Shown here: one piece after another, positions 1 to 31,416 of the stretch
How the letters are laid out: each line of letters opens with the position of its first letter
How positions within the stretch are numbered: the first letter of the stretch is position 1
Source of the DNA: a virus
DNA: 31,416 nt
Virus record (IMG/VR): IMGVR_UViG_3300028127_000017
Location: 1 to 31,416 of that record
Reading direction: 5' to 3' (one strand)
The notes under the pieces: model-generated
What the model was told of the DNA's origin: nothing
The model's database searches: none
Seen by the model: the letters and a program-made list of their open reading frames with translations, nothing else
Made by a program: the position numbers and the translations under genes

Positions 1-356
1 AAACTTTTACAAACATCATTCGAGTTCATAGTATCGATTAACAATTCTAGGTTGTCTACTTCATGTTGTAACAAACACATTTCTCCACCTGAAATCTCTC
101 TGTACGCTTTTGTATTTCTAGTTGTTGATTCAATTATCCTATACTTTTTAAGCTTCTCTGGCTCAAGTATTGCTGTGTGAAAATAACCACCAATCAAGAA
201 ATTAATATTTGGTTTTTGTGGAGCGCCTAGCGCAAGAGGATTTGTTAACAATGTTGAGATGTCTGAATTACTTCTAAACTGTTTTCCAAAGTCGCCGTAG
301 TAATCTTCGTCGCTTCTAAGCCTTTCTAATACCTCACTCTTGTTAAAATCTTCCAT
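1..356 (-). CDS. RecE/exonuclease VIII-like PD-(D/E)XK nuclease, N-terminal part
   Basis: The gene begins at the ATG at 356-354 and runs off the left edge, so only about 118 N-terminal residues are visible. Two stretches resemble RecE/YqaJ-type PD-(D/E)XK exonucleases. The first is NSDISTLLTNP, like the 'S.S.Lk.ll.sP' opening. The second is NFLIGGYFHTAILEPEKL, which matches the family signature 'll.G.a.H..iLEPe', whose His helps bind metal. The catalytic D-E.K part lies outside the window. Such nucleases resect double-stranded ends so that an annealing protein can load. The ERF annealing protein is directly upstream, with only one base between its stop codon and this start, so the two form a recombination pair. 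The family call rests on the motif and the neighbour. Confidence 0.72.
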   Translation of the reverse strand, partial: MEDFNKSEVLERLRSDEDYYGDFGKQFRSNSDISTLLTNPLALGAPQKPNINFLIGGYFHTAILEPEKLKKYRIIESTTRNTKAYREISGGEMCLLQHEVDNLELLIDTMNSNDVCKS

Positions 357-357
357 A

Positions 358-909
358 CTATAGTGTTGTTAATTTTGTTTCTATCTCTTTAGAGATATTG
401 TATTTAGCTTTTATAGCATCTAACTTACCTCCTTTTTTAATAAACTCGACCGCTTTTGGATAAGCTGGATCTTTTTCTGAGGTTAATGTGTTTTTTGCTT
501 TTGGTGCTTTACCGTGTGCATTTGTAGCATCGCTGTCTGCTGTATCATCAATTAAGAATAAATTACCTAATGAGTATTTTTTTCCATAACTGGATGAACT
601 ACCGAATTTTTGAGGCATTTGCATACCCTTTTGATCAAGGTCAACGCCGACTACAGCAGTTGCATGTATAGCATCAGCTCCATCTGTTATCGTAGCTTTC
701 GATTCCATTATTGGAAAAGGATCGGTAGCTATTAACGATTCATTAACCGTTACTGATACACCTAATTCTAATAAAAAAGGTTTAGTAGCTTCTAATATAT
801 CTTCAGCAGATCTGAAATTGTATCTACCAAAAGAATTGAACCTACTCTTTTTTGATTTAAACCGCGTTTGAATTGACGCTAGTTTTTGGTTTAATGTTTG
901 TGTTTCCAT
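358..909 (-). CDS. erf: ERF-family single-strand annealing protein
   Basis: This 183-aa protein is a phage recombinase of the ERF superfamily, which anneals complementary single strands during recombination and genome circularisation. Residues about 28-52 (GRYNFRSAEDILEATKPFLL, then a Leu-Gly turn) match the ERF core 'y.YrsaedIleal.plL...G'. Residues about 100-128, with FGSSSSYGKKYSLGNLFLIDD followed by acidic residues, match the second family motif (G.s.tY..RY.L..lf.i..d.D). The C-terminus is a short Lys-rich tail, as is common. The start at 909-907 is the first ATG after a non-coding gap. A degenerate copy of the left-arm promoter word (ACTAAATACG) lies just upstream, but the -10 part is not at the usual spacing. 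It is co-transcribed with the exonuclease. Confidence 0.88.
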   Translation of the reverse strand: METQTLNQKLASIQTRFKSKKSRFNSFGRYNFRSAEDILEATKPFLLELGVSVTVNESLIATDPFPIMESKATITDGADAIHATAVVGVDLDQKGMQMPQKFGSSSSYGKKYSLGNLFLIDDTADSDATNAHGKAPKAKNTLTSEKDPAYPKAVEFIKKGGKLDAIKAKYNISKEIETKLTTL

Positions 910-962
910 ATTAATATAATTACGTATTTAGTATTCTTTTTACTTTACTCTATTGACTTAAA

Positions 963-1721
963 TTAAAGGTAATCAAGCACTTGCGAGTGATCTACGTTAT
1001 CTATTAGCGTTTGTACTGCTTGCTTTTTCAACTCTGAAACAGTAACATAATAGCGCTTACCTTTGATATCTAATATCTCTGCAATCTCTTTTGCTGAGTG
1101 CTTATCACAATCTAAACCATAAGACAACCTCAATACTTCATACTCTCTTGCGTCTAAATGTTTTTTCATTAGACTTTTCAAGTAAGCATTCATTAAGTGA
1201 ATGTTATAAGGCTCAGACTTATCAGGTATTGATTCACTCCAGGATTCACCTTCATCTTCGTCGCTTCTAGCCGTGTCTATACTTAAAAACACTGAGTTGA
1301 AAAACAAAGCAACCGCTTTTTTATCATCAGGATTTTTACGTATTTCATTTAGCTTATGTTCTGGTATTCTAATGTTACCCCTACATATATCTATACGTCT
1401 TCTAATAGCTCCTTTGATTCGCTTGCTTAAGAATGACTTTAATGTTTTTTCAACGTCCTCAGACTCGTGTAAAACAGTCCAGTCTAATCGGTCAACAGCC
1501 TTAACTAATCCTTCACAACCGCATTGTATCAGATCATTGATGCTTAATACACCTGATGCTTGATCAGATGTAGAAAACTTTCTAGCTAAGTTCTCAACTA
1601 ATGGTATAAACTTTACTATAAGTTGATCTCTTGTATATTCATCCCAAAACAAACCTTCAGGCATAGATCTTTTTAGATCTTCTTTATACCTTATATAGTT
1701 TTGTATATTGTATTTTTTCAT
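963..1721 (-). CDS. phage-encoded sigma-70-type RNA polymerase sigma factor
   Basis: At 252 aa it is a short sigma factor with regions 2 and 4. Region 2 is near residues 60-115: DLIQCGCEGLVKAVDRLDW matches the sigma core-binding helix 'DLiQeG..GL..Av..fD', and a basic stretch (RIKGAIRRRID) follows. Region 4 is near residues 190-235, with a 'L..rE..vL.l.yGl' helix then AKEIAEILDIKGKRYYVTVSEL as the helix-turn-helix that would read the -35 element. No region 1.1 is seen. The first possible start is a GTG at 1742, but that lies inside the upstream promoter-like element, so the ATG at 1721-1719 (MKKYNIQ) is chosen. The gene is immediately downstream of one copy of the repeated left-arm promoter element, so the factor could drive its own synthesis and that of the other early units. 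Promoter specificity is inferred. Confidence 0.85.
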   Translation of the reverse strand: MKKYNIQNYIRYKEDLKRSMPEGLFWDEYTRDQLIVKFIPLVENLARKFSTSDQASGVLSINDLIQCGCEGLVKAVDRLDWTVLHESEDVEKTLKSFLSKRIKGAIRRRIDICRGNIRIPEHKLNEIRKNPDDKKAVALFFNSVFLSIDTARSDEDEGESWSESIPDKSEPYNIHLMNAYLKSLMKKHLDAREYEVLRLSYGLDCDKHSAKEIAEILDIKGKRYYVTVSELKKQAVQTLIDNVDHSQVLDYL

Positions 1722-1726
1722 ATCAT

Positions 1727-1761
1727 ATATATTATCGTGCACTCATCGTGTCCGTTCTGTA
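1727..1761 (-). promoter_or_regulatory. left-arm promoter element, copy 1 (sigma gene)
   Basis: On the minus strand: ACAGAACGGACACGA, nine bases, GATAATATA. It lies just upstream of the sigma factor ATG at 1721 and is the copy that deviates most at its 5' end. Confidence 0.68.
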
Positions 1762-1764
1762 ATT

Positions 1765-2385
1765 TTAAAATTCTTTGTTTAAAAGTGATTTTTCTTTTTT
1801 AAGTTCATTATTCATATTCCTGTGTATAGTTCTTGTAGAACAATTTAAAGACTCAGCTAACTTACTTATAGTTATTTTTTGATTGTCATGGTTTATTAAT
1901 AGCATAGCGTCATATATTTCACTTGATGAAATTTTGTTTCTACCTATCATTTGACCTACTATAGTAAGCTTTTGTCGCATATCTAACCCTGAACTATCTT
2001 TAAATATTATTTTACGAAGCTTATTAGGCGGAGGTTTTTCCAAATCCATAAGTGAAACATCGTATAACATAGTTTGTAATAGTTGCTCAGATACATTAAA
2101 TGTTACGAAGCCTTTAGTTTTATCACATATATACTCAATCAATGCGCTAAACGAGTCTTGATCCAATTGTGGATTCAAGTACCATAATACATACATATGC
2201 CACTTAAGGCTCTTATATGTATTTATTTTAGCTTTAGAGTTAAACAAAGTATAACATTCATGCGTTCCATTTTCATAAAACTTACCCCAATCAAAAGTTT
2301 CTGTAGGTAAATCATTTACTGGATCACGTCTGTATATTATACGATGCAACTCTAAATATCTTGTATTTCTTTCGTACTGTGACAT
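1765..2385 (-). CDS. helix-turn-helix DNA-binding protein
   Basis: This is a 206-aa protein. The C-terminal 40 residues carry a clear helix-turn-helix: ITISKLAESLNCSTRTIHRN, with the A-x3-G/N-x-S-x-RTI pattern typical of replication and transcription regulators, then a Lys-rich tail. The N-terminal 150 residues are rich in aromatics (FDWGKF, LKWHMYVLWYL) and match no domain I can name. The start at 2385-2383 lies inside the left half of a long inverted repeat (2379-2422), so the gene probably controls itself through that site or is controlled by whatever binds there. It is directly upstream of the sigma gene, with that gene's promoter element between them. A role as early regulator is inferred. 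A replication-initiation role is the main alternative. Confidence 0.6.
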   Translation of the reverse strand: MSQYERNTRYLELHRIIYRRDPVNDLPTETFDWGKFYENGTHECYTLFNSKAKINTYKSLKWHMYVLWYLNPQLDQDSFSALIEYICDKTKGFVTFNVSEQLLQTMLYDVSLMDLEKPPPNKLRKIIFKDSSGLDMRQKLTIVGQMIGRNKISSSEIYDAMLLINHDNQKITISKLAESLNCSTRTIHRNMNNELKKEKSLLNKEF

Positions 2386-2422
2386 TAGCCTCTTACTATT
2401 ATTATATACTAGCTATCGTCAC
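2379..2422. promoter_or_regulatory. GTGAC/TAGC long inverted repeat, site 1
   Basis: The left half GTGACATTAGC (2379-2389) and the right half GCTATCGTCAC (2412-2422) are an inverted repeat with a 22-bp AT-rich spacer. The right half read on the minus strand, GTGACGATAGC followed by TAGTATATAATAA, also looks like a promoter for the gene starting at 2385. That gene's ATG is inside the left half. Confidence 0.6.
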
Positions 2423-2423
2423 A

Positions 2424-2645
2424 CTAGTACACTATTAATTTTAATCTTCTGTTATACTTTTTTAAAAGCTTTGCTTTATTTTCTACATTACTGTATATAA
2501 CAGTTATACCTTTATTAAATTGAAATTCACCTTTAAAAGATTCAGCAATTATTTCACCGTGTAGCTCTGCTATCTTTAAGTGAAGAAACTTCACGTGTTT
2601 TGCTTTTCTTCTGTTCTTTTTGAATTTTTGTATTAATGTTCGCAT
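2424..2645 (-). CDS. small basic protein, unknown function
   Basis: A 73-aa, strongly basic protein with Lys/Arg clusters at both ends (KFKKNRRKAKHVK and KLLKKYNRRLK) around a short hydrophobic and acidic middle. I recognise no domain. Its start overlaps the 3' end of the upstream gene by 13 bases, and it is the last gene of the unit led by the promoter element at 3657. The charge suggests nucleic-acid binding, which is only an inference. Confidence 0.6.
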   Translation of the reverse strand: MRTLIQKFKKNRRKAKHVKFLHLKIAELHGEIIAESFKGEFQFNKGITVIYSNVENKAKLLKKYNRRLKLIVY

Positions 2646-3127
2646 AATTCGTTGATGTTGTGTGGACGTATAATTTTCTGCTCATTTTTGTTTTTTACTG
2701 TGTGTTTTTCGTTTTCGTAATAATTCCAGTAGCCAAGTACGCTATTACCGTTGACTTTATATTCGTCAGGCATACATTGCGGTGGCTGCTCGAAAGCTTT
2801 ATCAGATATACCGTTAGGCAAAGTGTATAGCACATCGCGGCATTTAGCGATTGTAAGATGTTCTTTACCGTAACGTTTTGTATATTCTTTACCAAGAGCT
2901 AACATATGTTCGTATGCCCACATATATGCTTCGGCAGAGGATCTAACCCATATAGCTGACGGATGGTTTTTATGCGTAGCTTTATATGGTATATCAATAT
3001 TAGTACCTAACTCGTGATGAGCTGTACATAATAGTTGTGCGGTTTCAAGTATCATTTTTACAACGTGCTTATTGTATTGATACTTAGCTGCTTGCACAGG
3101 ATCGTGAGATAGATAAAATATATTCAT
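2633..3127 (-). CDS. conserved phage protein (MNIFYL...HVVKMILETAQ family), unknown function
   Basis: A 164-aa protein of a family I recognise from many phages and some bacteria by its opening (MNIFYLSHDPVQAAKYQYNK, then HVVKMILETAQLLCTAHH) and by a THKNHPSAIWVRSS block followed by a 'Y..RYGK.H' helix. The many conserved His, Asp and Glu residues could form a metal or active site, but I know of no established function. The start overlaps the upstream stop as TAATG, i.e. translational coupling within the unit that begins at the KTSC gene. Confidence 0.8.
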   Translation of the reverse strand: MNIFYLSHDPVQAAKYQYNKHVVKMILETAQLLCTAHHELGTNIDIPYKATHKNHPSAIWVRSSAEAYMWAYEHMLALGKEYTKRYGKEHLTIAKCRDVLYTLPNGISDKAFEQPPQCMPDEYKVNGNSVLGYWNYYENEKHTVKNKNEQKIIRPHNINELCEH

Positions 3128-3411
3128 TACTTTAATTTTTTATTTAGGTTAATAATTTTATTATTTATTTTACTAGCTAATGTGAAGTTTTCATCCTCAA
3201 CTGCTTTGTCTAACTCTTGCTGTAGTTCGTCTATCTGCATGTGTATTATTTCTTGCTCAGACATCATACGCATATTACCAAAGCCGTCTTGTTTAATATT
3301 CTCCATTGATACTTGGAAGTCTTGATTCCATTCGTCTTGCTTTGCTTCTAAATGATCTATAATAATTTTAGCAGTTAGCTCGGCTATTTTAGTAATATCT
3401 TTTTCTGTCAT
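3127..3411 (-). CDS. small protein with UVR-like helical hairpin
   Basis: A 94-aa acidic, mostly helical protein. Residues about 58-94 (QIDELQQELDKAVEDENFTL, then ASKINNKIINLNKKL) have the pattern of the UVR motif, the two-helix segment of UvrB/UvrC and several stress-response adaptor proteins (I..L...L..A...E.F..A...r..I..L). The N-terminal half is a separate helix with no recognised match. The UVR motif normally makes protein-protein contacts. It sits between the KTSC gene and the MNIFYL-family gene in one unit, ending in a TAATG overlap with the next start. Confidence 0.6.
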   Translation of the reverse strand: MTEKDITKIAELTAKIIIDHLEAKQDEWNQDFQVSMENIKQDGFGNMRMMSEQEIIHMQIDELQQELDKAVEDENFTLASKINNKIINLNKKLK

Positions 3412-3414
3412 TTA

Positions 3415-3636
3415 TTATCTTTTAGTGAATTTAAATAATCTTTTAATGTTAGTGTTAATAAATTTACCTTTAGATTCAGCGTTCATTAATCCACGCCAAT
3501 AAAATAATGGTACGTCTTCGTACTCGTATACACCACCGTTTTCGTATATTAATACAAGCGTTTTGTTTTCGGTATAATATCTACCTGTTGAAATTGTTGA
3601 CGAATTGTCAGATCTAAATTTTTCAAAATTGTTCAT
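3415..3636 (-). CDS. KTSC-domain protein
   Basis: This 73-aa protein is essentially one KTSC domain. The family pattern (S..i....Y......L.v.y..G..Yey.dVP...y..l..A.S.G.f.n..Ik) is present: STISTGRYYTENKTLVLIYE, then GGVYEYEDVP, then NAESKGKFINTNIKRLF near residues 53-69. KTSC domains are found alone in phages or fused to replication-associated proteins, and have been suggested to bind nucleic acid. It is the first gene of a four-gene unit, 21 bases downstream of a promoter element copy. Confidence 0.8.
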   Translation of the reverse strand: MNNFEKFRSDNSSTISTGRYYTENKTLVLIYENGGVYEYEDVPLFYWRGLMNAESKGKFINTNIKRLFKFTKR

Positions 3637-3656
3637 AAGTTTTTTGTTTTTGTTTA

Positions 3657-3691
3657 TTATATTATCTTTGTTTGATCGTGTTCAGTCTGTA
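3657..3691 (-). promoter_or_regulatory. left-arm promoter element, copy 2
   Basis: Minus strand: ACAGACTGAACACGA, nine bases, GATAATATA. It leads the KTSC unit. The stop codon of the preceding micro-gene (TGA at 3684-3682) is formed by the ACTGAAC part of the element. Confidence 0.75.
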
Positions 3692-3762
3692 ATATCTTCT
3701 ATGTATAATAGTATTGTTAAACATAAAAGATACGCTATTATCCATATTATTATTGCTATCAT
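3682..3762 (-). CDS. 26-aa single-pass membrane micropeptide
   Basis: A 26-residue open frame that is almost wholly hydrophobic: MIAIIIWIIAYLLCLTILLY followed by a charged end (IEDITD). It would make one membrane helix. Support for reality comes from its placement: the ATG overlaps the stop codon of the GP88-family gene as TAATG, and its TGA stop lies inside the next promoter element. No relatives can be named. Small membrane peptides of phages often interfere with host membrane proteins, but that is only an analogy. Confidence 0.45.
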   Translation of the reverse strand: MIAIIIWIIAYLLCLTILLYIEDITD

Positions 3763-4367
3763 TAATGAAATACTAATCCTACTTTATTTGTTTTATTGAA
3801 CCACTTAGTAGCCATTAAATCAATAGAGCTGGCATCAGTATACGAAGCCCTATTAAGATCAGCATGGCTTGAGAAAATTTTTGTATGTCTATGTTTTGTC
3901 TCATCTATTAAATGTTTTTGTTTTCCAGAGTCACTGAATATTATATCGTAATTACTTGGTAATGAGGTTTTTAACATCATATCAATCATATTGGTGTAAC
4001 TGTAAAACCGTACGTTAGGATTGCTATTAGCAATGTCGATCCACTTTTTTAGATATGCGCGAGAATAATAATCGCCGCTATCATGGACTCTGACGTAATC
4101 AGGTTTCTTCTTACGTATTTCAGCGTTCATAGCATCAACAAACATGTCAGTCTTGCTGAGTTGATAACGCTTTTCAAACGCAGGTTTTACGTTACTCCAG
4201 ATGTAGGCTCCTTTCTTGGCATAACAGAATTTAACACAACTGTCAGCCATTGGGCACGTCAGTTTCCCGCTAGCAGATTTGTAGGCAGGAATACCGAAGT
4301 TAAAGACCCGGAGCCCGAGTTCTTTTGATGTTTTTTTAAGTTTAGTATTTTGTGTTAATAAGTTCAT
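3762..4367 (-). CDS. GP88-family phage protein
   Basis: A 201-aa protein of the phage 'gene product 88' family. The family landmarks are visible in order: NFGIPAYKS, then a cysteine cluster CPMADSCVKFCYAKKG (residues about 38-53, C-x6-C-x3-C), then YVRVHDSGDYYSRAYLKKW (about 91-109), then RFYSYTNM. The Cys cluster followed by CYA resembles metal or Fe-S binding sites. The biochemical role of the family is not established. It is first in its unit, about 12 bases downstream of a promoter element copy, and its stop overlaps the start of a membrane micropeptide. Confidence 0.8.
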   Translation of the reverse strand: MNLLTQNTKLKKTSKELGLRVFNFGIPAYKSASGKLTCPMADSCVKFCYAKKGAYIWSNVKPAFEKRYQLSKTDMFVDAMNAEIRKKKPDYVRVHDSGDYYSRAYLKKWIDIANSNPNVRFYSYTNMIDMMLKTSLPSNYDIIFSDSGKQKHLIDETKHRHTKIFSSHADLNRASYTDASSIDLMATKWFNKTNKVGLVFH

Positions 4368-4378
4368 AGTTTTTGTTT

Positions 4379-4414
4379 ATTATATTATCGATCAGCGATC
4401 GTGTTTAGTTTGTA
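4379..4414 (-). promoter_or_regulatory. left-arm promoter element, copy 3
   Basis: Minus strand: ACAAACTAAACACGA, nine bases, GATAATATA. It is a near-perfect consensus copy in front of the GP88-family gene and abuts the stop codon of the upstream gene. Confidence 0.78.
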
Positions 4415-4678
4415 TTAATCAAGCAACACCATATATGCTTCAACATTATTTTTACGAAACCAGTTCAACGCTTTTTGAAACTCGCTAACTTGTTTAGGTG
4501 TAACTGTTTTAGGTGCTACTTCAAATATATATTGGCTACCCATAATATAATCGTACATTGAGAGCTCGAGGCTGTTGAGTGTATAGCATTCGCCACTGAA
4601 CGGATTGGTTACTGTTTCACCTTCACCATATATGGTTCCTTTAAACCATTTAGGTACTGTTTGTTTTTTAGTTTTCAT
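4415..4678 (-). CDS. conserved phage protein (WFKGTIYGEGETVTNPFSG), unknown function
   Basis: An 87-aa protein with an N-terminal block WFKGTIYGEGETVTNPFSGE and a helical second half (LELSMYDYIMGSQ, then FQKALNWFRKNN). I recognise the first block from other marine phages, where the protein has no assigned role. It is the last of four overlapping genes transcribed from the promoter element at 5780, with an 11-base overlap with the gene before it. A copy of the TGCTATACA word (4580-4588) is embedded in its coding sequence. Confidence 0.7.
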   Translation of the reverse strand: MKTKKQTVPKWFKGTIYGEGETVTNPFSGECYTLNSLELSMYDYIMGSQYIFEVAPKTVTPKQVSEFQKALNWFRKNNVEAYMVLLD

Positions 4679-5327
4679 TTTTTAATTCTTTAAATATTAA
4701 TTCACCTTTAACAGCTCTTTCGATAGTTAGACCATAATGATTAGCTACAATCTCATACCTGGCTCTGTCTTTAATTATTTGACTAGCATAGTTTAAGTAC
4801 CTATAGTCTTCATCTACTGTTAGATTTATAGCTCTTGAGCTACCGTCTAAAAAACTACAATCTTGAGAGATCATTTCTATGTATTGCAGTGTATTTATAG
4901 GGTTAACTATTTTATGGTTATAACCTTCATTAAGTAACTCATCTATAATTTCGTCTTCCATTTTACATAATAGATCTTCGTAGTGTCTAGTGATAGCATC
5001 TTCAACAAAGTCATAGTTGTCACAGTATATCTGATTGTAGTCAGGTATTACTTCGTATAACGCGTCTGTAAGTTCGTTTTCATAGTAGTACACATCTTCG
5101 TTTACGTTTATACGAGTTGTATCAGCGGCAGCTATCCATACAGAGTAGCCATCAGCGGTTGACTCTTCATATATACTGAAGTCAGGGTTTTGCCATTGAT
5201 CTGTTACCTCACACTCATAGTGTGCAAGTACTTGGTTTCTAGCATGCTCATCATCACAACCTTCAATCCAACCTTTTGATTCCATTCTTTGAGCTATTAA
5301 CTCATCGGTTATATATTTATTCTTCAT
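4668..5327 (-). CDS. acidic protein of unknown function
   Basis: A 219-aa, strongly acidic protein rich in Asp, Glu and Tyr, for example NEDVYYYENELTDALYEVIP and KMEDEIIDELLNEGY. No domain is recognised. No signal peptide or membrane segment is present. It overlaps both neighbours by 11 bases, so it is translated as part of a tight four-gene unit. Its charge would suit a DNA mimic or protein-binding inhibitor, but nothing in the sequence proves that. Confidence 0.7.
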   Translation of the reverse strand: MKNKYITDELIAQRMESKGWIEGCDDEHARNQVLAHYECEVTDQWQNPDFSIYEESTADGYSVWIAAADTTRINVNEDVYYYENELTDALYEVIPDYNQIYCDNYDFVEDAITRHYEDLLCKMEDEIIDELLNEGYNHKIVNPINTLQYIEMISQDCSFLDGSSRAINLTVDEDYRYLNYASQIIKDRARYEIVANHYGLTIERAVKGELIFKELKNEN

Positions 5328-5532
5328 CTGTTTCTATTAATTTAGTGATGTATTGCCACACCTTTAATTCTATTTTATTACTGTTTAATACTATATCCAT
5401 CTCGTGTGATGTAACACCTCCGTAGTTACCTGTACGTATATCTTCTTTGTTTTGCTCGATCGTAATCAAGAGCATAGACATTTTAGCGAAAGCTTTGTCG
5501 CTTGCTCGTTGTTGTAGTTCTTGTTTAGTCAT
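5317..5532 (-). CDS. small helical protein, unknown function
   Basis: A 71-aa, mainly helical protein (ELQQRASDKAFAKMSMLLIT, then NKIELKVWQYITKLIETDEE). Not recognised. It overlaps the upstream gene by 8 bases and the downstream gene by 11 bases, which supports it as an expressed member of the unit at 4415-5758. Confidence 0.6.
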   Translation of the reverse strand: MTKQELQQRASDKAFAKMSMLLITIEQNKEDIRTGNYGGVTSHEMDIVLNSNKIELKVWQYITKLIETDEE

Positions 5533-5758
5533 CGCTATCTATTAAAATGTTATCGCCAAACCTGTAGTCCCACGCTGATACTCTGAGTGCATTTATATTA
5601 CACATATCGTAGATATCTCTGATCTCGCTTATAGTTAGCTCACCGTAAAACTTACTGCTTTCTAGTTTAGCAATAATTCTTGTTGACGTAAACTTGTAAT
5701 CACTTTGATTAATAAGTTTAATGTACTTAGGTTTAATTGATTGTAGTAAATTGCTCAT
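5525..5758 (-). CDS. small protein, unknown function
   Basis: A 77-aa protein with a basic N-terminus (SIKPKYIKLINQ) and an acidic end (FGDNILIDSDD). Not recognised. It is the first gene of a four-gene overlapping unit, about 25 bases downstream of a consensus promoter element. Confidence 0.6.
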   Translation of the reverse strand: MSNLLQSIKPKYIKLINQSDYKFTSTRIIAKLESSKFYGELTISEIRDIYDMCNINALRVSAWDYRFGDNILIDSDD

Positions 5759-5779
5759 GTTATTTGTATTTTAAATTCA

Positions 5780-5815
5780 TATATATTATCGATAGGTAGT
5801 CGTGTTTAGTTTGTA
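5780..5815 (-). promoter_or_regulatory. left-arm promoter element, copy 4
   Basis: Minus strand: ACAAACTAAACACGA, nine bases, GATAATATA. It leads the four-gene unit 5758-4415. The stop codon of the upstream gene is two bases from its 5' end. Confidence 0.78.
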
Positions 5816-5816
5816 A

Positions 5817-6020
5817 TTAATCTTGGTATTTTTTAAGTGTCATACTATTTACTTTATCAATGATCTCATTACCTACCATAGTGAAATAACCGGGTGCATA
5901 CAATGATCTTTTACCTTCAGATTCAGTAGCTAATACATCTTTTTCTGCTTCTTCAATAGCGTGTCTTAACGCTGTTTGAATGAAATACTTTTCAAATCCG
6001 TTAAATTTTGTTTTACTCAT
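5817..6020 (-). CDS. small helical protein, unknown function
   Basis: A 67-aa protein starting MSKTKFNGFEKYFIQTALRH. It has a helical N-terminal half and a short YAPGYFTMVGNEIIDKVN block. Not recognised. The open frame extends upstream to an ATG at 6086, but those 22 codons run through the tRNA-like hairpin at 6041-6093, so the ATG at 6020-6018 is preferred. The nearest promoter element is the copy at 6281, so this gene would be translated from the 3' end of the structured transcript described there. Confidence 0.6.
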   Translation of the reverse strand: MSKTKFNGFEKYFIQTALRHAIEEAEKDVLATESEGKRSLYAPGYFTMVGNEIIDKVNSMTLKKYQD

Positions 6021-6278
6021 TTTATTTAATTTTAAATTAGCGGACGTACGGGAATCGAACCCGTTTGAAGTTATCTTCGTTACCATATCGTCCTACCCAG
6101 ACATTTCCTAGCCACATAGTGGAGACGTTATTTATTCGCTGGGTTTGTTAACATTCCTGAGTTCATAACGATCCCTCACCAGTTCAGTTAACTTTTATAA
6201 AGAAGCGTGATCGGCGTCTAACTCATTTTCATCATTAGATATACCGGCCGGTCCACCGATGTTTGCTTCCGTATTACA
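6021..6278 (-). ncRNA. candidate structured non-coding RNA / gene-free leader
   Basis: About 260 bases with their own promoter element upstream and no convincing ATG-started gene. On the minus strand it contains a 10-bp palindrome ACCGGCCGGT (6244-6253), a long hairpin closed by GTTAAC at 6187-6192 and 6147-6152 with a second pairing CTGA/TCAG inside, a CCAC-TAT-GTGG hairpin (6113-6123), and at its 3' end the tRNA-like module. It is more GC-rich than its surroundings. One frame reads like protein but lacks a start and has an internal TAA (about 6271-6134), so a decayed gene is the main alternative. Confidence 0.4.
6041..6093 (-). other. tRNA-like element (T arm and acceptor) lacking D and full anticodon arms
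   Basis: Read on the minus strand, ACGGG-TTCGATT-CCCGT (6064-6048) is a perfect 5-bp T stem with a canonical 7-base T loop. It is followed directly by ACGTCCG. The CGTCC of that tail pairs with GGACG at 6093-6089. Between these lie TATGGTAAC, resembling a D loop, and a short hairpin GAAG-ATAA-CTTC. The whole is about 53 nt, too short for a working canonical tRNA. It may be a tRNA relic, an attachment-site half tRNA, or the 3' module of the structured RNA. Confidence 0.45.
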
Positions 6279-6280
6279 TT

Positions 6281-6314
6281 TATATTATCATTGGGTGATC
6301 GTGTTTTGTTTGTA
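6281..6314 (-). promoter_or_regulatory. left-arm promoter element, copy 5
   Basis: Minus strand: ACAAACAAAACACGA, nine bases, GATAATATA. It precedes the structured region 6278-6021 rather than an ATG. The last six codons and TGA stop of the upstream gene (6288-6479) are spelled by the element itself. Confidence 0.75.
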
Positions 6315-6479
6315 CATTATTTCGATCGCACGTTGCATTACTTGCTGGTGTATAGCATTGTAGTCGTCACCGTCGGCGGGATAATCGCCTAGTTGCCAGT
6401 CAATACTGTCTTCCATTAGTTCGAGAGTTATGTTAGCGACGCTCTCCGCTATTTCGTATAAGTTTCTTTTATTGCTCAT
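6288..6479 (-). CDS. small acidic protein, unknown function
   Basis: A 63-aa protein, mostly helical with an acidic centre (MEDSIDWQLGDYPADGDDYN). Not recognised. Its C-terminus QNTITQ and TGA stop are encoded by the promoter element for the next unit. Its start overlaps the stop of the 39-aa gene upstream by 11 bases. A TGCTATAC word lies at 6349-6357 within it. Confidence 0.55.
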   Translation of the reverse strand: MSNKRNLYEIAESVANITLELMEDSIDWQLGDYPADGDDYNAIHQQVMQRAIEIMYKQNTITQ

Positions 6480-6588
6480 ATATTCTAGTTTTTAATTCAT
6501 TTACTTTTTCTTGTAAGTACCAATCATCTTCGTAGTTGAGGTTGATGTACATTGATAATTCTTGTAATAGATCCGCTGCTAACTTCAT
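6469..6588 (-). CDS. 39-aa helical protein, unknown function
   Basis: MKLAADLLQELSMYINLNYE then DDWYLQEKVNELKTRIYEQ: a small amphipathic helical peptide of 39 residues. It is placed exactly between two neighbours: the preceding gene's stop is at 6590 and its own 3' end overlaps the next start by 11 bases. This spacing is the main reason to accept it. Confidence 0.55.
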   Translation of the reverse strand: MKLAADLLQELSMYINLNYEDDWYLQEKVNELKTRIYEQ

Positions 6589-6589
6589 A

Positions 6590-6772
6590 TTATTGTTTTT
6601 TTAAGTAAGTTAATCCTTTGTAGTTGAACCACTCAGTTATACCTTCTTGATCTTTATCTTCGTTGTAGATAAAACCGAACGTTGATGGTAACTCACCGAC
6701 AAGATATGGTTTATATACTTTACCGTTTAATACTATTTGTTTTGAGTGGATAAATTTAATTGTATTTTTCAT
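6590..6772 (-). CDS. 60-aa protein, unknown function
   Basis: Reads MKNTIKFIHSKQIVLNGKVY and then a compact beta-rich stretch (FGFIYNEDKDQEGITEWFNY). Not recognised. It is the first gene of a three-gene unit, about 20 bases downstream of a promoter element copy. Confidence 0.55.
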   Translation of the reverse strand: MKNTIKFIHSKQIVLNGKVYKPYLVGELPSTFGFIYNEDKDQEGITEWFNYKGLTYLKKQ

Positions 6773-6791
6773 TATATTAGTTTTAGATTCG

Positions 6792-6827
6792 TATATATTA
6801 TCAATCTTTAATCGTATTCAGTTTGTA
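6792..6827 (-). promoter_or_regulatory. left-arm promoter element, copy 6
   Basis: Minus strand: ACAAACTGAATACGA, nine bases, GATAATATA. It leads the unit 6772-6288. The stop TGA of the upstream gene (6803-6801) is made by the GATTGATAA junction of the element. Confidence 0.75.
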
Positions 6828-7055
6828 AAAATCTTTTACCGCTTTTTCGGTTAGAGGTTTTAAGCTTTTATGGTATTCTACATTATCTATGTAGTAGTCG
6901 ATCGCTTCTTGCATTCTCTTTTCAGTGAACTTTGTAAACACGCTTACATCTGTGTGTTTGAGTAGATCAACGTCGTTGCATTGGTACATTGTTGACGTGA
7001 CATCTTGCCAATTTGTTACTTGAATTTCTTTATATGAATAACCTCTATGCTCCAT
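6801..7055 (-). CDS. 84-aa protein, unknown function
   Basis: A helical, slightly acidic protein (for example EKRMQEAIDYYIDNVEYHKS). Not recognised. It starts within the last codons of the upstream gene (11-base overlap), and its C-terminus LNTIKD is encoded by the next promoter element. Confidence 0.6.
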   Translation of the reverse strand: MEHRGYSYKEIQVTNWQDVTSTMYQCNDVDLLKHTDVSVFTKFTEKRMQEAIDYYIDNVEYHKSLKPLTEKAVKDFYKLNTIKD

Positions 7056-7299
7056 TATTTACATTTATTGTTACTTCTACCCAGCCTTTTTCAGAGTGAC
7101 CAGCGTATACTCTTAAGCCGTCATTCACTAGTATATCTACTAATTTTTGCGCTGCTCGCCAAAGACTTGGTTCTGGCATTTCATCGTGTTCGTCGTCGTA
7201 CATTACTTCGCCTCTACATTGGTAGAATATATCATTTACATCGTTTTCTACTAGTTCAAAATCCCAACCGTTCACGGTTATATTTTCACATAATTCCAT
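7045..7299 (-). CDS. 84-aa acidic protein, unknown function
   Basis: An acidic protein with a predicted alpha/beta layout: a strand-rich start (ITVNGWDFELVEND), a helix (SLWRAAQKLVDILVNDG), then LRVYAGHSEKGWVEVTINV as two strands. Not recognised. It is the second gene of the unit led by the promoter at 7400. Its start lies three bases after the stop of the 25-aa micro-gene. Confidence 0.6.
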   Translation of the reverse strand: MELCENITVNGWDFELVENDVNDIFYQCRGEVMYDDEHDEMPEPSLWRAAQKLVDILVNDGLRVYAGHSEKGWVEVTINVNNGA

Positions 7300-7301
7300 A
7301 G

Positions 7302-7379
7302 TTAATTTCTTATTGCCCAGGCCGCCGCGGTGCCAAGATCGGTTAATACTCTGTTTGCTTTACTTAATAGTTTTCTCAT
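7302..7379 (-). CDS. 25-aa micropeptide, unknown function
   Basis: MRKLLSKANRVLTDLGTAAA then WAIRN. It is the first open frame after the promoter element at 7400, and its stop is three bases from the next ATG. Basic and amphipathic. It could be a real micro-gene or a leader peptide for the following gene. Confidence 0.4.
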   Translation of the reverse strand: MRKLLSKANRVLTDLGTAAAWAIRN

Positions 7380-7399
7380 TGTTTATTATTTTAATTTCG

Positions 7400-7435
7400 T
7401 ATATATTATCAATAGGTGATCGTATTTAGTTTGTA
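7400..7435 (-). promoter_or_regulatory. left-arm promoter element, copy 7
   Basis: Minus strand: ACAAACTAAATACGA, nine bases, GATAATATA. The TAA in ACTAAAT is also the stop codon of the upstream gene (7428-7426). Confidence 0.78.
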
Positions 7436-7647
7436 GTCACTGGTTGGTTGTAGTGGTTCCACAATTTAGTGTGGGAGAACGATCTACCTTTACTACCTGA
7501 TCCTTTACCTTTAGTTTTCACTTTTCGGTATTCTTTCGCTGTCAACCCTGAGCAATATTCACCCTGAGTTACTGTTTTGCGGTGATGTATAGCATCCGCT
7601 TTTCTCTTTTGTGCGACGTATGCACACACTTCTTTCATTGTCATCAT
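7426..7647 (-). CDS. 73-aa basic protein, unknown function
   Basis: A basic, Lys- and Gly-rich protein (VKTKGKGSGSKGRSFSHTKL). Not recognised; nucleic-acid binding is plausible from charge only. The start could be either the first Met or the Met three codons in (MMTMKEV). Its stop codon is part of promoter copy 7. It contains a TGCTATACATCACC word (7586 region) shared exactly with the intergenic copy at 8164-8178. Confidence 0.55.
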   Translation of the reverse strand: MMTMKEVCAYVAQKRKADAIHHRKTVTQGEYCSGLTAKEYRKVKTKGKGSGSKGRSFSHTKLWNHYNQPVTTN

Positions 7648-7648
7648 A

Positions 7649-7735
7649 TTATTCTTGATTATTATTTATTAACCACATTAACTGTGCATACTCTTCATAC
7701 TCTTGTTCGCTATTAAATCCGTGATATTCTTTCAT
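7649..7735 (-). CDS. 28-aa acidic micropeptide, unknown function
   Basis: MKEYHGFNSEQEYEEYAQLM then WLINNNQE. It fits between two genes with one base on each side (upstream stop at 7737, downstream ATG at 7647), which is the evidence that it is translated. Not recognised. Confidence 0.45.
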   Translation of the reverse strand: MKEYHGFNSEQEYEEYAQLMWLINNNQE

Positions 7736-7736
7736 A

Positions 7737-7943
7737 TTATTCTACTTTAAATGTATTAGGTAATAATGGTACTAAATGTCTTGCCACTGAAGTTCCGTTG
7801 TTAGCGTGATCACATATTAGTTGGGCTAACTCACCTTGCATAGTAAATAGTTCTTCTTGATCGATTAGGTCGCATAGGAAAAAATTGTCGCCACCTAGTA
7901 TTTCTATAAATTCTTCAATAAATTCAACATTTTTTGGTTTCAT
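7737..7943 (-). CDS. 68-aa acidic protein, unknown function
   Basis: Starts MKPKNVEFIEEFIEILGGDN and is acidic and helical, ending RHLVPLLPNTFKVE. Not recognised. The frame is open further upstream to 8057, but those codons run through the promoter element at 7964 and the repeat region, so the ATG at 7943-7941 is taken as the start. First gene of a three-gene unit. Confidence 0.6.
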   Translation of the reverse strand: MKPKNVEFIEEFIEILGGDNFFLCDLIDQEELFTMQGELAQLICDHANNGTSVARHLVPLLPNTFKVE

Positions 7944-7963
7944 AAGTATTATTTTTAAATTCA

Positions 7964-8000
7964 CATATATTATCGTTAGGTGATCGTATTTGTTTTGTAA
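7964..8000 (-). promoter_or_regulatory. left-arm promoter element, copy 8
   Basis: Minus strand: ACAAAACAAATACGA, nine bases, GATAATATA. It lies about 21 bases upstream of the ATG at 7943. Confidence 0.72.
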
Positions 8001-8044
8001 AGGTGTAAAAATATTAGTGAGTAAAAATAGTAGAGAAAGTATTA

Positions 8045-8141
8045 CACTACCTCTCAAAGTGAGTAAAACTAGGTAATTTCACTACAAATAGAGTGTTTTT
8101 TAGTTAATTTGCCTACAAAGTGGAGGTTTTTAGGTGATTTT
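8045..8141. repeat. iteron-like imperfect repeats, about 31-35 bp
   Basis: Three adjoining units start CACTACCTC (8045), CACTACAAA (8080) and GCCTACAAA (8111). Each continues with an AGTG or GAGG, a T- or A-run, and ends in TAATTT or GATTTT. Each unit has short self-complementary ends (CACT...AGTG, CCT...AGG). A further half unit, GTGAGTAAAA, is at 8014. Tandem units of this size in a gene-free control region resemble replication-origin iterons or protein-binding arrays. Confidence 0.4.
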
Positions 8142-8277
8142 CACTTAAGATCGTAGCATATTGGGTGATGTATAGCATTTAAACGTCGCGTAGGGCGGAG
8201 TCTACTCTTCCGGTGTATAGCAAAATACCCAGGCCAAGCCTCGCAACGGAACTTCCGAAGCGGTAAGGTTAAAAAGT
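8142..8277. other. gene-free GC-rich stretch next to inverted-repeat site 2
   Basis: No start-to-stop gene is credible here. The stretch is clearly richer in GC than its surroundings. It holds two TGTATAGCA words (8169 and 8214) and a CGGAA-c-TTCCG hairpin near 8246-8257. If transcribed from the minus-strand side of the site at 8278-8322 it would be a short untranslated RNA. Confidence 0.35.
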
Positions 8278-8322
8278 GTGACGTTAGCTTGTTATATTAA
8301 TATAATAGTAGGCTATTGTCAC
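8278..8322. promoter_or_regulatory. GTGAC/TAGC long inverted repeat, site 2
   Basis: GTGACGTTAGC (8278-8288) and GCTATTGTCAC (8312-8322) form an inverted repeat with a 23-bp spacer. The spacer centre TATATTAATATA is itself self-complementary, so a -10-like element can be read both ways. Confidence 0.62.
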
Positions 8323-8331
8323 GTTTTTTGT

Positions 8332-8427
8332 TTACTCTTCGTTATCGAATTCTGCCCATTCCAGGCATGATCCACATAACTCGTCTGATAGATAGCTCGC
8401 TTCTGAGCCGCAGCAATTTGAATACAT
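8332..8427 (-). CDS. 31-aa Cys-cluster micropeptide (possible zinc knuckle)
   Basis: Starts MYSNCCGSEASYLSDELCGS and ends CLEWAEFDNEE. Two Cys pairs, CC at residues 5-6 and C-x2-C at 18-21, could bind one zinc ion in the manner of small phage zinc-ribbon proteins. It is alone in its unit, 20 bases downstream of a promoter element, and its end is close to inverted-repeat site 2. Confidence 0.55.
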   Translation of the reverse strand: MYSNCCGSEASYLSDELCGSCLEWAEFDNEE

Positions 8428-8445
8428 AATTTTTGTTTTATTTGT

Positions 8446-8480
8446 TAATATTATCGTTTGTTACTCGTGTTTGTGTTGTC
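8446..8480 (-). promoter_or_regulatory. left-arm promoter element, copy 9
   Basis: Minus strand: ACAACACAAACACGA, nine bases, GATAATATT. It precedes the 31-aa Cys-cluster gene. Confidence 0.68.
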
Positions 8481-8497
8481 AGGGGTTGATCCTAAGA

Positions 8498-8836
8498 CTA
8501 CTTTTCAGTAGCCTCAGTTTCAATTGTTACACGATCTGACAGATGTCTCGTGTTAGCCGGCATATCAGTCGACTGTGACCAGTATCCACGTTTGATCCAA
8601 CATGGCATGATGTTTAGTTTCGGGAGCATTAGTTCCAGTACTTCATCGTGATTGTACGTTACTTTGACACTTGGCTTTGTCTTAGTCGCTTTCGTGTTGA
8701 AAGTTATGATTTGATTTCGGCCGAGCCATGATTTACGGACTACGAAGTTGGCTCTTGTGATCGGAGGGAAGATAGTCGCTTTTTCTTCGTTTGACATGTT
8801 TGCGATCGCGTTTGTAATTAATTCTTGATTTGACAT
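8498..8836 (-). CDS. 112-aa protein, unknown function
   Basis: A 112-residue, slightly basic protein. The N-terminus is helical (NQELITNAIANMSNEEKATI), and the middle is beta-rich and aromatic (FVVRKSWLGRNQIITFNTKA, IKRGYWSQSTDMP). Not recognised. It forms a single-gene unit about 40 bases downstream of a promoter element. Confidence 0.65.
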   Translation of the reverse strand: MSNQELITNAIANMSNEEKATIFPPITRANFVVRKSWLGRNQIITFNTKATKTKPSVKVTYNHDEVLELMLPKLNIMPCWIKRGYWSQSTDMPANTRHLSDRVTIETEATEK

Positions 8837-8878
8837 AATTTAAATTTATTTAGTTATTATTATTTTATTTGTTATTCA

Positions 8879-8914
8879 CTTATATTATCGAATTGTCTTC
8901 GTATTTAGTTTGTA
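8879..8914 (-). promoter_or_regulatory. left-arm promoter element, copy 10
   Basis: Minus strand: ACAAACTAAATACGA, nine bases, GATAATATA. The TAA inside ACTAAAT (8907-8905) is the stop codon of the 35-aa gene upstream. Confidence 0.78.
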
Positions 8915-9012
8915 TATTCTTTTTCAATTTCTATTAGAACTTTGATATATTCGTTTAGATCTTTTTGATTTACTATTTTTTCTATTTTTAATAATTTTTC
9001 TAAGTTATTCAT
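8905..9012 (-). CDS. 35-aa helical micropeptide, unknown function
   Basis: Starts MNNLEKLLKIEKIVNQKDLN and ends with an amphipathic Glu/Lys helix closing YTN. Leu/Ile spacing would allow a short coiled coil. It has its own promoter element about 26 bases upstream, and its stop is inside the next element. Confidence 0.5.
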   Translation of the reverse strand: MNNLEKLLKIEKIVNQKDLNEYIKVLIEIEKEYTN

Positions 9013-9037
9013 AATTTATATTTTATTTGTTATTCAC

Positions 9038-9073
9038 TTATATTATCGAAATGAGATCGTGTTCACTCTGTCA
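9038..9073 (-). promoter_or_regulatory. left-arm promoter element, copy 11
   Basis: Minus strand: ACAGAGTGAACACGA, nine bases, GATAATATA. It leads the 35-aa gene. Confidence 0.75.
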
Positions 9074-9076
9074 AAA

Positions 9077-9137
9077 TGCTATACGCAGTATGCTATACGT
9101 GCTATACAGCCTTCGGCTGCGCCTCCGGTCCTGAGCA
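9077..9137. other. TGCTATAC triplet and GC-rich hairpin
   Basis: Three TGCTATAC words begin at 9077, 9091 and 9100. They are followed by CAGCC-TTC-GGCTG, a perfect hairpin near 9108-9120, and CTGAG-catta-CTCAG at 9131-9145, which overlaps the stop of the 46-aa gene. This may terminate or process the minus-strand transcript ending there, but no U-run follows in that direction. Confidence 0.35.
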
Positions 9138-9278
9138 TTACTCAGTCGTGTTCCAAGCCTTGAGCTGGGCTGAGGTCAGTTGCTGTTCCCTGGTCTGATC
9201 CTTAGTCTGGTCTCCGATCCAGATACATTGCACGTAACTGGTTCCATCTGGTCTGGTTCTGATTTCTGATCTGTACAT
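9138..9278 (-). CDS. 46-aa polar protein, unknown function
   Basis: Starts MYRSEIRTRPDGTSYVQCIW and continues IGDQTKDQTREQQLTSAQLK. The start overlaps the stop of the 55-aa gene by one base (TAATG), and codon use is more GC-rich than in the rest of the arm. Not recognised. Confidence 0.5.
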   Translation of the reverse strand: MYRSEIRTRPDGTSYVQCIWIGDQTKDQTREQQLTSAQLKAWNTTE

Positions 9279-9445
9279 TATATTATATCTAATTTAGTTA
9301 GTATGTCTTCAAGTATATCTTCTTCAAGGAATTGATCCTGGTCGTAGTCTGTTTTCATGATCTCGATGTAGGCTTTGATCTGGTCAACCTGTCCTGGGTA
9401 TCTGTCGTAGATCTGTTGATCTATTCTGGTTACTATTGGTTTCAT
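9278..9445 (-). CDS. 55-aa acidic protein, unknown function
   Basis: Starts MKPIVTRIDQQIYDRYPGQV and ends in an acidic helix (FLEEDILEDILTKLDII). It is the first gene of a two-gene unit and the most upstream gene of the left arm, with a promoter element about 25 bases upstream. Not recognised. Confidence 0.55.
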   Translation of the reverse strand: MKPIVTRIDQQIYDRYPGQVDQIKAYIEIMKTDYDQDQFLEEDILEDILTKLDII

Positions 9446-9468
9446 ATCTTATATTTATTTTAGATTCA

Positions 9469-9505
9469 CTTATATTATCGGATCTCCATCGTATTCGTCT
9501 TGTAC
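9469..9505 (-). promoter_or_regulatory. left-arm promoter element, copy 12
   Basis: Minus strand: ACAAGACGAATACGA, nine bases, GATAATATA. It is the rightmost copy; none was seen on the right arm. Confidence 0.72.
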
Positions 9506-9780
9506 AAATGCTATACAAACGGCAAGCCGTAAGCCGTAGCCGAACCACAACCAGAAGCCGAACAGCCAGGGTCCAGATGCCAGTAAGCCGCACCGCAGTA
9601 CCAGACCCGATAGCATAAGCCTGAACCTGCACCGTAAACCGCACCGAAAAGCCGAAACCGTGTGCCAAAGCCGAAAAAAAGGCCGGGGGCCCCTAAAACT
9701 AAAACGCGTTTTCCTATAGGATTGTCGAGGTAATGTAAAGGTGCAACCCCATCACTCTCTATTTGCAACGTTTTTTTATT
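9506..9780. other. GC-rich low-complexity stretch without a credible gene
   Basis: About 200 bases (9515-9712) of irregular GCCG-rich repeats (AAGCCG, GCACCG) stand out against the AT-rich genome. They end in a run of palindromes: GGGGGCCCC near 9685, AAAACGCGTTTT near 9705 and CCTATAGG near 9713. All three minus frames stay open simply because TA-containing stops are rare here. The proteins would be Gly/aromatic or Leu/Trp-rich, and no frame has both a good start and a promoter. A non-coding RNA, an origin or a foreign insert are possible. Confidence 0.35.
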
Positions 9781-9789
9781 TCAACAAGT

Positions 9790-9833
9790 GTGACATTAGC
9801 TAGTTATATATATTAATAAGAGGCTATCGTCGC
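9790..9833. promoter_or_regulatory. GTGAC/TAGC long inverted repeat, site 3 (between the two arms)
   Basis: GTGACATTAGC (9790-9800) and GCTATCGTCGC (9823-9833) form an inverted repeat with a 22-bp spacer containing TATATATATTAATA. It is the last shared control site before the plus-strand late genes begin at 9898, so it is the best candidate for an early/late switch or a bidirectional promoter. Confidence 0.62.
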
Positions 9834-9871
9834 GTTTGTGTATATTGTAAAATTTAGGTATAACATGTAAG

Positions 9872-9882
9872 TATATAATGTA
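9872..9882 (+). promoter_or_regulatory. possible -10 element for the right arm
   Basis: TATAAT at 9874-9879 lies 18 bases before the first right-arm ATG. No clear -35 is seen, and the leader would be very short. Confidence 0.25.
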
Positions 9883-9897
9883 TACGAAAACACTATT

Positions 9898-10164
9898 ATG
9901 GCAAAACCAAGAAGAAAAGGCGGACCGAAGCAAAAATTAAGTCCAGCAGCAGCGAAGGCTAAGGCAATCAGGGACAAGAAGTACGCTATGACCGACAGAA
10001 GAAGGAGATTTAAAGCTGAGAGTCAAAGAAAGGATTGTCCTAAAGGACACGATTACGACCATAATACTAAAAGATGTGTTACATCGTCTCATAACAGAGG
10101 TGGAACGCAGGGTAAGAGTAAAAAAGACGGTACTAAGGCAGAAAGAAGACAAAATAAAAAATAA
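9898..10164 (+). CDS. small basic Lys/Arg-rich protein, probable virion or DNA-binding protein
   Basis: An 88-aa protein with very high Lys/Arg content at both ends (PRRKGGPKQKL at the start, KKDGTKAERRQNKK at the end). The centre carries CPKGHDYDHNTKRCV (residues about 48-62), a C-x3-H...C arrangement that could bind a metal. It is the first gene of the right arm and sits three bases before a tail-fibre-like gene. Its charge suggests DNA or RNA binding, perhaps packaged with the genome. That is an inference from composition. Confidence 0.6.
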   Translation: MAKPRRKGGPKQKLSPAAAKAKAIRDKKYAMTDRRRRFKAESQRKDCPKGHDYDHNTKRCVTSSHNRGGTQGKSKKDGTKAERRQNKK

Positions 10165-10166
10165 AC

Positions 10167-11024
10167 ATGGCAATAATATATTCATATCCTTACGATCAGA
10201 CTATAACTGATACAGATGCTTGGGTAGGTACTGATTCCGTCAATAGACAAACGAAGCAGTATACGGCTAAAGCAGTAGCGGACTACCTGAATATAAACGG
10301 TAAGGTGGCAATTGCCGGTCAGATGAACTATCAGTTTGTACAAGACCCTTCATTTAAAGCAGGTACTTTTGCTTTTGCAGCTGGAAGCGGTGATGACACA
10401 CCTTGGTCAAGCATTACATCTATAGTAATATCAAACATGGACCTCTCGGGTCAGATTGTTTCACCTTTCTTAGAGTATTTAATAGATGAGCAAGTACTAT
10501 TCCAAGATGTAGCCGGTAAAGGTTCATTTGGGCATTATATAATGAGAGGGTACACGCAAATTGGTACAACTAACTTTTATACATTAACATTAGAATATTT
10601 AGGAGGTAATGGATCTATAGATATGGATCACTATTACACTCTTGTAAACTTTTATTTAGAACTCGGTGCTACAGGTGTTGATAGTGTTAGAGCTCTTGAT
10701 ACTGAGTTTATAGATATGACACCTACGACGCCTCAAACAGGTAACGTAGAAGTTACAGCATCATTGTCAGCTACTGGTACGCCTGATAATACTACATTCC
10801 TACGAGGAGATAACGTTTGGGCTAGAGCGAACGAAACGTATACATTTGTGCAAGCATCTGCCAGTGCAACGTGGACCGTTCAACACAACCTAGACAAGTT
10901 TCCTTCTGTAACTATGGCTTTGTCCACCGGGCAGAAAGGTTACGGAGATATAGTATACATCGATGAAAACAATTTAACAATAACCTTCGCTTCTGCTGAA
11001 TCAGGCAAAGCATATATGAACTAA
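10167..11024 (+). CDS. tail-fibre-like structural protein
   Basis: A 285-aa, Thr/Ser/Gly-rich beta-type protein. The opening IYSYPYDQTITDTDAWVGTD resembles adhesin and fibre N-termini that dock to a tail. Near residues 200-225 it has ATGTPDNTTFLRGDNVWA, a module repeated in the next gene. The C-terminal domain (WTVQHNLDKFPSVTMALSTG, then YIDENNLTITFASAESGKAY) is a common phage fibre ending of the 'W.i.HnL...P.V.v...' kind. It most likely forms a trimeric fibre or fibre base. Confidence 0.7.
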   Translation: MAIIYSYPYDQTITDTDAWVGTDSVNRQTKQYTAKAVADYLNINGKVAIAGQMNYQFVQDPSFKAGTFAFAAGSGDDTPWSSITSIVISNMDLSGQIVSPFLEYLIDEQVLFQDVAGKGSFGHYIMRGYTQIGTTNFYTLTLEYLGGNGSIDMDHYYTLVNFYLELGATGVDSVRALDTEFIDMTPTTPQTGNVEVTASLSATGTPDNTTFLRGDNVWARANETYTFVQASASATWTVQHNLDKFPSVTMALSTGQKGYGDIVYIDENNLTITFASAESGKAYMN

Positions 11025-11026
11025 TT

Positions 11027-12268
11027 ATGGCAATACCTTTTTTAAATAACATTAATCTTAGCGATAATCAATTACAGAACGCTAAGCTACATATCACCGG
11101 TACGGCACCAACAGCTGCAGCGGCTCAGATATATTTTGACAGTAGCGATACAATAGCTAAGTACTACTCCAATGCAACTGACACTTGGGTTAGTTTAGTT
11201 CAAACTGATTTTGCAAATGGTACTTATGTAAGTCTAACAAACAGTGGAACATCGGTAAAAAGATCTTACACCATAGATTTATCTGCTACTGGAACTAAAG
11301 ATGCAACAACATATTTAAGAGGAGATAACACATGGGCTGCTTTAGCTGATATATATAGTTGGAACCTATCTGCTAACGGAGGAACCGCTGAATCTGTAGA
11401 AGATAATGAAACGGTTGATTTTATACAAGGAGGTACTACAACAATAACTAGATCAGGTAAGGATATAACCATATCTTCAGCAGATCAATTTGTAGGTACG
11501 CTAACCGGTATTGGAGCGGGTACTTATATAACTATAGATAATACAACGCCCGCTGTTCCAATTGTAAACGTAGAAGGTACGGAGGCTGCAACCGTAAGTA
11601 AGTTAGTAGCTAGAGATGCTAGCGGTTATGGTTATGTAGCAACGCCTGCATCAGGTGATAGTTCGACTAAAATAGCAACTACCGCATTTGTTCAAGATGC
11701 TGTTACGGGATTACTGGAGTTTAAAAGTGGTTTCAATGCTAGTACCGGAATAATAGCTGATGGCTCTGGAGACGATTTATATACAGACAGAGCAATTGCC
11801 GTAGGTGATTACTACGTAGTTACAGTAGCAGGAGACTTTTTTGGTAATGCAGCAACTCCTTTAACCCCCGGTGATTCTGTTATAGTTCAAACAGATCAAG
11901 CTGCTGGTAGTGCTACAGAAGCGGATTTTATAATTGTACAATCTGACACAGACCTTGCTACATTGACAACGGTAGGTATTGGTAATGTAAATGCCGGTAC
12001 TGGAATAAGCGTTGCTTATGCATCAGGTACGGCAACTGTAACAAACACAGATACAAATTCTTCAAACACATATGCGGTAACAATAACAGATACGGCAACT
12101 ATAACTCACAGCTTAGGAACTAAAGATGTTATTATACAGCTTTACGATGTAACAACTGATGAAACTGTTTACGCAGATGTTGAAAGAGGATCTACTTCTG
12201 AAGCAACAATTACATTTGCTGCAACACCAACTAATAGCGTTAGAGTTTTGGTACAGAAGATAGGTTAA
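11027..12268 (+). CDS. tail-fibre protein
   Basis: A 413-aa, beta-rich protein starting AIPFLNNINLSDNQLQNAKL, a typical fibre opening for phages of aquatic bacteria. It then has ATGTKDATTYLRGDNTWA at about residues 85-102, closely like the module in the preceding gene. Middle modules include DSSTKIATTAFVQDAVTGLL, a well-known fibre segment ('statTaFVq.a'), near residues 205-225. The C-terminus AVTITDTATITHSLGTKDVI, then VEVERGSTSEATITF-like strands, ends VRVLVQKIG and is again a fibre-tip domain. It is separated from the previous gene by two bases. Confidence 0.78.
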   Translation: MAIPFLNNINLSDNQLQNAKLHITGTAPTAAAAQIYFDSSDTIAKYYSNATDTWVSLVQTDFANGTYVSLTNSGTSVKRSYTIDLSATGTKDATTYLRGDNTWAALADIYSWNLSANGGTAESVEDNETVDFIQGGTTTITRSGKDITISSADQFVGTLTGIGAGTYITIDNTTPAVPIVNVEGTEAATVSKLVARDASGYGYVATPASGDSSTKIATTAFVQDAVTGLLEFKSGFNASTGIIADGSGDDLYTDRAIAVGDYYVVTVAGDFFGNAATPLTPGDSVIVQTDQAAGSATEADFIIVQSDTDLATLTTVGIGNVNAGTGISVAYASGTATVTNTDTNSSNTYAVTITDTATITHSLGTKDVIIQLYDVTTDETVYADVERGSTSEATITFAATPTNSVRVLVQKIG

Positions 12269-12285
12269 TAATAAAAAATTAACAC

Positions 12286-15200
12286 ATGAAGTTTAAAAGT
12301 AATATAGAAGTACAGGCTGGTATAGAAGACAAAGACGGTCAGGTAGGAAGCAACGGTCAAATACTTGCTTCAACTGGTAGTCAAGTTGATTGGGTAGATC
12401 CAGCTAACATAGTTACATCTGCCACAGATGTGATTATAGAGTGTAAAAACACTTCAGGTGTTACTATAGCAAAAGGTACACCAGTATATCAAACCGGTAA
12501 CGTCGGCGCTACGGCTGTAATAGAAGTTGCGGTAGCTGATGCTTCTGACGAAGATAAAATGGCTGCTATTGGGCTTTTACAATCTGACCTTATAAATAAT
12601 GCTTTTGGATATGTAGTTGTAACAGGTGAGCTTTTAAATATAACCACTTCACCTATAGACGGTGTAACGCCTACAACTGGAGACACAATATATGTAAAAC
12701 CAGGCGGTGGACTTACTCTTACAAAACCAACTGGTGTTAATTTTATACAAAACGTAGGTTTAGTTGGTAAAGTATCTGGCGGGAATGCTGGGTCACTCAC
12801 TGTGTCTTCTATAATGAGGAGCAATGATGTGCCAACACCTTTATATATAGATCACGATAATCAACGTTTAGGTATTGGAACACCTACACCTGGTTCAGTC
12901 TTAGACGTACAAGGAACTCAAGGACAATTATTTTCTGTAACTGATGACTTATCAGGAGAGATATTTGCTGTAGCTGACATTTCAGGAGTACCTATTATGA
13001 CCGTTAACTCAAGCGGTCTTTCTACTTTTGCAGGTAACGTAAGTATAACTAAGGGTGTTTTATCTATAACTTCAGATGGTTTAAATGCGGTTACTTTTAC
13101 AGAGAGCGGTAGTGGTGATTTCACTATTGACGCACCAGATGACATTAGGTTAGATGCTGGAGGTGGGGACATAGTGTTAAAATCGGCAGGCACTGAATAT
13201 GGTAGAATCTCAAAATCAAGTAGCGATCTAAGTATAACTTCCTCAGCAACTGACTCAGACATATTAATAAATCCAAATGGAAATGGCAACGTAGGTATCG
13301 GGACGACTGCTCCTGGGGCTAAACTTGTAATATCAGGAGGCGGTGGAGCAATTAGTGATAACGGATTTCAAATTAATAGCAGCTACGGGTTTAATGGAAC
13401 TGGAGTTTTAGAAATTAATCCTTCAGCCACATCACATATACCTTTATCAATCCTTTCAAAAAATGGGCAAACAGCAAACCTTGTTAATGTAACATCTTTT
13501 GGTGGAACTGCAGGCAACTTGTTTAACGTACAATCCTCAGGTAACGTAGGTATCGGAACGACTAATCCTGGGGCTAAGTTAGATGTGGCAGGAGATATAA
13601 GGACATCAAGTAACTTTATAGCAGACAACGCGACTCTTGGGTCTTTGAGTCTAAGAATATCAGGGACAGAAACTGGGAGATTAGATAATTTTAATAGTGC
13701 GCTACGTTTAATAAACTTCCACGCTTCATCTGAAACTATAGTACAAGGAAATGGTAATATATCTTTAAATTCTGTAGGTTCTAGCAATATAAAGCTCTCT
13801 ACTGCAAACACAGAAAGAATGCGTATTGATTCAGATGGTAACGTAGGTATAGGGACTACAGCTCCAGGTGAAAAACTAGTAATTGCAGGTGGTGTATTAG
13901 CTTACGGTGATACTAGTTCAATTGGTAGTGGCACTTCTTATTACTTAGGGAATAATCCAAATTCAAGAGACATTGTATTTACTCGTGTTGCTAATGCTGA
14001 ACTTGGTATTGGTCGCTATAATGGTGGATGGTATGAGACAATGCGTTTTGATGCTGACGGCAATGTTGGTATCGGGACTACGAGTCCAAGTAAAAAATTA
14101 ACAGTATATGGTGGAAATGATAATGGTATATGGGTTGATAGTTCAGGCTCACAATACACTTCGATTGCTTGGGGTAATAATGGAACTGAAAAAGCAAACA
14201 TTGCTTATGATAACACTAATGCAAATTTTGTATTAAGTGCATATGGAGCAAGTGATACTGTTTTTTCAAATAATGGTTCAGAAAAAATGCGTATTGATAG
14301 TGCAGGTAACGTCGGGATTGGAACTACTAGTCCTCAATCAGGAGGAGGGTCTGCAAAATGGTTAAGTTTAAACGGAACAGCCGCGTACTCAGGTGGTATA
14401 GTGTATACAGTAAACTCAGCAACAAAGGCGTATTCATATTTTGAAAGTGATTATTTAAAACAACAAGCTCAGTCAGGTTTTGGTCAGAAGTTTATAGTTA
14501 ATGGTACTACTACAGCTATGACCATCTTATCAGATGGTAACGCAACTTTTTCGGGTAATGTTGCTGTAAATGGAACCAACGTAACAGTTGCAAATGCATC
14601 AAACCCTTATATATATATAAACGATACAAATGCTGGTGCTGGTATATTCCAGCAAGAAGGTAATACTACAAGAATAGGTTCTGACTCAAATACTCAAGTT
14701 GTACTTGTTCAAAACAATGCAACTGCAGTTACTATAGACACAGATAAAAACGTAGGGATTAATACTACTTCACCTGATTTTAAATTAGACGTAGACGGAA
14801 CATTTGGTGTTTCTGATTTACCATTTAATACAGACTCAGTTTCTGTATTAGTAGCAAATGAAACTATAGGTGCAGATTTAGTAACAAATGGGGATTTCGC
14901 AACAAATACAGACTGGACAGAGCAAGGTGGTGCTGCTGCCTGGAGTATAGCTAACGGAAAAGCTAATTGCGTAGTTAACTCTTCTACTCGTTATTTTGAA
15001 CAACCAAACGTTTTACCGTCATCAGGACCAGGAAATACCTACAAAGTTGTTTATACTATATCTGGAATTACACAAGGTCAATTTCAAATAAATATAGGAG
15101 GATATGGAGCGACTCCAGGAAGAACTACTAATGGTACATATGCTGAAACATTTACTACTACTAACGCTTCAGCCAATAATAGAATATATCTTCAATCTTC

Positions 15201-16314
15201 CCCAAATACTATTGGGAGCATAGATAATATATCAGTACAATTAGTAACCTCTGCAAGTAATCAAATACAAAAAAGAGAATTAGGTACTGGTGCATTTGGA
15301 CCAACACCTGTAGGAGCTTACTTACCACTTTCAGCTGGTTCAGGAGAGATACTTACCGGTGATTTGGCTATGAATAATAACATAGGTATTATAACTAAAG
15401 ATAGTTCAGGAGCGTTTAGAGATATATTAAAATTAAATTCTTCAAATGTGCTAGAAATAGGTTCTAGCTCTTTAGCTACTAATACTATATTTAAAAACTC
15501 AGGCAACGTAGGTATAGGTACTACTACTCCTGGTGATGCTTTAGTTGTTAAGGGTGGTTCACCTGGTAATATTGATTTAGTTTCATTTCAAAACAATGCT
15601 GGAAACGAAACTCATAGATTTTATACAGATAGCGCCAATGATGGTGTAATTGAAACAGTAACTAATGCTGGAGTAACAGCAAATTTAATACAGTCCTCAG
15701 GTAATTCGTACTTAAACGGTGGAAACGTCGGGATTAACACAACTTCACCTGGAGATAAGTTACACGTTGAGGGTGGTATTATAATACAAAACGGAAACAA
15801 CTTACAATGGGGAGGTCTATATTCTGCGGGAGCTCCTACAATATACGCATCTACAAATTACCTTCATTTTGTGCCAACAGGTTCATCAGGATCAGGGTAC
15901 AGGCAAATGCGATTAGATACAACTGGTCTTGGTATTGGAACATCTTCTCCAAGTGAGAAGTTAGATGTAGCAGGTAATATAAAAATACAAGCAGCTTTAC
16001 TTTCAAACCAAGAAAACACAGATATAGATTCCGCGGCAGCTGAAGTAGTTGCTCAGGTAGCTCACGCTACTTATACAGCAGCTTTCTTTGACTTTGTAGT
16101 TAAGAAAGGTACAAATGTAAGATCAGGTACAGTATATGCTTGTCATAACGGAGACACAACTCCTTTAGTGGAATTTACAGAAACATCGACTAATGACTTA
16201 GGGGACACATCAGATGTGGTTTTAAGCGTGGATATATCAGGAGCTAATATGAGATTATTAGCAACAGTGACTTCAGATGACTGGAGTGTTAAATCATTAA
16301 TAAGAGCAATATAA
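12286..16314 (+). CDS. giant GIGTTSP-repeat tail fibre
   Basis: A 1342-aa fibre. Residues about 45-185 form an N-terminal domain (NTSGVTIAKGTPVYQTGNVG ... DTIYVKPGGGLTLTKPTG) seen in fibres before long shafts. From about residue 195 on there are about ten copies of a shaft motif, consensus GNVGIGTTSPGxKLDVxG (near residues 199, 334, 420, 518, 592, 673, 822, 1075, 1147 and 1214), spaced by variable modules. One module, QGQLFSVTDDLSGEIFAVAD, recurs twice in the fibre at 18540. A carbohydrate-binding-like insert (WTEQGGAAAWSIANGKANCV) lies near 880-990. The C-terminus is not an S74 chaperone but a domain ending WSVKSLIRAI. It probably reaches out to the host surface. Confidence 0.82.
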   Translation: MKFKSNIEVQAGIEDKDGQVGSNGQILASTGSQVDWVDPANIVTSATDVIIECKNTSGVTIAKGTPVYQTGNVGATAVIEVAVADASDEDKMAAIGLLQSDLINNAFGYVVVTGELLNITTSPIDGVTPTTGDTIYVKPGGGLTLTKPTGVNFIQNVGLVGKVSGGNAGSLTVSSIMRSNDVPTPLYIDHDNQRLGIGTPTPGSVLDVQGTQGQLFSVTDDLSGEIFAVADISGVPIMTVNSSGLSTFAGNVSITKGVLSITSDGLNAVTFTESGSGDFTIDAPDDIRLDAGGGDIVLKSAGTEYGRISKSSSDLSITSSATDSDILINPNGNGNVGIGTTAPGAKLVISGGGGAISDNGFQINSSYGFNGTGVLEINPSATSHIPLSILSKNGQTANLVNVTSFGGTAGNLFNVQSSGNVGIGTTNPGAKLDVAGDIRTSSNFIADNATLGSLSLRISGTETGRLDNFNSALRLINFHASSETIVQGNGNISLNSVGSSNIKLSTANTERMRIDSDGNVGIGTTAPGEKLVIAGGVLAYGDTSSIGSGTSYYLGNNPNSRDIVFTRVANAELGIGRYNGGWYETMRFDADGNVGIGTTSPSKKLTVYGGNDNGIWVDSSGSQYTSIAWGNNGTEKANIAYDNTNANFVLSAYGASDTVFSNNGSEKMRIDSAGNVGIGTTSPQSGGGSAKWLSLNGTAAYSGGIVYTVNSATKAYSYFESDYLKQQAQSGFGQKFIVNGTTTAMTILSDGNATFSGNVAVNGTNVTVANASNPYIYINDTNAGAGIFQQEGNTTRIGSDSNTQVVLVQNNATAVTIDTDKNVGINTTSPDFKLDVDGTFGVSDLPFNTDSVSVLVANETIGADLVTNGDFATNTDWTEQGGAAAWSIANGKANCVVNSSTRYFEQPNVLPSSGPGNTYKVVYTISGITQGQFQINIGGYGATPGRTTNGTYAETFTTTNASANNRIYLQSSPNTIGSIDNISVQLVTSASNQIQKRELGTGAFGPTPVGAYLPLSAGSGEILTGDLAMNNNIGIITKDSSGAFRDILKLNSSNVLEIGSSSLATNTIFKNSGNVGIGTTTPGDALVVKGGSPGNIDLVSFQNNAGNETHRFYTDSANDGVIETVTNAGVTANLIQSSGNSYLNGGNVGINTTSPGDKLHVEGGIIIQNGNNLQWGGLYSAGAPTIYASTNYLHFVPTGSSGSGYRQMRLDTTGLGIGTSSPSEKLDVAGNIKIQAALLSNQENTDIDSAAAEVVAQVAHATYTAAFFDFVVKKGTNVRSGTVYACHNGDTTPLVEFTETSTNDLGDTSDVVLSVDISGANMRLLATVTSDDWSVKSLIRAI

Positions 16315-16315
16315 T

Positions 16316-16987
16316 ATGGGATTTTATAGAGGACCAAATATAGTAACAGACGATTTAAAGTTAGCTTTAGACGCGGGAAGCGAAAGAAGCTACTCAGGTT
16401 CAGGAACTTCAGCTGATAGCATAGTAAGTACTAATACAGCTACTTTATACAATGGCGTTGCTTATAGTGGTAATAATGGAGGTTTTTGGGACTTTGATGG
16501 AAGTGATGATTATATTCTTACTGATTTTGGTAGTGGTTTAAATCCAACAACACAAGACCTTAGTTATGGTGTATGGGTAAAACCTGATGCTGGGCAAACA
16601 TCTATGTTTATAATGCAATCAAGTTGGAGTGGTAGTCAGAGATTTTACATAGGATCTCTAAGTGGAAAACTAGCATGGGGTATACAAGAAAGGGGTTGGA
16701 ATAGTGCTGACACGGATTTAACATTTGTAAATGATCAATGGTATTATATAAACATTGTTTTCAGTGGAACAACAGTGAAGCTTTACGCTAATGGAGTGCT
16801 TAAAGCTACAGACACTATCTCTAGCTTTGTTTTTGATAGTAACTTAGGTATAGGTTCTGGGAGACCATACACTTCAACTTATTATTGGAATGGAGGAATA
16901 GCTGCTTGCCGTGTTTACTACCAAGCATTAACAGCAGCACAAGTAACACAAAATTTTAACGCACAAAAATCAAGATTTGGATTATGA
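16316..16987 (+). CDS. LamG-like (concanavalin-fold) adhesin, paralogue 1
   Basis: A 223-aa protein made of one LamG/concanavalin-type beta-sandwich. WDFDGSDDYILTDF (residues about 58-71), then SYGVWVKPDAGQTSMFIMQS, VNDQWYYINIVFSGTTVKLY and ANGVLKATDT follow the LamG_3 order (fdG.dDyv, .tvs.Wvk, ..W.hvv...., l.l.iDG). The opening PNIVTDDLKLALDAGSERSY and the end NFNAQKSRF are shared with two paralogues downstream, while the centre differs. Such domains bind glycans, so these are probable receptor-binding proteins. The stop overlaps the next start as ATGA. Confidence 0.8.
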   Translation: MGFYRGPNIVTDDLKLALDAGSERSYSGSGTSADSIVSTNTATLYNGVAYSGNNGGFWDFDGSDDYILTDFGSGLNPTTQDLSYGVWVKPDAGQTSMFIMQSSWSGSQRFYIGSLSGKLAWGIQERGWNSADTDLTFVNDQWYYINIVFSGTTVKLYANGVLKATDTISSFVFDSNLGIGSGRPYTSTYYWNGGIAACRVYYQALTAAQVTQNFNAQKSRFGL

Positions 16988-17226
16988 TAACATACATTAC
17001 AATAAACACAGACGAATTATCTTTAGTTGATTTCAACGAAGTTATGGAAACATCAGAAGATACAGTTAGACTATCAGTTGATGGTTTACAAACAGTATTA
17101 AAGTGGGAGGGTGATGAACCTGCATTTGTGTCAACATTAAGTTCATACGAAGGACCTTACACTCACGAAGAGATTTTAGCAATAATGTCGACTCCAGAAT
17201 GGACTGACCCAAATCCACCAGAATAA
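16984..17226 (+). CDS. small acidic protein between LamG paralogues, unknown function
   Basis: An 80-aa, acidic protein (ITINTDELSLVDFNEVMETS; ends PEWTDPNPPE). It may act as a chaperone or adaptor for the neighbouring adhesins, as small genes between fibre genes often do, but no family is recognised. It starts inside the last codon of LamG paralogue 1 and ends two bases before paralogue 2. Confidence 0.6.
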   Translation: MITYITINTDELSLVDFNEVMETSEDTVRLSVDGLQTVLKWEGDEPAFVSTLSSYEGPYTHEEILAIMSTPEWTDPNPPE

Positions 17227-17227
17227 T

Positions 17228-17836
17228 ATGGGAGCATACGGTGGACCAGATATAATAACAGACGGATTAGTATTAGCGTTAGATGCAGGGTCTGAAAGAA
17301 GTTACCCAGGTACAGGGACAGCTTGGAAAGATTTAAGCGGTAATGGTTATGACTTTACTTTTGGAGCGGCGCTTAGTTGGAATTCAATAGGAACATTTTC
17401 AATGACCCAAGTGAGTAGCGGAGGAGCTGTATTTAGTGGAAATATTACATCAAGCACTACTTGTACTATGCAGTTTTGGATAAAAACAACAGACGGACAA
17501 TCTTTGCTATGGGAACCAACAACTTCTCCTAGTTCTTATGTCGGTGCTTATAAATCAAGTAGTAAATTTTATAATGGCAGCGGAGTAGGAAGCCCTCAGT
17601 ATTATCAAGATTTAGTTTTATACAATAACATATACGATAATTTAATTGATGGAGAGTGGCATATGGTTGAGTTTAAAGCTGTAAATTTATCTACTTTTGG
17701 GTATCACGGATTTAATACCTATACAAATTATCAGTTTGGCAATGGAGAGATAGCTAGTATAATGATTTATGATAGGAATTTGACAGCAGCAGAGTCTCAA
17801 CAAAATTATAACGCACAAAAAAACAGATTTATATAA
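17228..17836 (+). CDS. LamG-like adhesin, paralogue 2
   Basis: 202 aa, with the same ends as its neighbours: GPDIITDGLVLALDAGSERS near residues 5-24 and YNAQKNRFI at the C-terminus. The core has the LamG order (TSSTTCTMQFWIKTTDGQSL, then DGEWHMVEFKAVNLSTFGYH), but the 'FDG.dDy' segment of paralogue 1 is replaced. Twenty-six bases in its 5' part (17243-17268) are identical to those of paralogue 3 (17845-17870). Probable receptor-binding protein. Confidence 0.75.
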   Translation: MGAYGGPDIITDGLVLALDAGSERSYPGTGTAWKDLSGNGYDFTFGAALSWNSIGTFSMTQVSSGGAVFSGNITSSTTCTMQFWIKTTDGQSLLWEPTTSPSSYVGAYKSSSKFYNGSGVGSPQYYQDLVLYNNIYDNLIDGEWHMVEFKAVNLSTFGYHGFNTYTNYQFGNGEIASIMIYDRNLTAAESQQNYNAQKNRFI

Positions 17837-18504
17837 TGTATACAGGACCAGATATAATAACAGACGGATTGATACTTGCTATAGATGCAGGGAGTGAAAG
17901 AAGCTATCCAGGAAGTGGAACAAGCGTTACCGATTTAGCGGGCACGAATACTGTAGCTTTAGTCAACGGTGTTAGCTACAACTCAAATCAAGGAGGTAAA
18001 TGGGGTTTTGATGGAATTGATGATCAGATAGTATTAAACTCTGGAACTGCAATTGTATTAAATGATTTTACAATAACTCAATGGATACAATTTCCTTCGT
18101 CAACTTCCAGAATGTCTATTGGGGGAGGTTATCATCAAACAACACCAGTGCAAGAATACAGGGGATATATTTGGTATAGGTCTTCACAAGGTGAAATTAG
18201 AGTAGCGGTAAATAATGAAACAGGAGCTATTTTTAATGTAGCTTCAAGTGTTTATTGTAACAAATGGTCTCAAATTACAGCAACAAGGAGTGGTAGTACT
18301 TATAAATTATATATAGATGGCATACAAGTAAATGTTACAAGGACTGGTTCAACTAATGATTTTTCTATAAGAACTATTGGTTGGAGTTATAGTAACTCTT
18401 ATGCGTTTGCAGGAAGCATATCAAACACTTTAATTTATAACACAGCGTTAACAGACGCGGAAGTATTACAAAATTATAACGCACAAAAATCAAGATTCTT
18501 ATAA
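17836..18504 (+). CDS. LamG-like adhesin, paralogue 3
   Basis: 222 aa. It opens with GPDIITDGLILAIDAGSERS and closes with NYNAQKSRFL. The LamG core is clear: GFDGIDDQIVL, NDFTITQWIQFPSSTSRMSI, NKWSQITATRSGSTYKLYID. Its first base is the last base of paralogue 2's stop (TAATG). Three neighbouring copies with constant ends and divergent cores indicate diversification of host-surface binding. Confidence 0.78.
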   Translation: MYTGPDIITDGLILAIDAGSERSYPGSGTSVTDLAGTNTVALVNGVSYNSNQGGKWGFDGIDDQIVLNSGTAIVLNDFTITQWIQFPSSTSRMSIGGGYHQTTPVQEYRGYIWYRSSQGEIRVAVNNETGAIFNVASSVYCNKWSQITATRSGSTYKLYIDGIQVNVTRTGSTNDFSIRTIGWSYSNSYAFAGSISNTLIYNTALTDAEVLQNYNAQKSRFL

Positions 18505-18539
18505 CTAAAAAATAACCTGGAAAATGAAGGGTAAAAAAT

Positions 18540-21500
18540 ATGGCAAACGAATTTAAAATAAGGAAAGGACTAATTGTAGAAGGTGCTTCAGGTGGAACTG
18601 TTGTAGACGTTCAAGGATCACAAGGTCAACTTTTTTCAGTAACAGACGATTTAAGCGGATCTATATTCGCTGTGTCAGATATATCAGGTGTACCAATACT
18701 GGATATCAACTCAAGTGGGCTTTCTATTTTTGATGGAAGCGTGGGAATAGGCTTGACATCTACAACTGCAAATTTAGAAGTTAAATCAATACAAGATTCA
18801 AGCTTTGATGAGGGAATTGGTGTTGTAAGGAGTAATACGTCGCAAACTGGCTATATTAATATGGTAGGTGGTGCAATGAACATAAACGCCCCAAATGCAA
18901 TACCTATAAAATTTAGAGATGGTGGAAACACAAATTTAACTATAGGTGGAGATGGTCACGCAACTTTTGCAGGAACAGTAGAAGCAGCTACTTATTATAA
19001 ATCATCAGGAGCATCAGCAGTTCTTGGAACAGCTACAAGTGGAGAAGTTTTATTGAGACCTACTGCTTGGAATTTATCAACTGCTCAATCTTCATTTACA
19101 ACAACTTTAGCAACTATTGGAACAGACGCAACTTTTGCGGGAATGATTACTGTAAATGGTGGAGGTATAGATATAGACAATGATGATGATATAAGATTAA
19201 GGTTTGACAATGCAAGCACTTTCAAAGCAGGATTACAAGTAGCAACTACCGCGGGAGATATGATTGCAGAAAGCGCTATAGATGATTTCGCAATACGAGC
19301 ACAAGAGAATATGTTGTTTTCTAGTGGTGGTAATGTAGAGGTATTGAGGTTAGATACATCAGGGAACGCAACTTTTGCAGGAGATGTAGGTTTATCTGCA
19401 GGAAAAAAATTACAATATTCTGCTGATTCATTTATGACACCAGAAAACAATGTATCAGGAGCGGAAATTAGTACAGCAGGAACATTTATTGTAAAAACAG
19501 GTACTACTCCAACTTTAGCTTTAACTTTAGATGCTTCACAAAACGCAACTTTTGCAGGTAAAGTAGGGATCGGGACTACCAGTCCTTCAACTAAATTAGA
19601 TGTACAAGGGGTTGTAACAGTTAAGGGGTCAGGAACTGGTACTAGCGGTTCTTTAGCAATACAAGATGATTATGATGGTTTAAACCACTTGGCTAATATA
19701 GGTTGGATTAGAAGTTCTGGAGGAGTGTATTTATCTTACGGTTTAAAGCAAGACGGTTCTGCAGATTGGAAAAGTACTTATGCAAATTTTAGTGGTGAAA
19801 GAACTTATGCCAAGCTAGACAACAATGAGTTCTCTATGGCCCACGCTCCTGCTCAAAACACAGCGGTAGGTACAGCTGTAACAGGTTTAACAGAAAGATT
19901 TAAGTTTTATTTAAACACTGGAGTACTGCAATTAAATAATTATTCCGCGGGTATATTAATGACGAATTCAAGCGGTACTGTTGGACTTGCAGGCTCAGGG
20001 GATTTACCCGGCGGTCCTTATTTACCACTTTCAGCTGGATCAAGTTATCCTTTAACTGGTGCTTTAAATATATTAATACCAGGTGATCCAAAGCTAACAC
20101 TTCAAAGCACATCAACAGACACCAGTGATTGGAACTATATAAATTTCGTAGGTAGAGATGCTGTTAGAGATGGATACGTTGGTACAGACGCTGATGGGGA
20201 TATACAGGTATATTCTGATAAAAACTCTTCTAGCGTTCAATTAACAGGTTCGGGTATTATTTTAAACGGAGGCAACGTCGGGATCGGGACGACTAGTCCT
20301 AGTTCTTTATTAAGCGTAGGGAATGTAGCAACATACGATAACCCGTCAACAACAGTTAATATAGCGACAACCGACACGGGATCATATTTACTAAAAGTAA
20401 CAAGCGACCAATTTAACGCTGATGGCAATTGGGTGGGTATTGGTTTAGGATATAGTAATAACTATATGAAGATGGGTATTATTGCCGAGGCTAAAGACAA
20501 CAATGCTAGAGGTAAATTACATTTTGCAGTAAACACTGTAGCAGGGTCATCAAACGCAAGTATCAGTGATGCTAAAATGACTATTGATAACGCGGGTAAC
20601 GTAGGTATAGGGACTGATGACCCTGATAGCTTGCTACATATAAAAGGAGCTGACCCAGTGTTTATAATTCAAGACACTTCAACAGGAACCGTTAATGCAA
20701 GTTCGACTCTTCGTTTAGGAGAATCTGGTGCAGGTGGTGTGTTAGATGTTTATTGGGATATAAAACAAGCGGCAGATGATTTAAATACTCATTTAGAAAT
20801 AAACCACAGCGGTAATGGGAATCATTTAACTATATTGGACGGCGGTAACGTAGGTCTTGGAACAACAACTCCTTTAGCTAAATTAGACATACAAGGAACT
20901 CAAGGACAGTTATTCTCAGTTACAGATGATTTATCTGGTGATATATTTTCAGTTGCTGATATATCTGGTGTACCAATAATGAACGTTAACTCTGATGGAA
21001 CATCTTACTTTGATGGTAACGTCGGGATCGGGACGACTAGTCCTCTACAAAAATTAAGTGTTGTAAGTGACTCAAATAGTCAAACTGACGTGAGTATTGG
21101 TAACACTGGTAATGGTGTTTCTAGATTATATATAGATGCTTCTAATGGAGACGTGTCAGGTAGTGATTATATATGGTTTGGTCAAAACAATGATTTAACG
21201 AGTGAAATACAAATAACTCAAAATGCCGGATCATTCAATTTAAAATCTTCTCCAGGTGGTAGTTCACAAACTAATTTTACCATGACTCAAGCGGGTAACA
21301 TAGGTATCGGGACGACTTCGCCAAGCACAAAATTAGAAGTTACTGGTCACGTAACTATAAATTCTCCAGCAGGTGCTTCTCAAACTAGTTATGGCTTAAG
21401 GCTTAGAAAAACAAATTCAAGTTCTGCGGTGCAAGCCGGAGGAGAAATACTAGCATCAGTATATCCCCCAAACACTAATGCAGCAAATTTAATATTTAAA

Positions 21501-22226
21501 ACCGCAAACGCATCAGCTAACTTAACTCAACGGATGGTTATTGATGGGATTGGTAACGTCGGGATTGGAACGACTAGTCCCTCAGCAGGAAGAAAGTTAG
21601 ACGTTCATGGTGACATAGAGCTTACTGAAGATCTTTTCATAGGAGCAACAGGTAGTTCAAGAAGTGAGCATAAAATAAAAATAGGTCAAAATAGGAGTGG
21701 TAATGGGTATGCTTACATTGACATGATAGGTAATGCCGCAGCAACTAGTTTTTACAATTTAAGAATAATAAGACATAATTCAGGTGCTAACGCACTTTCT
21801 CAAATAATACACACAGGTACTGGAAATTTTGAAATTAAAGCATCAGATGGCGGTGATATAATATTAAACTCGAGTGGTAGCATAGGTATAAGTCAAACAA
21901 GTCCATCATACAAGTTAGATGTGACTGGTGACGGTAGATTTACATCTACAGTGACAGCTGCAAACTTTATACTATCATCTGATGAAAGACTAAAAGAAAA
22001 TGTTGAAAAAGTATGTGATAATAAAGTTGAAGTAGATTGGAAAACTTTTGAATTAAAAACAGAAAAAGGACAGAAGAGATATGGTGTTATAGCGCAAGAG
22101 CTAGAAAAAACCAACCCTGAGTTTGTAAGAGAAGACAGCCAAGGATTTAAGTCTGTTGCTTATATAGATTTATTAATTGCTAAAATTGCAGAATTGGAAG
22201 CTAGATTAGAAAAACTAGAAAAATAA
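18540..22226 (+). CDS. GIGTTSP-repeat tail fibre with C-terminal S74 intramolecular chaperone
   Basis: A 1228-aa fibre. At least eight shaft motifs of the form GNVGIGTTSPSxKLxVxG lie near residues 61, 340, 578, 686, 768, 825, 919, 1004 and 1113. The module QGQLFSVTDDLSGSIFAVSD near residue 25 and its copy near 775 match one in the fibre at 12286. Residues about 1143-1228 are a peptidase S74 / endosialidase-type chaperone: FILSSDERLKENVEKV, then RYGVIAQELEKTNPEFV, then a closing coiled coil AKIAELEARLEKLEK. The family trimerises the fibre and cuts itself off at the Ser-Asp (S1147-D1148 here). The mature fibre would therefore end just before SDERLK. Confidence 0.88.
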   Translation: MANEFKIRKGLIVEGASGGTVVDVQGSQGQLFSVTDDLSGSIFAVSDISGVPILDINSSGLSIFDGSVGIGLTSTTANLEVKSIQDSSFDEGIGVVRSNTSQTGYINMVGGAMNINAPNAIPIKFRDGGNTNLTIGGDGHATFAGTVEAATYYKSSGASAVLGTATSGEVLLRPTAWNLSTAQSSFTTTLATIGTDATFAGMITVNGGGIDIDNDDDIRLRFDNASTFKAGLQVATTAGDMIAESAIDDFAIRAQENMLFSSGGNVEVLRLDTSGNATFAGDVGLSAGKKLQYSADSFMTPENNVSGAEISTAGTFIVKTGTTPTLALTLDASQNATFAGKVGIGTTSPSTKLDVQGVVTVKGSGTGTSGSLAIQDDYDGLNHLANIGWIRSSGGVYLSYGLKQDGSADWKSTYANFSGERTYAKLDNNEFSMAHAPAQNTAVGTAVTGLTERFKFYLNTGVLQLNNYSAGILMTNSSGTVGLAGSGDLPGGPYLPLSAGSSYPLTGALNILIPGDPKLTLQSTSTDTSDWNYINFVGRDAVRDGYVGTDADGDIQVYSDKNSSSVQLTGSGIILNGGNVGIGTTSPSSLLSVGNVATYDNPSTTVNIATTDTGSYLLKVTSDQFNADGNWVGIGLGYSNNYMKMGIIAEAKDNNARGKLHFAVNTVAGSSNASISDAKMTIDNAGNVGIGTDDPDSLLHIKGADPVFIIQDTSTGTVNASSTLRLGESGAGGVLDVYWDIKQAADDLNTHLEINHSGNGNHLTILDGGNVGLGTTTPLAKLDIQGTQGQLFSVTDDLSGDIFSVADISGVPIMNVNSDGTSYFDGNVGIGTTSPLQKLSVVSDSNSQTDVSIGNTGNGVSRLYIDASNGDVSGSDYIWFGQNNDLTSEIQITQNAGSFNLKSSPGGSSQTNFTMTQAGNIGIGTTSPSTKLEVTGHVTINSPAGASQTSYGLRLRKTNSSSAVQAGGEILASVYPPNTNAANLIFKTANASANLTQRMVIDGIGNVGIGTTSPSAGRKLDVHGDIELTEDLFIGATGSSRSEHKIKIGQNRSGNGYAYIDMIGNAAATSFYNLRIIRHNSGANALSQIIHTGTGNFEIKASDGGDIILNSSGSIGISQTSPSYKLDVTGDGRFTSTVTAANFILSSDERLKENVEKVCDNKVEVDWKTFELKTEKGQKRYGVIAQELEKTNPEFVREDSQGFKSVAYIDLLIAKIAELEARLEKLEK

Positions 22227-23218
22227 TGGCAGTACCAAATACAACTACTTTTTCATTGCAGGATGTTGTCTCGACTGTCAATCCAACAACGGATGATTTA
22301 GTTGATTCATTTGATGACGCTATAGTAGGTAAATTTGATTCTAACTACGGGCCAGGTGATGAAAGTAATTTACTTCAATTTAGAAACTATGATGCAGGAG
22401 GAACTTTATATATAACAGACACTAATTTTAATTCAATTATAGCTACCTGCTTAGCTCAAGAACCTGTTACGGGTCTTTACAACGTAACACCTTTTGGTAC
22501 TATGCCAAACTGGGATGTGAGTAGGGTAACAGATTTTAGTTATGCGTTTGAAAATAAAACAACTTTTAATGCTGATATTAGTTCTTGGAATACAGGTAAT
22601 GGCACCGTGTTTCAAGGTATGTTTAAGGGAGCGTCTGCTTTCAATCAAGATATTGGTTCTTGGGATTTAGGTAACGCTTGGAATACTGGTCTTATGTTTT
22701 ATGTTGCAACCTCTTTCAATCAAGATATTGAAAGCTGGGATGTGAGTAATGTGACATATATGAGATCAATGTTTTATGGTGCAACCTCTTTTAATCAGCC
22801 GCTAAGTGACTGGGACGTGAGTAGCGTAACAGACATGGGTAGTATGTTTAGATTACCTAATAGTGGAACATCAGCTTTTAACCAAGATATTGATTCCTGG
22901 GATGTGAGTAGTGTGACTAATATGTCTTCAATGTTTATGAACTCCACGTCTTTTAATAACGATATTACCGGATGGGATGTTAGCAGCGTTGTTTATATGG
23001 GTAGTATGTTTAAAAGCGCAGTCTCTTTCAATGTAGCTATAGGAAATTGGGATGTGAGTAATGTGATTAATATGTCTGAAATGTTTAACGGTGCAACAGT
23101 TTTCAATAAAAACTTATCAGGTTGGTGTGTTACAAATATTACCTCAGAACCAACTGATTTTAGTACCTCATCAGCGCTAACTAACGCTAATAAGCCGGTT
23201 TGGGGTACTTGTCCGTAG
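22226..23218 (+). CDS. BspA-like (DUF285) repeat surface-binding protein
   Basis: A 330-aa protein. Residues 1-65 (TTFSLQDVVSTVNPTTDDLV ... LLQFRNYDAGG) are a phage-type attachment domain found at the start of several tail proteins. From about residue 95 to 310 there are roughly nine 24-residue BspA/DUF285 repeats with consensus WDVSNVTxMxxMFxxATSFNQDI. These leucine-rich-like repeats are best known from bacterial surface proteins that bind extracellular targets. Its start overlaps the S74 fibre stop (TAATG). It is probably a tail-tip receptor-binding protein. Confidence 0.82.
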   Translation: MAVPNTTTFSLQDVVSTVNPTTDDLVDSFDDAIVGKFDSNYGPGDESNLLQFRNYDAGGTLYITDTNFNSIIATCLAQEPVTGLYNVTPFGTMPNWDVSRVTDFSYAFENKTTFNADISSWNTGNGTVFQGMFKGASAFNQDIGSWDLGNAWNTGLMFYVATSFNQDIESWDVSNVTYMRSMFYGATSFNQPLSDWDVSSVTDMGSMFRLPNSGTSAFNQDIDSWDVSSVTNMSSMFMNSTSFNNDITGWDVSSVVYMGSMFKSAVSFNVAIGNWDVSNVINMSEMFNGATVFNKNLSGWCVTNITSEPTDFSTSSALTNANKPVWGTCP

Positions 23219-23244
23219 ATAAATAAATAAATAAATAAATAAAC
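23217..23244 (+). repeat. ATAA tetranucleotide repeat
   Basis: About six ATAA units directly after the stop of the BspA-like gene and before the next start. Every unit offers a further stop codon in some frame. A slippage-prone tract. Confidence 0.8.
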
Positions 23245-23264
23245 CAAAATTAAAAACAAAGATT

Positions 23265-23663
23265 ATGACAACTTACAATTGGAATTGCAAAACAGTAGAT
23301 TGCTACCCAGAACAAGACAACGAAGCAGATGTAGTGTACAATGTTCACTGGATTGTAACAGGTACCTCAGAGGACTCTGAAGACCCTGAAGGGAAAAGCT
23401 ACTCAGCTACAAATATTGGAACACAAACTCTAGACACAAGTCAGATAACAGAATTCATACCGTTTGATCAATTAACAAATGATGAAGTAGTTGCTTGGAC
23501 TAAAGGGGCAATGGGTGACGAACAAGTTGCTAGCATTGAAGCAAGCATACAAAGTCAAATAGATAGTTTGATTACACCTACAAGTGTTACACTAACTATC
23601 GGAGAGCCTGTACCACCAACACCTGAGGTTGAAGAGCCGCAAGAGCCTGAAGCTGAAGATTAA
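23265..23663 (+). CDS. conserved phage protein following fibre genes, unknown function
   Basis: A 132-aa acidic protein. I recognise the pattern TYNWNCKTVDCYPEQDNEAD, VHWIVTG, IPFDQLTNDEVVAWTKGAMG, then a helix with repeated Gln/Ile from marine phage proteins found near tail genes. The C-terminal 25 residues are a Pro/Glu tail (PPTPEVEEPQEPEAED). The function is not established; a fibre-associated role is inferred from position. Confidence 0.7.
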   Translation: MTTYNWNCKTVDCYPEQDNEADVVYNVHWIVTGTSEDSEDPEGKSYSATNIGTQTLDTSQITEFIPFDQLTNDEVVAWTKGAMGDEQVASIEASIQSQIDSLITPTSVTLTIGEPVPPTPEVEEPQEPEAED

Positions 23664-23683
23664 TTAGGTAAAAATCGAAGAAA

Positions 23684-23716
23684 ACGAGTAATAATACTCG
23701 TATACCTGAAAAAGGT
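23684..23716 (+). promoter_or_regulatory. twin hairpins ahead of groEL
   Basis: ACGAGT-aataat-ACTCGT (23684-23701) and ACCT-gaaaa-AGGT (23704-23716) lie in the 82-bp gap before groEL, followed by an AAATY pentamer repeat up to the ATG. They could stop upstream transcription or control groEL. The hairpin is not the CIRCE operator sequence. Confidence 0.4.
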
Positions 23717-23745
23717 AAATTAAATCAAATCAAATTAAATTAAAT

Positions 23746-25299
23746 ATGAACGGAATTGTCAAAAACTTGAACTTTGGTGACGATGCTAGAGATCAAGTAT
23801 TTAAAGGAATAGAGAAGTTAGCAAATGCTGTCAGCTCTACATTAGGAGCTGGCGGTAAATGCGTGATGCTAGAAGATGATACGGGTAAACCCGTGATAAC
23901 AAAAGACGGTGTTACTGTGGCTGATTCTATAATATTGTTTGATCCAGTGGAAAACATGGGATCCACATTGTTAAAGGAAGCTGCTAGAAAAACTGTTCAA
24001 GAAGCAGGTGACGGTACAACTACCGCAACTGTTTTAGCTCACGCTATATTAAAAGAAGCTTATGCTGTTTCAGAAAAGAAAAATGCCAGAGAAATAAAAG
24101 ATGGTATAAATTCTGCGGTTGAAAAAGTAATTAAGTATTTAGAAAAGCTAGCGGTTGACGTGAAAGGAGACATGCTGGATAATATAGCTTCTATATCCGT
24201 TAACAACGACAATGAATTAGGTTCTATTATAGCTGATGCGTTTAGGTCTGTAGACAATACAGGTATTGTAATGATGGAAACTGCCGGTGACGGTAAAACT
24301 GTTTCTGAATTAATTGAAGGTGTACCTTACGACAAAGGTTTAACAAATTCTCATTTCATTACAAACGAACAAACAAAAACAGCTGAATTAGAAAATCCAT
24401 TAGTATTAATCATGGAATCACCAGTTAATACTATAAGAGATATACAAAAAGTGCTGGAGTACGTAATAAAAAACAATAAACCTTTGCTTATTATAGGCGA
24501 CTTAGAACAAGGTGTTTTATCAACTCTGGCTACCAATAAAAAGAAAGGTAACCTAAAAGTAAATGTAATCAATGCTCCTACTTATGGTATTAGCAAACGT
24601 GAAGTACTTGAAGATCTATCTTTACTAACTGGTGCTACAATAGTCAATGAAGATTTAGGCGATGACCTTGATTCAATTGATGTAGAGTATTTAGGATCTT
24701 GTTTAAAAAGTGTTACCTCACACGAGGACACTGTTATAACGGTCTCTGAGGCATCCGAAAAGATAAAGGATGTAATACGTAGCATAAAAGAAAAGCTTAC
24801 TAATAACACGCTAAAAAGCTGGGAAGTTATAAAGCTTGAAAAAAGATTATCAATGTTAACCGCTAAAATTGCAGTGGTTAAAGTTGGTGCAAACTCTGAA
24901 GTAGAGTTAAAAGAGAAAACTGATAGAGTTGAAGATGCTATCTGTGCAACAAAAGCAGCCGTAAAAGAAGGTATTGTACCAGGTGGTGGCGTTGCATTAT
25001 TAAATGCTTCAACATATATTAAAAGTGAAGGACTAGGTGAAGAAGTTTTATTAAGAGCTATAAAAGCCCCTTACTTTACAATATTAGAAAATGCAGGTAT
25101 CACAGCATCGCAATCACAAGACAAAGGTATTGGTTTGAATGCAATAACGGGAGAACCTGTAGATATGGTTAAACACGGTATAATTGATCCGTTAATGGTA
25201 ACCAAAAGTGCATTAAGAAATGCTGCATCCGTAGCTACTACTATATTATCAACTGATTGTGTAATTAATAATTTAAGAGCAAATGAAGGCGATAGGTAG
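23746..25299 (+). CDS. groEL: phage GroEL chaperonin
   Basis: This 517-aa chaperonin is 60-kDa class, somewhat shorter than the bacterial 540-550 aa. The nucleotide site is intact: ITKDGVTVAD (Asp near 54), VQEAGDGTTTATVLAH (catalytic Asp at about 89) and, near the C-terminus, DRVEDAICATKAAVKEGIVP then GGGVALL. The equatorial, intermediate and apical layout is complete. The usual C-terminal GGM tail is missing; the protein ends INNLRANEGDR, where the gene overlaps groES. It would form rings that fold phage or host proteins, probably the large structural proteins coded upstream. The order groEL then groES is the reverse of most bacteria. Confidence 0.95.
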   Translation: MNGIVKNLNFGDDARDQVFKGIEKLANAVSSTLGAGGKCVMLEDDTGKPVITKDGVTVADSIILFDPVENMGSTLLKEAARKTVQEAGDGTTTATVLAHAILKEAYAVSEKKNAREIKDGINSAVEKVIKYLEKLAVDVKGDMLDNIASISVNNDNELGSIIADAFRSVDNTGIVMMETAGDGKTVSELIEGVPYDKGLTNSHFITNEQTKTAELENPLVLIMESPVNTIRDIQKVLEYVIKNNKPLLIIGDLEQGVLSTLATNKKKGNLKVNVINAPTYGISKREVLEDLSLLTGATIVNEDLGDDLDSIDVEYLGSCLKSVTSHEDTVITVSEASEKIKDVIRSIKEKLTNNTLKSWEVIKLEKRLSMLTAKIAVVKVGANSEVELKEKTDRVEDAICATKAAVKEGIVPGGGVALLNASTYIKSEGLGEEVLLRAIKAPYFTILENAGITASQSQDKGIGLNAITGEPVDMVKHGIIDPLMVTKSALRNAASVATTILSTDCVINNLRANEGDR

Positions 25300-25549
25300 A
25301 AACTTAATAATAAAGAAACAAAAAGAAGGAGTGGCCGCTACTAAAGGCGGCTTACTTCTTGCCGAAAAACAAAGGGAAGATATAAGATACATTAAAGCAT
25401 CCGTAATATCTCCCGGAGAAGAAGCAACCAAAGCAGGTCTAAATGAAGGTGATTTAATTTACTACGATAGACACGCTGGTCACACAATAGAAATAGAAGG
25501 TGATCCGTATCAAGTTATAAAAATGCAAGATATAGTTGTAGTTTTATGA
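25283..25549 (+). CDS. groES: phage GroES co-chaperonin
   Basis: At 88 aa it is a little shorter than the bacterial protein. The opening MKAIGRNLIIKKQKE corresponds to the first strand. EGVAATKGGLLLAEKQRE is the mobile loop that docks into GroEL. KASVISPGEEATKAGLNEGD, then YYDRHAGHTIEIEGDPYQVI and DIVVVL, complete the fold. It starts 17 bases before the groEL stop, so translation is coupled and the two subunits are probably made in ratio. Confidence 0.92.
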   Translation: MKAIGRNLIIKKQKEGVAATKGGLLLAEKQREDIRYIKASVISPGEEATKAGLNEGDLIYYDRHAGHTIEIEGDPYQVIKMQDIVVVL

Positions 25550-25986
25550 GAATAGATGCTAGTGATGTTAAAAAATTAGGGTTGTTAAAACACTACAGAA
25601 TCATACGAAAATGGGCATGTAGAAATAATGACTTAAACGACGCTGATCTAGAACTATTAATTTATTTAGATTGTTTAGATATGTTTACTAAGCAAGATTT
25701 TAAAACAGGTACGTTTTCATACAGTTGGGATAATAGAAGATGGAATAAGTTATTGAAGGAAGACTGGATTTCTGTTTGGCGAAAAAGAAATAGAACTACT
25801 CAAAAGTATCATATATATAAAGTATCATTTAAAGGTAAGCAGCTTATAAATAGAATTTATAGGATAATGCTAGGTCAGGATGATATACCTACGAGTAGTA
25901 GAAATAGAATAATGAAAGGAAACACTTACACTGATAAAGTACTAAGTGTGTCTATAAAAAACGTCAATAAAGATGAAACAAGATGA
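25546..25986 (+). CDS. winged-helix-like DNA-binding protein, possible regulator
   Basis: A 146-aa basic protein. LLKHYRIIRKWACRNNDLND then ADLELLIYLDCLDMFTKQDF have the helical layout of MarR-type winged helices, where a 'd.~lL..L.....ft..df' helix precedes the recognition helix. RRWNKLLKEDWISVWRKRNR then YHIYKVSFKGKQLINRIYRI would be the recognition helix and wing. It overlaps the groES stop by four bases. A regulatory role in late transcription is an inference. Confidence 0.55.
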   Translation: MRIDASDVKKLGLLKHYRIIRKWACRNNDLNDADLELLIYLDCLDMFTKQDFKTGTFSYSWDNRRWNKLLKEDWISVWRKRNRTTQKYHIYKVSFKGKQLINRIYRIMLGQDDIPTSSRNRIMKGNTYTDKVLSVSIKNVNKDETR

Positions 25987-26239
25987 AAACTTATTGGGTC
26001 AACCAATTTTCCAAAATCCGGGAGCGCCTGTACCTTCAAATGAAATGGGGAATGCTAAACCTGTATTTAATCCAAATCAAGCTGCAAACGCTCAGTATGT
26101 ATTTGGAACACCAGATCAAAGAGCTAAAAGCATGCCTCAAAGAGAAATAACACCTTTATATTTTGAAGATCAAAATGGAGATGGTGAAATTACTAGAGCT
26201 GATGTTATAAAAGCTAGAGTTGAAGGATATAAAAAATAA
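25973..26239 (+). CDS. small protein with a single EF-hand/dockerin-type calcium loop
   Basis: 88 aa. The first 60 residues are Pro/Asn-rich and probably extended. Residues about 69-80, DQNGDGEITRAD, follow the 12-residue calcium loop D-x-N-x-D-G-x-I-x-x-x-D, followed by a short helix VIKARVEGYKK. One loop with Asp at position 12 is dockerin-like. The protein could need calcium for stability in seawater or dock to another virion protein. It overlaps the previous gene by 14 bases. Confidence 0.6.
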   Translation: MKQDENLLGQPIFQNPGAPVPSNEMGNAKPVFNPNQAANAQYVFGTPDQRAKSMPQREITPLYFEDQNGDGEITRADVIKARVEGYKK

Positions 26240-26257
26240 AATAAAAAAAATAAAGAT

Positions 26258-26434
26258 ATGGATAACATTAATAAAAAAGCATCAGGTCAAAACGCTATAT
26301 GGGATGGACCATTAGATTTAGACGCGCTACCAAAAGGTAAAGGATCTAGTTCAGGTAAATACGGAATGGAAATTTCTAAAGCACACTGTGGGTGTAGCTC
26401 TATGAAAGGACCTATCACGCAACGAGCTAAATAG
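26258..26434 (+). CDS. 58-aa protein with HCGC motif, unknown function
   Basis: Starts MDNINKKASGQNAIWDGPLD and ends KAHCGCSSMKGPITQRAK. The HCGC cluster and the MKG segment resemble the end of the 54-aa protein at 26930 (AMKGSWMSKHCKK), so the two may be distant relatives. Lys/Gly-rich, compatible with a minor virion protein. No family is recognised. Confidence 0.55.
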   Translation: MDNINKKASGQNAIWDGPLDLDALPKGKGSSSGKYGMEISKAHCGCSSMKGPITQRAK

Positions 26435-26440
26435 TAAACT

Positions 26441-26587
26441 ATGCTAGCTCAGGATGTAAAATTATACGCAATAAACCTCGCCACAATGGCAGTAACTATG
26501 ACTAATATAGAAGTATATTTAAAAATATTATTACTACTGGTAACTATAGGTTATACGTTATCTAAGTGGGTTAAATTAAAAGAATAA
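26441..26587 (+). CDS. 48-aa single-pass membrane protein, probable holin-like
   Basis: Starts MLAQDVKLYAINLATMAVTM and then has one strong membrane helix, VYLKILLLLVTIGYTL, followed by a basic end KWVKLKE. This layout (an amphipathic half, one membrane span, a positive tail ending in a 'GYT..KW' box) is like small holin-type proteins of other marine phages. It lies 6 bases downstream of the previous gene and near the HExxH protein and the larger holin-like protein. Confidence 0.6.
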   Translation: MLAQDVKLYAINLATMAVTMTNIEVYLKILLLLVTIGYTLSKWVKLKE

Positions 26588-26590
26588 GAT

Positions 26591-26911
26591 ATGGCATTTA
26601 CACAATCATCAAGTCCCTTTTTAAAAAAGAGTAAACCACCAGCGCCTTCTAAAAAGAAGTCTAAAGGATATTACAACAAAGCAAACAAAACAGGCACAGG
26701 AGCGGCTGCTGGCGGAGGCATGTCTGAAAAAGGTGTTAAAAAATACAAAAGAGATAACCCTGGTAGTAAATTGCAAACGGCTGTAACAACTCCACCTTCT
26801 AAATTAAAGAAAGGAAGTAAAGCTGCTAAAAGAAGAAAATCATTCTGCGCTAGATCAAAAGGCTGGACCTCAGAAAGAGGAAGAGCTGCTAGAAGAAGAT
26901 GGAATTGTTAA
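26591..26911 (+). CDS. small basic phage protein ending FCARSKGW...RRRWNC
   Basis: 106 aa and very basic. The pattern KRDNPGSKLQTAVTTPPSKL, then KKGSKAAKRRKSFCARSKGW, then ARRRWNC matches a family I know from marine phages ('gsKLQTaVT...GSKAAKRRKSFCAR...kWkC'). The two Cys (one in FCAR, one at the extreme end) are the constant residues. No function is established. The high charge suggests nucleic-acid contact in the virion. Confidence 0.7.
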   Translation: MAFTQSSSPFLKKSKPPAPSKKKSKGYYNKANKTGTGAAAGGGMSEKGVKKYKRDNPGSKLQTAVTTPPSKLKKGSKAAKRRKSFCARSKGWTSERGRAARRRWNC

Positions 26912-26929
26912 TAATAAATATATATAAAG

Positions 26930-27094
26930 ATGAAAAATTACAACAAGCAAGAAAAGAAAAACTTAATTAAAGACAATCCTATTGTAGACAAAGGGTCTGC
27001 TGTTAAAAATCTTAACAAAGGATATGGATCTGAATTAGGTAAATCTCCATTAGCTATGAAAGGTTCTTGGATGTCTAAGCACTGTAAAAAGTAA
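26930..27094 (+). CDS. 54-aa basic protein, unknown function
   Basis: Starts MKNYNKQEKKNLIKDNPIVD and ends SPLAMKGSWMSKHCKK. Lys-rich with a single Cys near the end, as in its small basic neighbours. It fits between two genes with only four bases to the next start. No recognised family. Confidence 0.55.
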   Translation: MKNYNKQEKKNLIKDNPIVDKGSAVKNLNKGYGSELGKSPLAMKGSWMSKHCKK

Positions 27095-27098
27095 GTTA

Positions 27099-27410
27099 AT
27101 GGCTTTTAAATTACAAAATCCTCCATACGCTATAGATAATACACCTATTTATAGCGTAGATATGGAAGACGGAGTTTTAGGTAAAGCCAATAATAATGGT
27201 ACTATTGTTATAAACAATAATTTATCACCAGCTAAATTAAACAGTGTTATAAACCACGAAAAGGTACACATAGATCAAATGAAGCGCGGTGATTTAGATT
27301 ATGATGATAACAATGTATACTGGAAAGGTAAAAAATATTCAAGAGCTCAAATGAAAGAGGGAGCTAAAAATCTACCTTGGGAAGCTGAGGCATATAGAAA
27401 AGCAAAGTAA
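27099..27410 (+). CDS. small HExxH metallopeptidase-like protein
   Basis: 103 aa. Residues about 51-60 carry NHEKVHIDQM, a zincin H-E-x-x-H site (two zinc-binding His and the catalytic Glu). Downstream, NLPWEAEAYRK offers the third ligand Glu in a 'wE.eAy' helix, a pairing seen in minimal phage and bacterial zincins. It lacks a signal peptide. It ends one base before the next gene, which is holin-like, so it could act on the cell wall during lysis or entry, or process a phage protein. The substrate is unknown. Confidence 0.68.
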   Translation: MAFKLQNPPYAIDNTPIYSVDMEDGVLGKANNNGTIVINNNLSPAKLNSVINHEKVHIDQMKRGDLDYDDNNVYWKGKKYSRAQMKEGAKNLPWEAEAYRKAK

Positions 27411-27812
27411 ATGAAAAAGATATTAGAATTTTTCAGTACTAAAGTCTTTAAACAAGTCGGTGATGTAGTTGATAGTTTATTTACCAGCGAAGAAGAAAGG
27501 CTAAATGCTAGAAATGAAATATTCAAAGTATTACAAGATGCTCAATTAGAGCTTCAAAAAATGCAAACTGAGATTATTGTAGCAGAAGCTAAAGGTAATT
27601 GGTTGCAAAGAAGCTGGAGACCAATACTAATGCTTTCATTTGGTTTTATAATTATATACACTAAGTTTATATCACAGTTATCTACAAGACTTGTAACACC
27701 TGTTCTAGAGCCTGAATTTTGGCAGTTACTAGAAATAGGTATTGGAGGTTATGTAATTGGTAGAAGTGGCGAAAAAATAGTGGATAAGCTAGGGCCTTTA
27801 TTTAAAAAGTAA
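27411..27812 (+). CDS. holin-like membrane protein (3TM holin family)
   Basis: 133 aa. An N-terminal amphipathic helix of about 65 residues is rich in Glu/Gln, then KGNWLQRSWRPILMLSFGFI, a membrane helix, and a second hydrophobic segment FWQLLEIGIGGYVIGRSGEK. The 'RSWRP' entry and 'GIGGYVIGRSgEK' box are those of phage 3TM-type holins. It would make holes in the cytoplasmic membrane at lysis. It is directly downstream of the HExxH protein. Confidence 0.75.
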   Translation: MKKILEFFSTKVFKQVGDVVDSLFTSEEERLNARNEIFKVLQDAQLELQKMQTEIIVAEAKGNWLQRSWRPILMLSFGFIIIYTKFISQLSTRLVTPVLEPEFWQLLEIGIGGYVIGRSGEKIVDKLGPLFKK

Positions 27813-27867
27813 AAAGATTAAAAACAAGTAATAATAGTAATAACAGTAACCAATTAAATTAAATAAA

Positions 27868-28128
27868 ATGGGAAAATTAACAGATGAACAATTAAAGTCT
27901 ATTAAAGACGCAACAGGAAAAATGAACTCTATACTTACAGAAGTAGGATTTTTAGAGGCAAGAAAAGCAGAATACCTATCAGCACATTTTGAAGCTGTAA
28001 AAGAATTAGATGGTATTAAGGCTGAAATCAGAGAAGAGTATGGTGACATCACTGTAAACTTAGCTGATGGTACTTATGAAGAAGCTAAGCAAGAAGAAGA
28101 AACAAAAACTCTTGAGATAGCGGAATAA
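27868..28128 (+). CDS. small coiled-coil protein, unknown function
   Basis: 86 aa, helical throughout (LTDEQLKSIKDATGKMNSIL, GFLEARKAEYLSAHFEAVKE), then an EEYGDITVNLADGTYEEAK end. The pattern 'L...E...I......lg.lE..K......' followed by '.yG...inl.dGt' is frequent in phages near structural genes, without a known role. Its last base is the first of the next gene's ATG. Confidence 0.65.
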   Translation: MGKLTDEQLKSIKDATGKMNSILTEVGFLEARKAEYLSAHFEAVKELDGIKAEIREEYGDITVNLADGTYEEAKQEEETKTLEIAE

Positions 28129-28355
28129 TGAGTTCTGTTGTAAGAAAAATAAGTATAGGTTCTGACTATAAGAATGACGCTATGCACTATTCAGTAGGGC
28201 AAAACGTTTATGGTGGACATACTATAGATTGCATACTACATGATACGCAATCTAATTCTTACAGTATTTACATAAAGAAAGGAAATGAGGTAATGCCATG
28301 GAAGAAGTTTAATTCTAACATGGCAATATCCGTTGAGTATGATTTAGAATATTAA
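28128..28355 (+). CDS. 75-aa protein, unknown function
   Basis: A beta-rich small protein (IGSDYKNDAMHYSVGQNVYG, then IDCILHDTQSNSYSIYIKKG). Not recognised. The strand-turn pattern would suit a small barrel. It starts on the last base of the previous stop and ends directly before the next start. Confidence 0.6.
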   Translation: MSSVVRKISIGSDYKNDAMHYSVGQNVYGGHTIDCILHDTQSNSYSIYIKKGNEVMPWKKFNSNMAISVEYDLEY

Positions 28356-28961
28356 ATGAGAAGTCTATACGATTTTATCGTCAAACCTATTGGCGATAGA
28401 TACGATAACAAAATAAAGCTAGGCGACGTTACATTAATACTAAACACTAAAATTGAAGACTTTAAGTCTGTAAACAATTTAGCTATAGTGGTTGAAACAC
28501 CAAAAGCTTTTAAAACAAGTATAAAAAAAGGAGACATAATAATAATACATCATAATGTATTTAGAGTTTTTTATGATATCCGAGGTAATAAGAAAAGAAG
28601 TAGATCTCATTTTAAAGATGATTTACACTTTTGTTCAGCAGATCAAATATATTTGTATAAAAATACAGAGGATTGGAAATCATTTGGAGACAGATGCTTT
28701 GTAATGCCTTTAAAAAACAAAGACACTTTAAGATCACAAAAAGAGCAAGACCTTATTGGTATATTAAAAATAGGTAATAGTTCTTTAAAAGCGCTTAATA
28801 TCAATCCAGGGGACACAGTAGGGTTTACACCCGGCAGTGAATGGGATTTTATAATAGACGATCAAAGAGTTTATTGTATGAAATCTAATGATATTGTAAT
28901 TAAGTATGAACACAAAAGAAACCAAGAAGAATATAATCCTAGCTGGGCAAAAAGCAGTTAA
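28356..28961 (+). CDS. GroES-like protein with two tandem domains (possible co-chaperonin homologue)
   Basis: 201 aa. Domain 1 (residues about 8-110) reads KPIGDRYDNKIKLGDVTLIL, then LAIVVETPKAFKTSIKKGDI, HHNVFRVFYDIRG and ADQIYLYK. It has the co-chaperonin order: opening 'kPigdr', a mobile-loop-like insert, '..V...P......ikkGD.v..h.', ending 'D.I..yk'. Domain 2 (about 112-190) reads RCFVMPLK, GILKIGNSS, LNINPGDTVGFTPGSEWDFI and VYCMKSNDIVIKY, a second copy of the same layout. I recall similar proteins in other marine phages. Co-chaperonin activity is inferred; it could instead be a structural barrel protein. It overlaps the next gene by 56 bases. Confidence 0.55.
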   Translation: MRSLYDFIVKPIGDRYDNKIKLGDVTLILNTKIEDFKSVNNLAIVVETPKAFKTSIKKGDIIIIHHNVFRVFYDIRGNKKRSRSHFKDDLHFCSADQIYLYKNTEDWKSFGDRCFVMPLKNKDTLRSQKEQDLIGILKIGNSSLKALNINPGDTVGFTPGSEWDFIIDDQRVYCMKSNDIVIKYEHKRNQEEYNPSWAKSS

Positions 28962-29181
28962 GGAGTTAATTAAAGTGGCAGAAGAAAAGATCGTTGACTC
29001 AGAAGATGATTTATCAGCTGACAGACTTAAAAATGCTGCCGCAACTAAAAAATTAGCTATATTCGATGCTTTTGAAATACTTGCTAGAATAGAAGAGGAG
29101 GATGAAAGATTAAATGAAAACCCAAAAGAAGCTAAGGAAGAAAAAGCTTTTAGAGGTTTTGCAGAAGGAAGATCTAGATAA
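28906..29181 (+). CDS. probable terminase small subunit
   Basis: 91 aa, helical and highly charged: LAGQKAVKELIKVAEEKIVD, then LSADRLKNAAATKKLAIFDA and FEILARIEEEDERL. It lies directly upstream of the large terminase (its last base is the first of that gene's ATG), the usual place for the small subunit. The short helical body suits a DNA-recognition oligomer. No helix-turn-helix is evident, so the call rests mainly on position and size. Confidence 0.55.
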   Translation: MNTKETKKNIILAGQKAVKELIKVAEEKIVDSEDDLSADRLKNAAATKKLAIFDAFEILARIEEEDERLNENPKEAKEEKAFRGFAEGRSR

Positions 29182-31391
29182 TGTACGAACAAACCTTAGT
29201 AGCAGTATTAAAAGACTATATCAAACCTAAGATATTAAAAAGGTTAAACAGGTATAAGAAATGGGAGTACGGTTACAACGAAGAATACGACGTTGTTGTA
29301 ATCAGTAGGACTGGACAGATAGGAGAGGTTTACGAAATACAAGGAGTAAAAATAGCATTACCAAAAAAAGATGATGTTGTTAAATTTGAAGGAGACAAGT
29401 GGAAACACACGGAATACCCAAAAGAGCTTTCAAAAATAAAATCGGTATTTGATTGGGACGAATACCCTTCACAGTTTAAAGAAAAGTGGTATGACTATAT
29501 TGATACAGAATTTAAAAGGCGTGAAGAAGGTTTTTGGTTTTTTAATAAAGACAAGCCTTCTTATATTACTGGTACTCACTACATGTACTTGCAGTGGTCC
29601 AAAATTGATGTTGGGGCAGCAGACTTTAGGGAGTCAAACAGATTATTCTTTATATTCTGGGAAGCTTGTAAAGCAGATGTACGTTGTTACGGAATGTGCT
29701 ATCTTAAGAACAGACGGTCAGGGTTTTCTTTCATGGCCTCAGGCGAAACGGTTAATCAAGCTACAATATCCACAGACTCCAGATTCGGAATTTTATCAAA
29801 GTCTGGTCCAGATGCGAAAAAGATGTTTACTGATAAAGTTGTACCCATCTCGGTTAATTATCCCTTCTTCTTCAAACCAATCCAGGACGGTATGGACAGG
29901 CCGAAGACGGAACTTGCGTACAGAGTACCCGCGTCCAAATTTACGAGAAAAAAGCTTGATACCAATGAAAAGCTACAAGAGATTACCGGTCTCGATACCA
30001 CGATCGACTGGAAGAACACCGGGGACAACTCGTACGACGGGGAAAAATTAAAACTATTAGTCCACGATGAAAGTGGTAAATGGGAAAGACCTACAAACAT
30101 ATTAAATAACTGGAGGGTTACAAAAACTTGTTTGAGATTAGGTTCAAAAATTATAGGTAAGTGTATGATGGGTAGTACATCAAACGCTTTAGACAAGGGT
30201 GGTGAGAACTTTAAAAAACTATACTATGACTCCGACGCAACAAAAAGAAATGCAAATGGACAGACTCGTTCGGGACTCTATAGCTTGTTCATTCCTATGG
30301 AATGGAACTACGAGGGATACATTGATTCTTATGGATTTCCTGTATTTGAAACGCCAAAAAAACCAGTTGAAGGTCCTGACGGATCACCTATAAGACAAGG
30401 TGTAATTGAATACTGGAACAATGAAGTTGAAGGATTAAAAGGAGATCAAGATGGTTTAAACGAATACTACCGTCAGTTTCCAAGAACAGAGCAACACGCT
30501 TTTAGGGATGAAGCAAAACAATCTCTGTTTAACTTAACAAAGATATACGAACAAATAGATTATAACGAGGACCTTAGAAATACATCGATAATAACCACTG
30601 GAAGTTTTATGTGGGAAAACGGTATAAAAGACACTAAGGTAATATTTGTACCAAATAAAAACGGTAGGTTCAATGTTAGCTGGGTGCCTCCTGTACATAT
30701 GCAAAACAGGGTTGTAGTAAAAGGTAATACGAAATATCCAGGTAACGAGCACTGTGGTGCTTTCGGATGTGATAGCTATGATATATCAGGTACGGTTGAC
30801 AAAAGAGGTTCTAACGGAGCATTGCATGGTTTAACTAAGTTTAGTATGGAAGATGTTCCGCCTAATAGATTCTTTTTAGAGTATATAGCTAGACCTCAAA
30901 CTGCTGAGATATTTTTTGAAGATGTATTGATGGCTTGCATATTTTACGGTATGCCATTACTTGCGGAAAATAACAAACCTAGATTACTGTATCATTTTAA
31001 AAGAAGAGGTTATAGAGGCTTTTCAATGAACAGACCTGATAAAAGATTAAACAAATTATCTGTAACTGAAAGAGAAATAGGTGGTATACCAAACTCCAGT
31101 GAAGATATAAAGCAAGCACACGCTGCAGCTATAGAATCATATATAGAAACTTGTGTTGGACGAACAGAAGCCGGTTATGGAGATATGTACTTTCAAAGAA
31201 CATTAGAAGACTGGGGTAAATTCAATATAAACAATAGAACAAAGCATGATGCTTCTATAAGTTCTGGGTTAGCAATAATGGCTTGTAATAAAAACTTATA
31301 TTCACCGGTTAGTCCAGTGCAAAAAAAGGTTTACGATTTAGGAATTAAAAGATATGACAATAGAGGTTCTACGTCTAAAATATTAAGATAA
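29181..31391 (+). CDS. terL: terminase large subunit (packaging ATPase and nuclease)
   Basis: 736 aa. The ATPase half has a deviant Walker A, LKNRRSGFS (K176 to S183), of the 'K.rR.G.S/T' type common in large terminases. Walker B is KLLVHDESGKW with D296-E297. RLGSKIIGKCMMGSTSNALD just after (about residues 318-340) is the coupling-motif region. The nuclease half begins at GAFGCDSYDISGTVDKRGSN, where D531 is the first metal ligand of the RNase H-like fold. It packages genome into the head with the small subunit. It is long for the family, with an N-terminal adaptor (FWFFNKDKPSYITGTHYMYL) typical of terminases with an 'YITG.hY.yL' box. Confidence 0.88.
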   Translation: MYEQTLVAVLKDYIKPKILKRLNRYKKWEYGYNEEYDVVVISRTGQIGEVYEIQGVKIALPKKDDVVKFEGDKWKHTEYPKELSKIKSVFDWDEYPSQFKEKWYDYIDTEFKRREEGFWFFNKDKPSYITGTHYMYLQWSKIDVGAADFRESNRLFFIFWEACKADVRCYGMCYLKNRRSGFSFMASGETVNQATISTDSRFGILSKSGPDAKKMFTDKVVPISVNYPFFFKPIQDGMDRPKTELAYRVPASKFTRKKLDTNEKLQEITGLDTTIDWKNTGDNSYDGEKLKLLVHDESGKWERPTNILNNWRVTKTCLRLGSKIIGKCMMGSTSNALDKGGENFKKLYYDSDATKRNANGQTRSGLYSLFIPMEWNYEGYIDSYGFPVFETPKKPVEGPDGSPIRQGVIEYWNNEVEGLKGDQDGLNEYYRQFPRTEQHAFRDEAKQSLFNLTKIYEQIDYNEDLRNTSIITTGSFMWENGIKDTKVIFVPNKNGRFNVSWVPPVHMQNRVVVKGNTKYPGNEHCGAFGCDSYDISGTVDKRGSNGALHGLTKFSMEDVPPNRFFLEYIARPQTAEIFFEDVLMACIFYGMPLLAENNKPRLLYHFKRRGYRGFSMNRPDKRLNKLSVTEREIGGIPNSSEDIKQAHAAAIESYIETCVGRTEAGYGDMYFQRTLEDWGKFNINNRTKHDASISSGLAIMACNKNLYSPVSPVQKKVYDLGIKRYDNRGSTSKILR

Positions 31392-31416
31392 ATGAAAATA
31401 CAAACAAATACCGATA
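31392..31416 (+). CDS. start of next gene (only 8 codons), possibly the portal
   Basis: An ATG follows the terminase stop with no gap (MKIQTNTD, cut by the window edge). Position after a large terminase makes a portal protein likely, but the sequence itself shows nothing. Confidence 0.4.

Follow-up and report, generated by a model that had tools for sequence, protein, structure and literature searches.

Described promoter systems and the virus under study

Phages phiEco32 and 7-11 encode sigma-70-family factors that work with the host core polymerase. Their sigma genes have promoters of the phage type as well as of the host type, and the promoters recognized by the phage sigma belong to middle and late (structural) genes (PMC4331800). 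The T4 middle promoters are used by host sigma-70 together with AsiA and MotA, a mechanism known as sigma appropriation, and their MotA box is centred at -30, 12 ± 1 bp from -12TATAAT-7 (PMC2988021). The box of flavobacterial sigma-A promoters is TAnnTTTG (PMC9723704).

The DNA analyzed here (the window, 31,416 nt) comes from an uncultured podovirus of marine flavobacteria, of whose genome it is a 31-kb fragment. Flavobacterium phage elemo and Cellulophaga phage phi38:1 (Pervagoviridae) are distant relatives, with TerL 35–45% identical. They likewise have two-arm podovirus genomes with GroEL/GroES genes, but carry neither the sigma gene nor any copy of the motif described below. Literature searches returned no description of this motif, nor of any phage-sigma-linked promoter class in phages that infect Bacteroidetes. 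This phylum is dominant in marine settings, and its own promoter is unusual. The elements of the window probably form one phage-specific promoter class, used by the host core polymerase with the phage's 252-aa group-3-like sigma-70 factor and driving small left-arm genes and an RNA gene. The sequences themselves show the element with its fixed geometry, its bias in strand and arm, and the purine at the predicted +1, as well as its near-exclusive association with the sigma gene and its divergence from the primary promoter of flavobacteria; the polymerase that uses it is inferred.

The window resembles phiEco32 and 7-11 in having a phage-coded sigma-70-family factor and conserved promoters for phage genes. 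It differs in that its promoters serve only small genes of the left arm, with none in the structural arm, the promoter word is unrelated, the host phylum is another, and an anti-sigma gene was not identified in the window.

Sequence and geometry of the element

All twelve copies listed in a preliminary description were recovered on the minus strand, with coordinates (here the low ends of 33-bp elements) within 0–2 bases of those given there, and a window-wide scan found none of the exact core on the plus strand. The 9-base length of the spacer was invariant in 12 of 12, as had been stated, while its sequence varied freely among copies. The wording that the copies were said to share was only partly retained: the core ACGA-N9-GATAATAT was exact in all twelve, but the full 15-base word was exact in only six. 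Thus, ACARACTRAAYACGA-N9-GATAATATA was matched exactly by 6/12 copies, with one mismatch at 6281 and 9039, two at 7966, three at 1728 and 9471, and four at 8447; GATAATATA itself was present in 11/12. In first-order Markov sequence, 0.007 cores were expected per window, with a maximum of 1 in 300 runs. The element was confined to the left arm, in agreement with its reported absence from the right arm. A single-mismatch core site was present on the plus strand at 24165, within the GroEL gene. Among the sigma-bearing loci compared, 9 was the sole enriched core spacing.

With GATAAT placed at -12 to -7, TACAAA falls at -37 to -32, separated by a 17-bp spacer, AAYACGA falls at -28 to -22, and GATAATATA at -12 to -4. 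The predicted +1 was a purine in 55/55 non-identical sites of five lineages, with T favoured at -1, and in 66 of the 68 sites of a second set. The predicted leader was mostly 10–45 nt. The earlier denial of a -35 element does not hold as worded: TACAAA occupies the -35 position at canonical 17-bp spacing, though with a different sequence, and AAYACGA is an extra word. Some relatives (G005, G007, G017, and G018) have an apparent ATG at -6 relative to the predicted start (GATAATATGACT). This is at odds with initiation 7 nt downstream of GATAAT, unless translation begins at a different codon or the gene is reached by read-through.

The element shares with flavobacterial sigma-A promoters a -7/-10 box at about equal distance from +1, but the sequences are unrelated: TAnnTTTG does not occur at -12 to -5 of the phage element, which is also unlike other reported F. 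psychrophilum motifs, including the sigma-54 and ECF-type ones. No host-type site (TTG-N17-20-TAnnTTTG) was found in the window's left arm, and the examined phages that carry the sigma gene showed no enrichment of host-type promoters. The phage genes therefore carry conserved promoters distinct from those of the host, presumed to be a flavobacterium.

Genes and RNA downstream of the promoters

The first copy of the left arm (9471–9503, minus strand like all others; predicted +1 at 9467) stands before a 55-aa gene (9278–9445). The copies at 9039–9071 (+1 at 9035) and 8881–8913 (+1 at 8877) precede a 35-aa ORF starting at 9012 and a 112-aa gene (8498–8836), respectively. The weakest of the twelve (GATAATATT; 8447–8479, +1 at 8443) has a 31-aa ORF downstream, and the copy at 7966–7998 (+1 at 7962) a 68-aa ORF starting at 7943. 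Behind the copy at 7402–7434 (+1 at 7398), the first ATG is that of a 25-aa ORF, followed by an 84-aa gene (7045–7299). The copies at 6794–6826 (+1 at 6790) and 5782–5814 (+1 at 5778) precede genes of 60 aa (6590–6772) and 77 aa (5525–5758), the copy at 4381–4413 (+1 at 4377) a GP88-family gene (3762–4367), and the copy at 3658–3690 (+1 at 3654) a 73-aa KTSC-domain gene (3415–3636). The copy before the sigma gene (1728–1760, +1 at 1724) has an exact core and places the sigma ATG at +4. Eleven copies precede an ATG, as first noted, but at 6–44 bases after the element instead of 10–45; the shortest distance (6 bases) is that at the sigma gene. Three of the eleven downstream ORFs are only 25–35 aa long and putative. 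An A-rich leader is conserved downstream of the elements.

The remaining copy (6281–6313, +1 at 6277) precedes a structured non-coding stretch (6036–6277, minus strand), which consists of a GGAAGC...GCTTCC hairpin and a tRNA-like 3' part (GGGTTCGATTCCCG). Neither Rfam nor ARAGORN returned a match for this stretch of the window. In the near relative G001b, a tRNA-Met gene lies behind the counterpart of the 6281 promoter. An identification as tmRNA was dropped because near relatives carry tRNA-Met at that place.

A repeated element without promoter function (a mobile repeat, an operator only, or a translational leader) would fit the conserved A-rich leader and the eleven copies before ORFs. We consider it very improbable, as N9 varies freely, unrelated genes and one RNA gene follow the copies, and the geometry is fixed across far-diverged lineages.

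The phage sigma factor

The preliminary description had the window code for a short sigma-70-type factor, and this was confirmed. The 252-aa product of the gene at 963–1721 (minus strand) scored 57.2 bits against NCBIfam TIGR02937 (sigma-70 superfamily; cut-off 42.9) and matched phrog_351 (1.9e-23), while Pfam regions 2 and 4 scored just under their cut-offs. It matched solved sigma factors by sequence, the closest structure being FliA (1rp3), and a fold search returned sigma factors. The gene product thus belongs to the sigma-70 family and has regions 2 and 4, between which lies a region-3.0-like GNIRIPEHKLNEIR segment. The -10 GATAA of the element recalls the GCCGATAA of FliA. Sigma-28 (FliA) promoters differ from the element, which has no TAAA at the sigma-28 -35 distance and contains the extra AAYACGA word, and region 4 of FliA differs from that of the window sigma.

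The most likely reader of this phage promoter family is the phage sigma on the host core polymerase. The phage sigma would bind the element and would use the host core RNA polymerase. Recognition of GATAATATA is very probably due to its region 2, whereas the word at -37 to -22 may or may not be read by region 4 alone. The first sigma molecules would come from another promoter, from read-through, or from weak reading by the host, and the copy before the sigma gene would then give positive feedback in the window's lineage. Inclusion of the sigma gene in its own regulon was confirmed for the window, but among the other lineages examined only two (L234 and L243) have a copy immediately preceding sigma. 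The lack of one in most lineages counts against the model, which does not account for bootstrapping there. The designation of the regulon as early was not upheld. Depending on phage-made sigma, it should follow a first wave of transcription, unless the sigma is packaged or the host polymerase reads the sites weakly.

Co-occurrence of motif and sigma gene

In 91 loci with the same sigma gene, including a few re-fetched copies of the same place, the core was counted 290 times on the strand of the sigma gene, compared to 4 times on the opposite strand. The sigma family comprises at least 203 sigma-coding stretches in IMG/VR. A motif-first scan of 2.9 million viral contigs returned >120 stretches, compared to 18 (all single) for the reversed pattern. 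The sigma gene was present in 26 of the 40 long motif contigs and in 0/9 control contigs. In 13 of the 14 long motif contigs without sigma, the sites lay within ~10 kb of a contig end, beyond which sigma should follow; the other one, G054, has one mid-contig site. The complete sigma-less relatives phi38:1, elemoA, and MW202828 contained 0 sites. Hence, the motif is not equally frequent in genomes lacking this sigma, an outcome that would have spoken against the proposed regulon, but occurs almost exclusively with the sigma gene. Because the sigma-less genomes in this comparison belong to distant phages, shared descent also ties sigma and motif together. G009 and G015 were rejected as sigma-less controls, as both are without a left arm. 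An EM motif search found the -10 half in all sigma lineages, and the geometry of the element is fixed between lineages whose genes are far diverged.

If the host polymerase, unmodified and carrying a host sigma, were the reader, the sites would be early promoters and the phage sigma would serve another class of genes. This would suit the small, early-looking genes behind the sites. It would also solve bootstrapping, as the sigma gene has no copy of its own in most lineages. This explanation is unlikely, because the element is unlike TAnnTTTG and other reported F. psychrophilum motifs, no copy was found in complete relatives that infect flavobacteria but lack sigma, and the motif occurs almost only with sigma.

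Rewritten upstream words

Five promoter classes, assigned by eye from consensus strings, were distinguished by their upstream words: TACAAA..AAYACGA (A), TCGAAA..TAATACGA (B), TTACAAACAAAAT (C), CACGGACTTA (D), and TGCAGA (E); the -10 is untouched in all. The class-B word TAATACGA resembles the start of the T7 promoter, which we counted in favor of a promoter of a phage or virion RNA polymerase, as we did the giant virion proteins (2300–3300 aa) of relatives. Such a promoter is nevertheless highly unlikely given the two-part -35/-10-like geometry, the variable spacer, the sigma-like +1, and the 9-base gap, compared to the compact promoter of T7. A DFDGD-type polymerase motif was found in none of the ORFs >400 aa of G002 and G014 and only once in G005, in a tail-arm ORF. 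The giant virion ORF of G014 gave no polymerase match in the parts of the giant ORFs scanned. For a cognate single-subunit polymerase gene, no motif or family match was obtained in the window, a fragment, or in the partly scanned giant ORFs.

Across related viruses, the upstream halves of all these promoters have changed in concert on more than one occasion. At no fewer than four (≥4) G017 promoters before genes shared with G007/G018, all upstream words were replaced, while GATAAT remained unchanged. The G017 sigma is 91%/84% identical to the G007/G018 sigmas, and class-B G018 has exactly the same recognition segment, SASYVRISELKKQA. Conversely, the class A word is constant while the region-4.2 helices differ widely (GKRYYVTVSEL, VNTANVRVSQI, VPTATVIVSQI). 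It is therefore doubtful that sigma itself reads the upstream word, as the word was exchanged with sigma almost unaltered and persisted despite changes in the region-4.2 helix. Of the proposed regulon read by the phage sigma, a strand-specific, left-arm promoter family that is tied to sigma and unlike the host consensus is retained, whereas reading of the upstream word by sigma is in doubt.

Instead of sigma region 4, a distinct trans-acting factor or an unrecognized sigma surface may read the word at -37 to -22, with specificity switched regulon-wide several times; this reading is tentative. A two-reader promoter as in T4 middle transcription, with sigma reading GATAATATA and a second DNA-binding protein (phage or host) reading -37 to -22 in place of a -35, is possible to a similarly limited degree. 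It is a refinement of the phage-sigma explanation, and the two confidences overlap. As in T4, a phage-specific word at a fixed distance from the -10 replaces the host -35, and AAYACGA ends 9 bp from GATAAT, which can be compared with the MotA box spacing. The word, at ~15 bp, is also longer than a -35 hexamer. Two readers would likewise accommodate the rewriting in G017, where orthologous genes, GATAAT, and sigma change little, and the constancy of the class A word despite differing region-4.2 helices. On the other hand, the difference could be due to just a few residues of sigma beyond the helix, and a candidate reader was not found: class-B lineages lack the HTH protein, and none of the G017 genes makes a convincing switch. 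The window's phage also differs from T4 in coding a complete sigma, and a system of host sigma with MotA/AsiA homologues was not recovered: no MotA/AsiA-like family was found among the left-arm proteins scanned, most of the small ones matching nothing.

Several candidates for the determinant of the upstream word were rejected. The HTH_11 protein encoded just upstream of sigma (1765–2385, minus strand) is absent from class-B lineages, which retain AATACGA, and is thus not needed for the promoter core. In the sigma alignment, no column sets the classes apart while grouping G017 with class C, so a residue explaining class B versus C was not obtained. The best candidates for a G017 gene switching from class-B-like to class-C-like (37246–37551 and 31825–32513) show no recognizable DNA-binding reader.

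The large sigma family gives a ready set of orthogonal promoters. Near-identical sigmas and orthologous genes with rewritten upstream words provide a natural experiment in concerted promoter evolution. If a trans-acting factor or sigma surface does read the word, G007/G018 versus G017 would represent a recent natural switch.

Twelve elements in a flavobacterial podovirus

All twelve elements were found on the minus strand of the left arm, from 1728 to 9503, as the preliminary description had placed them, with an offset of ≤2 bases. Its consensus was matched exactly in 6 of the 12; the part that held in every copy is ACGA-N9-GATAATAT, for which 0.007 occurrences per window are expected by chance. 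The plus strand contained a single-mismatch site at 24165, within the GroEL gene.

The window is a viral record of 31,416 bases. Its TerL was 64.8% identical to that of the uncultured podovirus MW202828, compared to about 45% for Flavobacterium phage elemo, and Cellulophaga and Tenacibaculum phages were also among the TerL matches. These matches, together with the two-arm layout and the genes for GroEL (23746-25299; Pfam 1e-59) and a GroES-like protein (28356-28961) in the structural arm, identify the window as a podovirus of flavobacteria, kin to Elemovirus and Pervagoviridae; we infer a flavobacterial host. The named phage collection contained no close relative. In Flavobacterium psychrophilum, the sigma-A box is TAnnTTTG, and sigma-54, TAnnTTGY and ECF-like motifs account for the others mapped in this species (PMC9723704). 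In contrast, the phage elements carry GATAAT, and TTG-N17-20-TAnnTTTG had no site in the window's left arm. The element family is thus distinct from the promoters of the presumed flavobacterial host.

Association of the motif with the phage sigma gene

The window sigma (963-1721, minus strand) comprises 252 residues, with region 2, a GNIRIPEHKLNEIR segment resembling region 3.0, and region 4. The best structural matches of its AlphaFold2 model (mean pLDDT 73.8, pTM 0.46) were nearly all sigma subunits in polymerase complexes, with different domain placement (large rmsd). Of note, the sigma match in contig G010 (G010:C1:8080-8838) contains a TAA; this gene is intact, because the TAA immediately precedes the conserved MKKY start.

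Five contigs or contig parts combined a sigma 80-100% identical to that of the window with the same promoters, and sigmas of 61-73% identity were accompanied by ACGA-N9-GATAATA (G005, G007, G008, G010 and G014). ACAAACTAAATACGA was retained even at loci L461 and L462, where the sigma shares 61% and 53% identity, respectively, with another family member, that of L219. At 91 sigma-gene loci, which include a few re-fetched copies of one place, the relaxed core ACGA-N9-GATAA had 290 occurrences on the same strand as the sigma gene, compared to 4 on the opposite strand. When gaps of 0 to 24 were compared across sigma-bearing records, enrichment was observed at gap 9 only.

The converse, motif-first scan of 2.9 million viral contigs detected AATACGA-N9-GATAATATA in at least 120 stretches, whereas the reversed pattern gave 18 stretches, each with a single site. 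Among long motif contigs, counting only those not previously known, 26 of 40 carried the sigma gene, compared to 0 of 9 control contigs. The 14 sigma-less motif contigs contained no other sigma-70 region-2 match; in 13, the sites lie close to the contig end past which the sigma should come, and the one mid-contig site of G054 is probably due to chance. The complete sigma-less phages phi38:1, elemoA and MW202828 had 0 sites; these phages are distant and therefore leave descent and function not fully separated.

Two further observations concern the relatives. G001 (IMGVR_UViG_3300047157_000162; 129,537 bases) has two sigma genes (81% and 100%) and doubled TerL and primase-like ORFs, and looks like two related phage genomes fused in one contig. 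Close sigma relatives also occurred on short contigs in bacterial MAG bins (L251-L257; Aliivibrio, Halieaceae, Ilumatobacteraceae, Lewinella, Flavobacteriaceae), which are probably misbinned phage contigs.

Promoter geometry and function

With GATAAT set at -12 to -7, TACAAA occupies -37 to -32, with a 17-bp spacer, and AAYACGA occupies -28 to -22. The predicted +1, 7 nt past GATAAT (alignment position 37), was a purine in all 55 non-identical sites aligned, which represent five lineages: G in 32 and A in 23. The base just before it was preferentially T. In a second set, 66 of 68 sites had a purine at the predicted +1.

The elements are real and conserved, and almost certainly a promoter class, whose tie to the phage sigma is strong but indirect. 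Most likely, they would be used by this sigma with the host core enzyme. We propose delayed-early or middle timing as more natural than first-wave. The suggested regulon that includes the sigma itself held for the window clade, L234 and L243; a copy at the sigma gene was present only in those three. In G001b, a promoter of the 6281 type is followed by tRNA-Met. The 6281 copy therefore probably drives an RNA gene, which favours a promoter rather than a translational function.

Concerted switch of the upstream word

Promoter models built de novo, locus by locus, showed a constant GATAAT and a lineage-dependent upstream word. The classes, assigned by eye from consensus strings, are A (TACAAA..AAYACGA), B (TCGAAA..TAATACGA), C (TTACAAACAAAAT..TTGGATAAT), D (CACGGACTTA) and E (TGCAGA). 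They required 7 changes on the sigma tree, compared to 18.5 in shuffles, an agreement expected of any lineage trait.

The most interesting part of the result is that the upstream word was rewritten in concert. Contig G017 has class-C promoters despite an overwhelmingly class-B-like genome and a sigma that shares 91% identity with that of G007 (class B). Four G017 genes have clear orthologues in G007, with protein identities of 62-98%; at these genes, GATAAT was retained and the upstream word replaced. The recognition segment SASYVRISELKKQA is the same in G017 (class C) and G018 (class B), and class A keeps one word despite quite different helices. Evidently, therefore, a trans-acting reader changed, but this change has no obvious explanation in sigma region 4.2.

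RNA-like stretches and other repeats

Long tRNA-like elements of roughly 60-200 nt, with a T-arm GGTTCGATTCC and an acceptor-like stem that pairs, adjoin a tRNA-Met gene. They were observed in the window (6036-6277, minus strand), in G002 (about 1-450 and 63300-63573) and upstream of tRNA-Met in G017, G023, G024 and G031. ARAGORN and Rfam did not recognise the window element; the group is possibly an undescribed RNA.

An imperfect inverted repeat, GTGACRATAGCY-N~20-RGCTAAYGTCACA, has three copies in the window (2378-2422, 8276-8325 and 9785-9835). One copy runs into the start of the HTH gene (1765-2385), another is located at the boundary between the divergent arms, and the repeat is a possible operator. 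The 7-mer GCTATAC/GTATAGC occurs 12 times, inside and between genes (666, 2825, 4581, 6350, 7587, 8170, 8215, 9078, 9092, 9101, 9510 and 14945), with 11 of the 12 in the left third.

Follow-up and report, generated by a model that had tools for sequence, protein, structure and literature searches.

The analysed stretch, hereafter the window, is a 31,416-base IMG/VR virus record whose terminase is closest to that of MW202828 (65% identity) and then to those of the Flavobacterium 'elemo' phages (45%); these matches indicate that it is a fragment of a podovirus-like Bacteroidota phage, with a full genome of probably ~60 kb. The minus strand carries a leftward arm between ~9.45 kb and the left end, with small genes, a helix-turn-helix (HTH) gene and genes for a sigma-70-like factor and an ERF recombinase; rightward genes extend from 9898 via GroEL/GroES-like genes to the terminase. 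Three dyads of the design GTGACRWTAGC-N22/23-inverted copy, each 44–45 bp long, are found among these genes:

963..1742, minus strand: sigma-70-like factor of the phage, encoded 3' of the HTH gene (TIGR02937, E 1.6e-15; PHROG 351)
1765..2385, minus strand: 206-aa regulator, presumed binder of O1–O3 (Pfam HTH_11)
2379..2422, minus strand: O1, class-1 site, 44-bp dyad (exact match)
8278..8322, plus strand: O2, class-2 site, a dyad of 45 bp within the leftward early arm (exact match)
8498..8836, minus strand: gp8498, early-arm gene between O2 and O3 (open reading frame; marker of class-2 placement)
9790..9833, plus strand: O3, class-3 site, 44-bp dyad between the early and late arms (one mismatch)
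9898..10164, plus strand: gp9898, which leads the rightward late arm immediately after O3 (open reading frame; homologues adjoin class-3 sites)

The arms read GTGACATTAGC-N22-GCTATCGTCAC in O1, GTGACGTTAGC-N23-GCTATTGTCAC in O2 and GTGACATTAGC-N22-GCTATCGTCGC in O3. O1 occupies positions -37 to +7 relative to the coding start of the HTH gene, spanning its start codon and the 38-bp gap behind the upstream gene; the ATG (complement of 2383–2385) falls in the right-hand half-site, where the minus strand reads GCTA-ATG-TCAC. O2 is flanked by AAAAAGT...GTTTTTT, and O3 ends 64 bp 5' of the first late gene. A sequence-only reading of the window had reported dyads at these three positions, one on the HTH start codon and one between the early and late arms, and all of this is borne out; its description of each site as a pair of GTGACRWTAGC half-sites fits O1 and O2 exactly and needs correcting at the right arm of O3 (GCGACGATAGC), which has a single mismatch to the half-site.

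That reading had also judged a chance origin very unlikely, and the counts agree. Lone 11-mers with two mismatches occur in the window at chance level (29 found vs 21.7 expected), and the reversed-pattern control for the paired arrangement gave 0 matches there. Among 37 genomes, complete or partial and read in pieces (36 in the related or site-bearing set; the window and MW202828 are counted), gaps of 22, 23 and 24 bp account for 39, 37 and 14 dyads with at most three mismatches, or 90 matches in all, compared with at most three at each other gap from 10 to 39 and none at gaps 22–24 in the reversed sequence of the same genomes; these counts are not all independent, because G002, G003 and G004 are near-duplicates that almost belong to the window's own species. 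When IMG/VR was searched for the exact pattern with any gap of 18–28 allowed, 59 stretches matched, and 37 distinct sites from a set of loci that includes the window have gaps of 22 (15), 23 (21) and 24 (1) only. The three dyads and their paired spacing are not due to chance.

A leftward promoter-like motif, TACAAACTAAACACGAT-N8-CGATAATATA, is present in 12 minus-strand copies between 1720 and 9504 of the window (starting at 1720, 3650, 4373, 5774, 6273, 6786, 7394, 7958, 8439, 8873, 9031 and 9463). It precedes early genes and the sigma gene, occurs in relatives only in the early-gene direction and was not found in MW202828. The sigma gene, whose true start is probably the ATG at 1721, has its own early-type motif at 1720–1761. 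Separately, the 8-mer GTATAGCA has 11 copies, on either strand, all in the first 9.9 kb (e.g. 8171, 8213 and 9098), and the early arm of MW202828 (L082) carries 14 exact copies of another, 16-bp palindrome, GTGTCGTTAACGACAC, which lie at 43745–50740 and on to record position 55154, many of them near gene starts.

The 206-aa protein combines a family-specific N-terminal domain with a C-terminal HTH that matches HTH_11 at residues 162–191 (E 9e-7; 29.1 bits, above the curated cut-off of 25), giving it the kind of DNA-binding domain expected of a phage transcription regulator. An AlphaFold2 model (mean pLDDT 83, pTM 0.60) places helices at 154–204, and a TRTxxRN segment is invariant among homologues. 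The recognition region of the protein and the half-site are both nearly invariant, so that co-variation between site and protein is uninformative. A whole-fold search of the PDB with the model gave no match and a profile search of PDB sequences returned no solved relative; predicted viral structures yielded one convincing fold match, a 234-residue protein. In the annotated phage collection neither the HTH protein nor the sigma protein had a match, and divergent members used as queries against it gave chance-level matches only.

Following the suggestion of the sequence-only reading that gene and sites be sought together in relatives, we used the HTH protein as sole query in an unbiased test of 79 homologues with enough upstream sequence, scoring the dyad in a 160-bp stretch about the start of the match, with up to four mismatches and gaps of 12–33 allowed. 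A dyad is present at the gene start in 76 of the 79, every one with a gap of 22–24, and the reversed control gave 0 sites, never with fewer than seven mismatches; inverted-repeat sites at the regulator's own gene are thus conserved with the regulator, as expected of autoregulated phage regulators. The three exceptions form one clade, in which the dyad is kept ~1.1 kb upstream of the HTH gene. In L240 (8867–10060), and also in L241 and L242, an HNH-endonuclease reading frame stands between the class-1 dyad and the HTH gene; this insertion is possibly an intron or homing element. AATGTC occurs in 48 of 51 distinct class-1 sites, which means that the half-site GCTA-ATG-TCAC itself spells the start codon. 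Where the half-site instead reads GCTAACGTCAC or GCTTACGTCAC (G023 and G037), the dyad persists and the ATG lies ~15 nt further downstream, indicating that the site is retained as DNA even where it does not supply the start codon. All 20 site-bearing genomes of at least 58 kb contain the HTH gene, and MW202828 has neither an HTH homologue nor a dyad. The HTH and sigma genes are found together almost always, so that co-occurrence alone cannot tell them apart; in G014 the sigma gene is 2.2 kb off and the site remains with the HTH gene.

With classes assigned after orienting the late genes rightward, many genomes hold one site per class. Of 32 loci with a gp9898 homologue, 23 have a class-3 site in the 250 bp preceding that gene (reversed control, 0 sites), mostly ending 36–65 nt 5' of the late start codon; the other 9 show no recognisable class-3 site. 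Class-2 sites fall in the leftward early arm, mostly near the gp8498 gene or its duplicates (the gene is duplicated in several relatives), at no fixed distance from any single gene. In nine relatives a leftward early-promoter motif lies 67–92 bp downstream of the class-2 site, and in G007 the two overlap at the downstream end of the motif; in the window, ~280 bp separate O2 from the next downstream leftward copy. We also observed a highly conserved non-coding element, GTAGGACGGAGTCTACTCTTCCG...CAGGCC, at 8190–8235 of the window; it lies near the class-2 site in many relatives, with two per genome in some, and forms a weak hairpin without an Rfam match. At 8330–8425, on the minus strand, an unlisted reading frame of ~31 aa with a Cys pair pattern ends just before the class-2 site. 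A conserved small hairpin, TAATCATAC-NNN-GTATGA, stands between the class-3 site and the late gene in G006, G008, G009, G011, G013 and G023, just 5' of, or at, the first late gene's start.

Aligned sites show that the half-site extends to approximately AAAANTGTGACRWTAGCYTNTTACTAT, with an inner TTACTAT stretch and, in classes 2 and 3, a flank rich in A, and that the half-sites are about three helical turns apart. The conserved portions of the dyad are two identical arms, as would be expected for a symmetric protein binder; its centre is among the least conserved parts, and the gap varies from 22 to 24 bp. In 61 of 71 distinct sites position 7, with each arm read along its own strand, is T on one side of the dyad and A on the opposite side, and the arms are thus non-complementary at this position in most sites, an excess over pooled shuffles (0/100,000, phylogeny ignored). 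This asymmetry is unexpected under a perfectly symmetric homodimer.

The same features bear on whether the dyads could instead act as RNA hairpins, controlling translation of the HTH gene at its start codon and terminating transcription before T-runs at O2 and O3. Single-strand folds of the dyads are stable (z from -1.7 to -5.1), and A- and T-runs flank O2; however, overall Watson-Crick pairing between the arms is no better than the independent-column expectation, T-runs are missing at class-1 sites, and an Rfam search of the window found no match. The lack of base-pair covariation indicates that the dyad acts as DNA, and the conserved position-7 mismatch argues against an RNA stem, leaving this explanation very improbable. 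Binding by another phage or host protein, for replication, partition or genome organisation, is somewhat less remote and still quite improbable: large AT-rich dyads with A-tract flanks beside the early/late divergence do resemble origin or nucleoprotein sites, but the class-1 site is locked to the start codon of one gene throughout the family, and host chromosomes make essentially no use of the dyad. Among 84,980 GTDB species we found 12 matches, of which four resemble the dyad element (L207, L209, L211 and L214), three of these adjoining a phage gene of the window's family, and the other eight look unrelated. A host-encoded binding factor was rejected, host contigs being without the dyad save for a few phage-like contigs in metagenome bins.

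In the main rival explanation, the dyads consist of, or chiefly harbour, promoters for the phage sigma factor, an inner TATAATAGTA-like stretch serving as the -10 element; transcription would proceed toward the HTH gene from O1 and toward the late genes from O3. This rival owes its standing to the conserved TATAATAG-like stretch in the gene-proximal inner half and to the scant space that the 36–65 nt after class-3 sites leave for another promoter. In addition, the inner half beside the HTH start (AATAGTAA.AGG) is better conserved than the other half, and the HTH gene lacks the early promoter motif that precedes the sigma gene. Yet a promoter has no need of near-identical inverted arms at a 22–24 bp gap, the bases of the centre are poorly conserved, O2 in the window would fire antisense to the early genes, and the separate 12-copy motif already resembles a phage promoter; we therefore regard the promoter explanation as unlikely. 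When both directions were checked for -35/-10 elements, the TATAATAG-like stretch proved conserved on one side only and the arms symmetric. The sequence-only reading had offered, as its second option, face-to-face promoters sharing a central TATTAATA; this found no support, given the poorly conserved centre, the variable gap and the symmetric arms, and two such promoters are unlikely to be the main function of the dyads. A single promoter embedded in the dyad is possible, and a combined promoter-operator is quite possible and would leave the operator claim unchanged. Promoters for a single-subunit phage RNA polymerase were rejected, no such polymerase appearing among the scanned proteins; that scan took a 2,575-aa virion protein, which has no family, from residue 286 on, and there may be a divergent virion RNA polymerase.

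The dyad is a real regulatory element, conserved phylogenetically and with a likely protein partner, and we consider it probable, on comparative sequence grounds, that the dyads are operators of an autoregulated 206-aa HTH protein that form an early/late switch. This was the first option of the sequence-only reading, and it stands in part, on the comparative evidence of co-occurrence, start-codon overlap and a site class at the early/late boundary. That the HTH protein is the binder and that O1 serves autoregulation are inferences, as is the direction of control at the other two sites. A symmetric HTH oligomer would bind both inverted half-sites; at O1 it would cover its own promoter and start region and limit its own synthesis, whereas at O2 and O3 it would lower transcription of the leftward early arm and allow or activate that of the rightward late arm. 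In this way the HTH protein would move the phage from its early to its late programme. Two features of the system are unusual, namely the location of the start codon inside the operator and the conserved position-7 asymmetry. A more elaborate version, to which we assign a low probability, is a new-family lytic switch in which one oligomer bridges the three operators, ~1.5 and 6 kb apart, together with the phage sigma factor, and in which the occupied start-codon operator shuts both the promoter and the translation start; if so, the T/A asymmetry at position 7 would reflect a directional dimer with non-equivalent subunits.

Gene timing in phages of aquatic Bacteroidota is poorly known, and the family, with 322 relatives of the regulator in IMG/VR, is represented in the annotated phage collection by no member that carries the protein. 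The analysis names one regulator and exact candidate sites in a large, abundant, uncultured phage group, which makes the early-to-late switch testable, and the operator sequence can be used as a genomic signature of the group. Phage regulators with operators are already known, and the window's regulator and sites add another.

Among related phages, the Elemovirus Flavobacterium phage elemoA shares its terminase family and overall layout with the window, and a 302-residue reading frame in it is a weak, distant match to the N-terminal domain of the HTH protein (E 6e-5); unlike the window, elemoA has no GTGAC dyads, and no sigma-factor homologue was detected in it. Lambda-type repressors are autoregulated and have operators at their own gene or promoter and at divergent promoters, an arrangement that is also predicted for the window. 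Lambda-type operators, however, are short (~17 bp, compared with the 44–45 bp dyads of the window) and function in lysogeny; a scan of the larger proteins of the window showed no integrase, and Pfam does not identify the regulator as a lambda-repressor relative.

The closest functional parallel is phi29 p4, an early protein that acts on long imperfect inverted repeats with A-tracts, situated between leftward early and rightward late promoters, where early transcription is repressed and late transcription activated (PMC3100819). Both systems have long inverted repeats between divergent early and late arms (in the window, O3; among relatives, 23 of 32 loci). The p4 sites differ in having the form CTTTTT-15 bp-AAAATG, with sites 1–4 grouped in the interval that separates the early promoters from the late one, and, as far as the account in PMC3100819 goes, an operator on the p4 start codon like O1 is not described. 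Phi29 p4 was not among the profile matches to PDB sequences or the listed Foldseek matches for the regulator. The best reading of these comparisons is a switch that would work like that of phi29 p4, operated by a regulator that appears not to be homologous to any solved regulator.
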